Assembly (NCBI RefSeq): GCF_016861975.1
Contig: NZ_BOMB01000010.1
Span: 124,001-188,000 of the forward strand
DNA: 64,000 nt
Direction: 5' to 3'
From: Actinocatenispora rupis
GTDB taxonomy: Bacteria > Actinomycetota > Actinomycetes > Mycobacteriales > Micromonosporaceae
The notes under the pieces are model-generated. The model made no database searches, was not told where the DNA came from, and worked only from the letters and a program-made list of their open reading frames with translations. Made by a program: the position numbers and the translations under genes. Positions 1-64,000 of the stretch are shown here, one piece after another; the first letter of the stretch is position 1, and every line of letters begins with the position of its first letter.

Positions 1-49
1 TCGCCGTCCGCTCGTCGTACTCGTCGATGTGGCCGAGGGTGAGGCGCAC
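1..49 (-). CDS. 5' end of an unidentified gene (truncated by window)
   Basis: A GTG start with a GGAGGG ribosome-binding site overlaps the end of the upstream SDR gene on the same strand (the SDR stop codon lies 2 nt before the GTG). Only 16 codons are visible (VRLTLGHIDEYDERTA), too few to assign a family. Its position as the next gene of the carbohydrate operon suggests another sugar-catabolic enzyme, but that is inference from context only. Confidence 0.45.
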   Translation of the reverse strand, partial: MRLTLGHIDEYDERTA

Positions 50-50
50 G

Positions 51-887
51 TCAGCCCTCCCGCGGCTCGTCGGGCAGGGACACGCCGACCGCGGCGAGCA
101 ACCCACCCTCCACCGGTACGTCCGCGCCGGTGAGGAAACTCGCCCGCGGCCCGGCGAGGAACGCGATCACCTCGGCGATCTCCCGCGGCTGCGCGATCCG
201 GCCCAACGGATGCGACGCGCCCCACCGGCCGAGCAGGTCCGCCACCGCGTCCGGACCGTCACCGGCGAACAACTCCGCCGAATGCCGCAGCATCGGCGTG
301 TCCACCGAACCCGGACTGACCGCGTTCGCGCGCACCCCGTACCGGGCCTCGTCCACGGCGATCGAGCGGACCAGCGCCGCCAGCGCACCCTTGCTCGCCG
401 TGTACGCCGCGACCTCGGTCTGCGTGGCGTGCCCCTGCACCGACGACACCACCACGATCGCCCCACCGGTACTCCGGCGCAGGTGCGGGATCGCCGCCCG
501 CGCCGCCAGGAACGCGCCCTTCGTGTTCACCGCGAACACCTCGTCCCAGGTCGCCTCGTCGGTGTCGGCGACCGTGCCGTACCGCTGGATGCCGGCCGAG
601 ACGACGAGCGTGTCGAGACCCCCGTACTCGGCCACGGTCCGCTCGACCGCGGCGGCGACCGCGGCGGCGTCCGCCACGTTCGCCGCCACCGGCAGGGCCC
701 GGCCGCCCGCCGCGGCGATCGCGTCCGTGACGGCGCGCGCCTCGTCCAGCGTCAGCGCGGTGACCGCGACCGCGGCGCCGCGCTCGGCGAGCAGTTCGGC
801 CGTGGCGCGGCCGATCCCGCCGGCCCCGCCGGTCACCAGTACCGTGCGGCCGGCGTGTTCGCCGTCGCTGTCTCCGCGGTGAGCCAT
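51..887 (-). CDS. SDR-family NAD(P)-dependent oxidoreductase
   Basis: A 278-residue classical short-chain dehydrogenase. The N-terminal Rossmann motif TGGAGGIGRA follows a short leader, NAG-equivalent VVSAGIQ lies near residue 90, the catalytic serine is in VVVSSVQG, and the Tyr/Lys pair is in AAYTASKGA; the family C-terminal FLTGADVPVEGG is intact. The ATG at 887 is chosen because AAAGGA precedes it by a good distance; longer readings upstream lack homology-like sequence. It lies 238 nt downstream of the uronate dehydrogenase gene and overlaps the next gene closely, so it is probably part of the sugar-acid locus, as a 2-keto-3-deoxy-sugar or polyol dehydrogenase of the KduD type. The substrate is inferred from neighbours, not from sequence. 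Confidence 0.9.
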   Translation of the reverse strand: MAHRGDSDGEHAGRTVLVTGGAGGIGRATAELLAERGAAVAVTALTLDEARAVTDAIAAAGGRALPVAANVADAAAVAAAVERTVAEYGGLDTLVVSAGIQRYGTVADTDEATWDEVFAVNTKGAFLAARAAIPHLRRSTGGAIVVVSSVQGHATQTEVAAYTASKGALAALVRSIAVDEARYGVRANAVSPGSVDTPMLRHSAELFAGDGPDAVADLLGRWGASHPLGRIAQPREIAEVIAFLAGPRASFLTGADVPVEGGLLAAVGVSLPDEPREG

Positions 888-1125
888 CCCGAGTCCTTTC
901 GCTTTGTCCACAGGCGTTCCGGCTGTCCACAGGCCCGCCCGCGAGGGCCGCGCGGCCGGTAGGATGGGCCCCGGGGTCGCCCCCTGGGAGGGTGGGGGCT
1001 GCGCGGCGCACAGTGCAACACCTTCCGCCCCAGCGGCGCGGCGGACAGCCGCAACACCCTCCGCCCAGCGGCGCGGCGGACAGCCGCATCGTCCCCCGCC
1101 CCGACAGCGCGGCGGGTCACCCGCA
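888..1125. other. Intergenic gap with DnaA-box-like pair
   Basis: No gene. Two DnaA-box-like 9-mers in the same orientation occur at 904-912 (TTGTCCACA, the high-GC actinobacterial form) and 923-931 (CTGTCCACA), 19 bp apart. The part nearest the uronate dehydrogenase gene is a degenerate tandem repeat (separate entry). The gap may hold a secondary promoter for the SDR gene but no clear -10/-35 pair is visible. Confidence 0.5.
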
Positions 1126-1149
1126 TCATCCCCGCCCCAGCGGCATCGC
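1016..1149. repeat. Degenerate ~36-bp tandem repeat, 3.7 copies
   Basis: Units begin at about 1016, 1053, 1088 and 1125. Each reads roughly CAC-C-CCGCCCCAGCGGCGCGGCGG-ACAGCCGC with increasing divergence. The last unit overlaps the 3' end of the uronate dehydrogenase gene, encoding its terminal PLGRG, so the array seems to have grown out of, or into, the coding end. Confidence 0.75.
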
Positions 1150-1911
1150 GCAGAAGGTTCCGCCCACCAGCCGCTCCGGCGGCCCGGCGCCGATCTCCCC
1201 GGCGTACGTCTCGGCGTCGTCCACGCCCCGGTACCCGATGGCGTCGCTTTCCGCGGTGGTGAACCAGCGGCGCGTGTTGCGCGATATGCCCCACAGCACC
1301 CGGTATCCACCGGCGGTGGTGGTCAGGCACGCGTCGACGAGCCGCACCGCGTCGCCGTACGAGAGCCACATGGCGAGGTCGGCGGGCGTGACGGGCCGTG
1401 GCCGGAACGCGCCGATCCGCAGGCAGGTGATGTCGGTGCCGTACCGGGCGTGGAAGAGGGCGCCGAGGGCTTCGACGGCGGCCTTGCTGGCGCCGTAGTA
1501 CGTGTCGGGCCGGGGTGGGGTGTCGGCGGCGATGGGCGCGTCGCCGGCGGTACGGAAGCCGGCGGCGTGGATGCTGGAGGCGAGCACGACGCGTGGTACG
1601 TGGTGTTGTCGGGCGGCGTCGAGGACGAGCCGGGTGCCGTCGATGTTGACGGCGGCGAGGTCGGGCCAGGGTGCTTCGCCGGCGAGCCCGCCGAGGTGGA
1701 CGACGGCGTCGACGTCGCGGCAGGCGGCGCCGATGGCGTCCGGGTCGAGGAACGAGGCGGTGACGGGTTCGACGGGTTCGCCGGGGGCGGCGGGCGGCTG
1801 CGGCGCCACGTCGAGCAGCCGGAGTACGCGGCCGGGGCGGGCGAGTCCGGCCCGCAGTACGGTGCCGATCCGGCCGGCGGCGCCGGTGACGAGGATCCGG
1901 GTGTCAGGCAT
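1126..1911 (-). CDS. udh: NAD-dependent uronate dehydrogenase-like epimerase/dehydratase
   Basis: A 261-residue extended-SDR protein. It shows TGAAGRIGTVL (NAD binding), D-V-A after strand 2, VVHLGGLAGE, the SSIHAAG segment and the catalytic YYGASKAAVE motif. The combination HLGG, SS(I/N)HA and YGxSK, with short length, is typical of uronate dehydrogenase (EC 1.1.1.203), which oxidises D-galacturonate or D-glucuronate to the aldarolactone. The ATG at 1911 overlaps the 3' end of the upstream lyase-like gene by 8 nt, so translation is probably coupled. Location next to a lyase-like enzyme and a sugar-acid dehydratase supports a role in uronate oxidation. A generic sugar-nucleotide epimerase is the alternative. 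Confidence 0.8.
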   Translation of the reverse strand: MPDTRILVTGAAGRIGTVLRAGLARPGRVLRLLDVAPQPPAAPGEPVEPVTASFLDPDAIGAACRDVDAVVHLGGLAGEAPWPDLAAVNIDGTRLVLDAARQHHVPRVVLASSIHAAGFRTAGDAPIAADTPPRPDTYYGASKAAVEALGALFHARYGTDITCLRIGAFRPRPVTPADLAMWLSYGDAVRLVDACLTTTAGGYRVLWGISRNTRRWFTTAESDAIGYRGVDDAETYAGEIGAGPPERLVGGTFCAMPLGRG

Positions 1912-4900
1912 CGTCGGCCTCCTGCGGGGTGTACGGCGGCGAGTGGTACGTGTGCCGTTCCCGGTACGCGGGCGGGACGGGCGGTTGCCAGTGCAGCCAG
2001 CCGCGCGGGTCGGTGTCGACGGGCGGGCAGGGTGCGCCGACGCCGTTGCCGTTCTCGGCCGCCACCGCGTACTGGTAGATGGTGGTGGGTGGCGCGGTGG
2101 TGCGGTCGGGGTCGTCGCGGGGTGGTTCGACGCCGGTGGCGTCGGGGTCGACGTGGCGGTGGGCGTACCCGGCGAAGATCTCGGTGTACGGGCCGCCGGG
2201 TCGCCGTCGCAGCACCCGGTACCGGCCGGCGCCGAGCACCTCGCCCCAGTCGAGCGTGACGCGGCCGGTGTCGAGGGTGAGGCTCAGCCCGTCGGGGGGT
2301 TCGGGCGGCCGGGACGTGACGTGCAGCGGGTGGTCGGCGCCGGGCGGGCCGGTGTGTTCGGCGTTGGCGGCGACGGCGCGCAGGTGCACGGTGGTCCCGT
2401 CGGCCAGCCCACCCAGCCGGTACGGCGCGCCGCCGGTGTCGCCGACGGTGCGCCAGGTCGTGCCGCCGTCGGTGCTGAGCTGCACGTGGTACCGGTCGGC
2501 GGCGGGGACCGTGCCGACGTGCACGAGGGCGCCGCCGGCGATGTTCTCGGTGCGGAGGATCGGGGCGGCGCCGGGCCGGGGGAGTCCGGTGGTGAGTTCC
2601 CAGTGGTGCCGCCCCGCGGGCAGCCGTACGGTCAGCGCGTCGCCGTCGCGGCGTGCGTCGGCCGGTGTGCCGTCGACGTACCAGGTGCCGCGGGTGGGGC
2701 CGCGCAGGGTGACCGCGGTGTCGGCGACCGCGTCGTACGTTCCGGTGCAGCGCAACGGATCCCGGTACGTGAGGCTGATGCCGAGCCGGGTGTCGTCGGT
2801 GTGCAGCGACACCTCGTCGGTGCCGATCTCGGTGCCGGCGACGAGGACGAGCTGCCGCTCGCCGTCGTGGTGGCGCCGGACGACGCCGGCCGTCCCCGCG
2901 AACCGCACCCCGTCCGCGTCGTACGTGACGGTCGGCGGGCGGTGCGGCACGGACGGCTCGTACCGGAAGACGTGGTCGACGCCGCGCGGGTGGGTGACGA
3001 GCGCGCCCCACGGGGTGCCGTCGACGGTGAGGTCGGTGCGGTGGCTGACGACCACGAGCGCGTTGCCCGTGCCCTCCAGCCGCAGCCCGCGCGACACCGG
3101 CGTACTGACCGCGCCGTCCCCGCCGACCCCGGACACCGCCCGTACGAACGGCATCCGGTCGGTCGGGTGGTCGACGCGGTTGGCGTCGTGCCCGGTCGGC
3201 GCGGTCTGGGTGACCCACGTCCACACAAGCCGCTGCGCCCCCGCCACCGCGTCGTACGTGACGAGGTAGTCGGTGCCGACGAGCAGCACGCTGCGGCCCA
3301 GGTACCGGCCGTGCACCGGGTTGTCGGCCGCCGGCGTGATCCGCGCGTACTGGGCGGCGGTCAGGTCGACGAGCGGCCGGTCGAGCGCGTTCGGCCCGAT
3401 GGACCGGATCCGGCCGTCGTGCCAGATGCCGCAGGAGGTGACGAACGTGGCGTCGGGTACCCGCCGGTCGCCCGCGTCCTCCGGCCCGTGCCCGCTGTAC
3501 GAGTGCCCGTCGGCGTAGTAGTAGAGGTGGCCGGAGCCGTTGTCGTCGGCGATGCCCCACCGGTAGTTCGGTCCGCGGTCGGTCTGCTGGAGGTGCACGG
3601 ACACCTCGGCCGGGGTGTCCAGGCCGGCCCGCAGCACCACCCCGTACCCGGTGTACGCGGCGCTGCGCAGCCGCGGGTTGGTGCCGCGGTCGGTGGCCGG
3701 ACCGCGCAGTACGCGCCAGGCGTCGGGCTCGCCGGGCGGCAGGTCGAGCTTGTGCCCGCCGTCGTCGGCGGCCCACAGCAGGTGTTCCGCCACGAGCGGC
3801 CGGTACCGGCGCAGGTGTTCGGCCAGCAGCCGCATCTCGATCGGGATCCGCCGCGGCCAGTACGCGTGCGCGCCCTGCGGCGGGTGCATCCGCAGCCGCC
3901 CGCCGTCGGCGCTGGTTCGCAGCGGTGCGGTGAGGGCGTCCACCAGCCACGCGCCGACCGCGGCGAGTTCCGGGGTGGCGAGCCGCTCCACGCCGTCGGC
4001 GCGCCGGCCCAGCGCGGCACCGAGCGCCGCCGGCCGCAGGTACGCCCAGACGTACGTGGCGAGGCTCTCGGTCCACCGGCCGCCGTGGCTGCCGGGCAGC
4101 TCCGGCCGGGTGTGGAACGTGCCGCTGAGGCGTACGAACGCGGCGAACTGGTCCCGCCAGTCCCGCGCCGCCGGATGTTCCGGGTACAGCCAGGCGAGGC
4201 AGCCGAGCGCGGCCTTGCCGTCGGCGAGGAAGTTCGGGTGGCCGGCGAGCATCCGGCGCATCGGCGCGATCTCCTCGCCGGCCGACACGTACGCGGTGAG
4301 CAGCAGCAGCGCGTCGACCCGGGCCCGCTGGCCGGCGGTGAGCCGCGCGCCGAGCCGGTCGTACGCGTCGAGCAGCCGGTCGTACAGCGGGCGCTGGCCG
4401 ATGTTGCTGTACCCGCCGATCTCGTTGACACCGTGCGCGATCAGCCGCGGCCCCTCACCGGTGAACAGCTCGGTGAGGAACGCGTCCGGGTCGGTGATCG
4501 CGCCCTCCCGGCACAGCGGCGCGGGCCGCCGCCCCGCGTACGCGAGGTGCCAGTCCTTGACCCGGTTCAGGTCCAGCACGCCGTGCCAGTGGTGCAGCTG
4601 CCGGGTGTACGTGGTCTGGTACGTGGTCGCGCGCCGCGCCGTCTCCGCGTCCAGCCCGTACCGGTCGGCGAGGGCGGCGGCGTGCACCGGCTGCCGGGCG
4701 AGTACCCGGCGGTCCAGATCGTGGTCGTAGCAGGCGATCCCGGTACGCCGGGTGCCGGTGGCGAGCGGCCAGCGCCAGCGCAGCACCCCGTCGTACCGGA
4801 AGTGCAGGGCGAGGGTGTCCGACGACGCCCATGTCGCGTACTCGCGGTCGTCCCAGGCGGCGGCGTCCCGGACGAACACGCCGACGCTGTCGCCGGCCAC

Positions 4901-5812
4901 GTCCCAGAACGTGGCGTGTGGCCGGATGTCCCAGGCGTACGCCGGGGCGTACGGCGCGACGCGGAAGGCGAAGTCGACGTCGGGTCGTTCGATGCGGCCC
5001 GGTCCGGCGAACGCCGGATCCTCGCCGCTGTCGGGGACCACGACCGGCTCGTCGATCCCCACCCACCGGTACGTCTCCGGCGAGCAGGGATCGGCGTGGT
5101 CGTCGGCGTCCTGCGAGTACGGCCAGGTGGACGAGAAGCGGTGCGTCGGGGCGAACCCGGTCCAGTCCAGTTCCCAGGCGGCGGCGAGGCCGGTCATCTC
5201 CTCGGCCACGTCGACGAAGTCGTACCCGGCGACGCAGCGCACCGTCACCCGCCACCGGCCACCGCCCGCGAACCGGTAGCCCACCTCGTACGTCGCGGCC
5301 AGCGGACCGGACTCGACGACCCGGGTGTCGATCCGTTCCACCGCACCGGTCACCCGCGACCGGCCGACCCAGCCGCGGCCCCGGTCGAGCTGCATCACCG
5401 GCCCCGGCGCCACGCCACCGGTCAGCGCGCGCGGCAGCCGTACCCGGAGCGTGCCGGTGTCGACGACGATCGTGGCACCGTCCTCGACGGCGGTGACCGG
5501 CGCCGCCGCCCGCGCCACCGGTGCCGACGCGTCCGCGGTCAGCGTGTACGCCAGCGCCTGCCCCGGTTCCAGCGCGCCGAAGAACTCCACGTCCGCCGCA
5601 GCCACCAGCTCCCCGGCGTACTCCACCGCGGACAGCTGGAACGGCACCGGTACGCCGGATCGGCTCAACCGCAACTCGTCCGGGCGTACCGAGGGAGTCT
5701 CCCAGCGGACCGGCCAGCGCAGCAGGGTGCGCGGCCAGCTGAACTCCGGATGGTCGAGCCGGTCGCGCAGCCGGAACGTGACCCGGTCGGCGCCCGCGGC
5801 CCAGAGCGTCAC
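1904..5812 (-). CDS. Large lyase-like (alpha/alpha)-toroid carbohydrate enzyme with FN3-like tail
   Basis: 1302 residues, no signal peptide, so probably cytoplasmic. The first ~330 residues look like a beta-sandwich/RIFT-type domain (a conserved-looking segment around PVPFQLS..VEFFGALEPGQ and VESGPLAATYEVGYRF). The middle (~360-720) is Trp/His-rich helical sequence resembling the toroid of heparinase II/III and YetA/exo-rhamnogalacturonan lyase-like proteins (HHWHGVLDL, GGYSNIGQR). A beta-rich region follows to about 1050, then two fibronectin-III-like modules (YHVQLSTDGGTTWRTV; YRVLRRRPGGPYTEIF). Start: GTG at 5812, overlapping the permease stop as GTGA. It follows the importer genes directly, implying action on an imported oligosaccharide. 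The exact family and reaction are not certain; lyase is inference supported by the adjacent uronate dehydrogenase. Confidence 0.65.
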   Translation of the reverse strand: MTLWAAGADRVTFRLRDRLDHPEFSWPRTLLRWPVRWETPSVRPDELRLSRSGVPVPFQLSAVEYAGELVAAADVEFFGALEPGQALAYTLTADASAPVARAAAPVTAVEDGATIVVDTGTLRVRLPRALTGGVAPGPVMQLDRGRGWVGRSRVTGAVERIDTRVVESGPLAATYEVGYRFAGGGRWRVTVRCVAGYDFVDVAEEMTGLAAAWELDWTGFAPTHRFSSTWPYSQDADDHADPCSPETYRWVGIDEPVVVPDSGEDPAFAGPGRIERPDVDFAFRVAPYAPAYAWDIRPHATFWDVAGDSVGVFVRDAAAWDDREYATWASSDTLALHFRYDGVLRWRWPLATGTRRTGIACYDHDLDRRVLARQPVHAAALADRYGLDAETARRATTYQTTYTRQLHHWHGVLDLNRVKDWHLAYAGRRPAPLCREGAITDPDAFLTELFTGEGPRLIAHGVNEIGGYSNIGQRPLYDRLLDAYDRLGARLTAGQRARVDALLLLTAYVSAGEEIAPMRRMLAGHPNFLADGKAALGCLAWLYPEHPAARDWRDQFAAFVRLSGTFHTRPELPGSHGGRWTESLATYVWAYLRPAALGAALGRRADGVERLATPELAAVGAWLVDALTAPLRTSADGGRLRMHPPQGAHAYWPRRIPIEMRLLAEHLRRYRPLVAEHLLWAADDGGHKLDLPPGEPDAWRVLRGPATDRGTNPRLRSAAYTGYGVVLRAGLDTPAEVSVHLQQTDRGPNYRWGIADDNGSGHLYYYADGHSYSGHGPEDAGDRRVPDATFVTSCGIWHDGRIRSIGPNALDRPLVDLTAAQYARITPAADNPVHGRYLGRSVLLVGTDYLVTYDAVAGAQRLVWTWVTQTAPTGHDANRVDHPTDRMPFVRAVSGVGGDGAVSTPVSRGLRLEGTGNALVVVSHRTDLTVDGTPWGALVTHPRGVDHVFRYEPSVPHRPPTVTYDADGVRFAGTAGVVRRHHDGERQLVLVAGTEIGTDEVSLHTDDTRLGISLTYRDPLRCTGTYDAVADTAVTLRGPTRGTWYVDGTPADARRDGDALTVRLPAGRHHWELTTGLPRPGAAPILRTENIAGGALVHVGTVPAADRYHVQLSTDGGTTWRTVGDTGGAPYRLGGLADGTTVHLRAVAANAEHTGPPGADHPLHVTSRPPEPPDGLSLTLDTGRVTLDWGEVLGAGRYRVLRRRPGGPYTEIFAGYAHRHVDPDATGVEPPRDDPDRTTAPPTTIYQYAVAAENGNGVGAPCPPVDTDPRGWLHWQPPVPPAYRERHTYHSPPYTPQEADDA

Positions 5813-6735
5813 CGGTCGGCCCCCTGTTCCACCGCGGTACCCGCGGCCACGCCCTGGGTGCCGAGGCTGGCGCCGCCGGCCACGCCAGCCACCAGATGCC
5901 GTTGCAGCGCAACGAACAGCACCAGGATCGGCGCCGCGACGATGAACGTACCGGCGGCGATGAGCGGCCAGTTCTGCGTGTGCTCGCCGAAGAACGAGTA
6001 CAGGCCGCGGGTGACGGGCCACAGCGACGCGTCGGACAGCATCACCAGCGGCAGGATCAGGTTGTTCCACGCGTGCACGAACCCGAAGATCGCGAACGTG
6101 GCGAGCGCCGGCCGCATCTGCGGGATGATGATCCGGAAGATGAACCGCACGTACCCGCAGCCGTCGAGGACGGCGGCCTCGTCGATCTCGCGCGGGATCC
6201 CCTTGATGTAGCCGACGAAGAAGAAGAACCCGGCGCCGGACAGGCTCGTCAGCACCAGGTATCCCGGCATCGAGTTGTACAGCCCGAGGATCCGGGCCTC
6301 GATGAACAGCGGGATCAGCCCGCCGGGCAGGAACCCGGAGAAGATGAAGAACGTGTACAGCAGGTTCGAGTGCCGGAACCAGCCGCGCGAGATCGGGAAC
6401 GCCAGGAAGACGCCCAGGATCAGCGTGACCGTGTCCGGGATGACCGCGTACACCAGGCTGTTGAGCATCTCGCGGCCGAAGTCGCCCTGTTCCCACGCGG
6501 CGCCGAAGTTGGCCAGCGTCCACGACGTCGGCATCCCCGTCGGATCCTGCAGGAACTCCGGGTACGTCTTGAACGCCTGCAGGAACATGTACACCAGCGG
6601 CAGTGCGAACAGTCCCGCGGCGATCACGAAGCACAGCAGGTTTCCCCGTACCAGCCGGGCGACGCGCGCGGCGGTCCACCGCCGCCGCTGCACCGGCGCC
6701 GGCGTACGGGTGGGGCGGGTCAACAGCGCCGTCAC
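5809..6735 (-). CDS. ABC sugar importer permease (MalG type)
   Basis: 308 residues with six predicted membrane helices and the permease EAA loop (EIDEAAVLDGCGYVRFIFRIIIPQMRPAL), which docks on the ATPase. N-terminal 35 residues are basic and cytoplasmic. The GTG start at 6735 overlaps the stop of the preceding permease gene by 4 nt (GTGA), and its own stop overlaps the start of the lyase-like gene, so the three are coupled. It forms the translocation pore with the MalF-type protein at 6732-7634. No ATPase gene is present in the window; as usual in actinomycetes a shared MsiK-type ATPase elsewhere would energise it (inference). Confidence 0.95.
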   Translation of the reverse strand: MTALLTRPTRTPAPVQRRRWTAARVARLVRGNLLCFVIAAGLFALPLVYMFLQAFKTYPEFLQDPTGMPTSWTLANFGAAWEQGDFGREMLNSLVYAVIPDTVTLILGVFLAFPISRGWFRHSNLLYTFFIFSGFLPGGLIPLFIEARILGLYNSMPGYLVLTSLSGAGFFFFVGYIKGIPREIDEAAVLDGCGYVRFIFRIIIPQMRPALATFAIFGFVHAWNNLILPLVMLSDASLWPVTRGLYSFFGEHTQNWPLIAAGTFIVAAPILVLFVALQRHLVAGVAGGASLGTQGVAAGTAVEQGADR

Positions 6736-7634
6736 AGTTGGATCTCCCGTCGGCGGAGGAGGAACAGCAGGCTCCCGCCGATCACGACGGTGAGGACGAA
6801 CTGGAGCATCGCCAGCATCGAGCCGTACCCGAGCTGGCTGGTGCCGGCGTTGAACGCGGACGTGAACATGTACAGCCCGAGCGTCCGGGTGCCGAAGTTG
6901 CCGCCCGTCAACACCAGAACCAGCGCGTACTCGCCGAGCGAGCCCATCGCGGTCAGGAACACGGTGACCGTGGTGGCCGGCGCCAGCAGCGGCCAGGTGA
7001 TGTGCCAGAACATCCGCAGCCGGCCGGCGCCGTCGAGCGCCGCCGCCTCGTACACGCTGGAGGGGATGTTGCGCAGGCCGGCGATGTAGATGAGCATCGT
7101 GTACCCGGCGAACATCCACACGTTGACCGCCATCACGAGCGGCAGGGCCAGACCGTTCGAGCCGAGGAACGACGACGTCACCCCGAACAGCCCGTGCAGG
7201 ATCTTCTCCGCCGGCCCGGTGAACGGGTCGAGGATCAGCGCGAAGATCGCGCCCACCACCGCGACGGAGAAGATCTGCGGCATGAAGATCAGCGCCCGGT
7301 ACACCGTGTACGCGCGGCTGCGGCGGTTGAGCAGCAGCGCCAGGCCGAGCCCGACCGCGGTCTGGGCGACGGTCACGCCCACCACGTACGTGAGCGTGAC
7401 CCCGATCGATCCCCACACCTCGCCGGACAGCGAGGTGAACGCGGTCGTGTAGTTGCACGTCCCGCAGACGTTCAGCGGCGTGCCCGGCAGGCCCGAGTAC
7501 CGGGTGAAGGAGTAGCCGATCGTGGCCAGCGACGGGTACAGGCCGAACAGCAGCCATCCCGCGCCGGGGATCGCGATGCTCGCCCACGGTATCCACCGGC
7601 GGGTCCGGTTCGTTCCGAACAGGCAGCGTGGCAC
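6732..7634 (-). CDS. ABC sugar importer permease (MalF type)
   Basis: 300 residues, six predicted helices and an EAA loop (SVYEAAALDGAGRLRMFWHITWPLLAP). A short Cys-pair loop (NVCGTCNY) in the first extracytoplasmic segment is unusual for this family and could form a disulfide. The GTG start at 7634 follows GGAGG by 7-8 nt; the solute-binding protein gene ends 12 nt upstream. It belongs to the CUT1-type carbohydrate uptake family, which takes oligosaccharides. Confidence 0.95.
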   Translation of the reverse strand: MPRCLFGTNRTRRWIPWASIAIPGAGWLLFGLYPSLATIGYSFTRYSGLPGTPLNVCGTCNYTTAFTSLSGEVWGSIGVTLTYVVGVTVAQTAVGLGLALLLNRRSRAYTVYRALIFMPQIFSVAVVGAIFALILDPFTGPAEKILHGLFGVTSSFLGSNGLALPLVMAVNVWMFAGYTMLIYIAGLRNIPSSVYEAAALDGAGRLRMFWHITWPLLAPATTVTVFLTAMGSLGEYALVLVLTGGNFGTRTLGLYMFTSAFNAGTSQLGYGSMLAMLQFVLTVVIGGSLLFLLRRREIQL

Positions 7635-7646
7635 GCCGGTGACCTC

Positions 7647-8999
7647 CTAACCGACGGACTTGCGGTACGCCGCGGCGGACCGCTTGAGGATGGTGTCGGC
7701 GCTGTCCGAACCGATCGGCGCCAGCTTGCTGAAGTCCGGCCCGGCGGCGTCGATCGCCGCACCTGCCGGGATCCACGGGTTCGTCAGGATCGGGAACGAG
7801 TCCGAGCCGTGCGCGTTCAGCCAGTCCATCCACGGCAGCCCGGTGTTGGACAGGCCCGGTTGCGTCGACACCGATCCCGTACTGGCGAGCCACTTCTGGT
7901 AGTTCTCCTTCTGGGAGAACAGGCTCAGCCACTCCATCGCGAGCTTCCGGTTCGGCGCCGTGGTCGGTACGACCCAGGTCAGGTCCGGCTTGATGGCGAC
8001 CCGGTTGTCGGCCGCGGAGTCCGTACCGGGGAAGCTGAAGAAGCTGAGGTTGAGCTTCGGGTTGGCCTGCTGGATGGTCAGCCCGTCCCACGACCCGTCG
8101 AGCAGGAACGCGTAGTCGTCGGCCTTCGCCGCCCACACGCCCGGCGCGGTCTGTTGCGCGACACCCGACGCCGACGGCTCGATGTAGCGCATGACCTTCT
8201 GGTACCGGGCGGTCGCGTCCCGGTAGACCGGGTCGTTCCAGGACTGCTGGCCCTTCCAGAACGCCACGGCGCGGTCGTGGGAGACCGTCGTGGCGTCACC
8301 GGCCCGCTTGCCCTTCATCAGGACCTGGTTGACGATGCCCTGCCAGACGCCGCCCTGCATGCCGTCCTTGCCGGCGACGAAGATCGGCGTCACGCCCTTC
8401 TTCCTCAACGTGTCGCACACCGCGATGAACTCCTGGTACGTGGTCGGCACCTGGAGCCCGTACTTGGCGAGCAGGTCCTTCTTGTACCAGATCGCGCCCG
8501 CCGCAACGTACTCCGCGGCCAGCACGCCGTACACGCCGCCGTTGTGGCCGACCGCCGCGGCCTGCATGGTCGGGTCGTAGTTCTTCATGAACGGCTGGTT
8601 CTTCAGGTCCACCAGCTTGTCCGCCGCGATCAGCGCCGCGGGCCCGGCCGGCGCGATCTTCGTGTACGCCGGGGCGAAGCCGGCCTGCGTCGGCGCGAAC
8701 TGCGCCATCACGTCGACCGACCTGGACTGGAGCAGGCTGTTGGACAGCTGCCCCCAGGCGCCGTTCGCGGTGGGCGCCTGCTGGAGCTTGACGGTGACGC
8801 CGGGATGCTGCTTCTCGAACTGCTTGTTCAGTTCCTTGGTGAACTCGATCGCGCCGGGGTTGGTCCACTCGGCGATCGTCAGGGTCTGCTTGTCGGCACT
8901 GGCGGCGGAACCGCCGACCGTGCAGCCGGCCAGCCCGGCGGCCACGCAGGCGCCGGCGAGCAGGGCGGCCAGCGGCCGCCGGGGGATACGGGGTCTCAT
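7647..8999 (-). CDS. Extracellular sugar-binding lipoprotein of ABC importer
   Basis: 450 residues. A lipoprotein signal peptide (basic MRPRIPRR, hydrophobic core, lipobox LAGC with Cys about residue 26) anchors it outside the membrane. The mature part is a family-1 extracellular solute-binding protein: TIAEWTNPGAIEFTKELNKQF at the start, hinge segments, and many Trp residues for sugar stacking (NGAWGQLSN, GSWDGLTIQ, LPWMDWLNAHG). I prefer the ATG at 8999, preceded by AAGGAG at ideal spacing, over the ATG 15 nt upstream, which contains that site within its coding sequence. It delivers substrate to the two permeases that follow. Confidence 0.95.
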   Translation of the reverse strand: MRPRIPRRPLAALLAGACVAAGLAGCTVGGSAASADKQTLTIAEWTNPGAIEFTKELNKQFEKQHPGVTVKLQQAPTANGAWGQLSNSLLQSRSVDVMAQFAPTQAGFAPAYTKIAPAGPAALIAADKLVDLKNQPFMKNYDPTMQAAAVGHNGGVYGVLAAEYVAAGAIWYKKDLLAKYGLQVPTTYQEFIAVCDTLRKKGVTPIFVAGKDGMQGGVWQGIVNQVLMKGKRAGDATTVSHDRAVAFWKGQQSWNDPVYRDATARYQKVMRYIEPSASGVAQQTAPGVWAAKADDYAFLLDGSWDGLTIQQANPKLNLSFFSFPGTDSAADNRVAIKPDLTWVVPTTAPNRKLAMEWLSLFSQKENYQKWLASTGSVSTQPGLSNTGLPWMDWLNAHGSDSFPILTNPWIPAGAAIDAAGPDFSKLAPIGSDSADTILKRSAAAYRKSVG

Positions 9000-9050
9000 C
9001 CGAGGCTCCTTCACGGATCTGGCGTACGCGCCGTCGGTCGTCGACGGCGG

Positions 9051-10298
9051 TCAGGGTCGTTGCAGTGCGCCGTCGGTACGGCGGGGCGGCGTCCACGCGC
9101 CCGGCGCGACCGGCGGGTACTCGGCGGCGCGCCGCTCGTCGAGGTCGACGCCGAGGCCCGGCGCGTCGCTCGGCCACAGGTGCCCGTCGCGGATCTCCGG
9201 GCACCCCGGGAACACCTCGCGTACCCGCGGGTCGAACAGGTGCTGTTCCTGGATGCCGAAGTTCGGGCTGGCGAGGTCCAGCGCCAGGTTCGCCGCGTGC
9301 CCGACGGGCGACACGTCCCCCGGGCCGTGCCACGCGGTACGCACGCCGAACAGGTCGCAGGTGGTGGCGAGCCGCCACGCCGGGGTGATGCCGCCGATCG
9401 CGGACACGTGCACCCGGACGAAGTCGCACAACCGTTCCGCGACCAGCGGCCGGTACTCGGCCGGGTGGGTGAACAGTTCCCCGATCGCGATCGGCGTACT
9501 GGTCCGGGCGCGCAGCCGGCGCAGCCAGTCCAGGTCCTCCGGCGCGACCGGGTCCTCCAGGTAGAACAGGCGGTACGGTTCGAGGTCCTGCGCGAGGCCG
9601 ACCGCGTCGGTCGGGTGCACCCGCTCGTGGACGTCGTGGATCAGCTCGACCTCGTCGCCCAGGTCCTGGCGCAGCGAGTCGAACAACCCGGTCACCGTCC
9701 GCCGGTACGCGGCGGGATCCCAGGCGTTGGCGGCCAGCGGCGTGGACCGCGGGGCCGTCGCGTCCGCGCTCGGCGCACCGTACGTGCCGGCGCCGGGTAC
9801 GCCGACCTGACAGCGCACGTACCGGTAGCCGGCGGCGAGGTGTTCGCGGACCTCGTCGGCGACCTCGGCGGCGTCCCGGCCGGCGGCGTGCGAGTAGAGC
9901 GGGACCGCGGTGCGGCAGCGGCCGCCGAGCAACTGCCACACCGGCAGTCCCGCCTGCTTGCCCTTGATGTCCCACAGCGCCATGTCCACACCGGACAGTG
10001 CGTTGTTGAGGACGGGCCCGAACCGCCAGTACCCGCTGACGTGCAGGGTGCCGGCGATGTCGGTGATGTCGGCCGGGTCGCGCCCGATCAGTTGCGGCGC
10101 AAGGTACTCCTCGACCGCCGTGGCGACCGCCAGCGCGCGCTGGGTGAACGTGGCGCAGCCCAGCCCGTACAGGCCGGGGTCGTCGGTGTCGACCCGCACG
10201 ACGACCAGGTTCGTCCCGGCCGGCGCCGTCACGACGGCCCGTACGCCGGTGATCCGGGTGCCGGACGGCGCCGCCCAGGGTGGTTCGGTGGTGTACAC
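9051..10298 (-). CDS. Enolase-superfamily sugar acid dehydratase (ManD/RspA type)
   Basis: About 415 residues. Clear ManD-family signatures: GVDMALWDIKGKQAGLPVWQLLGG, HDVHERVHP (metal ligand Asp and general acid/base His), YLEDPVAPED and IAIGELF (metal ligand glutamates), RVHVSAIGGI, and WHGPGDVSPVGHAA. The family dehydrates D-mannonate or D-gluconate to 2-keto-3-deoxygluconate, often with low activity. Start choice: GTG at 10298 has GAGG 5 nt upstream; a TTG at 10325 would add nine residues but has no ribosome-binding site. Between importer and glycosidase genes in one transcription unit, it points to sugar-acid catabolism. Substrate is inferred. Confidence 0.9.
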   Translation of the reverse strand: MYTTEPPWAAPSGTRITGVRAVVTAPAGTNLVVVRVDTDDPGLYGLGCATFTQRALAVATAVEEYLAPQLIGRDPADITDIAGTLHVSGYWRFGPVLNNALSGVDMALWDIKGKQAGLPVWQLLGGRCRTAVPLYSHAAGRDAAEVADEVREHLAAGYRYVRCQVGVPGAGTYGAPSADATAPRSTPLAANAWDPAAYRRTVTGLFDSLRQDLGDEVELIHDVHERVHPTDAVGLAQDLEPYRLFYLEDPVAPEDLDWLRRLRARTSTPIAIGELFTHPAEYRPLVAERLCDFVRVHVSAIGGITPAWRLATTCDLFGVRTAWHGPGDVSPVGHAANLALDLASPNFGIQEQHLFDPRVREVFPGCPEIRDGHLWPSDAPGLGVDLDERRAAEYPPVAPGAWTPPRRTDGALQRP

Positions 10299-10339
10299 GG
10301 TGACCTCGGTTCCGTTGTGCCGCAAGGGTTCGACGTGGC

Positions 10340-13171
10340 TCAGCGGCCGATGCCCCAGCGGGTGTCGATGCGCCCGCCGGAGAACTGCGCGCCGGTGCCC
10401 CAGAACGGGGCGAAGTTGTAGCAGCCGGAGGCGGGCGCCTCCTGCTGCGCGGTCCAGTACGTGGCGCCGTGCCCGCCGGTACCGGCGTCGGTCACCTGCG
10501 GCGCGAACGCCAGCGGCAGTACGTCACCCGGCTTCAGGCCGGGGAGCTTGGCGGCCACCTCGGGCAGCTGCGTCCACGGGATCGCGATCTCGTACGTGGT
10601 GCGCTTCGCGGTCTCGTCCCGGGTGATCTGCACCCGCCCCTCGGTACCGGACGTGGGGTGCGCGTCCATCGGGCCGAGCGGTGTCGGCAGGTCGGCGTTG
10701 GTCGGGTAGTACGTCTGGTAGTTGGTGCCGGGCGCGCACTGCCGGTGCAGCTCGGGCACGCCACCCTTGGCCAGCGTCGCCACGTACAGGTGGGACAGGG
10801 AGCGCAGGCACTTGTCGTGGTGCGGGTCGCCGGCGAGCAGGTCCTCGGTCTTGTCGGCGACGACGTCGAACGCCAGCTGGATGCTGTCCGCCTTGAACGG
10901 GAACAGGTATCTGTTGCGGGGAAACGGATCGTTCGCCACGTGCAGGTCGTCGTCGATCTCCGCCCGCAGGTACCAGTTGGTGTCGTCCCAGGCGGAGCGG
11001 AACACGTAGTCCTTGCGGTCGCCGGTGGCGGACACGCTCGTCATCGTCACCGGCACGACCGTCGCCCACTGCGCGGCGTCCCCGCCCACCGTGATCGTCC
11101 GGTACGGCATGTGCGCGACCCGTACGGTCTGCGTGCCGCGCTGGGTGAGTCCGGGCCGCCGCGGGAACGTCGCCCGCCACCCCACCTGGTACTGGTTGTG
11201 CCCGTCCACCTGGTACGCCGTGACCGGGAAGTGGACGGTCCGCTGCTCGCCGGGCGCGAGCTTCAGCACCGGTACGTCGGTGCGTTGCAGCGTCCAGCCC
11301 GCCGGCGCGGTCATCCGCAGGATCGCGTCGACTTCCGCCGGCGACGTGTTCTCCACCCGGACGTCGAGCACCGTACCGGCGCCGACCGGCCGGTCGAGCG
11401 ACAGCGGCGTCACCACCAGCGGCGTGTCGTACGCGAAGGTGGCGTTGGTGGTGAGCGCGTCGCGCAGGGCGTCGGGCGTGCGGGTGCCCTCGAAGTAGAG
11501 GACCTCCCAGGCGTTGACGGCGAGCGTGACGGTGCTCGACCTCCCGTCGGCGAGCTGCCGCCCCAGGTAGTCGTACACCCGGATGCCGTACGCGTCGTGC
11601 AGCGTGAGCGTGCCGTGGTAGCCGGCGGCCGGGTGCTCGTCGGTGCCGTCCCAGATCTGGTCCGCGTACACCGCCGCCCGCCCGCTGCCGTCCTTGGCGC
11701 GGAACAGGAAGCCCCACGTCGACCGCGAGTCCGGGTACAGCTCGGTCAGCAGGTCGGCGTCCTCCAGCCGGCTCGTCATCGCCGCGTACGCGGTCACCGC
11801 CGGCAGCGGCGTCCTCGTCGCGATGTCGTAGATGTTGAACTCCTGCCCGGAGTACTTCTTGTCGTACGACAACGAGAACCAGAAGACCCGGATCGGCGAG
11901 CTCTCCTCCGCTCCCGCCAACATGTGCAGCAGGTACGTCGGGGCGACGGTGCGCGCGACCGCGTAGTTCGCCTCCTCCTTCGGCAGGTGCGGGAAGGACG
12001 CGGTCGGGTTCGTACCCAGCTCGGTCTGCCACTGCCCGCCCGAGCCGCCCGAGCGGGAGCCCTGCTTGTCCAGCTTGATCTGCGTCTTCGTCATCGCGTA
12101 CTGCGTCGCGTCCGGGTAGCCGTACGCGTGGTTCACGGAACCGTCGATGTACCCGGTGTCGGTGGATCCCTTGGCGTACACGATGTCGCGGTTGTAGGTG
12201 ACCGAACCGCCGCCGATCAGCTTGACGTCGGGGAAGTCCGGCTTCACCCGGTCCCAGATGAGCTTGACCATGTCCCGGTAGTCCTGCGCGTCGCCGGTCA
12301 TCCACGCCCAGCCGTGCACCCACGGCTCGTTCCACAGCTCCCAGTACTTCACGAGGTCCTGGAGCGGGGCGATCGCGTGGTAGACCATCTCGGCGTGCGC
12401 GGCCAGGTCGTGCGGCCGGTTCTGGTACACCTGCACCGGTCCGTTCGGGCCGGGTTCGACGTTCCAGGACATGTTGTAGTTGATGAACCCGAGCGGCTCG
12501 ATGCCGTACCCGCGCCACTCGGCGATCTCGGCGCGCGCCACGTCGATCGCGGACTGTCCCCAGAACACGCCGGGCGACGGGCACACCGTGTCCGGCTGTA
12601 CGGAGATGACGCCGCGGGTCCACTTGACGCCCATCAGTTGCGCGATCCGCTTGGTGATGGCGGGCGACGACTCGGGCCGGATCCCCAGCCCGAACGCCGA
12701 TCCCGGCCGCAGCCCCGACACCGCGGGCCGCAGTACGCCGAGGCCGAGCCGGGTGGTGGCGAGCTGCGTACCGGACCGGTCGGTGACCGTGACGGTGACG
12801 GCGTAGTGGTCGACGCCGAGGGCGCCGAGGGCGATCGTGGTCGCGGCCGGACTGCCGGCGGGCGCGTCGAACGCCGTCTGTCCATTGTGGACAAGCTCGG
12901 TACCGCGGGCGAGCACCGCCCACGTGACGGTGCCGGACAGCGCCGCCGCGCTGGTGACCGTGACGACCAGTTCCGGCTTCGCCTGGCCGGAACCGTCCAC
13001 CACGTACAGGCCGGCGGGGTCGGAGAACGCGAACGTGACGGTCGGAGCGGCCGCGGCCGAAGCCGTACCGGCGGGGGAGAACGTACCTGCCACGGCGGCG
13101 CCGGCGGCCAGCGCCGCACCGTACGCCATGGTCGTGCGTCGGGTGATGCCTCGGGGGGTGGTGTCGGACAT
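10340..13171 (-). CDS. Tat-exported clan GH-A glycoside hydrolase with C-terminal CBM9-like domain
   Basis: 943 residues. N-terminal twin-arginine signal (ITRRTTM then a hydrophobic Ala/Gly run, cleavage near ASAAAA) predicts folded export. Residues ~45-145 form a beta-sandwich; ~155-520 form a TIM barrel with the acid/base in YWELWNEPW (Glu282) and a likely nucleophile in WQTELG (Glu384), the GH-A arrangement seen in GH39/GH5-like enzymes. Residues ~560-680 are another beta domain (VENTSPAEVDAIL), and the C-terminus (~690-943) resembles a CBM9/DOMON-like carbohydrate-binding module (WDDTNWYLRAEIDD; YEIAIPWTQL). The ATG has GGAGGT upstream. As the only exported enzyme of the locus it probably releases oligosaccharides for the importer. 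Confidence 0.85.
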   Translation of the reverse strand: MSDTTPRGITRRTTMAYGAALAAGAAVAGTFSPAGTASAAAAPTVTFAFSDPAGLYVVDGSGQAKPELVVTVTSAAALSGTVTWAVLARGTELVHNGQTAFDAPAGSPAATTIALGALGVDHYAVTVTVTDRSGTQLATTRLGLGVLRPAVSGLRPGSAFGLGIRPESSPAITKRIAQLMGVKWTRGVISVQPDTVCPSPGVFWGQSAIDVARAEIAEWRGYGIEPLGFINYNMSWNVEPGPNGPVQVYQNRPHDLAAHAEMVYHAIAPLQDLVKYWELWNEPWVHGWAWMTGDAQDYRDMVKLIWDRVKPDFPDVKLIGGGSVTYNRDIVYAKGSTDTGYIDGSVNHAYGYPDATQYAMTKTQIKLDKQGSRSGGSGGQWQTELGTNPTASFPHLPKEEANYAVARTVAPTYLLHMLAGAEESSPIRVFWFSLSYDKKYSGQEFNIYDIATRTPLPAVTAYAAMTSRLEDADLLTELYPDSRSTWGFLFRAKDGSGRAAVYADQIWDGTDEHPAAGYHGTLTLHDAYGIRVYDYLGRQLADGRSSTVTLAVNAWEVLYFEGTRTPDALRDALTTNATFAYDTPLVVTPLSLDRPVGAGTVLDVRVENTSPAEVDAILRMTAPAGWTLQRTDVPVLKLAPGEQRTVHFPVTAYQVDGHNQYQVGWRATFPRRPGLTQRGTQTVRVAHMPYRTITVGGDAAQWATVVPVTMTSVSATGDRKDYVFRSAWDDTNWYLRAEIDDDLHVANDPFPRNRYLFPFKADSIQLAFDVVADKTEDLLAGDPHHDKCLRSLSHLYVATLAKGGVPELHRQCAPGTNYQTYYPTNADLPTPLGPMDAHPTSGTEGRVQITRDETAKRTTYEIAIPWTQLPEVAAKLPGLKPGDVLPLAFAPQVTDAGTGGHGATYWTAQQEAPASGCYNFAPFWGTGAQFSGGRIDTRWGIGR

Positions 13172-13212
13172 GAGCGGACCTCCGTGCGTGCTGCGCGGTG
13201 GACTCGGGGGTG

Positions 13213-14943
13213 TCAGGCCGGGGTGATCAGGCACGACCCGGCCGGCGGTACGGCCAGGCGGTGCGGTCCGGGGGACAGGTGCGCGGTGTGGCCGCCGACG
13301 GCCCGGCCCCGGGCGTCGGACACGTCCAGCCGGACCGTCGCCGCGGTGGCGACGTCCACGACGACGTCGGCCGCGTCGGTCGCGTTGACCAGAGCGGTGT
13401 CGGGACGGGAGACCGGGTCGACCGGAGCGGTCCGGCCCGGCGCGTACACGGTGGTGACGGCGCGGTCGCCGGCGGTCGCGGTCACCGTCGCGTACCGGTC
13501 GTCGGGGGTGCCGGTGTGCCGCTCGCCGTCGAGCAGCACCTCGGCGTACCGGCGCCAGAATGCCAGCCACGTCGCCGTCACGTCCCGGTGCGCGGCGGAC
13601 TGCGCGGTCAGCCGGACCGAGACCTGGGGCACGGCGTACAACGCGGACTGGAGCTGGTGCGCCGCGGACTCCGGCGACGCCGCCGGATCCCACATCAGCA
13701 TGTCGGAGTGCACCGCCGCATCCGGTGCCAGCGCGGCGATGTCCCGGGTACGGACCCGGTTCGCGGCCGCGTCCGCCGGGCAGTCGCCGGCCCGCAGCAG
13801 GTTGCCGAACCGCCGCATCGCCGGCCCCGCGTACGGCTGGCGCAGCTCGATCAGCAGCTCGTCGCCGCGCAGCGCGCGCAGCCCGCCGACCAGTTCGGTG
13901 CACAGCAGCGCCAGCGCGGCGTCCAGCTCGTCCCCGCCGTCGTCCGCGTACACCGACGCCAGGTCCAGGAAGTCGACCTTCAGCCCGTCCAGCCCGTACC
14001 GGTCGACGAGCGAGACGCAGCTGTCCACCACGTACTCCCGGGCGGTGTCGCGGCGCGGATCCAGGATCCGGCACGACAGCCGCGACACCTCGCGTGGCGC
14101 GTTGCCGGCCAGCGTCCGGTACGCGGAGCTGTTCGGGCCCAGCATCAGCGGCGCGATCCAGGCCACGTGCCGCATCCCGAGATCGTGCACCGCGGCCACG
14201 TGCGCGCCGAGATCGCCGAAGCGTTCGGCGTCCGGAACCCAGTCGCCGCAACCGGAGTAGCCGCCGGCCAGGGCGTTGCGCTGCCAGCCGTCGTCCAGCA
14301 GCAGCACCCCGCACCCCAGCGCCGACGCCTCCCGCGCCTCGGCCGTCACCCGCTCCGCCGTCACGTCCCGGTGGTACGAGTACCACGTCGAGTACGCCGG
14401 GGTTCGCGCCGCCGCCGGCACCGGCAACGGGTCACGCGTCAGCCAGCGCGCCAGCGCACCGAGCGTCGCGCCGACCGTGTCCCCCGACTCCACCCGCACC
14501 TCGTACGACGCGCCCGCGGCCAGCTCGACCGCGAGCCAGATCCCGTACCGCGCAAGGGTTTCCGAGACGCCGAACCGTACGTGGGCGGGTGTCGTGGTGT
14601 GCGCCGCGACGCCCAGCAGCACCCGGCCGGCGCCGTCGTACAGCACGCCGACCGGGGCGGAACGCACCAGCCCGACCGGTCGCCAACCCCGCTGCCAGTC
14701 CGCCGGCAGCGGCTGCTCGCCCTCGCCACCCGGATGCCAGTACCCGACGGCGGACCCGAGCGGCACGTCCAGTCGTACCAACGTTGTCTCAGAAGTTGAC
14801 GCCATGACGCGGACGATCGCGGCGTCGCCGTCCTTCCGTACGTCCAGCACCGCGCCGTCGGACAGCGCGGCGACCGCCGCATTTCCCGCCGTACCAGCAT
14901 TTCCGGGCGCCCACAGGGGTACCTCGACCGCGAAGTCCGTCAT
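13213..14943 (-). CDS. GH36-type alpha-galactosidase-like glycoside hydrolase
   Basis: 576 residues, no signal peptide. An N-terminal beta-supersandwich (to ~175) is followed by a TIM barrel with the clan GH-D hallmarks: LLLDDGWQ (residues 215-221), nucleophile Asp324 in GLKVDFLD, and acid/base Asp387 in RAGDCPAD, then a C-terminal beta domain. GH36 enzymes release alpha-linked galactose or N-acetylgalactosamine. ATG at 14943 is preceded by GAGAGGAA. It is the first gene after the LacI-type operator and promoter, 41 nt ahead of the Tat-exported glycosidase, so it heads the operon. A second operator-like sequence lies within its first 170 nt. Confidence 0.9.
   Translation of the reverse strand: MTDFAVEVPLWAPGNAGTAGNAAVAALSDGAVLDVRKDGDAAIVRVMASTSETTLVRLDVPLGSAVGYWHPGGEGEQPLPADWQRGWRPVGLVRSAPVGVLYDGAGRVLLGVAAHTTTPAHVRFGVSETLARYGIWLAVELAAGASYEVRVESGDTVGATLGALARWLTRDPLPVPAAARTPAYSTWYSYHRDVTAERVTAEAREASALGCGVLLLDDGWQRNALAGGYSGCGDWVPDAERFGDLGAHVAAVHDLGMRHVAWIAPLMLGPNSSAYRTLAGNAPREVSRLSCRILDPRRDTAREYVVDSCVSLVDRYGLDGLKVDFLDLASVYADDGGDELDAALALLCTELVGGLRALRGDELLIELRQPYAGPAMRRFGNLLRAGDCPADAAANRVRTRDIAALAPDAAVHSDMLMWDPAASPESAAHQLQSALYAVPQVSVRLTAQSAAHRDVTATWLAFWRRYAEVLLDGERHTGTPDDRYATVTATAGDRAVTTVYAPGRTAPVDPVSRPDTALVNATDAADVVVDVATAATVRLDVSDARGRAVGGHTAHLSPGPHRLAVPPAGSCLITPA
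14777..14788. promoter_or_regulatory. Auxiliary LacI-type operator inside GH36 gene
   Basis: ACCAACGTTGTC matches 10 of 12 positions of the perfect operator at 14987. It sits 210 bp downstream, within the coding sequence, a spacing compatible with repressor looping (inference from classical LacI systems). Confidence 0.5.
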
Positions 14944-14971
14944 CACCGTTCCTCTCGGTGCAACGGGGAGA

Positions 14972-15000
14972 ACCGTACCGGGACGGGACAACGTTGTCTA
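14972..15000 (-). promoter_or_regulatory. Promoter of the carbohydrate operon
   Basis: On the minus strand TAGACA (-35, 14995-15000) and TACGGT (-10, 14972-14977) are separated by exactly 17 nt, giving a start site about 20 nt before the GH36 ATG. The LacI-type palindrome overlaps the -35 box, the expected geometry for repression. Confidence 0.7.
14987..14998. promoter_or_regulatory. LacI-family operator palindrome
   Basis: GACAACGTTGTC is a perfect 12-bp palindrome with the central CG step typical of LacI/GalR operators. The LacI regulator gene lies 1 kb upstream on the same strand. A half-site ACGTTGTC also occurs at 17056-17063 in front of that regulator gene. Confidence 0.8.
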
Positions 15001-15988
15001 GACATCGACCCGAAACCCGCCCGACACCTCCATCCCCGCGTACGCCCTGTCCCGCGGTCCGCGTGCGGGACCGTGCGGTGGCGGTGGAGCGTGCCCGCGT
15101 GGCGTTGCCCGTGGCCTACCTGGCGCGAGGTGTCGTCACTGCGGAGCGTGGTGGCGCGGCCGGCGCGATCGGTGCCGTCCCGGCGGATACGAGGCGGCGC
15201 CCGTTCGTAGGATCGTTGTGGCGCAAGGGTGTGCGGCGGCGATGGGCGCCGTGTCGGTGCGCGGCGTGAGCCGGCGCCGCGAGTGGCGGATCACGGGCCG
15301 GGTTGCGCAGCGTGCACGGCGACGCTGCCCGTGTGGGCCGCCCGCCCCGCGGTTCGTCGGTGCGGACACGTGAACAGGGCAAGCCCCGGGGAAACCCGGC
15401 GGTTGCAGTAATCGCGTGTCGGCGCGAGCTGGTGATGCTGCGCGGGTGTTCCGGGCGGCCGCTGCTCGCCCGGCGCCGTCGAGCCGTTCCGCTCCCCGTA
15501 CGCCAGCGTCCCCGGACCGTCCGCGTACGCGGCAGCGCCGCTCCTGGGCTGTCACAGCGCGGAACGGACCGCGGTGTCGTACCGGGCGGCGCGGGACGAG
15601 CGCGGCGCGGTGGTACCGAGAGATGGCGGTGCGGAGAGGCGTGGCGGTGCGGCGAACCGGTGTTCGGAGCGGGCTCGTTCCGCCGCCTCAGCACCGGTCG
15701 CCAGCGTTCCAGCGTCCGAACCAGGCGTACCCCGGCACCCACGGTCGGCCGTACCCGTCGCGGCACGGAACGGACCACGGTGCCGGGCGGGGCGGCGCGA
15801 GACGCTGCGCGGTGCGGTGGCGCGGCGGTACCGGAGGATGGCGGTGCGGAGAGGCACGGCGGCGCGGGACGGGCGCGGCGCAGTGGCGCGGCGGGTACCA
15901 GGAATGGCGGTGCGGGGAGGTTCGGCGGGGCGGGCGCGGTGGCGGGGAGTACCGGGAGGCGCGACCGGGCCGGGCAGCGTCCGGTGGG
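15001..15988. other. 988-bp gene-free stretch between LacI gene and operon
   Basis: No convincing gene on either strand: reading frames here are Arg/Gly/Pro-rich shadows without domain-like sequence. It contains one copy of the dispersed GTTGYGGCGCAAGGG element (15215-15231) and, in its second half, long imperfect direct repeats (separate entry). The 5' part holds no further promoter I can support. Confidence 0.6.
15557..15925. repeat. Imperfect long direct repeats in the gap
   Basis: A ~90-bp block at 15557-15645 (starting CGGAACGGACCGCGGTG, ending GATGGCGGTGCGGAGAGGC) recurs at about 15763-15855 in the same orientation, 206 bp away, and its second half recurs again at about 15870-15925 (GGTACCAGGAATGGCGGTGC). 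All copies diverge by scattered substitutions and short indels, suggesting old duplications. Confidence 0.7.
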
Positions 15989-16999
15989 TCAGCCGGTGCT
16001 GCGTTCGATGAGGGTGGTGGGGATGACGACGGTCTGGGGGCGGGAGGCGTCGCCGGCGATGCGGCGGAAGAGGAGTTCGGCGCCGACGCGGCCCATCTCG
16101 CGGGCGTCGTAGCTGATGATGGTGAGCGGGTGCGGCATCAGCCGGGCGGTCTCGAAGTCGTCGAAGCCGACGATGACGGCGTCGCTGCCGCGCCGGTTGA
16201 GTACGCTCAGCGCGCCGAGGGTGAGCCGGTTGTTGAGCGCGAACAGTGCGGTGGGCGGCTCGTCGGAGTCGAGCATCGCCTCGACGGCGGTCTCGGTGTC
16301 GGCGAGGGTGTGCAGCCCGTACCGGATGAGGTCCGGTCGGTAGGGCACGCGCGCGCGTTCGAGTGCGGCCTCCGCCGCGGACATGCGTTCCCGCATGGTG
16401 TAGATGCTGAGCCAGTCGGACAGCACGCCGATGCGCCGGTGTCCCTTCGCCACCAGGTACTCGATGGCGGAGCGGGCGCCGCGGGCGTTGTCGATGAGGA
16501 CGGTGTCGGTGCGCAGGTTCGTCGGCGGGCGGTCGAGGAACACGACCGGCGTGCCGAGGTCGATCTCGGCGCGCAGGTACACCTGGTCGGCGGCGGCGGG
16601 GACGACGAGCAGGCCGTCGACGCGGCGTTCGCACATTTCGAGCAGGAGCCGGCGTTCCCGGTCGCCGTCCTCCTCGGAACTGGCCGTGATCAGCATCGTG
16701 TCGTGCGCCAGCGCGCACTCCGCCGCGGCGGCCGCGATCGCCGAGTAGAACGGGTTGGCGAGGTCCTCGATGAGCAGCCCGACCGTCGCCGACGTGGTAC
16801 GCGAGCGCAGGTTGCGGGCCATGTCGTTGCGGCGGAAGCCCAGCTCGGTGACGGCGGCGAGGACGCGTTCGGCGAGCGCGGCGTCGACCGTCGGCACGTT
16901 GTTCACCACCCGGGACACGGTCTTCAGGCTGACCCCGGCGGCGCGGGCGACGTCGGCCATCGTCGGCCGGCGCGGCGCACCCGTACTCGATGTGCTCAT
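15989..16999 (-). CDS. LacI-family transcriptional regulator
   Basis: 336 residues. The N-terminal helix-turn-helix and hinge are canonical (MADVARAAGVSLKTVSRVVNN, then MARNLRSRTTSATVGLL), followed by the periplasmic-binding-protein-like sensor domain (GLLIEDLANPFYSAIA, DGLLVVPA, HRRIGVL, DAVIVGFDDFETA). It is transcribed towards the carbohydrate operon but separated by 988 bp. A perfect LacI-type operator overlaps the operon promoter, and a half-site lies upstream of its own start, so it is the probable local repressor, released by a galactose- or uronate-containing ligand (inferred). Confidence 0.95.
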   Translation of the reverse strand: MSTSSTGAPRRPTMADVARAAGVSLKTVSRVVNNVPTVDAALAERVLAAVTELGFRRNDMARNLRSRTTSATVGLLIEDLANPFYSAIAAAAAECALAHDTMLITASSEEDGDRERRLLLEMCERRVDGLLVVPAAADQVYLRAEIDLGTPVVFLDRPPTNLRTDTVLIDNARGARSAIEYLVAKGHRRIGVLSDWLSIYTMRERMSAAEAALERARVPYRPDLIRYGLHTLADTETAVEAMLDSDEPPTALFALNNRLTLGALSVLNRRGSDAVIVGFDDFETARLMPHPLTIISYDAREMGRVGAELLFRRIAGDASRPQTVVIPTTLIERSTG

Positions 17000-17055
17000 C
17001 CGGTGTTCGGCTCCCTCACGGCGGCGCGGTGCAAACGCTCCGTGAAAAAGTACCC

Positions 17056-17063
17056 ACGTTGTC
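17056..17063. promoter_or_regulatory. Half operator upstream of lacI-type gene
   Basis: ACGTTGTC is identical to the right half of the operon operator but its partner half is degraded. It may allow weak autoregulation. Confidence 0.35.
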
Positions 17064-17147
17064 CGGGCCCATCCACTCCGGCCTCAACCTGCCTGGCCTC
17101 AGCCACTCCGGGCCCAGCCACACCGGGCACCACCCACTCCGGCCTTA
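17064..17147. repeat. Short degenerate repeat array, left part
   Basis: Several copies of a ~15-22-bp unit built on CCACTCCGG(G/C)C(C/T)(C/T)AG run up to the insertion sequence. The same unit resumes immediately after the element at 18040, so the insertion split one array. Confidence 0.7.
17145..17147. repeat. IS target site duplication (left, TTA)
   Basis: TTA flanks the left terminal repeat and is repeated at 18037-18039. TNA duplications are the rule for the IS427 group of the IS5 family. Confidence 0.8.
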
Positions 17148-18036
17148 GAGGTCCTAACAGAATTGGGTGAGACGGCGGTAGGTGATGATGCACGTGGCCA
17201 GACCGAGGAACGCTTCGTGGATGTCGTCGCGGCGTTCCCAGCGGGTCCGTAGCCTCCGGAAGCCGTGGTACCAGGCGATCGTGCGTTCCACCACCCATCG
17301 GAACGCGCCGAGCCCGGACCCGTGCGCGACGCCGCGGCGGGCGATGCGGGCACTGATTCCCTTGGCGCGTAACAGTCTGCGGTACTTGTCGTGGTCGTAG
17401 GCCCGGTCGGCGTAGACGACACGCGGGCGCTGCCGGGGGCGTCCTCGGCGACCGGCGACGGCCGGGATGGCCTCGACCAGCGGGATCAGTTGGGTCACGT
17501 CGTTGCGGTTACCTCCGGTCAACGACACAGCCAGCGGGATGCCGCTCGCGTCGGTGATCACGTGGTGTTTCGAGCCCGGTCTGGCGCGGTCAACCGGACT
17601 CGGACCGCTTGTGGGCCCCTCCGCAACGCCCGCAGATGCGTGCCGTCGATCACCGCCCGCGAAAAGTCCAACGCCCCGGCCCCACGCAACTCCGCCAGCA
17701 ACAGCCGATGCAGCCCGTCCCACACGCCTGCCGTGTTCCAGTCCCGCAACCGACGCCAGCAGGTCATCCCCGACCCGAACCCCAACTCCTGCGGCAGAAA
17801 CTCCCACTGGATACCGGTATGCAGCACGAACAATATCCCGCACAGCACCTTCCGGTCCTCCACCCGTGGCCGACCACGCCCACCCGGCCGGCGCCGCGGC
17901 GCCGGCAGCAACGGCTCGACACGCTCCCACAACTGGTCGGAGACAATCCACGGCGGCTGTTGACCCTACGCACGCGCCAGTCCTACCAACCAAGATCAAC
18001 AACGGTCAAGACCCAAGATCATTTTGTTAGGACCTC
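17148..18036 (-). mobile_element. IS5-family (IS427-like) insertion sequence, 889 bp
   Basis: Terminal inverted repeats GAGGTCCTAACAGAAT (17148) and its complement ending at 18036 match in 15 of 16 positions, flanked by a TTA duplication. One transposase in two overlapping frames fills the element. The near-perfect ends and intact target duplication indicate a recent insertion, here into a repeat array rather than a gene. Confidence 0.92.
17154..17932 (-). CDS. IS5-family DDE transposase in two frames (-1 shift)
   Basis: Frame one (17932 to 17558) carries LWERVEPLLPAPRRR, GSGMTCWRRLRDW and the first catalytic Asp in AVIDGTHLRAL. Frame two, ending at 17154, continues with GPSPVDRARPGSKHHVITD, the second Asp in YADRAYDHDKYR and the Glu region WVVERTIAWYHGFRRL. 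The domains join if the ribosome slips back one base at the AGGGGCCC run (minus strand, 17613-17620), as in programmed -1 frameshifting of this group. The alternative is a single-base inactivating change. No ATG precedes the conserved start; TTG at 17932 is the first start codon, and homologous-looking sequence extends a few codons upstream, so the true start is unsure. Confidence 0.8.
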
Positions 18037-18039
18037 TTA
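18037..18039. repeat. IS target site duplication (right, TTA)
   Basis: Right-hand copy of the TTA duplicated on insertion. Confidence 0.8.
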
Positions 18040-18368
18040 GGCACTCCCGGCACCGGCGACTCGCGGCCCAGCCACTTCCGGCCTCAGCGACTCCCGGGCT
18101 CAGCCACTCCGGGCACAACCACTCCCAGCCACTCCCGGCACCGCCGGCCGGTACGAGGGTCCGCTGGCGAGCTGTCGCGCGGTGGCGCGGAACGCGTCCG
18201 GGTAGCCGGCGGGACGCAATCGGGAATGGCGGTGCATGTGCCGACTTGCCGCCGCGGAATGCGCAACCCGGCGGAGCCGCAACGGCTGAGTCGGGGTGCG
18301 GTTATGCGCTGGCAATGCGGAGGAAAAAACGGAAACGTGGCGCGGCGCGGATCGTAGCGTCCGGGGTG
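18040..18368. other. Rest of the repeat array and gene-free leader
   Basis: From 18040 to about 18148 the short CCACTCCGG-type units continue. Beyond this no gene is convincing until the membrane protein start; a basic reading frame (MRRKKRKR at about 18315) is in frame with that protein and might be an alternative, longer N-terminus. Confidence 0.6.
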
Positions 18369-20099
18369 ATGTATTCGGAGTCGGTCGATTCGACGGCCGG
18401 GCGGCACGCGGCGGCGGGAGTGTCCGGGCGGCCGGACCGCGCGCCGTCGGCCGGACCGCGGCGTTGCACGCGTGCATCACCTTCAGCGCGACCGGGGCCG
18501 CCGGCATCGCCGTCGCGCCGGGCAGCCGCTACCACGCCGGGCGGGGCGCCCCGGCACCGCCGTACCGCGCAGACCTCGCGGACGCTTCTCGGGCGGGTAC
18601 CGGGCGGCGTGGCGTACGCGGCCGTGTTCGCGGTGGCGTTCCTGGCGCGGATCCTGACGGTCCTGACGAGCAGCGGCGGGTTCCGCGGCAGCTTCGGGTA
18701 CGACGCGGGTGTCTACTACGCCGCGGCGGACGCGCTGACGTTCGGGCGCCTGCCGTACCGGGACTTCGTGCTGTTGCATCCGCCGGGGATCGTGCTGGCG
18801 GTGACGCCGTTCGCGGCGGTGGGGCGGTGGTTCGGCGACGACATCGGTTTCACCGCAGGCAATCTCGGCTTCATGGCACTGGGCGCCGTCAACGCCGTCC
18901 TCGTCGTACTGGTGGCGTCGCGGATGCGCGTCGGCCGCGGGGCCGCGCTCGCCGGTGGCCTGCTGTACGCGTGCTGGCCGGGGTCGGTGGGCGCGGAGTA
19001 CATGATCCGGCTGGAACCGTTGAGCAACGCCCTGGTCCTGTGCGGCCTCCTCGCATACGTCACCGCGCGGCGGTCGGGGAACCGCTGGCTGCCGGTGGTG
19101 TGCGGGTTGTGTTTCGGCGCGGCGGCGAGCGTCAAGATCTGGTGGAGCGTGCCGTTGCTGGTGATGCTGGCGTGGCACCTGGCGGCGGGTCGGCGCCGCG
19201 ACCTGGGGCGGGTCGCCGCGGGGGCGGGCGCGGCGCTGCTCGCGGTGAACGGGCCGTTCTTCCTCGCCGCGCCCGCGCAGATGTGGCACATGGTGGTCAC
19301 CGAGCAGCTCGGCCGCCCGCGGTCGTTGCCGCTGCGTACGGAGCTGGGGGAGCTGACCGGGATCCTCCAGGCGTTCCCGCACCTCGGCCCGACCGCCGCG
19401 ACGGTACTCCCGGTCGTGGTGGTCGTCCTGGTGCTGCTCACCCTGGCCACCGCGTGGCGGGTACCGGCCGCGCGGCTCGTGGTGGTGCTGACCGCGGCGC
19501 AGCTGACCGTACTGGTGCTGTCCCCGTCCTGGTTCGCCTCGTACGCGGACTATCTGGCGCCGGCGGTGTCGTTGAGCCTGGCGGCCGCGGCGTCGCGGTT
19601 CGGCTCCCGTGCCGTACGACCGGCGCGCGCCGGCGCGTGGCTGAGCGTCGCCGCCTGCGCCGCCCTCACCGGGCTGGTCGTGACCGCGGTGCCCAACGAC
19701 GCGGTCACCGCCTTCCCGGGTACCCGACTGGCGCCGGCCGTACGCGGGGTGCGGTGCGTGATGTCGGATGCGCCGATGGGCCTGATCATGGTCGATGCGC
19801 TGAGCCGGGACCTCGGGAACGGGTGCCCGAACTGGGTCGACGTCACCGGCCGCACGTACGGCGTCGACGCGGAACGGTTGCCCGACGGCATGCCCGTTCC
19901 GCGTACCGAGAACGGGCGGTGGCAGCGGGACCTGCTCGGCTACCTCGGTTCCGGCGACGCGGTGCTGTTCGTCCGGAACGCTACGGGAGTCAGCCGGGCG
20001 ACGCGGGCGGCGCTGCGCGGCGGCGGCGTGCTGGCCGAGGCGCAGGGCCACGCCGTCTACCGCACCCGCGCGCCAACGCTGTCGTCCGACGAACCGTGA
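18369..20099 (+). CDS. Polytopic membrane glycosyltransferase (GT-C, ArnT/PMT-like)
   Basis: About 576 residues with ~10 hydrophobic segments. The first extracytoplasmic loop carries FGYDAGVYYAAADAL...GRLPYRDFVLLHPPG, the YD(x)GVYY...YRDF..HPPG pattern of GT-C mannosyl/arabinosyl transferases, in which the Asp is catalytic and the sugar donor is a polyprenyl-phosphate sugar. The C-terminal ~120 residues are a soluble extracytoplasmic domain. Start is uncertain: ATG at 18369 follows GGGGTG, but the first ~65 residues are Arg/Ala/Pro-rich and could be non-coding, with a true start nearer GVAYAAVFAVAFL (about 18605). It is monocistronic and converges on the hydrolase gene 4 nt away. Confidence 0.8.
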   Translation: MYSESVDSTAGRHAAAGVSGRPDRAPSAGPRRCTRASPSARPGPPASPSRRAAATTPGGAPRHRRTAQTSRTLLGRVPGGVAYAAVFAVAFLARILTVLTSSGGFRGSFGYDAGVYYAAADALTFGRLPYRDFVLLHPPGIVLAVTPFAAVGRWFGDDIGFTAGNLGFMALGAVNAVLVVLVASRMRVGRGAALAGGLLYACWPGSVGAEYMIRLEPLSNALVLCGLLAYVTARRSGNRWLPVVCGLCFGAAASVKIWWSVPLLVMLAWHLAAGRRRDLGRVAAGAGAALLAVNGPFFLAAPAQMWHMVVTEQLGRPRSLPLRTELGELTGILQAFPHLGPTAATVLPVVVVVLVLLTLATAWRVPAARLVVVLTAAQLTVLVLSPSWFASYADYLAPAVSLSLAAAASRFGSRAVRPARAGAWLSVAACAALTGLVVTAVPNDAVTAFPGTRLAPAVRGVRCVMSDAPMGLIMVDALSRDLGNGCPNWVDVTGRTYGVDAERLPDGMPVPRTENGRWQRDLLGYLGSGDAVLFVRNATGVSRATRAALRGGGVLAEAQGHAVYRTRAPTLSSDEP

Positions 20100-20103
20100 C
20101 CGG

Positions 20104-20874
20104 TCAGCGCCGCACGATGCTCAGTACCTTGTCCAGCACGGTTTCCGGCGTTTCCAGCTGCGGCAGGTGACCGGTGCCGGGCAGCACCGTGAACGTCGCA
20201 CCCGGGATCGCGTCCGCGTACGCCCGGCCGTACGCGGGGTCGACGATGCGGTCGCTGGCGCCCCACAGTACGTGTGTCGGCGTGGTCAGGCCGGCGAGCC
20301 GGCCGGCGAGCGTCGGGTCGGACATCGTCGGCCCGGTGTACCCGATCAGAGCCCGGACGTCCGGACTCGGCCCGCCCCCGTCGGCCGGCGCCGGCGTACG
20401 CGACGGGTCGTGGAACGAGTACGTGCGGATCTCGGCCGGGGACATGCCGCTGACGTCGGTCATCGGATGGCCGTCGACCTCGATCCCGATGCCGTCGACG
20501 ATGAGCACGGCGCCGACCCGCGGGCTCGCCGCGAGCGCGATCTCGGCGGCGAGCCACCCGCCGAACGAGTTGCCGAGCACGGTCACGTCCACGAGGTCCA
20601 GCTCGTCCAGCATCCCCACGTACGCCCGGGCCAGGTCGGCGACGTCCGCCAGCCGCGGATCCCTTGGCGTACCGGCGAATCCGGGGTGGGTGGGCAGCAG
20701 CACCCGGGCGTGCGCGCGCTCGGCGAGCAGGCCGGCGAACCCGGTCATGGTGGCGACCCCGCCGCCACCGTGCAGCAGCAGGAACGGCCGGGTGCGGTCG
20801 CGGTCGTCGACGGTGATGTCGACGGGGTGCGCCGCGCCGACGCGCACCGTACGGGTGCCGGTCGGAGTGTTCAT
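20104..20874 (-). CDS. Alpha/beta hydrolase
   Basis: 256 residues with the alpha/beta-hydrolase fold order: oxyanion segment LLLHGGGG, nucleophile elbow GNSFGG (Ser about 106), acid near LWGASDRIVDP and catalytic His in GTGHLPQ. The ATG at 20874 is preceded by GGAGGGAG. It is divergent from a MarR-type regulator across 80 bp holding two palindromic operators, so it is probably that regulator's target. Substrate unknown; the sequence resembles small-molecule ester or C-C bond hydrolases. Confidence 0.9.
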   Translation of the reverse strand: MNTPTGTRTVRVGAAHPVDITVDDRDRTRPFLLLHGGGGVATMTGFAGLLAERAHARVLLPTHPGFAGTPRDPRLADVADLARAYVGMLDELDLVDVTVLGNSFGGWLAAEIALAASPRVGAVLIVDGIGIEVDGHPMTDVSGMSPAEIRTYSFHDPSRTPAPADGGGPSPDVRALIGYTGPTMSDPTLAGRLAGLTTPTHVLWGASDRIVDPAYGRAYADAIPGATFTVLPGTGHLPQLETPETVLDKVLSIVRR

Positions 20875-20889
20875 CGGATGCTCCCTCCG

Positions 20890-20936
20890 GTCGTCTATAT
20901 AAGGAACCTTAGATCAGGTTACTTATATAAGCAACC
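20890..20936. promoter_or_regulatory. Two palindromic MarR-type operators
   Basis: GGTTACTTATATAAGCAACC (20917-20936) is a near-perfect 20-bp palindrome, and a weaker copy sharing TATATAAG-AACC lies at 20890-20909, 27 bp centre to centre. AT-rich cores of this kind stand out in this GC-rich DNA and lie between the divergent hydrolase and MarR genes. Confidence 0.8.
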
Positions 20937-20941
20937 TGCGC

Positions 20942-20947
20942 TATTCT
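20942..20947 (+). promoter_or_regulatory. -10 box of leaderless MarR gene
   Basis: TATTCT is followed by 7 nt and the ATG at 20955, so transcription should begin at or next to the start codon. The main operator palindrome overlaps the expected -35 region. Confidence 0.65.
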
Positions 20948-20954
20948 GCGGACC

Positions 20955-21377
20955 ATGAAGTACCAGCCCGCCGACATCGGCCTGGCCGTCAAGCGTCTCC
21001 AGTACCGGCACCACCGTGCACTCAGCCGGGCGCTCGCCCCGCTCGGGCTGTCGCTCGTGCAGTGGGACACGCTGCGACACCTGCACCGCCGGCCGGACGC
21101 CTCGCTGCACGAGCTGGCGGTGCTCACGTTCCAGACCGACCAGTCGTTCGGCTCGCTGGCCGCCCGGATGGCCGACCGCGGCCTCATCGAGCGGATCCCG
21201 AGCCCCGGCCGCGCCGTCCGGCACCGGCTCACCCCGGACGGCGAACGCCTGCGGGCGGCGGGCCAGGACGCCGTCGACGGCGTACTGGAGGCGTCGTTCG
21301 ACGGGTTGACGGCGCGCCAGCTCGACCAGCTCGGCGACCTGCTCGACGCCGCGCTCGGCCCGGATCCCACCCGCTAG
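20955..21377 (+). CDS. MarR-family transcriptional regulator
   Basis: 140 residues. Winged-helix core: LSLVQWDTLRHLHRRPDASLHELAVLTFQTDQSFGSLAARMADRGLIER, then the wing PGRAVRHRLTPDGERL and a C-terminal dimerisation helix. No ribosome-binding site; the gene appears leaderless. It should bind the two palindromes in the divergent region and control itself and the hydrolase. Confidence 0.93.
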   Translation: MKYQPADIGLAVKRLQYRHHRALSRALAPLGLSLVQWDTLRHLHRRPDASLHELAVLTFQTDQSFGSLAARMADRGLIERIPSPGRAVRHRLTPDGERLRAAGQDAVDGVLEASFDGLTARQLDQLGDLLDAALGPDPTR

Positions 21378-21696
21378 GCCGATCCACGGGTCGCCCACCA
21401 GCGGCATCCTCGACACCTGCCGCGAACTCGGGATCGGCGTATCGGGTGCCCGGGGCAGCCTGCCCACCGGCACGCTGCCCCGGTGCCAACCGGCCGCGAA
21501 CCTCGCGCTTCACCCGGTACGCGGCGCCCCGGACGACGCTGCTTGACAGCGAACGCCGCGCCGGCCGAGTACCCGGGGAGGGTCGGACGAACCGGTCGAC
21601 CGGACTCGGCCGAGCGGACCGGTACGCGAGGTTCGGCTGACGGCGCGCCGGCCCCCGGCGTTCACTGCGATGGGCGGACCAGCGGGGGTGACCACG
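21378..21696 (+). other. Gap with a possible gene relic
   Basis: No intact gene. The first half holds an aldo/keto reductase-like fragment (separate entry); the remainder up to the hydrolase start shows nothing I can interpret. Confidence 0.5.
21402..21490 (+). pseudogene. Possible aldo/keto reductase relic
   Basis: One frame reads GILDTCRELGIGVSGARGSLPTGTLP, which resembles the aldo/keto reductase segment 'iLptCRELGIGfvayspLgrGfLtGt' with a short internal deletion. Nothing recognisable flanks it. Short similarity could be chance, so this is tentative. Confidence 0.35.
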
Positions 21697-22533
21697 ATGG
21701 AGACGGCGACCGATGCCGAACGCATCGCGCAGGTGAACGCGTCGGGGCGGACCCCCGTGGTGTTCATCCACGGACTGTGGCTGCTGCCGAGCAGCTGGGA
21801 CCGCTGGGCGGACATGTTCGCCGAGCAGGGGTACGCGCCGCTCACACCCGGCTGGCCGGACGATCCGCCGACCGTCGAGGCCGCCGCGCAGCACCCGGAG
21901 GCGTTCGCGAACAAGACCGTCGGCCAGGTCGCCGACCACTACGCCGAGGTCATCGGACGGCTCGACAGGCCGCCCGTGGTCATCGGCCACTCGTTCGGCG
22001 GGCTGCTCGCGCAGATCCTCGCCGGGCGCGGGCTCGCCGCCGTGACCGTCGCCATCGACGCCGCACCGTTCCGCGGAGTACTGCCGCTGCCGGTCTCCGC
22101 GCTGAAGTCCGCCTTCCCCGTACTCGGCAACCCGGCCAACCGGCACCGCGCCGTACCCCTCACCTACGACCAGTTCCGGTACGCCTTCGCCAACGCCGTC
22201 GACGAGGACCAGGCGAAACGCCTGTACGAGACGTTCGCCGTACCGGCGTCGGGGGCGCCGCTGTTCCAGGCCGCGACCGCGAACCTCAACCCGTGGACCG
22301 AGGCGAAGGTCGACACCGAGAACCCCGACCGCGGACCGCTGCTCATCGTGTCCGGCGAACGCGACCACACCGTGCCCCGGTCCATCTCCGAGGCCGCGTA
22401 CCACCGGCAGCGGCACAACCCGGCGGTGACCGAGTTCGTCGAGATCCCCGGCCGCGGGCACGCGCTCACCATCGACGACGGGTGGCGCGAGGTCGCCGAC
22501 ACCGCGCTGGCCTTCGTCCGCCGCTTCACCTGA
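21697..22533 (+). CDS. Alpha/beta hydrolase
   Basis: 278 residues: VVFIHGLWLLPSSW (oxyanion hole), nucleophile elbow IGHSFGG (Ser about 103), acid in SGERDHTVP and His in GRGHALT. The pattern resembles the non-haem chloroperoxidase/lysophospholipase branch. The ATG at 21697 has GGGGGTGA 8 nt upstream; an in-frame ATG 27 nt earlier lacks this. It is unrelated in sequence detail to the hydrolase at 20104 and has no obvious partner; the TetR gene downstream is convergent. Confidence 0.9.
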   Translation: METATDAERIAQVNASGRTPVVFIHGLWLLPSSWDRWADMFAEQGYAPLTPGWPDDPPTVEAAAQHPEAFANKTVGQVADHYAEVIGRLDRPPVVIGHSFGGLLAQILAGRGLAAVTVAIDAAPFRGVLPLPVSALKSAFPVLGNPANRHRAVPLTYDQFRYAFANAVDEDQAKRLYETFAVPASGAPLFQAATANLNPWTEAKVDTENPDRGPLLIVSGERDHTVPRSISEAAYHRQRHNPAVTEFVEIPGRGHALTIDDGWREVADTALAFVRRFT

Positions 22534-22572
22534 CGCGCCGCTTTCCTTGCCGTACCAGGGGACGGGTGTGGC

Positions 22573-23181
22573 TCAGCGGGCGATCCCCGCGGAGAGCTGC
22601 TCGAACGCCTCGGTAGCGAGACCGGCCAGGCGGTCGACGGCGCCACGCGTGTCGATGGCCCAGTGTTCGAGGCTGACGCGGATCGCGTCGGTCGCCGCCG
22701 CGGCGAGGAGCCGGGTCGTCAGCCGGTCGGCGCGGGCGGGCCGCCGGTCGGCGATGATCGCGCACAGCCGGGTCTCGGACTCGGCGTTCACCTTGCGCCA
22801 CACGGCCTGGAGCGCGGGATCGCCGTCGGCGCGACGGATCAGGTTCCTCGTCCAGGTCAGGCGCTCGCGCTCGCTGGGCGTACCAGGGGTGAGCACCTGG
22901 TGGATCGCGTCCCGGACCGCCGCGGTCACGTCCGGGCCGGCCGCCCCGGCCACGGCCTCCTGCCACGCGCTGGCGCCGACGGTGAACAGCGGGCCGATCG
23001 CGTCGTGCTTGGTGGGGAAGTAGCGGTAGAAGGTCCGCAACGACACGCCGGCGGCCGCGGCGATCTTCTCGACGGTGACGTCGCTGGACGTCCGGTCGGA
23101 GAACAGGCGCGCCGCGGCCAGGGCGATGTCCAGCTCCGTGGCCGCCTTGCGGCGCTGTGTCAGCGACGTCCTCGTCTCCAT
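22573..23181 (-). CDS. TetR-family transcriptional regulator
   Basis: 202 residues. N-terminal helix-turn-helix: DIALAAARLFSDRTSSDVTVEKIAAAAGVSLRTFYRYFPTKHDAI. The C-terminal ligand domain is family-typical in length without recognisable ligand clues. Divergent from an SDR gene across 119 bp with two inverted repeats, so it very likely represses that gene. The ATG is preceded by TAGAGT and 7 nt, which suggests a leaderless transcript. Confidence 0.93.
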   Translation of the reverse strand: METRTSLTQRRKAATELDIALAAARLFSDRTSSDVTVEKIAAAAGVSLRTFYRYFPTKHDAIGPLFTVGASAWQEAVAGAAGPDVTAAVRDAIHQVLTPGTPSERERLTWTRNLIRRADGDPALQAVWRKVNAESETRLCAIIADRRPARADRLTTRLLAAAATDAIRVSLEHWAIDTRGAVDRLAGLATEAFEQLSAGIAR

Positions 23182-23188
23182 GGCTGGA

Positions 23189-23209
23189 ACTCTAGCGGGA
23201 ATACCCGCT
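23189..23209 (-). promoter_or_regulatory. TetR gene -10 box with adjacent palindrome
   Basis: On the minus strand TAGAGT (23189-23194) lies 7 nt before the ATG. It is directly abutted by the perfect 16-bp inverted repeat AGCGGGAATACCCGCT (23194-23209), well placed for autorepression. Confidence 0.6.
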
Positions 23210-23231
23210 GATGTGGCACGGTTGGCCCTGA

Positions 23232-23246
23232 TGGCACGTTGTGTCA
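23232..23246. promoter_or_regulatory. Second inverted repeat in TetR/SDR gap
   Basis: TGGCACGTTGTGTCA (6-3-6 with one mismatch) lies on the SDR side, 55 bp before its start. It differs from the palindrome at 23194, so either could be the TetR operator. Confidence 0.4.
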
Positions 23247-23300
23247 GTCAGGCTGGGCACGCCGCCGCACCGACCCGTTCGTCGAAAGAAGAGAAGGACC

Positions 23301-24086
23301 ATGAACCGCTACGAAGGCCGCCGCGTACTCGTCACCGGCGGTGGATCCGGCATCGGGCAGGCCACCGTCCTGCGCATGCTCGCCGAAGGCGGCACGGTCG
23401 TCGCCGCCGACGTCAGCGACGCCGGGCTGGCCGACACCCGCGCCCGAGCCGGCGAGGCCGCTGACCGGCTGCACACCGTGACCATGAACATCGCCGACGA
23501 GACCTCGGTCCGTACCGGCGTCGCCGACGCGCTGGCCCGGCTCGGCGGCCTGGACGCGCTCGTGAACGCCGCGGGGATCCTGCGGTCCTCCCACACGGAG
23601 CAGACCAGCACCGAAGCGTTCGAGCAGGTACTGCGGGTCAACCTGGTCGGCACGTTCCAGGTCATCCGCGAAGCCATCCCCGCGCTGACGCGCGGCACCG
23701 CCCCCGCGGTGGTCAACTTCAGCTCCACCTCGGCCATGTTCGCCCACCCGTACATGGCGGCCTACGCGGCGAGCAAGGGCGGCGTGCAGTCCATGACCCA
23801 CGCCCTCGCCGCCGAGTACTCCCCGGTCGGCATCCGGTTCACCGCCGTCCAGCCCGGCTCGATCTCCTCGGGCATGACGGACGGTTCCGGCGCCAGCAGG
23901 CAGAGCCAGGGGCCGGGCCTGCCCGAGGACGCCGACATGCGGCTGTTCGCCAAGCTCCAGCCCGCCCTCGGCGCCGGGTTCGCGGGCCCGGAGACCGTCG
24001 CCGGCGTGGTCGCCATGCTCGCCAGCGAGGACGGCGCGTTCATCACCGGTACCGAGATCCGCGTCGACGGCGGCACCCACTACTGA
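23301..24086 (+). CDS. SDR-family oxidoreductase
   Basis: 261 residues. TGGGSGIGQA cofactor motif, DVSDAG, NAAGIL, catalytic Ser in FSSTS and Tyr/Lys in AAYAASKGG, and the C-terminal ITGTEIRVDGGTHY. RBS AGAAGGA precedes the ATG. Probable target of the divergent TetR regulator. Substrate unknown; Asp after strand 2 (AADVSD) suggests NAD preference. Confidence 0.93.
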   Translation: MNRYEGRRVLVTGGGSGIGQATVLRMLAEGGTVVAADVSDAGLADTRARAGEAADRLHTVTMNIADETSVRTGVADALARLGGLDALVNAAGILRSSHTEQTSTEAFEQVLRVNLVGTFQVIREAIPALTRGTAPAVVNFSSTSAMFAHPYMAAYAASKGGVQSMTHALAAEYSPVGIRFTAVQPGSISSGMTDGSGASRQSQGPGLPEDADMRLFAKLQPALGAGFAGPETVAGVVAMLASEDGAFITGTEIRVDGGTHY

Positions 24087-24377
24087 TCCGCGCCGCCGTC
24101 GTCGCCGGCCGACCGTCGAACCCGGCCGGGCCGCGGGGGAGCGCCGCTGTGCCCGCCGAGCATGCCGCGGATCCGCGCCGCTCGCGCGCGGGCGTACGGG
24201 GGGCGCCTGGCGGGCGGCGCTCAGGCCGGGTCGAACGTGGGGGCGGGCGGTCGGCGATAGCGCGGGTCATGCGCGGGGCATCGGCCGCTGCAGAGCAGCC
24301 ACCGGACGGGTGACCCTGGCATGGCGGAGTGCTCTCCACCGGAAACCGCTGGATGCGGTACATCTGCTGCGTAAGGG

Positions 24378-24462
24378 TGTCCGAGGGGGGACTTGAACCC
24401 CCACGCCCTATACCGGGCACTAGCACCTCAAGCTAGCGCGTCTGCCATTCCGCCACTCGGAC
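24378..24462 (-). tRNA. tRNA-Leu (anticodon GAG)
   Basis: Read on the minus strand: acceptor GTCCGAG pairs with CTCGGAC; the anticodon stem CTAGC/GCTAG encloses TTGAGGT with anticodon GAG; a long class II variable arm (TGCCCGGTATAGGGCG) and the T-arm GGGGGTTCAAGTCCCCC follow. Discriminator base A; the CCA end is not encoded (ACCC). 85 nt. It decodes CUC, the main Leu codon here along with CUG. Confidence 0.97.
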
Positions 24463-24577
24463 CTGCGATGTTCACCTTACCCGGCGGTCGGACGGGGTCG
24501 TCCAGCGCCCGGGAAAGGCGCATGCGCGGGCGTAACTGTACACGACGGCAGTCGGGCGGGCAGTCGGGCGGTCGGAC

Positions 24578-24592
24578 GGTCCACTGTGGACC
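24578..24592. repeat. TCCA-N3-TGGA palindrome (copy 2 of 7)
   Basis: GGTCCACTGTGGACC is a perfect palindrome around a single base, lying between the tRNA and the LigD-like gene. Related 15-mers occur at 12879, 40762, 60853, 61304, 62023 and 62469. Confidence 0.6.
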
Positions 24593-24665
24593 CTGACGCC
24601 TTCCCCGGTACGCCGTACGCGCACGTGGTCGCGGTGATCCGGGGGTGCCGGCGGTGGCCCAGGAC

Positions 24666-24671
24666 TACGGT
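24666..24671 (+). promoter_or_regulatory. Possible -10 box for LigD-like gene
   Basis: TACGGT in the context CTACGGTGGGCGC is nearly identical to the -10 region of the next gene (26224). Here it would start a transcript about 55 nt before the ATG. Confidence 0.4.
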
Positions 24672-24733
24672 GGGCGCGGGCGGCGGCGCCGGGAGTACCG
24701 GCGGGGAGCGACCGTCCGGTACGGGGCGATGCG

Positions 24734-26221
24734 ATGGCCGGCGGAGGCGCGCGGAAACGCGGATCGGGAGGCGACCGCGCCGCGGCGCACCGTACGAAGG
24801 GGGCGGCTTCGGAGACGTCCCCCGAAGGCCACCCGAACCGTCGCGACGCCACCACACCCGACGAGCCCGCGTCGAAGCGCCACAAGACGGGCGCCGCGAC
24901 GTCCCGGTCGAGCCGCGACACCAGCGCGACCGCCCGCAACGCGAAGCGGGACGAGGGCGGCGGGACGAGCGCCGCGGGCCGCCGGAACCGGCGCGGCGGC
25001 AGCACATCCGACGCCGCCGCGGCCCGGGACGAGGGTGGCGGGAAGCGGTCGGCTGGCCGTCGGAACCGGTCCGGTAGCGGTACATCCGACGCTGCCGCGG
25101 CCCGGGAAGAGGGTGGCGGGACGAAGGCCGTGGGTCGCCCAAGTCGGCGGGGCAGCGGTACATCCGATGGCGACGCGAAGCGGGACAAGGGTGAGGGGAA
25201 GCGGGCGGGGGGTCGCCGGAAGGGCGGGCCCGACGGCGGCGGCGGGGACCGGCTGGCGGAGTACCGGCGGAAGCGGGATCCGGGGCGTACGCCGGAGCCG
25301 GTGCCGGCGGGGCCGTTGCCGCACGGCGACGACGACACGTTCGTGATCCAGGAGCACCATGCGCGGGCGCTGCACTGGGATCTGCGGCTGGAACGGGACG
25401 GCGTGCTGGTGTCGTGGGCGGTGCCGCGCGGGTTGCCGCCGGAGCCGGGGGTGAACCGGCTGGCGGTGCACACCGAGGACCATCCGGTCGAGTACGCGGC
25501 GTTCGCGGGGACGATCCCGGCGGGGGAGTACGGGGCGGGGTCGATGTCGGTGTGGGACCGCGGGACGTACCGGACGGAGGAGTGGACGGACCGGAAGGTG
25601 ACGGTGGAGCTGGCCGGCGGGCGGGTGGCGGGACGGTACGCGCTGTTCGCGACGGACGGCCGCAACTGGCTGGTGCGCCGGCTGGATCCACCGAGCGACC
25701 CGGCCCGCGTACCGATGCCGCGGGAGCTGGCGCCGATGCTTCCGGTACGCCAGGCGGGGCTGCCGCGGCCGGCGTCGGCGTACGCCTACGAGGTGGACTG
25801 GGGTGGGGTGCGGGTGGTCGGGTTCGTCGCGTCGGGGCGGCTGCGGCTGGTGGGCGTGGACGGCGAGGTGGCCGCGGACCGGCGGATCTCCCGGGCGGTG
25901 GAGGCGCTCGGCGCCACCGAGGCGGTACTCGACGGCGAGCTGGTCACGCTCGACGGCGCACCGGTGTACGTGGTGTCGGACCTGCTATACCTGGACGGGG
26001 TGGACCTGACGGTGCGGTCGCAGGAGGAGCGCTGGGCGCTGCTGGACGGGTTGCCGCTGGCGGGCGGCTGCCAGCTCGCCCCGCGGTTCGACGACGGCCC
26101 GGCGGTACGCGAGGCGGCGCGGGAGCGGCACCTCCCCGGCGTACTGGCGAAGCGGCGGGACGCGCCGTACCGGCCGGGGGTGCGGTCGGCGGCGTGGAAG
26201 CGGGTGGCCGTCGCGCCGTGA
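24734..26221 (+). CDS. LigD-like 3'-phosphoesterase fused to degenerate DNA ligase domain
   Basis: 495 residues. Residues 1-170 are Lys/Arg/Gly/Ser-rich, with three 26-residue repeats (72-149). Residues ~195-320 form a LigD-type phosphoesterase domain: FVIQEHHARALHWDLRL with His208, His214, Asp216 and Arg218, TEDHPVEYAAF, and YGAGSMSVWDRG are all present. Residues ~335-492 match the ligase nucleotidyltransferase domain, with VLDGELVTLDG and GVLAKRRDAPYRPG, but motif I is YEVDWGGVR where active ligases have K-x-D-G: the adenylated Lys (355) and the following Asp (357) are lost. No OB-fold follows. It therefore probably trims 3' ends in break repair and cannot ligate (inference). The basic tail may bind DNA. 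Confidence 0.88.
   Translation: MAGGGARKRGSGGDRAAAHRTKGAASETSPEGHPNRRDATTPDEPASKRHKTGAATSRSSRDTSATARNAKRDEGGGTSAAGRRNRRGGSTSDAAAARDEGGGKRSAGRRNRSGSGTSDAAAAREEGGGTKAVGRPSRRGSGTSDGDAKRDKGEGKRAGGRRKGGPDGGGGDRLAEYRRKRDPGRTPEPVPAGPLPHGDDDTFVIQEHHARALHWDLRLERDGVLVSWAVPRGLPPEPGVNRLAVHTEDHPVEYAAFAGTIPAGEYGAGSMSVWDRGTYRTEEWTDRKVTVELAGGRVAGRYALFATDGRNWLVRRLDPPSDPARVPMPRELAPMLPVRQAGLPRPASAYAYEVDWGGVRVVGFVASGRLRLVGVDGEVAADRRISRAVEALGATEAVLDGELVTLDGAPVYVVSDLLYLDGVDLTVRSQEERWALLDGLPLAGGCQLAPRFDDGPAVREAARERHLPGVLAKRRDAPYRPGVRSAAWKRVAVAP
24947..25225 (+). repeat. In-frame 78-bp repeats in LigD-like gene
   Basis: Three full units (from 24947, 25025, 25103) and a partial fourth encode RDEGGG-(x)7-RR..SGTSDAAAA-type 26-residue repeats. 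The units differ by several substitutions but keep the frame, which argues for protein-level function of the tail. Confidence 0.8.
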
Positions 26222-26223
26222 TC

Positions 26224-26229
26224 TACGGT
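26224..26229 (+). promoter_or_regulatory. -10 box of leaderless VOC-PhzF gene
   Basis: TACGGT, 7 nt, ATG at 26237. It begins 3 nt after the stop of the LigD-like gene, so the fusion gene likely has its own promoter. Confidence 0.6.
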
Positions 26230-26236
26230 GGGCGCC

Positions 26237-27511
26237 ATGCAGAAGCGTACGGTGCGGCAGTTGCGGGTGGTCGTGACGGCGGAGGACCACGACGAGGCGG
26301 TGACCCTGTTCCGGGACGTACTCGGTCTTCCCGAGGAGGCGGCGTACGAGGGGGACGGGGACGCGCGGGTCGTCATCCTCGACGCCGGCCGCGCCACGCT
26401 GGAGCTGGCCAACCCGGCGCAGCGGGACATGATCGACCGGGTGGAGGTCGGGCACGCCGACAGCCCGCACATCCGGCTCGCCTTCGAGGTACCGGACGCG
26501 GCCGCGGCGACCGAGGCGCTCACCGGCGGCGGCGCGCGGCTCGTCGCCCCGCCGACGCGTACGCCGTGGGAGTCGTTGAACGCGCGGCTGGCGACGGCCG
26601 GCGACCTGTCCGTGACGGTGTTCCAGGAGCTGGCGGGCGGCGGCGACGTGCCGTTCGCGATGGTGGACGTGTTCGGCGCGGAACCGTTGTCCGGCAACCC
26701 GCTCGCGGTGGTCGACCTGACCGCCGCGACCGACGCCGACGACGCGTGGCTGTCCGCGGTGGCGCGGGAGTTCAACCAGGCGGAGACCACGTTCGTGCTC
26801 CCCGGTACGGACGGCGCGGACCGGGTGCTGCGGTCGTTCACCCGCGGCGGCCAGGAGGTGTACGGCGCGGGCCACAACGCGCTCGGCGCCTGGTGGTGGC
26901 TGCTGGACTCCGGCCGCGTCGACGCCACGCCCGGTACGGATCTGGTCCAGCGGATCGGCGACCGCAACCTCGTGGTGCACGTACGGGACGGGGGATGGCT
27001 CGCGATGCGGCAGGAGCCGGCCCGGTTCGGCGCGACCGGCGACGCCGCGACCGTCGCGCCGCCGCTCGGGCTGCCCGCCGGCGACCTGCTCGACACGCCG
27101 GCGCCGCAGGTGGTGGACACCGGCGCGGGGCACCTGATGGTGCTCGCCGCGACCCGGGAGGCGGTGTCTGCGGCCGACCCGGATCCGGCGCGGCTGGTCG
27201 AGATCACCGGCCGGCTCGGCGCCGAGGGCGTCTACCTGGTCTGGCTCGACCCGGCGGGCGAGGCGCACGCGCGGTTCTTCAACCCGGGCATGGGGCTCGC
27301 CGAGGACTCCGCGACCGGTACGGCCGCCGGTCCGCTCGCCGCGTACCTGCGCCGCGCCGGGCTGCTCGCCGCGGGCGCCGACCTGGTCGTACGCCAGGGG
27401 GCGGACATGGGGCGGCCGAGCACGCTGCGCGTCACGCTGTCCGACGACCTGGTACCGACGCTCGCCGGCCGGGGCGTCACGACCATGACAGGCTCCCTGC
27501 GGCGGCGCTGA
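26237..27511 (+). CDS. VOC domain-PhzF domain fusion protein
   Basis: 424 residues. Residues ~1-130 are a glyoxalase/bleomycin-resistance (VOC) domain (LRVVVTAEDHDEAVTLFRDVLGLPEE, then ARLVAPPTRTPWESLNARL...VTVFQEL). Residues ~140-424 are a PhzF-family domain of the diaminopimelate-epimerase fold: FAMVDVFGAEPLSGNPLAVV, FNQAETTFVLP (with the family's catalytic-position Glu), GAGHNALGAWW, and EDSATGTAAGPLAAYL near the end. PhzF proteins isomerise small hydrophobic acids; VOC domains bind metals and small ligands. Each domain is complete, so a two-step or ligand-regulated enzyme is possible. Substrate unknown. The gene is between unrelated neighbours. Confidence 0.88.
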   Translation: MQKRTVRQLRVVVTAEDHDEAVTLFRDVLGLPEEAAYEGDGDARVVILDAGRATLELANPAQRDMIDRVEVGHADSPHIRLAFEVPDAAAATEALTGGGARLVAPPTRTPWESLNARLATAGDLSVTVFQELAGGGDVPFAMVDVFGAEPLSGNPLAVVDLTAATDADDAWLSAVAREFNQAETTFVLPGTDGADRVLRSFTRGGQEVYGAGHNALGAWWWLLDSGRVDATPGTDLVQRIGDRNLVVHVRDGGWLAMRQEPARFGATGDAATVAPPLGLPAGDLLDTPAPQVVDTGAGHLMVLAATREAVSAADPDPARLVEITGRLGAEGVYLVWLDPAGEAHARFFNPGMGLAEDSATGTAAGPLAAYLRRAGLLAAGADLVVRQGADMGRPSTLRVTLSDDLVPTLAGRGVTTMTGSLRRR

Positions 27512-27556
27512 TCCGGTTACCGTGAGCCCGGGGACCATGATCACTAGGAGGCGGAC

Positions 27557-28381
27557 ATGGCGACGGGTGCAGACCACCACGGGCCACGCGAGGTGTCGCA
27601 CGAGGACCTGCCGAACGCGGCGCGGGCGTACGACTACTTCCTCGGCGGGTCGTCGAACTTCGCCGCGGACCGCGCGTTCGCCGAGCAGGTACTCACGATC
27701 GCGCCGTCGGTGCCGGCGGTGACCCGGCTGAACCGGTCGTTCCTGCGCCGGGTGGTGCGCTACTACCTCGACCAGGGGATCACGCAGTTCCTCGACCTCG
27801 GCTCGGGCATCCCGACGGCCGGCAACGTGCACGAGATCGCCGAGAAGCGCGTACCGGACGCCCGTGTGGTGTACGTGGACTACGAGCCGGTGGCGTACGC
27901 GCACGCCCGCGCGATGCTCGACGACAACCCGCACGCGACGATCGTGCACGCCGACCTGCGGGACGCCGCGGCCGTGCTGGACCACCCGGACACGCAGGCG
28001 ATGCTGGACTTCGACCGGCCGATCGGGCTGCTGATGGTCGGTGTGCTGCTGTTCATCGCCGACGAGGACCACCCGCGCGAGCTGATCGCCCGGTACGTCG
28101 AGCGGCTCGCGCCGGGCAGCCTGGTGGCGGTGTCGCACATCGCCAGCGACCGCGCGGACGAGACGCTGCGCGCCGAGGTCGACCGCCTCGTCGGGGCGTA
28201 CGAGCAGGCCAACGAGCACGTCTACGTGCGGTCGTACGACGAGATGCTGCCGTGGTTCGACGGCATGACGCTGGTGGATCCGGGCTTCGTGCTGCTGCCG
28301 GACTGGCATCCCGACAACGACGACGAGCGCGGCGTGCCGGCCCGGACCCTCGGCTACGGCGGGGTCGCCCGCGTCGGCTGA
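27557..28381 (+). CDS. DUF574-type SAM-dependent methyltransferase
   Basis: 274 residues. N-terminal hallmark PNAARAYDYFLGGSSNFAADR, then a Rossmann SAM site FLDLGSGIPTAGNVHEIA, VYVDYEPVAYAHAR and VLLFIADEDHP. This actinomycete-specific family (Methyltransf_19) is highly multiplied in Streptomyces and relatives; substrates are mostly unknown. The ATG has AGGAGG upstream; TACCGT at 27518-27523 may be its -10 box. Its last 28 nt overlap the convergent DUF3995-like gene. Confidence 0.93.
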   Translation: MATGADHHGPREVSHEDLPNAARAYDYFLGGSSNFAADRAFAEQVLTIAPSVPAVTRLNRSFLRRVVRYYLDQGITQFLDLGSGIPTAGNVHEIAEKRVPDARVVYVDYEPVAYAHARAMLDDNPHATIVHADLRDAAAVLDHPDTQAMLDFDRPIGLLMVGVLLFIADEDHPRELIARYVERLAPGSLVAVSHIASDRADETLRAEVDRLVGAYEQANEHVYVRSYDEMLPWFDGMTLVDPGFVLLPDWHPDNDDERGVPARTLGYGGVARVG

Positions 28382-28869
28382 GGCGTCCGGCACCGGAACC
28401 CGAGCAGGGCGAACAGCAGCGCGCCGACGGTGAAGTACGCGTCCGTCGCGCGGCCGGACCAGAGTTCGGCCGCGGACGGGCGCGCCGTGCCGGTCACGTC
28501 CGCGATCGACATGCCGGTGAGTCCGCCGGCCGCGCCGCCCGCCCGCAGCAGGTCGTCCACCAGCCCGGCCCCGCCGCGTACGGCGAGGACGACCGCGCCG
28601 GTCCACACGACCACGGCCGCGATCCGGCGCGGCACGCCCCGGGCCCGCGCGACCGCCAGGCACGCCGCCGCGCCGACCGGAAACGCCGCCACCACGCCGA
28701 TCTCGAACACCCAACCCCCCACCGACCCGGGTACGAGCGGCGGCAGGTCACCGGCGCGGCCGAGCTGGCCGCCCGCGTACCAGTAGACGTGGGCGGCGAG
28801 GAACGCGACGACCCACCCGAACGCCACCCACGCCGTACCGGTGGCCCGGACCGCCTGCCGCACCGTCAT
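28354..28869 (-). CDS. DUF3995-like four-helix membrane protein
   Basis: 171 residues with four hydrophobic helices (WVAFGWVVAFLAAHVYWYAGG, WVFEIGVVAAFPVGAAACLAVA, AAVVVWTGAVVLAVRGGAGLV, AYFTVGALLFALLGF). Its ATG overlaps the stop of the sigma-factor gene by 4 nt (ATGA), so it is the third gene of the ECF41 operon. Role unknown; it could sense or be protected by the stress that activates the sigma factor. The 3' end overlaps the convergent methyltransferase gene. Confidence 0.85.
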   Translation of the reverse strand: MTVRQAVRATGTAWVAFGWVVAFLAAHVYWYAGGQLGRAGDLPPLVPGSVGGWVFEIGVVAAFPVGAAACLAVARARGVPRRIAAVVVWTGAVVLAVRGGAGLVDDLLRAGGAAGGLTGMSIADVTGTARPSAAELWSGRATDAYFTVGALLFALLGFRCRTPQPTRATPP

Positions 28870-29789
28870 TCCGTGGTACGGCGGGCCTCGACCGCCGCGT
28901 GCACGAACGCCCAGGCGTCGGCGACCGGGCCGACGTGCGCGAGCTTGTCCGGGTTGATCACCGTACGGATCGTCTGGACCTGGCCCTCGCGGATGTCGAG
29001 CGACCAGATGTTGAGGACCCGGCCGTCCCGGTCCCGGAAGATGGCGCCGGGCTGGCCGTTCACCTCGTGCGGCTCCACCGAGCCGCCGAGTTCGACGAAC
29101 GGCGCGACGAACAGGGCGAGCAGCCGCGCCACGTTCCGCGCGCCCGACACGCCCCGGCCCCACTGCGGCGCCTTGCCGCCGCTGTCGCCGACCATCCGTA
29201 CGTCCGCGGCGAGCAGTTCCCGCAGCCGGTCCATGTCACCGTCCCGGAAGGCGTCGAAGAACGAGCCGGCGAGCGCCTCCCGTTCCCGCCGGTCGACCTC
29301 GAAGCGGGGCGCGCCCTTGGCCATGTGCCGCCGGGCGCGGGCGGCGAGCTGCCGGCACGCCGCCTCCGACCGGCCCACCGCCGCCGCGACCGCCGGTACG
29401 TCGAAGCCGAACACCTCGCGCAGCACGAACACCGCGCGTTCCAGCGGGCTGAGCCGTTCGAGCAGCAGCAGCGCCGCCATGGACACCGAGTCGGCCAGTT
29501 CCGCCGAGCGTTCCGGATCCTCGTACGGGTCGGCGAGCAGCGGCTCCGGGAACCACGTCCCCACGTACTCCTCGCGCCGCACCCGCGCCGAGCGCAGTAC
29601 GTCGATCGAGATGCGGGTGACCACCGCGGACAGGAACGCCCGCGGCGACGCCACCTCGGCCGTCGTGCCGGCGTACCGCAGCCAGGTCTCCTGCACGGCG
29701 TCCTCGGCCTCCCCGACACTGCCCAGGATCCGGTACGCGATCGAGAACAGCAGCGGCCGCAGCTGCTCGAACTCCTCGTCCCGGCTCAC
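28866..29789 (-). CDS. sigJ: ECF41/SigJ-type RNA polymerase sigma factor
   Basis: 307 residues. Sigma2 (~5-75: LLFSIAYRILGSVGEAEDAVQETWLR) and sigma4 (~110-165: LSPLERAVFVLREVFGFDVPAVAAAVGRSEAACRQ) are followed by a SnoaL-like C-terminal domain. The ECF41 marker motifs are present: FPEPL between the sigma domains (WLPEP type), DSGGK in the C-terminal domain (DGGGK type) and NPDKL near the end. In this group the fused domain, not an anti-sigma factor, controls activity. GTG start with GGAGGAG upstream, overlapping the epimerase stop. An exact ECF41 promoter precedes the operon, implying autoregulation. Confidence 0.95.
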   Translation of the reverse strand: MSRDEEFEQLRPLLFSIAYRILGSVGEAEDAVQETWLRYAGTTAEVASPRAFLSAVVTRISIDVLRSARVRREEYVGTWFPEPLLADPYEDPERSAELADSVSMAALLLLERLSPLERAVFVLREVFGFDVPAVAAAVGRSEAACRQLAARARRHMAKGAPRFEVDRREREALAGSFFDAFRDGDMDRLRELLAADVRMVGDSGGKAPQWGRGVSGARNVARLLALFVAPFVELGGSVEPHEVNGQPGAIFRDRDGRVLNIWSLDIREGQVQTIRTVINPDKLAHVGPVADAWAFVHAAVEARRTTE

Positions 29790-30718
29790 GCCAGCTCCTC
29801 CCGGAATCCCTGCCGCCACGACGGGTGGCGTGGCCGCCAGCCGAGGTCGCGCTTCGCCCTGGCGTTGCTGAACGCGCGCCCGGTCGTCATCATCACCACC
29901 GCCTGGTCGCCGGCGAGCAGGCGGCCCAGCCAGACCGGGATCCGCATCGGTCGCTTCGCCCCGGCGCAGCGCGCCAGCCAGGGCAGCCACTCGCTGGCCG
30001 GCGCCGGCTCGTCGTCGACGATGTTGTACACCCCGGTCGCCTTCTGCTCCACGGCGAGCACGGTGGCCTCGGCGGCGTCGTCCAGGTGCACCCACGAGCT
30101 GTACCCGGTGCCCCGCCCGATCAGCGGGTACTGCCGCTTGCGTACGAGGGCGACCTGGTCGTCGATGGCGCCGGGACCGTAGAACGCGCCATACCGGAGG
30201 ACCGCGCCGCCGGCGGCGAGGACGAGGTCCTCGATGCGCGACAGCACCGCGAGCCCCGGGTACGACGCGGTGCCCGGCATCAGGTTCAGCGGGTCCTCCT
30301 CGGTCTTCACCCAGCCGCCGCCGGCCGTGCCGTTCCAGCTCGCGTACCCCTGTGCGACGACGTGTCCGACGCCCGCGGACCGGGCCGCGGCCAGCAGGTT
30401 GTCGGTGCCCTCGGCGCGCAGCCGGTTGGTCGCGGCGAACCAGCGGTCCGGGTGCTTGATGTCCGGCTTGCCGGCGTGCGTCGGCGAGATCGCCGTCATC
30501 TGGTGTACGAGCACGTCCGGGCGCGCCGCTTCGACCGCCCCGCGTACGGACGCGGCGTCGAGGCCGTCCATCACCACGCCCTCGGCGCCGAGGTCCGCGA
30601 GCAGCCCGAGCTTGCCCGGGCCGGTGGTCGTCGCCGTCACCTGATGGCCGCGCGCCACGAGCTGCGGCACCAGCCGCCGCCCCAGTACGCCGCTGCCGCC
30701 CGCCACGAAGACCCGCAC
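29786..30718 (-). CDS. NAD(P)-dependent epimerase/oxidoreductase of ECF41 operon
   Basis: 310 residues, extended-SDR type: VAGGSGVLGRRLVPQLVARGHQV, QGYASWN in place of the catalytic serine region, and HLDDAAEATVLAVE. A canonical YxxxK is not evident at the usual position, so it may bind a nucleotide cofactor without classical SDR chemistry. ECF41 sigma genes are typically linked to one of three protein types, one being such epimerases; this fits. GTG at 30718 is chosen because GGGAGGG lies just upstream; an ATG 30 nt earlier has no ribosome-binding site. Confidence 0.88.
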   Translation of the reverse strand: MRVFVAGGSGVLGRRLVPQLVARGHQVTATTTGPGKLGLLADLGAEGVVMDGLDAASVRGAVEAARPDVLVHQMTAISPTHAGKPDIKHPDRWFAATNRLRAEGTDNLLAAARSAGVGHVVAQGYASWNGTAGGGWVKTEEDPLNLMPGTASYPGLAVLSRIEDLVLAAGGAVLRYGAFYGPGAIDDQVALVRKRQYPLIGRGTGYSSWVHLDDAAEATVLAVEQKATGVYNIVDDEPAPASEWLPWLARCAGAKRPMRIPVWLGRLLAGDQAVVMMTTGRAFSNARAKRDLGWRPRHPSWRQGFREELA

Positions 30719-30754
30719 GTCGCCCTCCCTGTCCCGGTACCCCGTCATGCACAG

Positions 30755-30781
30755 GACGAGAGACCCACCCCAGCTGTGACA
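30755..30781 (-). promoter_or_regulatory. ECF41-type promoter TGTCACA-N16-CGTC
   Basis: On the minus strand TGTCACA (30775-30781) and CGTC (30755-30758) are separated by exactly 16 nt. This matches the target promoter known for ECF41 sigma factors. It lies 37 nt before the epimerase start, so the operon is probably driven by its own sigma factor. Confidence 0.85.
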
Positions 30782-30792
30782 TCGGCGGGCTT

Positions 30793-30822
30793 TTGCTTTT
30801 CGGTATAGACCAGTATTAGGAT
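30793..30822 (+). promoter_or_regulatory. Promoter with dre-like operator for amino-sugar operon
   Basis: TTGCTT (-35, 30793-30798), 18 nt, TAGGAT (-10, 30817-30822), then 7 nt to the GTG start: a leaderless transcript. Between the boxes lies TTCGGTATAGACCAGT (30799-30814). Its right half AGACCAGT and overall GGTATAGACC palindrome resemble the dre sites bound by DasR/NagR GntR-family regulators. A GntR/UTRA regulator is the last gene of the operon. Confidence 0.75.
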
Positions 30823-30829
30823 CGGCCGC

Positions 30830-31753
30830 GTGACGGAACGGGTGGACGTGGCGGTCGACGCCGGGCAGACCGGGGTGCGTCTCGCGCTCGCCCGCGGCGG
30901 CCGGCCCGTCGCCCAGGTGTCCGGCCCCGGCCTGCGGTACGGGCACGGCGACGGGCCGGCGCGCGCGGTGCTCGACGCGTTCGGTGCGCTGCGCGCGGGG
31001 CTGCCGCCGGACGGACCGGTCGGGACCGTGTGCGTCGGCCTGACCAGCGTCCTCGGCGCCGACGGGGAGTACGAGTCGCTCGCCGCCGGCCTGCTGGAGC
31101 GCTTCGCCGCCGACCGTGTCGTACTGACCGGCGACGTGGTGACCGCGCACGCGGGTGCGCTCGGCGCCCGGCCGGGGGTGGTGCTGGCGGCGGGCACCGG
31201 CGCGATCGCCCTCGGCGTACGGGCGGACGGGCGGCACCGGCAGGTCGACGGCTGGGGCCACCTGTACGGGGACGCCGGCGGCGGGTTCTGGATCGGCCGG
31301 CACGGCCTGGACGCGGCGATGCGCGGGCACGACGGCCGGGCGCCGGCGGGCGCGTTGAGGGCACGCGCGGCGGCGGTTTTCGGCAACCTCGGCGACCTGG
31401 CCGAGCGGCTGTACCCGGACGGCGACGCGGTGGCGCGGATCGCCGCCTTCGCCCGGGACGTACTGGAGCTGGCGGAGGTGGACGCGGTGGCGGCGGAGAT
31501 CGCGGACCGGGCGGCGGCGGAGCTGGCCGGTACGGTGACGGCGGCGGGTGCGGCGGGCTCGGACGTGTCGTGGACCGGGCGGCTGCTCGGCGACGACGGG
31601 TTGCGGCGCCGGTTCGCGGCGGCGCTGGCGGACCGGGCGCCGACCGCGCGGCTGCGTACGCCCGACGCGGACGGGCTGACGGGTGCGGCATGCCTGGCCG
31701 CGGCCGACGACCTCGCACCGTACGCGGGACTGTGCCGGGTGCGTACGCGATGA
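30830..31753 (+). CDS. BadF/BcrA-type ATPase, N-acetylglucosamine-kinase-like
   Basis: 307 residues of the ASKHA kinase fold: phosphate-1 DAGQTGVRLALA, VGLTSVL, phosphate-2 LAAGTGAIALG, and GWGHLYGDAGGGFWIGRHGLDAAM, the segment shared with N-acetylglucosamine kinases. It probably phosphorylates an amino sugar. The GTG start sits 7 nt after a -10 box, so the message is leaderless. It is the first of four coupled genes ending in a GntR/UTRA regulator, and its stop overlaps the next start (ATGA). The sugar is inferred from family and regulator type. Confidence 0.88.
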   Translation: MTERVDVAVDAGQTGVRLALARGGRPVAQVSGPGLRYGHGDGPARAVLDAFGALRAGLPPDGPVGTVCVGLTSVLGADGEYESLAAGLLERFAADRVVLTGDVVTAHAGALGARPGVVLAAGTGAIALGVRADGRHRQVDGWGHLYGDAGGGFWIGRHGLDAAMRGHDGRAPAGALRARAAAVFGNLGDLAERLYPDGDAVARIAAFARDVLELAEVDAVAAEIADRAAAELAGTVTAAGAAGSDVSWTGRLLGDDGLRRRFAAALADRAPTARLRTPDADGLTGAACLAAADDLAPYAGLCRVRTR

Positions 31754-32994
31754 GGGTGGGCTTCGGTCAGGTGGTGCTGCCGGTGCCGACCGGCACCCCG
31801 ATGGGCGGCTACGCGTTCCGCGACGGCACGTCCGACGGCGTCCTCGACGACCTCCGCGTCACCGCGATCACCTGGTACGACGGGGATCGCCGGGTCGCGC
31901 TCGCGCTCGTCGACGTGGTGTGCGTGAACGCCGACCTGTGCCGGGCGGCGCGCGCCGCGGTACCGGACGTGGACGTGCTGTGGGTGGCGGCGAGCCACAC
32001 GCACGCCGGGCCGGAGACCGGTTGCGTACCGGGGGGTGCGGCGACGCCGGAGCCGTGGCGCGCGGAGCTGACCGCCCGCATCGTCGCCGCCGTCGCGGCG
32101 GCCCGGCGCACCGAACGGGACGCCGACGGCCTCGCGTACGCGGGGCAGCTGCGCGGCGTCGGCTCGGTGCGCAGCCACGTCACCGGCACCCCGGCGGTAC
32201 CGCTGGACGTGGTGGAGGTGGTCGCCGCGGGCCGGCGCGTCGGCGTACTGGCGGTGCTGCCGGTCCATCCGACGGTGCTGCCGGCCGCCAACCTGGGCGT
32301 CAGCGCGGACCTGACCGGCGCCGTACGGCGGGCGCTGGCCGACCGGTTCGGCGCCGGCACGTGGGTGGCGGTGGCGACCGGCGCGGCCGGCGACATCAGT
32401 ACCCGGCATGCCCGGCAGGGCCAGGATCAGCGGGAACTCGCCCGGCTCGGTGGCGTGGCCGCGGACCGGTGCGTCGAGCTGCTGGCCGGTACGGGCCGGC
32501 CGGCGTGGTCCGCGGGCAGCCGCCTGGACACCCGGTCGGCGACGGTACGGCTGGCGCCGAAGCCCCGTACCGACACCGCCGCGGTGCTGGACGGCGCGGC
32601 CGGCGCGCTCGCCGCGGCCCGTACCGGCGGGGACGAGGCGGCGGCCCGGGTCGCGGCCGGGAACCTGGACGGCGCGCGCTTCGCCGCCGAGTACGGGACG
32701 GGTGGCGCGGCGGTCGACGCCGAGGTGGGCGCCTGGCGGATCGGCCGGCTCGCCGTCGCCGCGCTGCCCGGCGAACCCTTCCTCGCCCTGGCCGACCGGG
32801 TACGCGCGGACCGGCCGGCGCCCACCCTGGTACTCGGCTACGCCAACGCGTACCCGGGCTACCTGCCCACGTCCGACGCGTACCGGACGGACCAGTACGA
32901 GGTGCTGGTCTCGGCCGTGGCGGCCGGTGGCGGCGAACGGCTCGCCGACCGCGCCGCCGACCTCATCGCAGATCTCGACGGGAGTGCCCAGTGA
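31750..32994 (+). CDS. Neutral ceramidase-like amidohydrolase, cytoplasmic
   Basis: 414 residues resembling the N-terminal catalytic domain of neutral/alkaline ceramidases: FGQVVLPVPTGTPMGGYAFR at the start, VCVNADLC, the metal-ligand motif ASHTHAGPE, VLPVHPTVLP, and GAAGDIST, the segment carrying the family's nucleophilic Ser. It is much shorter than full ceramidases (~650+) and lacks a signal peptide and the C-terminal Ig-like domain. In this operon an N-deacylase acting on an acylated or acetylated amino sugar is more plausible than ceramide hydrolysis (inference). ATG overlaps the kinase stop; its stop overlaps the SIS start. Confidence 0.8.
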   Translation: MRVGFGQVVLPVPTGTPMGGYAFRDGTSDGVLDDLRVTAITWYDGDRRVALALVDVVCVNADLCRAARAAVPDVDVLWVAASHTHAGPETGCVPGGAATPEPWRAELTARIVAAVAAARRTERDADGLAYAGQLRGVGSVRSHVTGTPAVPLDVVEVVAAGRRVGVLAVLPVHPTVLPAANLGVSADLTGAVRRALADRFGAGTWVAVATGAAGDISTRHARQGQDQRELARLGGVAADRCVELLAGTGRPAWSAGSRLDTRSATVRLAPKPRTDTAAVLDGAAGALAAARTGGDEAAARVAAGNLDGARFAAEYGTGGAAVDAEVGAWRIGRLAVAALPGEPFLALADRVRADRPAPTLVLGYANAYPGYLPTSDAYRTDQYEVLVSAVAAGGGERLADRAADLIADLDGSAQ

Positions 32995-33743
32995 CCGGTC
33001 AGGACGAGTACGCCCAGGTGGCCCGGGAGGCCGTCGACCGTCTCGTGACGACGCAACGCGACGCGATCTCCCGCGCCGGCGCGATCGTCACCGAGGCACT
33101 CCTGGCCGGCGGCGTCATCCAGGCGTACGGGACGGGCCACTCCCGCGCGGTGGCCCTGGAACTCGTCGGCCGCGCGGGCGGCCTGGTCCCGGCGAACCAG
33201 CTCGCCATCCGCGACCTGGTCTACTACGGCGACACGCCCGCCGCCGACATCCTCGACCCGCACCTGGAACGCTCGCCCGAGGTGGCCGACCGGGTCTGGT
33301 CATTGGCCGACATCCGGCCCGCCGACGTGTTCGTCATCGCGTCGAACTCGGGCGGCAACGGCGCGATCGTCGAGATGGCGCGGCTCGCCGGCGAGCGCGG
33401 GCACCGCGTCGTCGCGATCACGTCCGTCGCGCACACCGGCCGGATCACGCCGCGGCACCCGAGCGGGCAGCGGCTCGCCGACCTGGCCGACGTGGTGATC
33501 GACAACGGCGCGCCGTACGGGGACGCGGCCGTACCGCTGCCGGACGGGGACGCGTTCGGGCCGCTGTCCAACCTGACCGGCATCCTCGCCGCGAACCTGC
33601 TCGTCGCCGACGTGATCGGCCGGTACCTCGCGGCCGGCTCCCCGCCGCCGCTGTTCCGTTCCGCGAACACGCCGGGCAACGACGGCCACAACGACGCCCT
33701 GCTCGACCGGTACGGTGCGCGGGTCCGGCTCGGCGACGCCTGA
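32991..33743 (+). CDS. SIS-domain sugar-phosphate-binding protein
   Basis: 250 residues: GGVIQAYGTGHSRAVALELVGRAGG and VFVIASNSGGNGAIVEMARLAGERGHRVVAITS form the sugar isomerase (SIS) fold with a Ser/Thr-rich phosphosugar site. It resembles the UPF0309/MurQ-like group: isomerase, deaminase or etherase acting on a phosphorylated amino sugar. GTG start overlaps the preceding stop (GTGA), so it is coupled to the ceramidase-like gene. Confidence 0.9.
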   Translation: MTGQDEYAQVAREAVDRLVTTQRDAISRAGAIVTEALLAGGVIQAYGTGHSRAVALELVGRAGGLVPANQLAIRDLVYYGDTPAADILDPHLERSPEVADRVWSLADIRPADVFVIASNSGGNGAIVEMARLAGERGHRVVAITSVAHTGRITPRHPSGQRLADLADVVIDNGAPYGDAAVPLPDGDAFGPLSNLTGILAANLLVADVIGRYLAAGSPPPLFRSANTPGNDGHNDALLDRYGARVRLGDA

Positions 33744-33762
33744 CATCCAGGACCGGAGGACC

Positions 33763-34527
33763 ATGGCACGCACCCGACACGACACGTTCCCCGCCGTGGG
33801 GCTTCCGGCGGAGTTCGACGACGGCCGCGCCAAGGGCCCCCAGGTACGCGAGGCGTTGGAGGCGATGGTCGCCGGCCTCGACCCGGGCACGCTGCTGCCG
33901 TCCGAACGGTCCATCGCGGACCGCTTCCGGGTCGCCCGGATGACCGTCCGCAACGAGGTGAACGACCTGGTCGCCCGCGGTCTGGTACGCCGGGTCAAGG
34001 GCGCCGGCACGTTCGTGGCCGAGCCGCGCGTCGCGCACGGCACCACGACCGGGTCGTTCAGCCACGACATGCGCTCGCGCGGGCTGACCCCCGGGTCGCG
34101 GCTCGTCGCCGTCCGGGAGCGCCCCGCCACCGCGCTGCTCGCCGACCGGCTCGGCCTGGCCGAGTCCGACCCCGTCGTCGAACTCCACCGGGTACGTACC
34201 GCGGACGGGGTGCCGATGGCCGTCGAGTACACGCACCTGTCGGGGGTACGGTTCCCGGGGCTGGCCGGGCTCGCCGCCGACGACTGGTCGCTGTACGAGA
34301 CGCTCGCCGAGCGGTGGGGTGTGCGCGTCGCCACCGCCACGCACCGGGTGTCGGCGGTCGCGCTGGACGGCACCGACGCCGGGCTGCTCGGCGTACCGGT
34401 GGGGCTGCCGTCGTTCGCCGTCGAACGCACCGCGCTGGACGCCGCCGGCGGTGTCGTCGAGTGGGGCCGCTCCCGCTACCGCGGCGACCGGTACGACGTG
34501 GTGTTCGCCGTCCAGTCGCCGTCCTGA
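33763..34527 (+). CDS. GntR-family regulator with UTRA domain (HutC/DasR subfamily)
   Basis: 254 residues. Winged helix ~25-95 (LLPSERSIADRFRVARMTVRNEVNDLVARGLVRRVKGAGTFVAEP), then a UTRA ligand domain (~105-250: LAESDPVVELHRVRTADGVPMAVEYTHL, GVPVGLPSFAVERTALDAAG). UTRA proteins of this branch sense phosphorylated amino sugars. RBS CGGAGGA. The dre-like palindrome in the operon promoter is the obvious target, giving substrate-induced autoregulation of the four genes. Confidence 0.93.
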   Translation: MARTRHDTFPAVGLPAEFDDGRAKGPQVREALEAMVAGLDPGTLLPSERSIADRFRVARMTVRNEVNDLVARGLVRRVKGAGTFVAEPRVAHGTTTGSFSHDMRSRGLTPGSRLVAVRERPATALLADRLGLAESDPVVELHRVRTADGVPMAVEYTHLSGVRFPGLAGLAADDWSLYETLAERWGVRVATATHRVSAVALDGTDAGLLGVPVGLPSFAVERTALDAAGGVVEWGRSRYRGDRYDVVFAVQSPS

Positions 34528-34615
34528 CGCCGCTGCCGGCCCGGACGGTACGCCGTGACGCTGCCGGCCCGGACCGTCCGGCACGACGCTGCCGGCCGGA
34601 CGGTGCGCCACGATG
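34526..34615. repeat. ~28-bp degenerate tandem repeat, three copies
   Basis: Three consecutive units of the form GACGCTGCCGGCCCGGACGGTACGCC, with substitutions, fill the gap after the GntR gene. Possible transcription-stop function is not apparent. Confidence 0.7.
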
Positions 34616-34640
34616 GTGCTGGTCAGGGGCGTGCCGCTGG

Positions 34641-34646
34641 CATACT
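34641..34646 (+). promoter_or_regulatory. -10 box of leaderless DinB-like gene
   Basis: CATACT followed by 6 nt and ATG at 34653. Confidence 0.55.
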
Positions 34647-34652
34647 GCCGGG

Positions 34653-35186
34653 ATGAGCGACGCCAGCCCGGACGAGGCCGACACCATCCTCGCGATCCTC
34701 GAACGCAACCGCCGCACGTTCGCGTGGAAGACCGAGGGCCTGGACCGCGCCGGCCTGCGCGCGACCACCGCCGCGAGCACCATGACCCTCGGCGGGCTCG
34801 TCAAGCACGTCGCGCTCGTCGAGGCCGACTGGCTGGCCGTCAAGCTCGCCGGCCGGGAGTACGGGGAGCCCTGGGACGGGGTGGACTTCGACGCCGACCC
34901 GTCCTGGGAGTGGCGTACCGGGGCCGAGGACGAGCCGGCGACGGTGTACGCGCTGTGGCGCGCGGCGGTCGACCGGTCGCGCCGCCTGGTCCGCGAGGTG
35001 ATCGACGAGCGCGGACTCGCCGGCCCCGCCTCGTTCACCTGGCCCGACGGCAGGACGCCGACCGTGCGCGCGATGCTGATCGACATGATCGAGGAGTACG
35101 CCCGGCACACCGGTCACGCGGACATCCTGCGCGAGGCGGTCGACGGCCGGGTCGGGGAGGGCGCGCCCGCCGACTTCACGATCTGA
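34653..35186 (+). CDS. DinB-like (DUF664) four-helix protein
   Basis: 177 residues: ILERNRRTFAWKTEGLDRAGLR, MTLGGLVKHVALVEADWL and IEEYARHTGHADILREAVDG place His residues where DinB/YfiT-type four-helix bundles bind a metal. Related actinomycete proteins use mycothiol as thiol cofactor; this is possible here. No ribosome-binding site; apparently leaderless. Function unknown. Confidence 0.88.
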   Translation: MSDASPDEADTILAILERNRRTFAWKTEGLDRAGLRATTAASTMTLGGLVKHVALVEADWLAVKLAGREYGEPWDGVDFDADPSWEWRTGAEDEPATVYALWRAAVDRSRRLVREVIDERGLAGPASFTWPDGRTPTVRAMLIDMIEEYARHTGHADILREAVDGRVGEGAPADFTI

Positions 35187-35203
35187 CCCCCGGCGCCGGC
35201 CGG

Positions 35204-35209
35204 TAGCGT
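35204..35209 (+). promoter_or_regulatory. -10 box of leaderless RmlD-like gene
   Basis: TAGCGT, 7 nt, ATG at 35217. Confidence 0.6.
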
Positions 35210-35216
35210 GGCGGCC

Positions 35217-36026
35217 ATGAAGGTGCTGGTCGTCGGCGGCAGCGGGTATCTCGGGGCCGAGGTGGTCCGGCGGTCGGTGGCCGCCGGGCACCGGGTGGCC
35301 GCCACGTACCGGACGGCGCGGGTCGAGGTGCCCGGCGTGTCCGGGTACGCGCTGGACGTGCGGGACCGCGCGCAGGTCGCCGACACCGTCGCCGCGGTAC
35401 GGCCGGACGTGGTCGTGAACGCCGCGTACCGCAAGGACGACTGGGTGAGCTGCGCGGACGGCGCCGCGTACGTGGCGCTGGCGGCGGTCGCGGTCGGCGC
35501 CCGGCTGGTGCACGTGTCGTCCGACGCGGTGTTCGCCGGCACGGCCGGCCGGTACGCGGAGGCGGCGGTCCCGGACCCGGTCACGCCGTACGGTGCCGCC
35601 AAGGCCGCCGCGGAGACCGCCGTACGGGCCGTCGCGCCGCACGCGGTCGTCGCCCGTACGTCGCTGATCGTCGGCGACGGCGACTCCGTGCACGAGCGCC
35701 GGGTACACGAGCTGGCGGCGCGGCCGGACGGGGTGCTGTTCACCGACGTCGTGCGCTGCCCGGTACACGTCGGTGACCTGGCCGGCGCGCTGCTCGACCT
35801 CGCCGGCACCGACCGCACCGGCATCCACCACCTCGCCGGCGGCGACGCGCTCACCCGGTACGAGCTCGGGGTGCTGATCGCCCGCCGGGACGGCCTGGAC
35901 CCGGCCGCGCTGCCGTCCGGGCCGCGCGCCGGCGGGCCGAGCGACATCCGCCTCGACTGCGCCGCGACCCGCCGCCACCTGCGTACCGAGCTGCGCGGTG
36001 CCCGGACGTTCCTGGCCGTGCGCTGA
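35217..36026 (+). CDS. RmlD-like sugar-nucleotide reductase
   Basis: 269 residues: VVGGSGYLGAEVVR cofactor site, VRPDVVVNAAY, VHVSSDAVFAG and TPYGAAKAAAE (Tyr/Lys), and HLAGGDALTRYELGVLIARR, all as in dTDP-4-dehydrorhamnose reductase relatives. There are no rhamnose pathway genes nearby, so the substrate may differ. Leaderless start predicted. Confidence 0.88.
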   Translation: MKVLVVGGSGYLGAEVVRRSVAAGHRVAATYRTARVEVPGVSGYALDVRDRAQVADTVAAVRPDVVVNAAYRKDDWVSCADGAAYVALAAVAVGARLVHVSSDAVFAGTAGRYAEAAVPDPVTPYGAAKAAAETAVRAVAPHAVVARTSLIVGDGDSVHERRVHELAARPDGVLFTDVVRCPVHVGDLAGALLDLAGTDRTGIHHLAGGDALTRYELGVLIARRDGLDPAALPSGPRAGGPSDIRLDCAATRRHLRTELRGARTFLAVR

Positions 36027-36030
36027 GCGC

Positions 36031-36145
36031 TCAGCCGGTGTACCCGGTGGCCTGGAGGGTGAACAGGTCGGCGTAGAGGCCGGCGGCGGCCATCAGCTCG
36101 TCGTGCGTGCCGTGCTCGACGACGCGGCCGTCGTCGCCCGGAACC
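36031..36145 (-). pseudogene. C-terminal relic of an ABC exporter (ATP-binding end)
   Basis: The minus-strand frame ends ...DDGRVVEHGTHDELMAAAGLYADLFTLQATGYTG, which matches the last ~35 residues of fused permease/ATPase exporters (DGRIVEHGTHdELmaagGlYa.Lf..Q). Everything upstream, including Walker motifs, is gone; unrelated sequence starts at about 36146. It is a deletion remnant. Confidence 0.8.
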
Positions 36146-36174
36146 GCCGGCCTTCCGTTCGATGACCCGGATAC

Positions 36175-36193
36175 GTTGTGCGGCAACGGATCC
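36175..36193 (+). repeat. Dispersed GTTGYGGCGCAAGGG-type element
   Basis: GTTGTGCGGCAACGGATCC, the most divergent of six copies. It lies just beyond the broken end of the exporter relic. Confidence 0.55.
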
Positions 36194-36207
36194 GGGCCGG
36201 TACGCCT

Positions 36208-36242
36208 GGAGGTGAGGTCGCGCGTCAGGAGGTGAGGTCGCG
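36208..36242. repeat. 15-bp direct repeat duplicating gene end
   Basis: GGAGGTGAGGTCGCG occurs at 36208-36222 and again at 36228-36242. The second copy forms the last codons of the ABC permease gene, so the 3' end of that gene has been partly duplicated next to the relic. Confidence 0.8.
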
Positions 36243-37016
36243 GCGGCGGAACTGCCAGACGCCGAGGGCGGCGAAGTACAGCGAGACCGCGGCGAGCAGC
36301 CCGGCGTACACCCAGTTGACGCCGTGCGTCAGCGGGTCGCCGTCCAGGTACCAGGCGAACGGGGAGCACCAGCGCACCCAGCCGAGTCCCTTGATCTGCG
36401 GCAGGAAGCTGCTGCACAGGTACGTCGCGACGGCCAGGTACGCGGCGCCGCCGAGCGCGATCGTCCGCCGCCCCGTGTACGCGCCGAGGCCGAACCCGAT
36501 GGACGCGAAGCAGACGCCGAACAGGGTGAGCATCACGCAGACGGCGGTCAGGTCACCGGGGGAGAGTTCGGCGAAGTCGGCGGGGATCCGGATCGCCAGC
36601 ATCACCACGAGCGTCAGCACGCCGACGGCGACGATCGCGAGCACCGTCGCGGCGTACCGGGCGAGGGCGAGGCGGGTGCGCGTCACCGGATGCGCGAGTA
36701 CGAGATCGAGGGTGCCGGCGTTCTCGTCGCCGGCGATCGCGCGCACCCCGGCGCTGATCGCGAACACCGCGACCAGGATCGGTACCAGCAGACCGAACAC
36801 GGTCGAGCCGAAGTAGCCGGACGCGGTCGAGTAGTCGGTGAGGTGGAACGCCTCCTTCATCGACTGCGGGAACGCCTCCATCGCCCGGCCCAGGTCCGCG
36901 TTGTGCCCGAACACCGGCCAGAACGCCGCGTACATGGTGGCGACGGCGGTGATCGCCACCGCCCAGCCGCCGAACGCGCGGCGGTTGTCGCGCAGGTGCT
37001 TCAGCAGGACCGTCAC
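36225..37016 (-). CDS. ABC-2 type transporter permease
   Basis: 263 residues, six helices (AFGGWAVAITAVATMYAAFW; GLLVPILVAVFAISAGVRAIAGDENAGTLDLVLAHPVTRTR is the conserved ABC-2 'LDLVLA-PVsR' region). It pairs with the ATPase encoded just upstream: the GTG start overlaps the ATPase stop (GTGA). Together they form an exporter, probably for a drug, lipid or peptide. Confidence 0.92.
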   Translation of the reverse strand: MTVLLKHLRDNRRAFGGWAVAITAVATMYAAFWPVFGHNADLGRAMEAFPQSMKEAFHLTDYSTASGYFGSTVFGLLVPILVAVFAISAGVRAIAGDENAGTLDLVLAHPVTRTRLALARYAATVLAIVAVGVLTLVVMLAIRIPADFAELSPGDLTAVCVMLTLFGVCFASIGFGLGAYTGRRTIALGGAAYLAVATYLCSSFLPQIKGLGWVRWCSPFAWYLDGDPLTHGVNWVYAGLLAAVSLYFAALGVWQFRRRDLTS

Positions 37017-37936
37017 GACCGACCCTCCCGCTCGTAGAAGGTGAAGAACAGCTCCTCCAGGTCGGGTTCCTCGGCGAGCAACCCCGTCACCCGGTACCGC
37101 GCGGCGGTCTTGACCAGCTCGTCCGGGCTGCCGGACAGCACGGCGCGCAGCGCGGAACCGCCGCCCGGATGGGGGCCGACCGTCACCCCGTGCAGCCCCG
37201 CGACCGACTCGAACTCCGCCGCCGGTACGACGTCGGCGAAGGTGATCTCGATCCGGCGCTGCGCCTGCTCGCGCAGCTCCTCCACCTTCGCCACCGTCTC
37301 CAGCCGGCCCTCGCGGATGATGCCGACGCGTTCGCAGGTGGCCTGCACCTCGCTGAGTACGTGCGAGGACATGAACACGGTCTGGCCGTTGTCGCGCGCC
37401 TCCTGCACCAGCTCGACGAAACGCTGCTGCAGGAACGGATCCAGCCCGCTCGTCGGCTCGTCGAGTACGAGGAGGTCGGGGGTGTGCATGAACGCCTGCA
37501 CGATGCCGACCTTCTGCCGGTTCCCCTTGGACAGCGTGCCGATCCGGCGGGACAGGTCCAGGTCCAGCCGCTCGGCCAGCGCGGCGATCCGCGCCGCCGG
37601 CACCCCGCCGCGCAACCGCCCCAGGTACGTCAGCAGCTCGCGGCTCGTCTGCCCGCCGCTCACCACGAAATCCCCGGCCAGGTAACCGATCCGGGCCCGG
37701 GTGGACGCCGCGTGGCGCGGACTGTCGCCGAGCACCCGTACGCTGCCCGCGGTCGGCCGGATCAGGTCCAGCAGCAACCGGATCGTCGTCGTCTTCCCGG
37801 CGCCGTTCGGCCCCAGGTAGCCGAACACCTCGCCGCGGTACACGGTCAGGTCGAGTCCGGCCAGCGCGGTGCGTGCGGCCGATCCGCGACCGTACCGTTT
37901 CACCAGGCCGGTGACCTCGACAGCGGCGTCCGCCAT
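37013..37936 (-). CDS. ABC transporter ATP-binding protein
   Basis: 307 residues: Walker A GPNGAGKTTT, Q-loop region YLAGDFVVSGG, signature LSKGNRQKVGI (slightly unusual L-S-K-G-N), Walker B LLVLDEPTSGLD and H-loop MSSHVLSE, plus a C-terminal ~80-residue regulatory extension typical of exporters of the DrrA/CcmA type. Second gene of a regulator-ATPase-permease operon. Confidence 0.95.
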   Translation of the reverse strand: MADAAVEVTGLVKRYGRGSAARTALAGLDLTVYRGEVFGYLGPNGAGKTTTIRLLLDLIRPTAGSVRVLGDSPRHAASTRARIGYLAGDFVVSGGQTSRELLTYLGRLRGGVPAARIAALAERLDLDLSRRIGTLSKGNRQKVGIVQAFMHTPDLLVLDEPTSGLDPFLQQRFVELVQEARDNGQTVFMSSHVLSEVQATCERVGIIREGRLETVAKVEELREQAQRRIEITFADVVPAAEFESVAGLHGVTVGPHPGGGSALRAVLSGSPDELVKTAARYRVTGLLAEEPDLEELFFTFYEREGRS

Positions 37937-37945
37937 CGTGCCTCC

Positions 37946-38398
37946 CTAGAGTCCGTGTTCGCGCTTGAACTCCTCGACCAGCTCGGGAATCCGCGCCACG
38001 ATCCACTGGTAGAAGTCCCGCGCGTACGTCAGGCGCCGCGCGCGGGGGGTGCCGGGGCCGAGCAGGTCGACGCCGCGGTCCAGCAGCTCGGCCATCGACC
38101 GCCACTGCGGGATCGCGTCGCTGGTCGCCCGGGCCATCGCGTCCGGCGTGATCTCGTACGCGTGGCCGCGGGTGCCCGGCAGCACGACCCGGCGGGCGAT
38201 GCCGGTGCGGACGAGCATCCGCATGCCGGTGGAGACCGAACCCTTGGACAGGCCGAGCGCCGCGCCCAGCTGCGCGCTGGTCTGCGCGGGCGGGTCGCAC
38301 ACCAGCAGCCAGCCCATCAGCTTCCCGTTCGCGGGCGGGGTGCCGTTGCGCGCGAACTCCAGCGCGAACTCCTCGGCGTACCGGCGCAGCTCGTCCAT
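37946..38398 (-). CDS. GbsR/MarR-type repressor of the ABC exporter
   Basis: 150 residues: LMGWLLVCDPPAQTSAQLGAALGLSKGSVSTGMRMLVRTGIARRVVLPGTRGHAYEI is the winged helix of the GbsR branch, related in pattern to the regulator at 53223. ATG at 38398 with GGAGA 7 nt upstream. First gene of the exporter operon; a 24-bp perfect inverted repeat directly upstream is its probable operator. Confidence 0.9.
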   Translation of the reverse strand: MDELRRYAEEFALEFARNGTPPANGKLMGWLLVCDPPAQTSAQLGAALGLSKGSVSTGMRMLVRTGIARRVVLPGTRGHAYEITPDAMARATSDAIPQWRSMAELLDRGVDLLGPGTPRARRLTYARDFYQWIVARIPELVEEFKREHGL

Positions 38399-38411
38399 GA
38401 TCAAGTCTCCG

Positions 38412-38435
38412 AACGTTCAGAACCCACTGAACGTT
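38412..38435. promoter_or_regulatory. Perfect inverted repeat operator (9-6-9)
   Basis: AACGTTCAG-AACCCA-CTGAACGTT lies 14 bp before the exporter repressor start and overlaps where its promoter must be. It indicates tight autoregulation by the downstream MarR-type protein. Confidence 0.85.
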
Positions 38436-38455
38436 ACGCCCCTCCGCCCGCGACA

Positions 38456-38496
38456 CGCCAGCGCCCCCGTCGACACGTACGACGGGGGCGCTGGCG
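38456..38496 (-). terminator. Strong hairpin terminator after PH-domain gene
   Basis: A perfect 17-bp stem (38456-38472 with 38480-38496) and 7-nt loop, 17 nt downstream of the PH-domain gene stop on the minus strand. It also insulates the exporter operon that follows. No U-tract, as usual in actinomycetes. Confidence 0.85.
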
Positions 38497-38513
38497 AAGC
38501 GGCGAGGGCGCCG

Positions 38514-38885
38514 TCAGTGCAGGTAGTACAGGATCACGTTGTGGACGTGCTGCGCCTTCTGGTTGCCGCGCATCTCCACCTCGTACGTCTGGCCGCTGGT
38601 GTGCAGCGCGATCGAGCCGCTGGAGAAGAACTGCCCGGCCCACGACTTGTTGCTGAGCACGCTGACGCTGGTGATCTTCGAGTACGGGATGCTGGTGATC
38701 GCGACCCGCTTGCCCACGAACGACTTGTCCTGCAGGATCACCCGGCGGTCGGTCAGGCCGATGAAGCCGGTGCCGACGCCGACCGCGTCGTACACCGCGA
38801 TGATCTGCTCGCCGTCGAGCAGACCGCTCCGGATCTGGTCGAACTGGTCCTGCCGGTCGAACGGCACGGTCGCCTGTCGGGACAC
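38514..38885 (-). CDS. Bacterial PH-domain protein
   Basis: 123 residues. The core GTGFIGLTDRRVILQDKSFVGKRVAITSIPYSKITSVSVLSNK matches bacterial pleckstrin-homology-like (YokE/bPH) domains, and the whole protein is little more than this domain. GTG start with AAAGGAG upstream. Such small PH proteins are often oligomeric; the function is unknown. Monocistronic with its own terminator. Confidence 0.88.
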   Translation of the reverse strand: MSRQATVPFDRQDQFDQIRSGLLDGEQIIAVYDAVGVGTGFIGLTDRRVILQDKSFVGKRVAITSIPYSKITSVSVLSNKSWAGQFFSSGSIALHTSGQTYEVEMRGNQKAQHVHNVILYYLH

Positions 38886-39008
38886 GGGTGCTCCTTTGTT
38901 CGGGTTCCCGGCCACCCTAGGCAGTGCCCGCAACGCCGTGGTACTCGCCGGCGTCGGCGGACCCGGTGCGGCCCGGGCCGACCGCGGCCGCGGGCGTGCC
39001 GCACATCC

Positions 39009-39027
39009 GTTGCGGCGCAAGGGTTCC
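39009..39027 (+). repeat. Dispersed GTTGCGGCGCAAGGG element (best copy)
   Basis: GTTGCGGCGCAAGGGTTCC, containing the odd palindrome TTGCG-G-CGCAA, in the gap between divergent PH-domain and acetyltransferase genes. Confidence 0.65.
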
Positions 39028-39071
39028 GGGGATCGCCCGGCAAACCGGTGGCGCGGAACCCCGCGGGTTGG

Positions 39072-39077
39072 CAGGAT
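39072..39077 (+). promoter_or_regulatory. -10 box of leaderless acetyltransferase gene
   Basis: CAGGAT, 6 nt, GTG at 39084. Confidence 0.5.
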
Positions 39078-39083
39078 CGCGGC

Positions 39084-39725
39084 GTGCTCGTCGACCTGTG
39101 GCCGCCGTACGGCCTGACCATCGTGACGCCCACCGTGCAGCTGCGACTGCCCCGCGAGGAGGAGATCGCCGCGCCGGCCGACGTCGCCGCCGCCGGTGTG
39201 CACCGCGCCGACGAGCGGCCGTTCCTGACGCCGTGGGCGGAGGGCGACCCCGCCGACCGCGCCCGCACCGTACTGCAAGGGCACTGGGACGGGCTGGCGT
39301 CCTGGCGGGTGCCGGCGTGGGAGCTGGGACTGGGGGTGTTCCGCGCCGGCGAGCCGATCGGCATGGTCTCCTTGCGCGCCAACGACTTCCCAATCGTACG
39401 CGAGGTGGTCACGTCGTCGTGGCTGGGCCTCCCGCACCAAGGCCGCGGGTACGGGACGGACGCCCGGCTGGGGTTGCTGACGCTGGCGTTCGACCACCTG
39501 GGCGCGCGGGCCGCGCGTACCGAGGTGTTCCGGGACAACCACGCGTCGCAGGGCGTCTCCCGCAAGCTCGGGTACGTGCCGGACGGCATCTCCGTGGACG
39601 CGCGCGGCGACGAGGCGCTGGTGTCCGACCGGCTCCGGTTGACCCGCGAGGTGTGGACCGGCCGCCCGCGGGCGGCGGTGACCGTCGAGGGCTTCGACGC
39701 CTGCCGCGCGCTGTTCGGCCTCTGA
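39084..39725 (+). CDS. GNAT-family N-acetyltransferase
   Basis: 213 residues of the RimJ/RimL-like type: LRLPREEEI, GMVSLRANDFPIVREVVTSSWLGLPHQGRGYGTDARLGLLTLAFDHLGA (acetyl-CoA site Q-G-R-G-Y-G) and HASQGVSRKLGYVPDG. Substrate unknown. GTG start just after a -10-like box. Confidence 0.92.
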   Translation: MLVDLWPPYGLTIVTPTVQLRLPREEEIAAPADVAAAGVHRADERPFLTPWAEGDPADRARTVLQGHWDGLASWRVPAWELGLGVFRAGEPIGMVSLRANDFPIVREVVTSSWLGLPHQGRGYGTDARLGLLTLAFDHLGARAARTEVFRDNHASQGVSRKLGYVPDGISVDARGDEALVSDRLRLTREVWTGRPRAAVTVEGFDACRALFGL

Positions 39726-39788
39726 GATTCAGCGGCTCAGCCGGCGCACAGGCTGGGCTGCGTAGCGTCCCCGCCGGGAGGGGATGTT

Positions 39789-40760
39789 GTGACAACGAGC
39801 GATGCGGTGGCGGCCGTCGGTCGGCGGTGGAGCCTGGCGCGGCGGCTCGCCGGGTACGTGGCGGCCGCCAGCATGGGGCTGTACCTGCTGGTCAAGGTGG
39901 TCTGGATCGCGGCGGCGCTGATCGGCACGCACCCGGCCGGATTCGGTACCGGCGGGTGGGTCGCGCTCAACGCGGTCACCGTGCTGATGGCCGCCGCCGG
40001 TGTCGCGCTCGGGTTGGCGCTGGCGCAACGGTGGGGGCGACGGCTGCCGGCCGTACCGGTGGTGCTGGTGTCGTGGGTGGGCGCCGGGTTCCTGGTCCCG
40101 ACCCTGCCGTACCTGGTGGCGCGGGCGGTGCTGGACGCCGGGAGCGGCGGCGGGGGCGACGCGGCACCCGGCTGGGAAGCCGTGTTCCTCAGCCTCGGGT
40201 TCGGCGGGATGGCCGTCGGACTGGCCGTCGCCGTACCGGTCTACCTGCGGGACCGGTGGCCGCGCGCGTTCCTCGGCCGGCTGGCGGACCGGCCGTCCAC
40301 CCCGACGGCGTGGACCGTCGCGACCGTCGCCGCGGCCACCCTGCTCGGCCTGCTCTGGTGCTACTGGGCGCTCGGCGGCACGCTCGGCATCGACCCCGCC
40401 CGGCTCGCCGCCCGGGACCTCGACGGTCGGCTGCTGAGCGCGAGTTCCGGGCTGTGGGCGCTGCTCGGCGCCGCCAGCCTCCTGGCGCTGCGTTCCGGTC
40501 GCCCCGGTCGGCTCCGCCGCTGGGTACCGATGGCGCTCGCGTACGGCGCGTCCGGGTCGCTGTTCGCCTGGAGCGCCTGGAAACTCCCCATGGTCCTGCT
40601 CGCCCCGGGCGGCTTCGTGCCCGTCGAGTACGTCCCGGTCGCCGTCGGCGAACACGTCCTCAGCATCGCCACCGGTCTGGCCCTGCTCGCCGGCGCCCTG
40701 CGCAACGCCCCGGCACGCGGAGGCCACGAATCCGTTGTCCACCAACGGAACCCGAGCTGA
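39789..40760 (+). CDS. Polytopic membrane protein, unknown function
   Basis: 323 residues with about eight hydrophobic helices (for example YVAAASMGLYLLVKVVWIAAAL, VLMAAAGVALGLALAQ, VPVVLVSWVGAGFLVP, ATVAAATLLGLLWCYWALGG). No recognised domain. GTG start with GGGAGGGG upstream. Monocistronic. Confidence 0.85.
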   Translation: MTTSDAVAAVGRRWSLARRLAGYVAAASMGLYLLVKVVWIAAALIGTHPAGFGTGGWVALNAVTVLMAAAGVALGLALAQRWGRRLPAVPVVLVSWVGAGFLVPTLPYLVARAVLDAGSGGGGDAAPGWEAVFLSLGFGGMAVGLAVAVPVYLRDRWPRAFLGRLADRPSTPTAWTVATVAAATLLGLLWCYWALGGTLGIDPARLAARDLDGRLLSASSGLWALLGAASLLALRSGRPGRLRRWVPMALAYGASGSLFAWSAWKLPMVLLAPGGFVPVEYVPVAVGEHVLSIATGLALLAGALRNAPARGGHESVVHQRNPS

Positions 40761-40761
40761 C

Positions 40762-40776
40762 TGTCTACTATGGACA
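40762..40776. repeat. TCCA-N3-TGGA palindrome (copy 3 of 7)
   Basis: TGTCTACTATGGACA, one mismatch from a perfect palindrome, immediately after the membrane protein stop. Confidence 0.5.
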
Positions 40777-40885
40777 GTGTGGTCAGCCACGGCGGAGCAG
40801 CTGGATGTCCATCACCCAGCCGGCCGCGACGCACGCCTCGGCATCCCGAGGGACGCCCGGCACACATCCGCCGTACGGAGTTGGC

Positions 40886-41548
40886 TCAGCGGTGGGCGAG
40901 GACGCAGTCGCCGCAGTAGCCGCCGCCGGGGATCCGGTAGTACAGGCAGCACGAGGTACGGACGAACCGGCCGCCGGGTCCGGTCGGCCCTCCGGTACCG
41001 GCGAGCGGCCCGGCCAGCAACGCCGCCCCCGTACTCCGGGCCGCGTCCGCGAGGTCCGGCCGCGCCGTGCCGACCGTCCCGACGGCGCCGAACACCGCCG
41101 ACGCCACGTTGCCCCGGAGTACCTGAGGGGACAGCGCGTAGCGCGCGGCGATGGCGGCGGCCAGCGGGTCGAGGACGTCGGGCAGCAGCGCGGCGGGATC
41201 GGGCGTACCGGACGGTCCGGTCAGGGCGAGCGGCCACGGACCGCCGTCGACCGGCCGCCAGTACGTGCCGTCGAGGGTGGGGCGCGGCAGCGGGGTGCCG
41301 AGCACGTACGCGCCGATCACGGGGGAGACGAGCCGGGCGAACAGGCCGAGCGACATGGTCGACGCGGCCACGCGCGGCTCGATGTCGGCGCCGGCGAGGC
41401 GGGCCTCGACGTACCGGACCCGCTCGTCCAGTGCCGGGCCGACGACCAGTTCGCGGAGGGTGTGCCAGCCGTCGCCGGTCCGCTCCTGGAGCGCGAAGAA
41501 CGGCCCGAGCGCGGCCAGGTCGGCGGGCGTCGGCGTGTCGGTCGGCAT
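40886..41548 (-). CDS. FhuF-like [2Fe-2S] protein
   Basis: 220 residues. The C-terminus SCCLYYRIPGGGYCGDC holds the four cysteines in the C-C-x(10)-C-x2-C spacing of FhuF-family ferric-siderophore reductases. The rest (VEARLAGADIEPRVAASTMSLGLFARLVSPVIGAYVLG) fits the family. It probably releases iron from siderophores in the cytoplasm; no siderophore genes are adjacent. Leaderless start predicted (TAGGGT, 7 nt, ATG). Confidence 0.9.
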   Translation of the reverse strand: MPTDTPTPADLAALGPFFALQERTGDGWHTLRELVVGPALDERVRYVEARLAGADIEPRVAASTMSLGLFARLVSPVIGAYVLGTPLPRPTLDGTYWRPVDGGPWPLALTGPSGTPDPAALLPDVLDPLAAAIAARYALSPQVLRGNVASAVFGAVGTVGTARPDLADAARSTGAALLAGPLAGTGGPTGPGGRFVRTSCCLYYRIPGGGYCGDCVLAHR

Positions 41549-41551
41549 CAC

Positions 41552-42092
41552 CGCCACCCTACGGTCCGCCCTCCCCGCACCGCCGGCACGTCCGGAACGC
41601 TGCGGCTGCGCCGGACGCGGCATGCCCTGCGCGGGTCGCCCACCGCGGGGGAATCCTCCACGACGACCGTCCGGCTCCTCCAGCGCGGTCACGCGTCGGC
41701 TCCCGCGGCGGGTACCTGGCTGACAACACCGCCCGGTGCACGGACGTGACGTACCGGATGAGGGGTGGCTCGGCGGGGCGAACGGGACGCGCGCGGGGCG
41801 TGGTCGCCGGGTGCGGCCTTTACCACGCGGGGTGGGCCGGACGCGAACCGGACAAGCCCGGTTGTCGGGGGTCCACAAAAGCGGCCGCCGTTTCTTCCCC
41901 ATCAGGCCCCTCGGCTGTCGCCGTCCGGATGGGCGACGATCATGACCGTGCCACACCTGCGGTCGCCGCGGCGGTCGTCGGGTGGTCCGCCGCGGGCGGC
42001 CATCCGGCCTCGGTGAGGTGCCCGTACGCGTGCGGGCGCCGTCCGAGGTGGTCGGCCATCTGGTGTCGAGGGAGCGAAGGGTTCGGATTCGG
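41552..42092. other. 541-bp gene-free stretch
   Basis: Between divergent FhuF-like and carboxylase genes. Short frames here are not protein-like. Apart from the FhuF-like promoter I see no repeats or palindromes of note; it could hold the carboxylase promoter and a long leader. Confidence 0.5.
41556..41561 (-). promoter_or_regulatory. -10 box of leaderless FhuF-like gene
   Basis: Minus strand TAGGGT, 7 nt, ATG at 41548. Confidence 0.6.
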
Positions 42093-47561
<5,469 letters not shown>

Positions 47562-47573
47562 GAACCACCCGTA

Positions 47574-47609
47574 CGAACGGGCCGGCGGCGTCTGCCGCCG
47601 GCCCGTTCG
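47574..47609 (+). terminator. Terminator of carboxylase gene
   Basis: Perfect 15-bp stem (47574-47588 with 47595-47609), 6-nt loop, 12 nt after the stop codon. Confidence 0.85.
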
Positions 47610-47702
47610 CCGTCTCCGGCGGCGATCCGGGACGCGCGGGGGGTGCGCTGGCGTACCGGACGGTCACCTGCTAGTTTTTCTTGGCATGTGCAGGGTTCAG
47701 CT

Positions 47703-48044
47703 ATGAGCAGCTCGCCGCTGACCGGCGACGACCTGCTGCGGACGCTGGCCACGCTCGCCAACCCGCACCGGCTGCGGGTCGTCGCCGCCCTCACCGAGCG
47801 CCGGCGGTACGTCAGCGAGCTGGCGCGCGAGCTCGGCATCAGCCGCGCCCTGCTGCAACTCCACCTGAAGAAGCTCGAATCGGCCGGTCTGGTGTCCGGA
47901 CACCTCGAACTGTCCGACGACGGCAAGGCGATGAAGTACTACGAGGTCACGGACTTCGCGGTCGAGTTGACGCCGCGCACCGTCGCGGCGGCGGCCCGCA
48001 CCCTGAGCGACCGGGACGGCAAGGAAGGGGAGACGGGACGATGA
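47703..48044 (+). CDS. ArsR-type winged-helix regulator
   Basis: 113 residues: LLRTLATLANPHRLRVVAALTERRRYVSELARELGISRALLQLHLKKLESAGLVSGHLEL is the winged helix. No cysteine metal site, so not a classical metal sensor. The stop overlaps the next gene's ATG (ATGA), so it is coupled to a small membrane protein that may act as partner or sensor. Confidence 0.92.
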   Translation: MSSSPLTGDDLLRTLATLANPHRLRVVAALTERRRYVSELARELGISRALLQLHLKKLESAGLVSGHLELSDDGKAMKYYEVTDFAVELTPRTVAAAARTLSDRDGKEGETGR

Positions 48045-48322
48045 GCGCACACGCCTGGGCGGAGGTCGTCGGAGCGTTCGGCATCTTCCTGCTGCTGAGC
48101 TCGGTCGCCACGGTCACGATCTGGCAGTTCGGGGCGACGTGGCGGGCGAAGGCGGTGCTGGCCCGCGAGGACGCGTACCGGACGCTCGCCGAGCGGGCCG
48201 TCGCGTCGCAGCGGGCCACCGAGGACCGGCTGGACGCGGTCTCGCGCCAGCTCGCCGAGGTGACCGGTCAGCTCGGCGAGACCCGGGCCTCGGTCGAGCG
48301 CATCCTCACCGAGGTCGACTGA
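48041..48322 (+). CDS. Small membrane protein with coiled coil
   Basis: 93 residues: one N-terminal transmembrane helix (VVGAFGIFLLLSSVATVTIWQF) followed by a charged helix with heptad character (EDRLDAVSRQLAEVTGQLGETRASVERILTEV). Function unknown. Coupling to the ArsR-type regulator recurs as a two-gene module in actinomycetes as far as I recall. Confidence 0.85.
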   Translation: MSAHAWAEVVGAFGIFLLLSSVATVTIWQFGATWRAKAVLAREDAYRTLAERAVASQRATEDRLDAVSRQLAEVTGQLGETRASVERILTEVD

Positions 48323-48347
48323 ACCGCCGGATCCGGCTCCACCGGAC

Positions 48348-48440
48348 GGAATCCGGGACACCGCAAGGAATCCGGGACACCGCAAGGAATCCGGGACGCC
48401 GCAAGGAATCCGGGACGCCGCAAGGAATCCGGGACTTCAC
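48348..48440. repeat. 20-bp minisatellite, 4.6 copies
   Basis: GGAATCCGGGACACCGCAAG (48348) repeats at 48368, 48388 and 48408 with a single A/G change between early and late copies, then a partial copy to 48440. The copies are nearly identical, so expansion is recent. Confidence 0.95.
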
Positions 48441-48446
48441 AGGATC

Positions 48447-48474
48447 GGGCCGTCGAGCGGCAACTCGACGGCCC
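48447..48474 (+). terminator. Hairpin terminator before MMPL gene
   Basis: GGGCCGTCGAG-CGGCAA-CTCGACGGCCC: perfect 11-bp stem, 6-nt loop, ending the ArsR/membrane protein transcript after the minisatellite. Confidence 0.8.
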
Positions 48475-48533
48475 GGCGAAGAAGCGACACCTGTGTTCGG
48501 CACGCGCACTCCTTCACGAAGGGACGTTAGTCC

Positions 48534-50693
48534 ATGCCGCGTACGACCCTGCCCACAGCCCGCATCGAACGCGTCGCCGCCTGGTCGGTACGCCACCGGT
48601 GGTGGGCGATCGGCGGCTGGTTCGCCCTCGTCGTCCTCGCCGTCCTGGCCGGGGCGGCGGTCACCGGCGACGGCGCGCCCGCCCACGATCCCGGCGAGTC
48701 CGGCCGCGCCCAGCGCGTACTGGACGCCCAGCACGGGTACTCGCCGGCCCAGGAGAGCGTGCTCGTCACGTCCGGCCACCGGTACGACGGGGTGGCCCGC
48801 GCGGCGGCCGACGACCTGATCGGCACGCTCCGCCGCTCGGGTGCGGTCACCGGGCTGGCCGACCGCGCGCGGGTCTCCGCCGACGGGACGGCGGGGCTGG
48901 TCACGTTCCAGCTCGCCGGCCCGGAGGAGCGCGCGGGCGACCACTTCGACGCCACCGTACGGGTGGTGCGGGAGGTCGGCGCGCGGCACCCGGGCGTACG
49001 GCTGGCGCAGGCCGGCGACCGGAGCCTGTCGGCCGCCGTCGACGACTCGATCACGGCGGACTTCGGCCGGGCGGAGACGATCTCGTTGCCGCTGACCGTG
49101 GTGGTCCTGCTGATCGTGTTCGGCTCGCTCGTCGCCGCCGGCATCCCGGTACTCCTCACGCTGACCACGGTCGCGGCCACGTTCTCGCTGTTGACCGTGG
49201 TGGACCAGTGGATTCCGATCAACAGCGCGGCGTCGTCGATGGTGCTGCTGATCGGCGTCGCCGTCGGCGTCGACTACTCGCTGTTCTACCTGCGCCGGGC
49301 GCGGGAGGAACGCGCCGCCGGGCGCGACACCGCCACCGCCGTACGGACCGCCGCCGCGACGTCCGGCCGGGTCGTCATCGTCGCCGGCCTCACCGTCCTG
49401 CTGTGCCTGTGCGGCCTGCTGCTCGCCGGTATCGACCAGTTCCGGGGCCTGACCGTGGGGACCGCGGTGGCCGTCGGCCTGGCCGTACTCGGATCCTGCA
49501 CGGTGCTGCCGGCACTGCTCGCGCTGCTCGGCCGGCACGTCGACGCGGTACGGATCCCGGTGCTGCGCAAGCGTTCCGACGGGTCGCGGGTGTGGTCGGC
49601 GATCGCCCGCGCGGTCGTACGCCGGCCGGCGGTGGCCGGTGGCCTCGCCGCCGTCGCGCTGGCAGTACTGGCGTTACCCGCGTTCGGGCTGCACCTGCAG
49701 GACGCGGCGGTCACCGACAGCCTGCCCCGCTCCGTACCGCAGGTGGACGCGGCCCTGCGGATGCAGCGGGCGTTTCCGGGTGCGGCCGCGCCCGCCCGCG
49801 TGGTGGTCTGGGCGCGGGACGGCGGCACCGCCGACACCCCCGAGGTACGCCGGGCCGTCGGCGCGCTGCGCGCCCGGATCCCGCACAGCCACGGGCTTCT
49901 CGCCGACCCGGTAACCGTCGTACGGGTCGGCCGGGCACTCGTGGTCCGGGTACCGCTGGCCGGCTCCGGCACCGACCCCACCTCGAACCGGGCCCTCGCC
50001 GAACTCCGCGGCACCGCGCTGCCCGCGACCCTCGGCCGGGTCGGCGGCGTCGGCTGGGCCGTGCAGGGCCGCACCGCCTTCGCGTACGACTTCGCGCGCA
50101 CGCTCGCCGGCCGCGTCCCGTACGTGGTCGGGTTCGTGCTGGTGCTCGCGTTCGTGTTGCTGGCGTGGGCGTTCCGGTCGCTGGTGATCCCGGTCGTGTC
50201 GATCGTGCTGAACCTGCTGTCCGTCGGCGCCGCGCTGGGCGTCCTGACCTGGGTGTTCCAGGACGGGCACCTGTCCGGCCCGCTCGGCTTCACCGCGTAC
50301 GGCGGGGTGGTGAGCTGGCTGCCGCTGTTCGACTTCGTGCTGCTGTTCGGGCTGAGCATGGACTACCACGTGTTCGTGCTGAGCCGGATCCGGGAACGGG
50401 TGACCGCGGGAGTACCGCCGCGGGCCGCGATCGTCGACGGCGTCGGCCGCAGCGCCGGCGTGGTGTCCTCCGCCGCGCTGCTGATGACGGCCGTGTTCGC
50501 GGTGTTCGTGGTCCTGACCGCGATCGAGTACAAGATGCTCGGGGTGGGGATGGCCGTGGCGGTGCTGCTGGACGCCACCGTGGTGCGCGGTGTCCTGCTG
50601 CCGGCGGCGCTCGCGCTGGTCGGCCGGCGCGCCTGGGGCCGCCGCGCACCCGCCCCGGCGCCCCCGGTACGGGTCGGCGCCGGCGCGTCCTGA
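48534..50693 (+). CDS. MMPL-family RND-type transporter
   Basis: 719 residues, about 12 helices in two halves with large extracytoplasmic loops. Helix 1 near residue 28; family segments SSMVLLIGVAVGVDYSLFYLRRAREE and FDFVLLFGLSMDYHVFVLSRIRE hold the paired Asp-Tyr motifs (D-Y-S, D-Y-H) that relay protons. MMPL proteins export lipids or drugs. Monocistronic, flanked by terminators on both sides. Confidence 0.95.
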   Translation: MPRTTLPTARIERVAAWSVRHRWWAIGGWFALVVLAVLAGAAVTGDGAPAHDPGESGRAQRVLDAQHGYSPAQESVLVTSGHRYDGVARAAADDLIGTLRRSGAVTGLADRARVSADGTAGLVTFQLAGPEERAGDHFDATVRVVREVGARHPGVRLAQAGDRSLSAAVDDSITADFGRAETISLPLTVVVLLIVFGSLVAAGIPVLLTLTTVAATFSLLTVVDQWIPINSAASSMVLLIGVAVGVDYSLFYLRRAREERAAGRDTATAVRTAAATSGRVVIVAGLTVLLCLCGLLLAGIDQFRGLTVGTAVAVGLAVLGSCTVLPALLALLGRHVDAVRIPVLRKRSDGSRVWSAIARAVVRRPAVAGGLAAVALAVLALPAFGLHLQDAAVTDSLPRSVPQVDAALRMQRAFPGAAAPARVVVWARDGGTADTPEVRRAVGALRARIPHSHGLLADPVTVVRVGRALVVRVPLAGSGTDPTSNRALAELRGTALPATLGRVGGVGWAVQGRTAFAYDFARTLAGRVPYVVGFVLVLAFVLLAWAFRSLVIPVVSIVLNLLSVGAALGVLTWVFQDGHLSGPLGFTAYGGVVSWLPLFDFVLLFGLSMDYHVFVLSRIRERVTAGVPPRAAIVDGVGRSAGVVSSAALLMTAVFAVFVVLTAIEYKMLGVGMAVAVLLDATVVRGVLLPAALALVGRRAWGRRAPAPAPPVRVGAGAS

Positions 50694-50697
50694 CCGT

Positions 50698-50729
50698 GGC
50701 TGCGGCCCGCCCGGTCGCGGGCCGCAGCC
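50698..50729. terminator. Bidirectional terminator between mmpL and SDR
   Basis: GGCTGCGGCCCGC-CCGGTC-GCGGGCCGCAGCC: perfect 13-bp stem between convergent genes, directly followed by a GTTG-GGCAAGGG element at 50730. Confidence 0.8.
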
Positions 50730-50748
50730 GTTGCGGGGCAAGGGATCC
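50730..50748 (+). repeat. Dispersed GTTGYGGCGCAAGGG-type element
   Basis: GTTGCGGGGCAAGGGATCC, abutting the terminator stem. Confidence 0.6.
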
Positions 50749-50752
50749 CGCG

Positions 50753-51496
50753 TCACCAGCCGACGGGGCCGAGCCGGTCGACGAACGTACCGGTCGGGCC
50801 GTCGGGGCCGAGCGTGGCGAGCCGTACGATCGAGTCGGTGCCCTCGGTGACGGTGAGCGTGCCGCGGTGGCCGTTCATGTCGGTCGCCGCGAACGTGTGG
50901 TTCGCGACCTCGCCGGGCGTGGCGGCGTTCACCTTCACGTCCGGCAGCGCCCGCGCGTACCGGACGGTGAGCATGTTGAGCGCCGCCTTCGACGAGCTGT
51001 ACGCGAGCTCGTGCATCGACGCGACCGGCTGGTCCGGGTCGGTGACCACCGCGAACGAGCCGCCGCCGCTGGAGACCATCACCACGCGCGGGTTGTCCGC
51101 GGCGCGCAGCAACGGCAGGAACGCGCCGGTCACGCGGACCGGCCCGTACACGTTGGTGTCGTAGACGGCGTGCAGGTCGGCGGCGGTGGCGTCGGCTGGC
51201 GGTACGGCCCCGCCCGGTGCGCCCGCGTTGTTGACGAGGACGTCGAGCCGGTCGGTGTGCTGGCGCACGATCCGTACGGCGTCGGCGACGGAGTCGTCGG
51301 AGGTCACGTCGAGCGGTACGAGGACGGCCGTGACGCCGTCGTCGGCGAGCGCCCGTACGGCGTCCCGGCCGCGGATCTCGTCCCGGGAGCCGAGGAAGAC
51401 CGTCCAGCCGAGCCCGCCGAGCCGCCGCGCGGTCTCCCGGCCGAGTCCCTTGTTGCCGCCGGTGACGAGCACCGTGGTCTGCTGCGTGTACGTCAT
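50753..51496 (-). CDS. SDR-family oxidoreductase
   Basis: 247 residues: VTGGNKGLGRETARRL, NNAGAPGG, catalytic Ser in VMVSSGGGS and AYSSSKAALN (Tyr/Lys). The GxxxGxG pattern GGNKGLG and the overall sequence recall carbonyl-reductase-like SDRs. Divergent from a MerR regulator across a shared promoter region, so probably controlled by it. The ATG at 51496 begins the conserved region. Confidence 0.92.
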   Translation of the reverse strand: MTYTQQTTVLVTGGNKGLGRETARRLGGLGWTVFLGSRDEIRGRDAVRALADDGVTAVLVPLDVTSDDSVADAVRIVRQHTDRLDVLVNNAGAPGGAVPPADATAADLHAVYDTNVYGPVRVTGAFLPLLRAADNPRVVMVSSGGGSFAVVTDPDQPVASMHELAYSSSKAALNMLTVRYARALPDVKVNAATPGEVANHTFAATDMNGHRGTLTVTEGTDSIVRLATLGPDGPTGTFVDRLGPVGW

Positions 51497-51566
51497 GCCC
51501 ACCTGACGGCGGGCCGCGCCCGGAGGTAACCGGTGGTGGCCGTGCCCACAGGTACCGGCCGGCGAC

Positions 51567-51597
51567 TTGCGTTGGAGTGCGCTCCAGGACGTAGCGT
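51567..51597 (+). promoter_or_regulatory. MerR-type promoter with 19-bp spacer
   Basis: TTGCGT (-35, 51567-51572) and TAGCGT (-10, 51592-51597) are 19 nt apart, the over-long spacer that MerR proteins correct by DNA twisting. The palindrome TGGAG-TGCG-CTCCA (51573-51586) fills the spacer. The ATG at 51604 is 6 nt after the -10, so the MerR message is leaderless. Confidence 0.85.
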
Positions 51598-51603
51598 CGT
51601 GGC

Positions 51604-52023
51604 ATGACGGGGACGCGCGACGAGGAGTACCTGGGCATCCGCGAGGTGGCCGCATCGGTGGGGTTGAGCCAGGACACGCTCCGCTGGTACGAGCGCGAGG
51701 GCCTGGTGCCGCGGGTCGAGCGGGACGGCAGCCGGCGCCGCCGGTACAGCCCGCGGCACGTGGGGTGGCTGCGCACCCTCGTCCTGTTGCGGCGTACCGG
51801 GATGCCGACGCGTGACATGCGCCGGTTCGGCCGGCTCGCCGCGGACGGCGCGGCCACTCACCCCGAGCGGCTCGCGCTGCTGTCCGCGCACCGGGACCGC
51901 CTCGTCGCCCGGATCGCGGCGCTCGGCGACGACCTCGCCGCCCTCGACGGCAAGGTCGAACGGTACCGGGAACTCATCGCGCAGGGCCGCGACTGCGGGG
52001 CACCGCTGCCCGACGGCGACTGA
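51604..52023 (+). CDS. MerR-family transcriptional regulator
   Basis: 139 residues: LGIREVAASVGLSQDTLRWYEREGLVPRVERDGSRRRRYSPRHVGWLRTLVLLRRTGM, then a long dimerisation helix. No cysteine-based metal site, only one Cys near the end. Probable activator of its own promoter, the divergent SDR and perhaps the downstream aldo/keto reductase. This MerR plus oxidoreductase pairing fits a response to reactive carbonyl compounds (inference). Confidence 0.94.
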   Translation: MTGTRDEEYLGIREVAASVGLSQDTLRWYEREGLVPRVERDGSRRRRYSPRHVGWLRTLVLLRRTGMPTRDMRRFGRLAADGAATHPERLALLSAHRDRLVARIAALGDDLAALDGKVERYRELIAQGRDCGAPLPDGD

Positions 52024-52115
52024 CCCCACCCCCGCCTCACCAGCGGCCCGGCGCACCGCCGTGCCGTCGTTCCACCCTGCCGTCATCTCGCCCGGACCGC
52101 ACAGAGGAGCAGTGA

Positions 52116-53153
52116 ATGCAGTACCGGACGCTCGGCCGCACCGGCATCTCCGTCAGCACGTTCGCCCTCGGCACGCTGCGCCTCGGCGCGTGGGGCAACA
52201 CCGACCACGACGACGCCATCCGGCTCGTCCACACCGCGCTCGACGCCGGCGTGAACCTCGTCGACACCGCCGACCAGTACTCGGGGGGCGAGGCCGAGGA
52301 GATCGTCGGGAAGGCGATCCGCGGCCGCCGGGACGAGGTCGTGCTCGCGACCAAGGGCCACTTCCCGGTACGCATGGGCGATCCGGACCCGAACCGGCGC
52401 GGCAACTCGCGGCGGTGGCTGACCCGGGCGGTCGACGACAGCCTGCGCCGGCTCGGTACCGACCGGATCGACCTCTACCAGGTGCACCGGCCGGACCCGG
52501 CCACCGACATCGACGAGACCCTGTCCGTGCTCTCCGACCTGGTACGTGCCGGCAAGATCATGGCGATCGGCACCTCCGACTTCCCCGCCGAGCAGCTCGT
52601 CGAGGCGCAGTGGGTGGCCGACCGGCGCAACCACGTCCGCTTCCACACCGAGCAGCCGCCGTACTCCGTGTTCGTGCGCGGCATCGAGGCCGACGTGCTG
52701 CCCACCGCGCTGAAGTACGGGATGGGGGTGCTGACGTGGAGCCCGCTCAACAGCGGCTGGTTGACGGGCCGGTTCCGCCGCGGCGAGCGGATCGAGATGA
52801 CGGAGTTCCGGCGGGTGGTGGCGCACAAGTTCGACCTGGACCTGCCCGGCAACCGGGCCAAGCTGGACGCGGTCGAGCGGCTGCTCGCGCTCGCGGACGA
52901 GGTCGGCGTGCCGCTGACGCACCTGGCGCTCGCGTTCGCGGCGAGCCACCGTGCCGTCTCCTCGGTACTCCTCGGCCCGCGTACGATCGCCCACCTCACC
53001 GACCAGCTCGCCGCCGCGGACCTGCGCCTCGACGACACGGTACTGGACCGGATCGACGCGATCGTCCCGCCCGGGGTGACGCTCAACCCGGCCGACGTGG
53101 ACTACCGCCGGCCGGCCCTCACCGACCCGGCCGAACGCCGCCGCCCGGCCTGA
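52116..53153 (+). CDS. Aldo/keto reductase
   Basis: 345 residues: MQYRTLGRTGISVSTFALGT, catalytic Asp/Tyr in LVDTADQYSGGEAEE, Lys in VLATKGHF, His in IDLYQVHRPDP, and NADPH site VSSVLLGPRTIAHL. RBS AGAGGAG. It lies 92 nt after the MerR gene and is probably co-regulated. Substrate unknown. Confidence 0.94.
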   Translation: MQYRTLGRTGISVSTFALGTLRLGAWGNTDHDDAIRLVHTALDAGVNLVDTADQYSGGEAEEIVGKAIRGRRDEVVLATKGHFPVRMGDPDPNRRGNSRRWLTRAVDDSLRRLGTDRIDLYQVHRPDPATDIDETLSVLSDLVRAGKIMAIGTSDFPAEQLVEAQWVADRRNHVRFHTEQPPYSVFVRGIEADVLPTALKYGMGVLTWSPLNSGWLTGRFRRGERIEMTEFRRVVAHKFDLDLPGNRAKLDAVERLLALADEVGVPLTHLALAFAASHRAVSSVLLGPRTIAHLTDQLAAADLRLDDTVLDRIDAIVPPGVTLNPADVDYRRPALTDPAERRRPA

Positions 53154-53157
53154 CCTC

Positions 53158-53176
53158 GTTGGGGCGCAAGGGATCC
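53158..53176 (+). repeat. Dispersed GTTGYGGCGCAAGGG-type element
   Basis: GTTGGGGCGCAAGGGATCC, immediately after the aldo/keto reductase stop. Confidence 0.6.
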
Positions 53177-53186
53177 GCGCATTGGG

Positions 53187-53218
53187 CTTGACGTACTAGT
53201 TGTTTCAGTCAAGACTAG
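53187..53218 (+). promoter_or_regulatory. Promoter with nested inverted repeats for MarR-type gene
   Basis: TTGACG (-35, 53188-53193), 17 nt, AAGACT (-10, 53211-53216), 6 nt, ATG at 53223: leaderless. Inverted pairs CTTGAC/GTCAAG (53187-53192, 53208-53213) and CTAGT/ACTAG (53196-53200, 53214-53218) cover both boxes and suit autorepression. Confidence 0.7.
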
Positions 53219-53222
53219 CAAC

Positions 53223-53672
53223 ATGTCCGATGCCAACGACGACGTACTGAGCTGGGTGGAGCGGGTGGCCACCTTCTGCGTCGAGGAGTGGGGGCTCCCG
53301 CCAATCACCGGGCGCATCCTCGGCCTGCTCATGATCTGCGACCCGCCGGAGCGGTCGGCCGGCGGGATCGCCGAGCAGATCCACGCCAGCCGCGCCTCCC
53401 TCACCTCGAACATGCGGTTCCTGACCGCGATCGGGCTCGTCCGGCGCGTCCGCGTACCCGGGGACCGCACCACGTACTACCGCATCGAGGACGACGCCTG
53501 GCAGAAGGTGGTGCAGCGCAAGCTGGACAGCCTCGGCGCGTTCGGCGCCATCGCCGAGGCGGGCGTGGCGCTCGCCGGCGGTACGGCCGCGAACGCCGAC
53601 CGTATCCGCAGCGCGCAGCGGGCCCTGACCTGGCTGCGCGACGTCGCCGCCGCCCACCCGCCGGAGAGCTGA
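53223..53672 (+). CDS. GbsR/MarR-type regulator
   Basis: 149 residues: WGLPPITGRILGLLMICDPPERSAGGIAEQIHASRASLTSNMRFLTAIGLVRRVRVPGDRTTYYRI, the GbsR-like winged helix (compare 37946). Only 6 nt before the methyltransferase gene, so co-transcribed. Confidence 0.92.
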   Translation: MSDANDDVLSWVERVATFCVEEWGLPPITGRILGLLMICDPPERSAGGIAEQIHASRASLTSNMRFLTAIGLVRRVRVPGDRTTYYRIEDDAWQKVVQRKLDSLGAFGAIAEAGVALAGGTAANADRIRSAQRALTWLRDVAAAHPPES

Positions 53673-53678
53673 GGACCC

Positions 53679-54491
53679 ATGCCCCGCGTACGGCTCGACC
53701 TGGACCCCCTGCGCGAGACGCTGCTCCTCACCCTGTACGCGCGGGCGCTGGACAGCGGGCGCGACCGCCCGATCCTCGGCGACACCCGGTCGGCGGAGGT
53801 CGCCGCCGCGATCGACTACGACTTCGCCCGGCTCAAGGTGCGGCCGAGCCTGGTGTGCAGCACCGCGTTGCGGGCCCGGCGGTTGGACGACGTGGTCCGC
53901 GCGTTCGTCGCCGAGCACCCGGACGCGGTCGTCCTCGACCTCGGCTGCGGCCTCGACACCCGGGTGTACCGGTGCGACCCGCCCGCCGGCGTCGACTGGT
54001 ACGACGTGGACTTCGCCGACGTGGTCGCGCTGCGGCCGCGGTTCCTGCCGGAGCGGTCGCGGCGGCTCGGCGCGGACGTCACCGTACCGGGCTGGCTGGC
54101 CGGGCTGCCGCGCGACCGACCCGCGCTGGTGGTCGCCGAGGGCCTGGTGCCGTTCCTGCCCGGCGACGCGTTCCCCCGCCTGGTACGGGAGCTGACCGGG
54201 CACTTCGCCACCGGCGTACTCGCGCTCAACGGGTACACCCGCTTCGCGGCGTGGGCGATGAAGTACCATCCGACGATCCGGGCCATCGGGATCACGGCGG
54301 CGCAGGGCTTCGACGACCCGCACGAGCCGGAGACGTGGCGCGCCGGCCTGACGCTCGCGGGGGAGGACCTGCTGGTCCGGGCGCCGGAGGTGGCCGGCTT
54401 TCCGCAGCCGCTGCGCGCGGCCACCCGGCTGATGGGCCACAGCACCGGAATCGCCCGGCAGGGCGCCCGCATCCTCCGGTACTCGTTCTGA
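53679..54491 (+). CDS. LCMT-type class I SAM-dependent methyltransferase
   Basis: 270 residues of the leucine carboxyl methyltransferase-like family common in actinomycetes: FARLKVRPSLVCSTALRARRLDDVV, SAM site VVLDLGCGLDTRVYRC, WYDVDFADVVALR, and VVAEGLVPFLPGD. Such enzymes often O-methylate secondary metabolites; substrate unknown here. Co-transcribed with the preceding regulator. Confidence 0.92.
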   Translation: MPRVRLDLDPLRETLLLTLYARALDSGRDRPILGDTRSAEVAAAIDYDFARLKVRPSLVCSTALRARRLDDVVRAFVAEHPDAVVLDLGCGLDTRVYRCDPPAGVDWYDVDFADVVALRPRFLPERSRRLGADVTVPGWLAGLPRDRPALVVAEGLVPFLPGDAFPRLVRELTGHFATGVLALNGYTRFAAWAMKYHPTIRAIGITAAQGFDDPHEPETWRAGLTLAGEDLLVRAPEVAGFPQPLRAATRLMGHSTGIARQGARILRYSF

Positions 54492-54532
54492 CCGCGGCGC
54501 CGGGCCGGCCGCGCCGACCCGGCACCGCGACC

Positions 54533-54973
54533 TCACGGTACGAGGTCGGTCACGCCGCGGCCGGTCGTGATGTCGAACGGCACCGACGCCTGGTCGTGCG
54601 CGATCAGCCAGCTGCCGTCGATCTTCCGGAAGCAGAACGTGCCGCGCACCCACATGCCCTTCGTCGCCGTACCGTCGGGCAGGGTGCCGGACAGCCGGCC
54701 GAACGCGTGCCCGAACGCCACGTCACCGCCGACCACCACCGCCAGGTCCCGCACCTCGTACGCCACCTCGGTGAAGAACGCGAACGCACGCCTCCAGTTC
54801 GCCATCTTCGCCTCGATACCGACGTGCTGGAGCGGCGGCTCGACGTCGAACGACACCACGTCCGGCGTGTAGATCCGTTGCAGCGCCTCGATGTCCTTCG
54901 CCCCGATACCGGCCACGATCCGGTCGATCTGTGCCCTGATCGCGGCTTCGTCCGCCTCGTTGGGTGTCGCCAT
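54533..54973 (-). CDS. SnoaL/NTF2-like protein
   Basis: 146 residues: AIRAQIDRIVAGIGAKDIEALQRIYTPDVVSFDVEPPLQHVG, WVRGTFCFRKIDGSWLIAHDQASVPFD. The cone-shaped NTF2 fold binds small hydrophobic ligands or acts as an isomerase. Divergent from an ECF41-like sigma gene, itself ending in a SnoaL-like domain, so it may share ligand or control. Confidence 0.92.
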   Translation of the reverse strand: MATPNEADEAAIRAQIDRIVAGIGAKDIEALQRIYTPDVVSFDVEPPLQHVGIEAKMANWRRAFAFFTEVAYEVRDLAVVVGGDVAFGHAFGRLSGTLPDGTATKGMWVRGTFCFRKIDGSWLIAHDQASVPFDITTGRGVTDLVP

Positions 54974-55040
54974 CGTTCGTCCCTCTTCCCGGTTGTGTCG
55001 AGCAGCCTTCCCCTCCTACGACGATGTACCGGCCCGGCAT

Positions 55041-55059
55041 GTCAGGGCCCCGGCCTGAC
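55041..55059. promoter_or_regulatory. Inverted repeat in sigma/NTF2 divergent region
   Basis: GTCAGG-GCCCCGG-CCTGAC lies midway between the divergent NTF2-like and sigma genes. It might be an operator or a weak hairpin; no exact ECF41 promoter is seen here. Confidence 0.4.
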
Positions 55060-55122
55060 GATCCGGGGCGCCGCGTCGTCGTACCGGGTGAGGGCAGAGC
55101 CGACCGCGAGGAGCGCCGCACC

Positions 55123-56034
55123 ATGACCGACCACCCCGACGACCGGTCCGCCACACTGCTCGGCGAGCGGCGGCAACTGATCAGCCTCGCGTACCGGCTG
55201 CTCGGGTCGCTGGCGGAGGCCGAGGACGCCGTGCAGGAGGCGTACGCCCGCTGGTACGCCATGTCGGCGGAACGGCAGGACGCCGTCGCCTCGCCCGGCG
55301 CCTGGCTGTCGACCGTCACCAGCCGGATCTGCCTCGACCTGCTCGGCTCTGCCCGCGCCCGCCGCGAACGGTACGTCGGGGAGTGGATACCCGAACCGCT
55401 GCCCGACGGCGACTGGGGGCGACCGGCGGCCGCCGTACCGGCGGATCCGGCCGACCGGGTCACGCTCGACGAGTCCGTCGGCATGGCGTTCCTCGTCGCG
55501 CTCGAATCGATGACCCCCGCCCAGCGCGTCGCGCTCATCCTCCACGACGTCTTCGGGTACGCGTTCGCCGAGATCGCCGACATCACCGGCCGTACCCCGG
55601 CGGCCTGCCGCGAACTCGCGTCCGCCGCGCGCCGCCGGGTCCGTACCCCCGGGGTGCACGCGGCGCCCGCCGAGAGCCAGGCCGACCTCGTGCGCAGCTT
55701 CAAACAGGCGTGGGAGGCCCGGGACATCCGCACCCTCGTCGGACTCCTCGACCCCGCCGCCACGTTCACCGCCGACGGCGGCGGCCTCGTCACCACGACG
55801 CTGCACCCCGTCGAGGGCGGCGACCGGATCGCGCAGTACATGATGGAGATCTCCGCCGCGCGGCCCGTCGACGTCACCCTGCTGGAACGGACCGTCAACG
55901 GACGGCCCGGCCTCATCGCACGGCTCGCCGACACCACCGTCGCCGTGTACGCGTTCGACGTCACCGACGACCGCATCACGCACATCTGGGCCGTCCGCAA
56001 CCCCGAGAAGCTCCGCCCCTGGACCCGCCCCTGA
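55123..56034 (+). CDS. ECF41-like sigma factor with SnoaL-type C-terminal domain
   Basis: 303 residues. Sigma2 LISLAYRLLGSLAEAEDAVQEAYARWYAM, linker IPEPL (WLPEP type), sigma4 SMTPAQRVALILHDVFGYAFAEIADITGRTPAACREL, then a SnoaL-like domain with ADGGG and a final NPEKL. The motifs are close to but less exact than in the sigma at 28866. ATG with GAGGAG upstream. The neighbouring NTF2-like gene takes the place of the usual COE-type partner. Confidence 0.92.
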   Translation: MTDHPDDRSATLLGERRQLISLAYRLLGSLAEAEDAVQEAYARWYAMSAERQDAVASPGAWLSTVTSRICLDLLGSARARRERYVGEWIPEPLPDGDWGRPAAAVPADPADRVTLDESVGMAFLVALESMTPAQRVALILHDVFGYAFAEIADITGRTPAACRELASAARRRVRTPGVHAAPAESQADLVRSFKQAWEARDIRTLVGLLDPAATFTADGGGLVTTTLHPVEGGDRIAQYMMEISAARPVDVTLLERTVNGRPGLIARLADTTVAVYAFDVTDDRITHIWAVRNPEKLRPWTRP

Positions 56035-56097
56035 ACCCGATGGGCGGCGGCCCGCACCGCGGTTACGCTGCCGGGGCACCCACGTCGAGGAGGAGCC

Positions 56098-56619
56098 GTG
56101 CCCCAGGTCCCGCCGCCCACCGAGCGCCTCGCGTTCCGGCCCATGACCACCGACGACCTCGACGACATGGCCGCGCTGCTCGGCGACCCCGACGTGATGC
56201 GCCACTACCCCCGGCCCAGGACCCGCGACGAGGCCGCCGGCTGGATCGCCTGGAACCAGCGCCTGTACCAGCAGGAAGGGCACGGGCTGTGGATCCTCAC
56301 CCTCCGCGCGACCGGCGAGTTCGTCGGTGACTGCGGCCTCACGCCGCAGGACGTCGACGGCGTGACCGAACTGGAGATCGGCTACCACGTGCGCACCGCG
56401 TACCAGGGCCGCGGCTTCGCCACCGAAGCGGCCGCCGCCTGCCGCGACTTCGCCCGCGACGTCCTCGCCGCGCCCCGCCTCGTCGCCATCGTCCGACCCG
56501 ACAACGTGCCGTCCCAGCGCGTTGCCGAGAAGATCGGCCTCCCCTTCGAACGCGACGCGACCAGCCACGACCTCCCCGTCCGCCTGTACGCCGCCACCCC
56601 CATCCCCACCCCCCACTGA
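56098..56619 (+). CDS. GNAT-family N-acetyltransferase
   Basis: 173 residues, RimJ/RimL-like: TERLAFRPMTTDDLDDMAALLGDPDVMRHYP, ELEIGYHVRTAYQGRGFATEAAAACRDFA (acetyl-CoA loop Q-G-R-G-F-A) and NVPSQRVAEKIGL. GTG start with GGAGGAG upstream. Confidence 0.94.
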   Translation: MPQVPPPTERLAFRPMTTDDLDDMAALLGDPDVMRHYPRPRTRDEAAGWIAWNQRLYQQEGHGLWILTLRATGEFVGDCGLTPQDVDGVTELEIGYHVRTAYQGRGFATEAAAACRDFARDVLAAPRLVAIVRPDNVPSQRVAEKIGLPFERDATSHDLPVRLYAATPIPTPH

Positions 56620-57236
56620 CCCGTCCACCGCCCGCGCCGGCTTCCCGGTCCGTCCCCTTCGGGCGGGCCGGTCCCGCGGTCTGTCACCGCTGGCGGCGAG
56701 TCTGCGGGCCGCCACGGCCGAACGCGGTGCGTCCGGTTCCGCGCCGACCTGGTTCGGCTCCGTTGCGCCGATCCCGGTACTGCGGTGAGCGGTCCTGGCG
56801 TGCCGCGCCGCTGCCGCCTCGTGGGTCGTGTCCGGTCGGCGCCGCCGGTTGTGCTTCGCGGAGGCGTTCGACGGTCCGGACTGGTTCGCGGGACGCGCCG
56901 AGCCTGCTTCGGCTGTGTCGAGCCGTTTCCGATGCGGTCGAGGTCGAGGAGGGTGGCGCCGGAGAGCGCGAGGTCGGCGTCGCGCGGCCGGGCCCCGGCC
57001 GCGCGTACGAGCCGTGGCGGGGCGTGTCCGTGGTGTCGACGATGACCGGTTCACGGCAGGACAACCTGGGCGCCGTCGCCCCGTCCGGCATCGGTACTCC
57101 TGCCGACAGTCCCGCCGGTGTTGGGATTGTGTCAGGATCCGGGGCCGGGCCGTCTGGATCGCGTCAACGACCCTGCCGCCCCGCCCGTCCCGCGCCTGTA
57201 CTGGACGTGTCGGTGCAGAGCGAGGACGGGTGGGCG
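56620..57236. other. 617-bp gene-free stretch
   Basis: No supportable gene on either strand: the frames are low-complexity Arg/Ser/Pro shadows. No repeat or clear promoter stands out. Confidence 0.55.
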
Positions 57237-57692
57237 ATGGCCAGCGGATCGCACGGTTTCCGGGTCGTACGGTGGACGGGACGACGCAGGGCGACACCGG
57301 TCGGGATCAACCTCGCGTTGGGTGCGGCGATCGTCGTCGCCGCGGCGCTCGTGGCTGGGCTGCTGCCAGCCGACCGTACCGACGCGCGGCTCACGGTGGT
57401 GGCGCTGGGTGTCGCGGTGTTCGCCGCGGTCGGCGTGGACGTGCCGGCGGTCGCGGCCGCGGTGGCGTTCGCCGCGCTGGTGGTGAACGGTTTCCTCGTC
57501 GACCGGATGGGGGAGCTGGGCTGGCACGGCCGCGCCGACCTGGCCCGCCTCGCCGTACTGGTCGCCGCCGGGGTGGCCGGGTTCGTGGCCGGTGCGGCGC
57601 TGCGGTTGGGCCGGCGGCGACGCGGCGGTACCGGGGACGGGCCGGTCAGGCGGCGCGCGTCGGCTCCGCGTCCGCCGTACGCAGGTTCGTGA
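57237..57692 (+). CDS. Small membrane protein, unknown function
   Basis: 151 residues with four hydrophobic segments (VGINLALGAAIVVAAALVAGLL; LTVVALGVAVFAAVGV; AAAVAFAALVVNGFLV; LAVLVAAGVAGFVAGAALRL) and a basic tail. ATG at 57237 follows GAGGACGGG. It resembles sensor-type four-helix modules of the DUF4118 kind, without any kinase part. The last 47 nt overlap the convergent monooxygenase gene. Confidence 0.7.
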   Translation: MASGSHGFRVVRWTGRRRATPVGINLALGAAIVVAAALVAGLLPADRTDARLTVVALGVAVFAAVGVDVPAVAAAVAFAALVVNGFLVDRMGELGWHGRADLARLAVLVAAGVAGFVAGAALRLGRRRRGGTGDGPVRRRASAPRPPYAGS

Positions 57693-58848
57693 TCAGGGCG
57701 GTGGACTTGCCGGCGAGCGTGGCCGCCACGTACCGGTCGACGAGCGGGAGACGCGCCAGCCGCAGCACCGCGCGCCGGATCCGTACCTGCCGGGTCGTCG
57801 ACGGGACGAACCAGCGGGCGCCGCGCCGTGCCGTCCGCTGCCGGTCCGTCGCCAGCGGCCGCAGGTCCCGCTCGTACCCGCGCAGCGCGGCGTCCACCGT
57901 GCCGGCGCCCGCGAGGTGCCGCGCCAGCACGTACGCCCCGGTGATGCCGAGCGACGCGCCCTGCCCGGCGAGCAGCGACACCGCGTACGCCGCGTCGCCG
58001 AGCAGCGCGACCCGTCCGCGGTGCCAGGCCGGCACCTCGATCTGCGCGACCTGGTCGTAGTACACCTGGTCGGGCGGCGGGCAGGCGGCCAGCGCGCGCG
58101 GCACCAGCCACCCCAGCCCCGCGTACTCCCGGCGGACGGCGGCGCGCGGGTCGGCCGGCAGCGCCCGATCCGCGCTGCGGTGCACGCCGAAGACGGCGAC
58201 GCGGTCGCCGTCCAGCCCGTAGAAGCCCATCTGCCGGTCGACCGTGTCGGTGAGGCAGAAGCGGTCGGCGATCTCGGCGCGCGCCGCGGCGTCGGCGAAC
58301 ACGTACGCCGAGGTGTGGTAGCCGAGGTGGCGCACGAACCGCTCCTCCGGCCCGAACACCAGCCGCCGTACGGTCGAGTGGATGCCGTCCGCGCCGACGA
58401 GCAGGTCGGCGTCGAGCGTGTCGCCGTCGGTGAGCGTCACGGTGATCCCGTCCGGCCGCTCGGCGACCGCGGCGGGGCCGGTGCCGTACCGCAGGTCGAT
58501 CCGGCTCGACAGGCCCTCGCGCAACGCGGTCTCCAGGTCGGGCCGCATGACGCTGACCAGCCGCCCGCCGACCGCCGACGCGAACCGGTCGAACCGCAGC
58601 CCGCCGCGCCGCCGCCCCACCTCGTCCCGGTACGTCAGCTCGGTGACCCGGTGCCCCAGCTCCCGGATCCGCGGCAGCACGCCCATCGCCTCGGCCGCGT
58701 CGTACCCGGGGCCGAAGAAGTCGATCATGTATCCCTGGGTGCGCGGGCCGGGCGCCCGTTCCAGCACCGTGACGCCGATGCCGTGCCGGTCCAGGCACCG
58801 CGCCAGCGCCAGACCGGCGATCCCGGCCCCGCCCACGACGACCCTCAT
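57646..58848 (-). CDS. FAD-dependent monooxygenase (PHBH/TetX type)
   Basis: 400 residues: VVVGGAGIAGLALARCLDRHGI (FAD dinucleotide site), LLVGADGIHSTVRRLVFG (DG motif) and VALLGDAAYAVSLLAGQGASLGITGAYVLARHL (GD motif). Such enzymes hydroxylate aromatic compounds or antibiotics. ATG has GGGGAGG upstream and overlaps the stop of the TetR gene by 4 nt, so regulator and enzyme are co-transcribed. Confidence 0.93.
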   Translation of the reverse strand: MRVVVGGAGIAGLALARCLDRHGIGVTVLERAPGPRTQGYMIDFFGPGYDAAEAMGVLPRIRELGHRVTELTYRDEVGRRRGGLRFDRFASAVGGRLVSVMRPDLETALREGLSSRIDLRYGTGPAAVAERPDGITVTLTDGDTLDADLLVGADGIHSTVRRLVFGPEERFVRHLGYHTSAYVFADAAARAEIADRFCLTDTVDRQMGFYGLDGDRVAVFGVHRSADRALPADPRAAVRREYAGLGWLVPRALAACPPPDQVYYDQVAQIEVPAWHRGRVALLGDAAYAVSLLAGQGASLGITGAYVLARHLAGAGTVDAALRGYERDLRPLATDRQRTARRGARWFVPSTTRQVRIRRAVLRLARLPLVDRYVAATLAGKSTALITNLRTADAEPTRAA

Positions 58849-59441
58849 GACCTCCCCTTCCCGGTACGCCGGCGCGCGTCGCCGGTGACCAGCCTGCTCA
58901 GTACCGTCGCCGCCTCGTCCGGGGTCGGGCCGGGGACGAGCGGCCGGTGCAGCATCACGCCGTCGACGGTGGCGGCCAGCAGCGCCGCCGTCGCCTCGGG
59001 CGCCGCCACGCGCAGCGCCGCCAACCGGTCGGCCAGCAGCCGCCGGAAGCTGGTGACGAGCTCGCCCAGGTCGGCGCGCAGCGCCTCGTCGCGGGTCGCC
59101 GCCAGGTACGTCTCGGCGAACAGCAACGAGGTCGGATCCGTTCCGTCGTACGGTTCCAGCCCGGACACCAGCAGCGCGACCAGCTCGTCGGCCGTGCCGG
59201 CGGCCGCGAGGGCGGGCCCGAACCGGTCGAGCACGCCGCGCACCGCCGCCAGCGCCGCCTCCCGCAACAACGCCGGTACGGAGCCGAAGTGGTAGTGCAC
59301 GACCCCCGCCGCCACGCCCGCCCGCTCGGCCAGCACCCGGGTACTCACCGCCGTCCAGCCGCGCTCGGCGATCAGCGCCGCCGCCGTGTCCAACAGCCGT
59401 TGCCGTACTTCGCGGCCACGGTCCGCGGTGGTCGGTGCCAT
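58845..59441 (-). CDS. TetR-family regulator of monooxygenase
   Basis: About 198 residues: RQRLLDTAAALIAERGWTAVSTRVLAERAGVAAGVVHYHFGSVPALL is the helix-turn-helix, C-terminal ligand domain follows. ATG at 59441 is preferred (GGAGG 6 nt upstream) to the ATG 6 nt earlier. It presumably represses the operon and is induced by the enzyme's substrate. Confidence 0.93.
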   Translation of the reverse strand: MAPTTADRGREVRQRLLDTAAALIAERGWTAVSTRVLAERAGVAAGVVHYHFGSVPALLREAALAAVRGVLDRFGPALAAAGTADELVALLVSGLEPYDGTDPTSLLFAETYLAATRDEALRADLGELVTSFRRLLADRLAALRVAAPEATAALLAATVDGVMLHRPLVPGPTPDEAATVLSRLVTGDARRRTGKGRS

Positions 59442-59598
59442 CCCCATCCTCCGGGTCGATCGTACAGGTCATTCGACTTGGGCGAACGTCCAGACGGTAG
59501 CACGACCGGGGCCACGCCGCACCCGTACCGGCTTGTCGGCGGGTGACGCTGGTGGTTCTGGGGCCGCGTCGGCGACTCCCGCGGTCAGCGGTGCGGTG

Positions 59599-60225
59599 TC
59601 AACGGGCAGACCGCGGCGGCTCATCCGTGCTCGAAGCCGGCCGCTGCGGATCCGCAGTGTCCGAAGTGGACGGTGGCAGGTCCGCGGTGTCCGGAGTGGA
59701 CGGCGGCGGGTCGGTGGTGCCTGAGGTGGAGGGTGATTCGTCGAGGGCGTCCGGAGTGGACGGTCGTGTGTGCGGAGTGGACGGTGATGCGTCGGGGGTG
59801 TGCGGCGGGGACGGTGGTGATGGGGCGGTGGTGCGGGAACGGTGACGGGGTGGCAGATGCCGGGTGAGGGCGAGGAGGGCGGCGACGGCCCAGACGGCCG
59901 CGACCGTGCCGGCGAGTCCGACGGGATAGTCCAGCGGCAGCGCCGACGGGTTGGTCGCCCGCCGTCCGAACCCCAGCAGGTACGGCAGCGCGTACAGGAC
60001 GAGGACGGCGGTGACGACCAGCGCGCCGGTCCAGATCCGGCCGAGTCCGCGCAGCAGCCGGCCGGTGACCAGGACGGCGGGTGCGACGACCAGGTCGTGC
60101 CCGAGCAGTACGGCGACCGCGAAGACCAGGTACCACAAGGGATCGACGTCGGCGACGAGGCGTACCGCGCCGTAGCCGAGGGCGGCGAGACCGGCGGCGA
60201 CGAGACCGACGCGTACCGCGGTCAT
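59599..60225 (-). CDS. Membrane protein with Pro/Ser/Thr-rich repeat tail
   Basis: 208 residues. Four helices in the first ~125 (VGLVAAGLAALGYGAVRLVA, WYLVFAVAVLLGHDLVVAPAVLV, WTGALVVTAVLVLYALPYLLG, LAGTVAAVWAVAALLAL), then an ~80-residue tail made of degenerate (P)STPDTADLPP-like repeats that may be a flexible or surface-exposed stalk. Last gene of the coupled operon; ATG overlaps the molybdoenzyme stop. Function unknown; location suggests a partner of the molybdoenzyme. Confidence 0.85.
   Translation of the reverse strand: MTAVRVGLVAAGLAALGYGAVRLVADVDPLWYLVFAVAVLLGHDLVVAPAVLVTGRLLRGLGRIWTGALVVTAVLVLYALPYLLGFGRRATNPSALPLDYPVGLAGTVAAVWAVAALLALTRHLPPRHRSRTTAPSPPSPPHTPDASPSTPHTRPSTPDALDESPSTSGTTDPPPSTPDTADLPPSTSDTADPQRPASSTDEPPRSAR
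59640..59830 (-). repeat. ~30-36-bp coding repeats in membrane protein tail
   Basis: Degenerate units built on TCCGGAGTGGACGG (plus-strand reading) recur five or six times and encode STPDTxD-type motifs on the minus strand. Confidence 0.65.
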
Positions 60226-61490
60226 GGCAGGACCTCCAGGCGGGTGACCCACTTCGTCTGCATGACGCCGGGGAGGTTGGGTGCGATGAGCCGGCACGGG
60301 TACCCGTGGTCGAGGTCGAGTTCGGCGCCGTCGAGCCGCATTGCCAGCAGGGACAACGGATCCCGGCAGGCCGCGGCGGGCAGGGTCGACGCGCGGTAGA
60401 GTCCGCCGCGCTGCACCGACTCGACCCGCAGCCGCGATCCGGGCGGGGCACCGACCAGCGCCATCAGGTCCCGGACGCGGACGCCGGTCCACCGGGCGCT
60501 GGCGCTCCAGCCCTCGACGCACGCGATCGGGAGTACCGCGCTGTGGTGGGGGAGTGCGGTGAGATCGGCGAGGGACAGCTCGCGGCTCCGCGGCCCCACC
60601 ACCCGCAGCCGGTACTCCGCGCCCGCGCGCGAGACGCCCGCCTCGGTCGCGGACTTGTTGACGGGCAGGCCCTGCGGGCCGATGCCGGGCCGGCGCGGGG
60701 CGAGCACGTCGAGCCGGGACAGCGGCCGTACGGTCTGGCCGACGGTGGTCAGCGTGACGACGCCGATCGCGGCGCCGACCGTGGCGAGGAACGCGCGCCG
60801 CCCACCCGACGGTACTGGCCGGCGCAGCGCGCGGGCCACCACCGGCGCCTTGAGTCCACTGTGGACCAGCAGGGCGCCGGCCGCGACCCACGCCGTCCAG
60901 TGGTGCGCCACCGTGAAGAAGAACGGCATCGGCGCGTACCAGCGGGCGATGTTCAGCCCGCCGGACACGACCTCGGTGAGCGCCGAGGCCACGAGTACGG
61001 TGACGCTGAGCCGGCTCAGCAGGTGCCCGAGGTCGCGGACCGGCGGGCGCTCGAACAGCTTCGGGTACACCGTCCACAGTTTGGCCAGCAGCAACGGAAC
61101 CAGCGCGATCCCGGTCGCCACGTGCAGCCCCTGGGTGACCCGGTAGAGCTGCACCGGCCGCGACGGCCACCCGAACCAACCGGGCGGGTGCTGCACCAGG
61201 TGGCTCAGGATCCCGGTGCCGAAACAGATCCCGAACCCGACGCCCAGCGCGATCCCCAGCGTCGCCGCCACCCGCTCGGTACGCACCGGCGACGCCGCGG
61301 CATCGTCCACGATGGACAGTGCGGCGCGCCCGCCTCGTACCACGGGTGCCGGAACCCGTCGCGCGGCCAGCTCCGCGGCCCGCCGCCGTCCGGCCACCGC
61401 CCGCCGGACCGCGGCGCCGGTCGACCTCGCCGCGGCACGCAGCCGGTGACGGTCGGCCCGCGGCCGGCACGGTGCGCGGCGGCGGGTCAT
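60222..61490 (-). CDS. Five-helix membrane molybdopterin oxidoreductase with internal Tat motif
   Basis: 422 residues. After a basic N-terminus come four helices (about 74-97, 117-140, 158-181, 190-212) with His123, His196/197 and His210 positioned like cytochrome b ligands. Then GGRRAFLATVG (Arg231-Arg232) opens a fifth helix: a twin-arginine motif inside the protein. The C-terminal ~160 residues are a sulfite-oxidase/MsrP-type molybdopterin domain with the Mo-ligand Cys324 in PIACVEGWS and the end LIAPNLPGVMQTKWVTRLEV. The layout predicts Sec insertion of helices 1-4 and Tat export of the cofactor-loaded domain, as described for a related five-helix actinomycete family. Coupled at both ends by 4-nt overlaps. 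Confidence 0.9.
   Translation of the reverse strand: MTRRRAPCRPRADRHRLRAAARSTGAAVRRAVAGRRRAAELAARRVPAPVVRGGRAALSIVDDAAASPVRTERVAATLGIALGVGFGICFGTGILSHLVQHPPGWFGWPSRPVQLYRVTQGLHVATGIALVPLLLAKLWTVYPKLFERPPVRDLGHLLSRLSVTVLVASALTEVVSGGLNIARWYAPMPFFFTVAHHWTAWVAAGALLVHSGLKAPVVARALRRPVPSGGRRAFLATVGAAIGVVTLTTVGQTVRPLSRLDVLAPRRPGIGPQGLPVNKSATEAGVSRAGAEYRLRVVGPRSRELSLADLTALPHHSAVLPIACVEGWSASARWTGVRVRDLMALVGAPPGSRLRVESVQRGGLYRASTLPAAACRDPLSLLAMRLDGAELDLDHGYPCRLIAPNLPGVMQTKWVTRLEVLP
60853..60867. repeat. TCCA-N3-TGGA palindrome (copy 4 of 7)
   Basis: AGTCCACTGTGGACC inside the molybdoenzyme gene. Confidence 0.55.
61304..61318. repeat. TCCA-N3-TGGA palindrome (copy 5 of 7)
   Basis: CGTCCACGATGGACA inside the molybdoenzyme gene. 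Confidence 0.5.
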
Positions 61491-62182
61491 CGCGGTGCCA
61501 CCGTGGCGAACCAGCGGCCCGCCGCCGACCACCGGTCGAGTACGCGGAGGGCGGTGGCGTCGGCGATCCGCGGCAGGTCCGTGACCGACACGTACGCCCA
61601 GGGGAAGGGGTGGCTGTGCCGCCCGCCGTGCCGGAGCCGCAGCGTGCGGCGGGCGGTGGCGGTGCCGGGCGCGCCGACCTCGACGAGGATCGTGCCGGTC
61701 GGTGCGACGAGCCGGCGGCACCGGTCGAGCAAGCGGTACGGGTCGCCGCCGATGCCGATGTTGCCGTCGGCCAACAGTACGTGTCGCCAGCGGCCGGTGC
61801 CGGGCAGCCGGGCGTACACGGAGCGGTGCAGGGCGTCGGCGCCGCGCGCGCGGGCGAGGCGGACCGCGGTGGCGCAGGTGTCGATACCGAGCGCGGGGGT
61901 ACCGGTGGCGGCGACGGCGGCGGTGAGCCGGCCGGGGCCGCAGCCGACGTCCAGGGTGGCGCCGGCGCACCGCTCCAGCAGCGTACGGTCCGCGGCGCCG
62001 GGCCCGGCCGTCCAGGCCTCGATGTCCACAGTGGACCATCGGTGGCCGGCACCGACCGCCAGCTCGGCGCGCCCGCCGGCGGCGGTGACGGCGAGAGCCG
62101 CGGCGTACAGGTCGGTGGGGGTGTCGGGCGGGGACGGGTCACCGGCCGGTCGAGCCGCCTCCGCGGTGATCGTGGACGTCAT
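61487..62182 (-). CDS. Class I SAM-dependent methyltransferase
   Basis: 231 residues: CAGATLDVGCGPGRLTAAVAATGTPALGIDTC (SAM site), ALHRSVYARLPGTGRWRHVLLADGNIGIGGDPYRLL, and HPFPWAYVSVTDLPRIA. The GNIGIGGDP segment is characteristic of a methyltransferase group found next to GT2 and DUF2064 genes. ATG overlaps the preceding stop, its stop overlaps the molybdoenzyme start. Substrate unknown. Confidence 0.9.
   Translation of the reverse strand: MTSTITAEAARPAGDPSPPDTPTDLYAAALAVTAAGGRAELAVGAGHRWSTVDIEAWTAGPGAADRTLLERCAGATLDVGCGPGRLTAAVAATGTPALGIDTCATAVRLARARGADALHRSVYARLPGTGRWRHVLLADGNIGIGGDPYRLLDRCRRLVAPTGTILVEVGAPGTATARRTLRLRHGGRHSHPFPWAYVSVTDLPRIADATALRVLDRWSAAGRWFATVAPR
62023..62037. repeat. 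TCCA-N3-TGGA palindrome (copy 6 of 7)
   Basis: TGTCCACAGTGGACC inside the methyltransferase gene. Confidence 0.55.
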
Positions 62183-62835
62183 GCGACGACCTCCGCGGGC
62201 ACGCCGAGTTCGGCCGTGACGGCGGCGGCGAACCTGCTGCCCGCGCGGGATCCGAGCGCGGCGGCCACCGTACGGGCGTCGGCGGCGGTGTCGACGTCGC
62301 GCAGCACCGGCAGGTCGGACACCCGGAGTCCGGTGCGCCGCAACGCGTCCGCGGTACGCGCGCCGGTCCGGTCGGTGGACATCGGTACGCCGCGCAGCGC
62401 CGCGCCGTACGCGGGGTCGCGGAGCCCGAGCGCCCACCACCCGCCGTCCTCCGCGGCACCGAGTACGGCATCCACTGTGGACAGTCGGTCGATCGCGGCG
62501 GTGAGCAGGCCCGGGTCCACCTGCGGCGTGTCCATCCCGATCAGCAGGCTGGCCGTACCCGGCCGGGCGCTGTCCGCGTACGCGTGGGCCAGCCGGTCGG
62601 CGAGCCCGGTGCCGCGCTGCGGCAGTACGGTGACGCCGGGCGGGACGGGGACTCCGGCGCCGTCGAGTACCAGGACGCGGCGCGCGGCCGGGGTGGCGGC
62701 GACGGCGTCGAGCGTGTCGGCCAGCGCGGCGGCGGCGATCCGGGCCGCCTGCTCCGGCGTGGCCGGCGGGCACAGCCGCGTCTTCACCCGCCCCGGCACC
62801 GGCGCCTTCGCGACCACCAGCAGCTGTGTCCTCAT
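62179..62835 (-). CDS. DUF2064 (TIGR04282-like) glycosyl/nucleotidyl transferase
   Basis: 218 residues: QLLVVAKAPVPGRVKTRLCPP is the hallmark start, then GTGLADRLAHAY, SLLIGMDTPQVDP and AVLGAAEDGGWWALGLRDP. The fold is GT-A/nucleotidyltransferase-like, with GMDTP as the metal/nucleotide site. Reaction unknown. ATG overlaps the GT2 stop. Confidence 0.92.
   Translation of the reverse strand: MRTQLLVVAKAPVPGRVKTRLCPPATPEQAARIAAAALADTLDAVAATPAARRVLVLDGAGVPVPPGVTVLPQRGTGLADRLAHAYADSARPGTASLLIGMDTPQVDPGLLTAAIDRLSTVDAVLGAAEDGGWWALGLRDPAYGAALRGVPMSTDRTGARTADALRRTGLRVSDLPVLRDVDTAADARTVAAALGSRAGSRFAAAVTAELGVPAEVVA
62469..62483. repeat. TCCA-N3-TGGA palindrome (copy 7 of 7)
   Basis: CATCCACTGTGGACA inside the DUF2064 gene. 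The remaining copy is at 12879-12893 (TGTCCATTGTGGACA) inside the exported glycosidase gene. Confidence 0.5.
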
Positions 62836-63497
62836 TGGACGGTCTCCGTCCGCAGCACGCGACCCATGTCCCGTACGGCACGGGCGGTCCCGCGCACGGT
62901 GCCGGTGACCTTCGACCGGGTGCCGGCCGCGCGCGGGCCGTACCGGACGTCGACCTCGTGCACCCGCCACCCCGCGGATGCCGCCCGCAGCACCATTTCC
63001 AGCGGGTACCCGAAGCGGCGGTCGGTCAGGTCGAGCCCGAGCAGCGCCGTACGCCGGGCGGCGCGCATCGGACCCAGGTCGTGCAGCGGCACCCCGGACC
63101 GCCGGCGCAGGACCGCGGCCAGGAACGCGTTGGCGCAGCGGGCATGCACCGGCCACGCCCCGCGTACGGTGCGGCGCCGCCGCCCGAGTACGAGGTCGGC
63201 CGCACCGGTGCGGACGGGGTCGGCGACGCGGTCGAGTTCGGCGGGGTCGAGCGAGCCGTCGGCGTCGGCGAAACAGACGATGTCGGCGGACGCGGCGCGC
63301 AGCCCGGCGTGCGCGGCGGCGCCGAACCCGCGCTGCGGCACGTCCACCACCGTCGCACCGTACGCGCGGGCCACGTCGGCGGAGCCGTCCGTCGAGCCGT
63401 TGTCGGCGACGATCGCCCGGTACCCGGGAGGGATCCGGGACAGTACCCAGGGCAGTGCGGCGGCCTCGTCGAGACAGGGCAGGATCACGTCGGTCAT
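62832..63497 (-). CDS. Family 2 glycosyltransferase
   Basis: 221 residues: DVILPCLDEAAALPWVLSRIPPGYRAIVADNGSTDGSADVA, CFADADGSLDPAEL (DxD metal site in ADADG), and HDLGPMRAARRTALLGLDLTDRRFGYPLEMVLRAA, which resembles polyprenyl-phosphate glycosyltransferases of the DPM1/UgtP-like kind but without membrane helices. First gene of the five-gene operon; leaderless start predicted. Confidence 0.94.
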   Translation of the reverse strand: MTDVILPCLDEAAALPWVLSRIPPGYRAIVADNGSTDGSADVARAYGATVVDVPQRGFGAAAHAGLRAASADIVCFADADGSLDPAELDRVADPVRTGAADLVLGRRRRTVRGAWPVHARCANAFLAAVLRRRSGVPLHDLGPMRAARRTALLGLDLTDRRFGYPLEMVLRAASAGWRVHEVDVRYGPRAAGTRSKVTGTVRGTARAVRDMGRVLRTETVQ

Positions 63498-63503
63498 GGC
63501 CGG

Positions 63504-63509
63504 AACCTA
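63504..63509 (-). promoter_or_regulatory. -10 box of leaderless GT2 operon
   Basis: Minus strand TAGGTT, 6 nt, ATG at 63497. Confidence 0.6.
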
Positions 63510-63530
63510 GCCGTACCAACCCATCCACGA

Positions 63531-63825
63531 CTCTTACGAACCGCGAACGCCGCGCCGCGGACGCTCCAGCGACCACCGATCGCGAACGTCGCTCGCATCC
63601 CTCGCGGCCGTGAACGTCCCGCAAACCTTACGAACCACGAACACCGCACCGCTGACGCTCCAGCGACCACCCGCCGCGCCGGTCGCGAACGTCGCTCGCA
63701 TCTCTGCCGGACGGCGAACATCACGATCCACGAACGTCCGCCACGGCGCGCCCGGCGAAACGGCCGGCCGCATCCCCGACGTACCGCGAAGCGGCGCATC
63801 TCTTACGAACCGCGAACGTCCCGGC
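63531..63825. repeat. Imperfect ~93-bp tandem duplication plus partial third copy
   Basis: CTTACGAACCGCGAACG begins at about 63532 and again, with changes, at 63625. Both units contain GACGCTCCAGCGACCACC and TCGCGAACGTCGCTCGCATC. The opening motif CTCTTACGAACCGCGAACG returns at about 63801. Confidence 0.75.
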
Positions 63826-63856
63826 GGACCGGCGGTGCCGGCGGCGTTGCGGCGGC

Positions 63857-63862
63857 TAGGGT
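63857..63862 (+). promoter_or_regulatory. -10 box of leaderless terminal gene
   Basis: TAGGGT, 7 nt, ATG at 63870. Confidence 0.65.
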
Positions 63863-63869
63863 CGGCGGC

Positions 63870-64000
63870 ATGACCGGCACCCTGCCCGCCGTGCGGGACG
63901 AGACGGCGGTACGGCGGCGGCGGATCACCGCGCCCGGTGCCGTACTCGCCGCGGGCGTGGTGCTCGTGGCGGCGAGCCGGATCGCGGGCGCGTGGGTGAA
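63870..64000 (+). CDS. N-terminus of a membrane protein (cut by window end)
   Basis: 43 codons: a charged start (MTGTLPAVRDETAVRRRR) and the beginning of a hydrophobic helix (PGAVLAAGVVLVAASRIAG). Divergent from the GT2 operon across a shared region; possibly a functionally linked polytopic glycosyltransferase, but this cannot be judged from the visible part. Confidence 0.75.
   Translation, partial: MTGTLPAVRDETAVRRRRITAPGAVLAAGVVLVAASRIAGAWV

Follow-up and report, generated by a model that had tools for sequence, protein, structure and literature searches.

A ceramidase-fold hydrolase linked to a sugar kinase and a NagS-like SIS protein in a putative amino-sugar operon of Actinocatenispora rupis

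The window analysed here is a stretch of 64,000 nucleotides from Actinocatenispora rupis (contig NZ_BOMB01000010.1, positions 124,001 to 188,000 of the forward strand). It holds four genes on one strand, placed where the first-pass annotation had put them, for a sugar kinase, a ceramidase-fold hydrolase that we call cer, an SIS protein and a GntR regulator (Table 1); as had been noted, neither NagA, NagB nor a transporter is among their products. Coupling by stop/start overlap, claimed for the genes at large, holds for kinase and cer (TGA and ATG share ATGA, 31750-31753) and for cer and SIS (TGA and GTG share GTGA, 32991-32994), but not for the last pair, where 19 bp separate the SIS stop (33743) from the GntR ATG (33763), with GGAGG at 33755-33759. 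The proposed single leaderless promoter fares similarly. Its two elements can be read in the sequence, the putative -10 TAGGAT ending 7 nt ahead of the kinase GTG start, but by eye they match the consensus at 7/12 positions and a sigma-70 consensus scan called no promoter, so "leaderless" is plausible only.

Table 1. Genes and upstream features of the operon, in window positions.
Feature	Position	Strand	Basis
BadF/NagK-type sugar kinase, 307 aa	30830..31753	+	PF01869 4.7e-17
cer, ceramidase-fold hydrolase, 414 aa	31750..32994	+	PF04734 1.6e-6, predicted structure
SIS_2 / NagS-like phosphosugar protein, 250 aa	32991..33743	+	PF13580 3.7e-37
GntR/UTRA regulator, DasR-like, 254 aa	33763..34527	+	PF07702 1.1e-38, PF00392 7.2e-14
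Putative promoter TTGCTT (30793-30798) / 18 bp / TAGGAT (30817-30822)	30793..30822	+	read by eye, weak
dre-like palindrome TTCGGTATAGACCAGT, putative operator for the GntR regulator	30799..30814	.	motif score, shuffles, recurrence

The palindrome reported between the -35 and -10 elements stood up well. It matches TGGTCTAGACCA, which we take to be the dre core, at 10/12 positions, a score reached by 0/300 mononucleotide shuffles, and it recurs ahead of GntR-bearing relatives: a site scoring at least 9/12, a threshold set after the scores were seen, is present in 30/32 scanned GntR-bearing loci versus 0/12 loci without GntR, in stretches of unequal length and with many of the loci closely related. 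This count has no row for L084, L111 and L118 and leaves out L093, which scores 10/12 on a contig that stops before any GntR gene. Judged by each locus's own 300 shuffles, the motif falls below 0.05 in 24/32 GntR-bearing loci and 0/12 others. The GntR protein itself has DasR as its best solved relative (1.2e-44), and the system resembles DasR and its dre sites in combining a GntR/UTRA protein with a similar palindrome, which makes it DasR-type but not DasR itself. It differs in that the regulator looks local, the exact CGGTATAGACCAG 13-mer being present as a single copy genome-wide, with four further sites carrying one mismatch.

The fold of cer is apparent from a predicted model and a family profile. 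The AlphaFold model (pLDDT 96.1) retrieves 2zws (1.4e-27, TMq 0.76) and human 4wgk (1.4e-26) with Foldseek, at identities of only 15-17%, and a profile of 66 cer relatives matches 2zws with 1.2e-36. Across these 66 proteins H83, H85, R141, H173, E342, Y371 and Y383 are invariant and S217 is kept in 61; they align with 2zws and 4wgk, which leaves intact what we take to be the zinc-binding and catalytic His motifs, Arg, Glu and Tyr of ceramidases. Structure prediction, suggested earlier as a check on the ceramidase fold with its His and Ser motifs, thus bears that assignment out. The alignment comprises the window's protein plus 65 of the 74 named cer proteins that are full length, leaving out three fused or overlong proteins and six near-identical Amycolatopsis ones; full-length cer was obtained from 74 of the 80 loci described below, and six gave none. 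For the tree, rooted at its midpoint, over-long rows were trimmed at 470 aa.

Relative to the neutral ceramidases (P. aeruginosa 2zws/2zxc, human 4wgk; PF04734), cer is alike in predicted fold and catalytic residues but differs in other respects. It is not a full-length secreted enzyme: it has 414 aa versus 646, and it lacks the C-terminal domain and, by inspection, a signal peptide, both as originally described, and it sits in sugar operons. "Truncated" is a misleading label nonetheless, since about 385-450 aa is usual for the cer family. The PF04734 score (27.5 bits) is under the gathering score of 32.1, on either side of which the two relatives scanned fall (L068 fails at 21.4, L075 passes at 36.7). 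Three arginines, R24 (64/66), R219 (62/66) and R222 (62/66), are typical of the cer family. At the R24 position 2zws has Leu and 4wgk has Ser, while R219 and R222 lie outside the aligned stretch. All three could bind phosphate.

Among solved structures, the kinase is closest to a NagK-like protein and next to a MurNAc/GlcNAc kinase. It belongs to the wider BadF family (PF01869), its match to NCBIfam NagK_SO3507 (42.2 bits) being far below the cut-off of 370. The SIS protein, one of three SIS_2 genes in the 7.8 Mb genome, passes PRK02947 easily (269.6 bits, cut-off 135), and the MurQ family is absent from its eight NCBIfam matches at E <= 0.1. NagS (SCO4393) is described in PMC12680351 as a GlcNAc-6P dehydratase of Streptomycetaceae related to MurQ, in which loss of H53, R64, E94 or D179 abolished activity (Table 1 of that paper). 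All four residues are kept in 61/61 SIS proteins (the window's and 60 named ones passing a length filter), as are the N228 equivalent in 58/61 and the phosphate serines in 59-60 of 61. The window's protein thus shares with NagS the SIS_2 family, the essential residues and the phosphate serines. It differs in identity and host (83/235 aligned residues, 35.3%, in Actinocatenispora, against the at least 58.7% and Streptomycetaceae host that we took to define NagS), in being set with a kinase and cer and not beside dmdR1, and in S91, a sugar-contacting residue that is Pro here and Pro, a gap or Ala in 44, 16 and 1 of the 61. PMC12680351 also reports three NagS homologues from outside Streptomycetaceae, at 26-36% identity, as inactive or nearly so on GlcNAc-6P.

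An alignment-based contig scan returned 276 cer relatives; the scan with the single cer protein as query gave no matches. We named the best 80 loci of the 276. Because they were picked for cer, counts in them show what adjoins cer, not how often, and the division into 47 close and 33 distant loci is our own. Genes were called with a simple in-house caller and neighbours counted with home-made profiles (one sequence each for NagB, PTS subunits, ROK, GlmS-like and GlcNAc 2-epimerase). An SIS gene is found no further than 2.5 kb from cer in 55/80 loci, and a kinase gene in 48/80; for the 47 closest loci the figures are 43 and 46, and by the same profiles SIS was not found in the fetched stretch of 18/33 distant loci. 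Among 31 loci taken from genomes with a cer match, 30 contain cer and 28 contain SIS by tblastn; the two search routes overlap (for instance L063 = L106, L069 = L117), so the sets are not summed, and two rounds of candidate scoring covered 4-6 candidates per genome. A want of linkage among close homologues had been named as a finding that would sink the pathway idea, and because the cer-SIS-kinase linkage is conserved, that test does not refute it.

What else surrounds cer points to N-acyl amino sugars, the context first proposed. Besides the NagK-like kinase, the loci contain NanE (N-acylmannosamine-6-P epimerase) in 17/80, between kinase and cer in 13/47 close loci; in L068 the NanE between kinase and cer is over the NCBIfam cut-off, and in L049 kinase and NanE form one 533-aa protein. 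In two Nonomuraea loci (L106, L115) cer and SIS share one open frame. Relatives' loci add a sugar ABC importer, with one binding protein nearest to the NgcE model (1.3e-18, far under cut-off), or a mannose-type PTS, which adjoins cer in other lineages. The epimerase of L052 is of another kind, a GlcNAc 2-epimerase, and comes with an SSF symporter; it has a homologue in L184. Relatives of the operon reach distant bacteria and some archaea. Eleven Amycolatopsis/Lentzea loci with PTS and cer but without SIS looked at one point like proof that cer acts alone; this was weakened by SIS_2 genes elsewhere in 11/11 genomes. The two of these genes that were examined scored below the operon's SIS (162-166 bits), with no other profile-set gene nearby.

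Our best reading, held tentatively and at a little under an even chance, makes this an accessory operon under local repression that breaks down an N-acylated 2-amino-hexose of the GlcNAc/ManNAc type. The GntR protein would repress from the palindrome, with a phosphorylated amino sugar as its inducer. The kinase would make the sugar 6-phosphate, a step that in relatives would fall to the PTS, which phosphorylates its sugar on import. NanE, whose family acts on N-acylhexosamine 6-phosphates, would where present join the ManNAc-6P and GlcNAc-6P pools. On these N-acylhexosamine 6-phosphates cer and SIS would act as a pair, SIS by NagS/MurQ-type chemistry at C2/C3 and cer as a cytoplasmic zinc amidase that takes the N-acyl group off the phosphosugar or the SIS product; what they yield in the window genome would enter a pool that genes elsewhere serve. 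Cer might instead hydrolyse another amide, or a lactone. Counting against this reading are the NagA genes of distant loci described below, the little or no GlcNAc-6P activity reported for the three NagS homologues, the low identity of SIS to NagS together with its altered S91, and the distant loci in whose fetched stretch SIS was not found. The overall interpretation of the first-pass annotation survives in its linkage, fold, amino-sugar context and candidate operator but not in its reaction order, deacylation and then phosphorylation: because NanE sits between kinase and cer, and a PTS adjoins cer elsewhere, deacylation more likely comes after phosphorylation. The isomerisation or deamination it proposed for SIS may or may not apply, the closest characterised relative of SIS, NagS, being a dehydratase (PMC12680351).

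One specific course for the pair, suggested by analogy with NagS and in our view improbable, has SIS eliminate water or a 3-O-substituent to give a 2,3-unsaturated enamide, which cer would deacylate; NH3 would be lost without NagB, and the resulting 3-deoxy-hexosulose phosphate would feed 2-keto-3-deoxy-type metabolism. This would put the NagS reaction to productive use, the deacylation leading from enamine to imine as PMC12680351 reports for NagA acting on the NagS product. An FAA-hydrolase gene occurs in L086 and DHDPS-family genes in L053 and L126; these would be traces of such a route.

A straight substitute for NagA and NagB, in which the kinase makes GlcNAc-6P, cer deacetylates it to GlcN-6P and SIS deaminates this to fructose-6P, seems unlikely. 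The four enzymes of NanE-type loci do map one-to-one on the path from ManNAc to Fru-6P, and by the home-made profiles the fetched stretches of the 47 close loci contain no NagA-like or NagB-like gene, which was the reason for an early lead that cer replaces NagA. We dropped it when a NagA-like gene was found in 14/33 distant loci (8/8 tested pass the NCBIfam NagA cut-off; the match in L132 is weak, 59 bits) and NagA over cut-off in 23/23 searched genomes, so there is no gap for the operon to fill; the window genome has one such NagA and a second match under cut-off, both outside the operon. NagA accompanies cer and SIS in L119 and L131, among others, and in the midpoint-rooted tree the three outgroups closest to the window's clade (L119, L150, L154) all have it. 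In L184 three genes stand side by side, SIS, cer and a NagA-like one whose 211 bits narrowly miss the cut-off of 225.65; opposite them is a NagB-like gene, likewise below its cut-off at 99.8 bits. L119 and L131 have a NagB-like gene too. With NagA beside them, cer and SIS in such loci therefore do more than, or other than, NagA and NagB. NagB over cut-off is found in 0/23 genomes, as the substitute scheme would have it, but 13/23 have a weaker match, and four relatives without a cer match (G006, G009, G012, G013) have no NagB at 1e-20 either, so its absence does not track the operon. NagS, moreover, showed no significant GlcN-6P binding (PMC12680351). The operon is not a plain NagA/NagB replacement.

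Salvage of muropeptides or MurNAc, with the kinase on MurNAc, SIS as a MurQ-like etherase yielding GlcNAc-6P and cer cleaving a lactyl-peptide amide or N-acyl group, is also rather improbable. The MurNAc/GlcNAc kinase among the kinase's relatives, the kinship of NagS with MurQ (PMC12680351), the NagA of many distant loci and a dipeptide-type importer beside SIS-cer in L075 would suit it. It leaves NanE and the GlcNAc 2-epimerase unexplained, however, and a mannose-type PTS adjoins cer. We know of no mannose-type PTS for MurNAc. Three archaeal loci (L130, L133, L162) carry the cer-SIS pair, and archaea, to our knowledge, lack peptidoglycan of the MurNAc kind, though they might feed on it. We think it more doubtful still that cer is another zinc hydrolase, acting on sugar lactones or esters in an oxidative pathway. 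L053 sets a distant cer with SDR, ILVD/EDD dehydratase and DHDPS-family genes, the first two of which have homologues in L054, and GFO/IDH-like genes occur in 17/80 loci by a home-made profile; these drop to 7/47 close loci, and the ceramidase catalytic residues kept in cer speak for an amidase. Hardly credible, finally, is a true, merely cytoplasmic ceramidase with unrelated neighbours, whose fold match is outweighed by the sugar-gene linkage across phyla, the low identity and the missing signal peptide and C-terminal domain.

The Nan and Nag/Aga pathways consist of NanK-NanE-NagA-NagB and AgaVWEF-AgaA-AgaS. The operon family recalls them in its kinase or mannose-type PTS, NanE, SIS protein and GntR regulator, but its core pair is a ceramidase-fold hydrolase and a NagS-like SIS protein, sometimes beside NagA. 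A literature search, with most subscription journals outside its coverage, gave the NagS study (PMC12680351) as the only relevant work. If the amino-sugar reading is right, a fold of sphingolipid hydrolysis gains a widespread second role in cytoplasmic sugar catabolism, NagS-like proteins outside Streptomycetaceae gain a partner and a substrate class, and many genes that are unassigned, or misnamed as "ceramidase" or "sugar isomerase domain", gain a role, given 276 cer relatives in one scan. It would be wrong to take short, cytoplasmic proteins resembling ceramidases as a marker of sphingolipid metabolism.

The four-gene operon proposed in the first-pass annotation is present and in the expected place, and the stop/start overlaps claimed for it are found at the kinase/cer (ATGA) and cer/SIS (GTGA) junctions, but SIS and GntR are separated by a 19-bp gap containing GGAGG. 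The genes most likely act on an N-acylhexosamine 6-phosphate: the kinase, the epimerase NanE where present, SIS and cer would process this compound, with cer, the ceramidase-fold hydrolase, as N-deacylase and SIS performing NagS/MurQ-type chemistry. Our literature search did not find a ceramidase-type protein joined to bacterial amino-sugar catabolism.

Genes of the operon (window positions)
Gene	Position	Product
kinase	30830-31753	BadF/BadG family
cer	31750-32994	ceramidase-fold hydrolase
SIS	32991-33743	NagS-like SIS protein
GntR	33763-34527	DasR-like regulator

Linkage of these genes, for which a survey had been proposed, proved to be conserved. An alignment-based scan gave 276 cer relatives, of which the best 80 were kept for neighbour counts; the nearest named one among them is from Actinocatenispora comari (61%). 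SIS is present in 58 of these 80 loci (55/80 with SIS no more than 2.5 kb from cer) and the kinase in 48, every one within 2.5 kb of cer; PTS EIID (22/80), NanE and GFO/IDH-like genes (17/80 each) and NagA-like genes (14/80) also occur. Among the 47 closest loci, 43 have SIS and 46 the kinase. The four SIS misses include two loci at contig ends (L093, L153) and one with a fragment only (L098), and the one locus lacking the kinase, L084, lies at the end of its contig. Close cer homologues (58-62%) occur in 3/3 searched genomes of the host genus, Actinocatenispora, all with kinase, cer, SIS and GntR in the same order, although one contig stops within the kinase. The cer-SIS pair is also found in Chloroflexi, Bacillota, Acetothermia, Atribacteria and several archaea. 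The operon is accessory: at E <= 1e-20, 17/394 genomes in the class have a cer relative (including the window's own genome, a 7.83-Mb draft in 81 contigs, and two distant matches), and at 1e-30 so do 9/296 in the phylum, own genome counted. Kinase and NanE are fused into a single 533-aa protein in locus L049, and cer reads into SIS without a stop in Nonomuraea deserti (L106, 8001-9974, 658 aa) and Nonomuraea sp. SBT364 (L115, 8001-10001, 667 aa). On an Atribacteria contig (L157, 5962-8250), two URO-D-family genes lie immediately 3' of SIS-cer.

The ceramidase fold suggested for the 414-residue protein was borne out by structure prediction. Its match to PF04734 (1.6e-6) is under the gathering score; a profile built from 66 cer relatives matches two neutral ceramidases at 1.2e-36 and 2.3e-30. 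The AlphaFold2 model (pLDDT 96.1) matches the same two structures at 1.4e-27 and 1.4e-26, and neutral ceramidases (4 chains) are the sole matches at E <= 0.001. The expected His and Ser motifs are there as well: H83, H85 and H173 are invariant in 66/66 cer sequences, as are R141, E342, Y371 and Y383, and S217 is conserved in 61/66. Arginines typical of the cer family, R24 (64/66), R219 and R222 (62/66 each), might hold a phosphate; the two ceramidase structures have Leu and Ser at the position aligned with R24, and R219 and R222 lie outside the stretch aligned with them.

The kinase matches PF01869 at 4.7e-17, and its nearest solved relatives are a NagK-like protein and a MurNAc/GlcNAc kinase. 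SIS is 35.3% identical (83/235) to Streptomyces coelicolor NagS, a GlcNAc-6P dehydratase. According to Table 1 of PMC12680351, change of any of H53, R64, E94 or D179 abolished NagS; in our alignment all four are present in 61/61 SIS proteins, N228 is conserved in 58/61 and the phosphate serines in 59-60/61, but S91 is not conserved in the window SIS. According to the same paper, three SIS proteins with 26-36% identity to NagS show little or no activity on GlcNAc-6P, which argues against the window SIS performing exactly the NagS reaction, or for another substrate.

Neighbouring genes bear on the substrate. In 13/47 close loci, NanE is flanked by kinase and cer, and the one NanE scanned (L068) is over its NCBIfam cut-off; locus L052 has a GlcNAc 2-epimerase that is non-homologous to NanE, with a homologue in L184. 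The presence of two epimerase types, both serving the gluco/manno switch, points to a GlcNAc/ManNAc-type sugar. Importers adjoining cer in various loci are sugar ABC, mannose-type PTS, dipeptide-type ABC and SSF symporter. The binding proteins at cer loci belong to the sugar type. For one of them the best-fitting model is NgcE (1.3e-18, though its 67 bits fall far short of the cut-off, 400), and its solved relatives include chitin-oligosaccharide binders, though not as the best ones. NanE substrates are 6-phosphates, and PTS import phosphorylates its cargo. Because both adjoin cer, the hydrolase most likely sees a phosphosugar, which reverses the first two steps of the order originally suggested, deacylation and then phosphorylation.

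A simpler reading would have cer and SIS replace NagA and NagB. However, NagA-like genes occur in 14/33 distant loci, 8/8 tested being over the NCBIfam NagA cut-off (L119, L130, L131, L133, L139, L140, L150, L154), and in the cer tree loci with NagA are nearest to the window's clade. In L119, NagA and a NagB-like gene accompany PTS, cer and two SIS; in L131, NagA occurs with ABC, cer, SIS and a gene of the glucosamine-isomerase family. In L184 (2274-10290, genome G169), overlapping genes on one strand encode SIS, cer and a NagA-like protein that narrowly misses the cut-off; opposite them are a NagB-like gene (under cut-off) and the epimerase homologue. NagA is over the cut-off in 23/23 genomes searched and NagB in 0/23, with a weaker match in 13/23; four relatives without a cer match had no NagB at 1e-20. 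The window's own genome has NagA with weak ROK-like and GlmS-like matches (L174), and a second SIS, 54% identical to the first, adjoining an ABC importer (two permeases and a binding protein with a weak match), with kinase and cer absent (L082, 8797-12898, contig C21). Together these data indicate that cer and SIS are probably no plain stand-ins for NagA and NagB. Another deaminase may serve in the 23 genomes with NagA yet no NagB over the cut-off. The NagA-like gene of L184 is followed by a 496-aa protein that by eye resembles an SSF symporter.

DasR is the closest solved structure to the GntR protein, and a dre-like palindrome had been noted ahead of the operon. The best site, at 30799-30814, scores 10/12, equalled in 0/300 shuffles, and the exact 13-mer of this candidate operator is single-copy in the genome. 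Sites scoring at least 9 occur in 30/32 scanned GntR-bearing loci (window, L047, L048, L085, L113, L120 and 26 that carry both a GntR and a binding-protein gene) versus 0/12 without GntR (L086-L092, L094, L095, L105, L126, L127); 24/32 versus 0/12 fall below 0.05 in a test against their own shuffles. In L086, an AraC-type protein takes the regulator position before the kinase instead of GntR. This locus (3654-7060) and others like it (n=10), of Streptosporangiaceae type, have an FAA-hydrolase and AraC regulator preceding kinase-cer-SIS and a class III aminotransferase on the opposite strand, the families being those scanned in L086. Elsewhere in the window's genome (L083, 3920-11067, contig C7), a NanE homologue and a GntR gene accompany four genes that we take, by eye, to be a dipeptide-type importer, and a gene for a 505-aa protein immediately preceded by a dre-like site (11/12).
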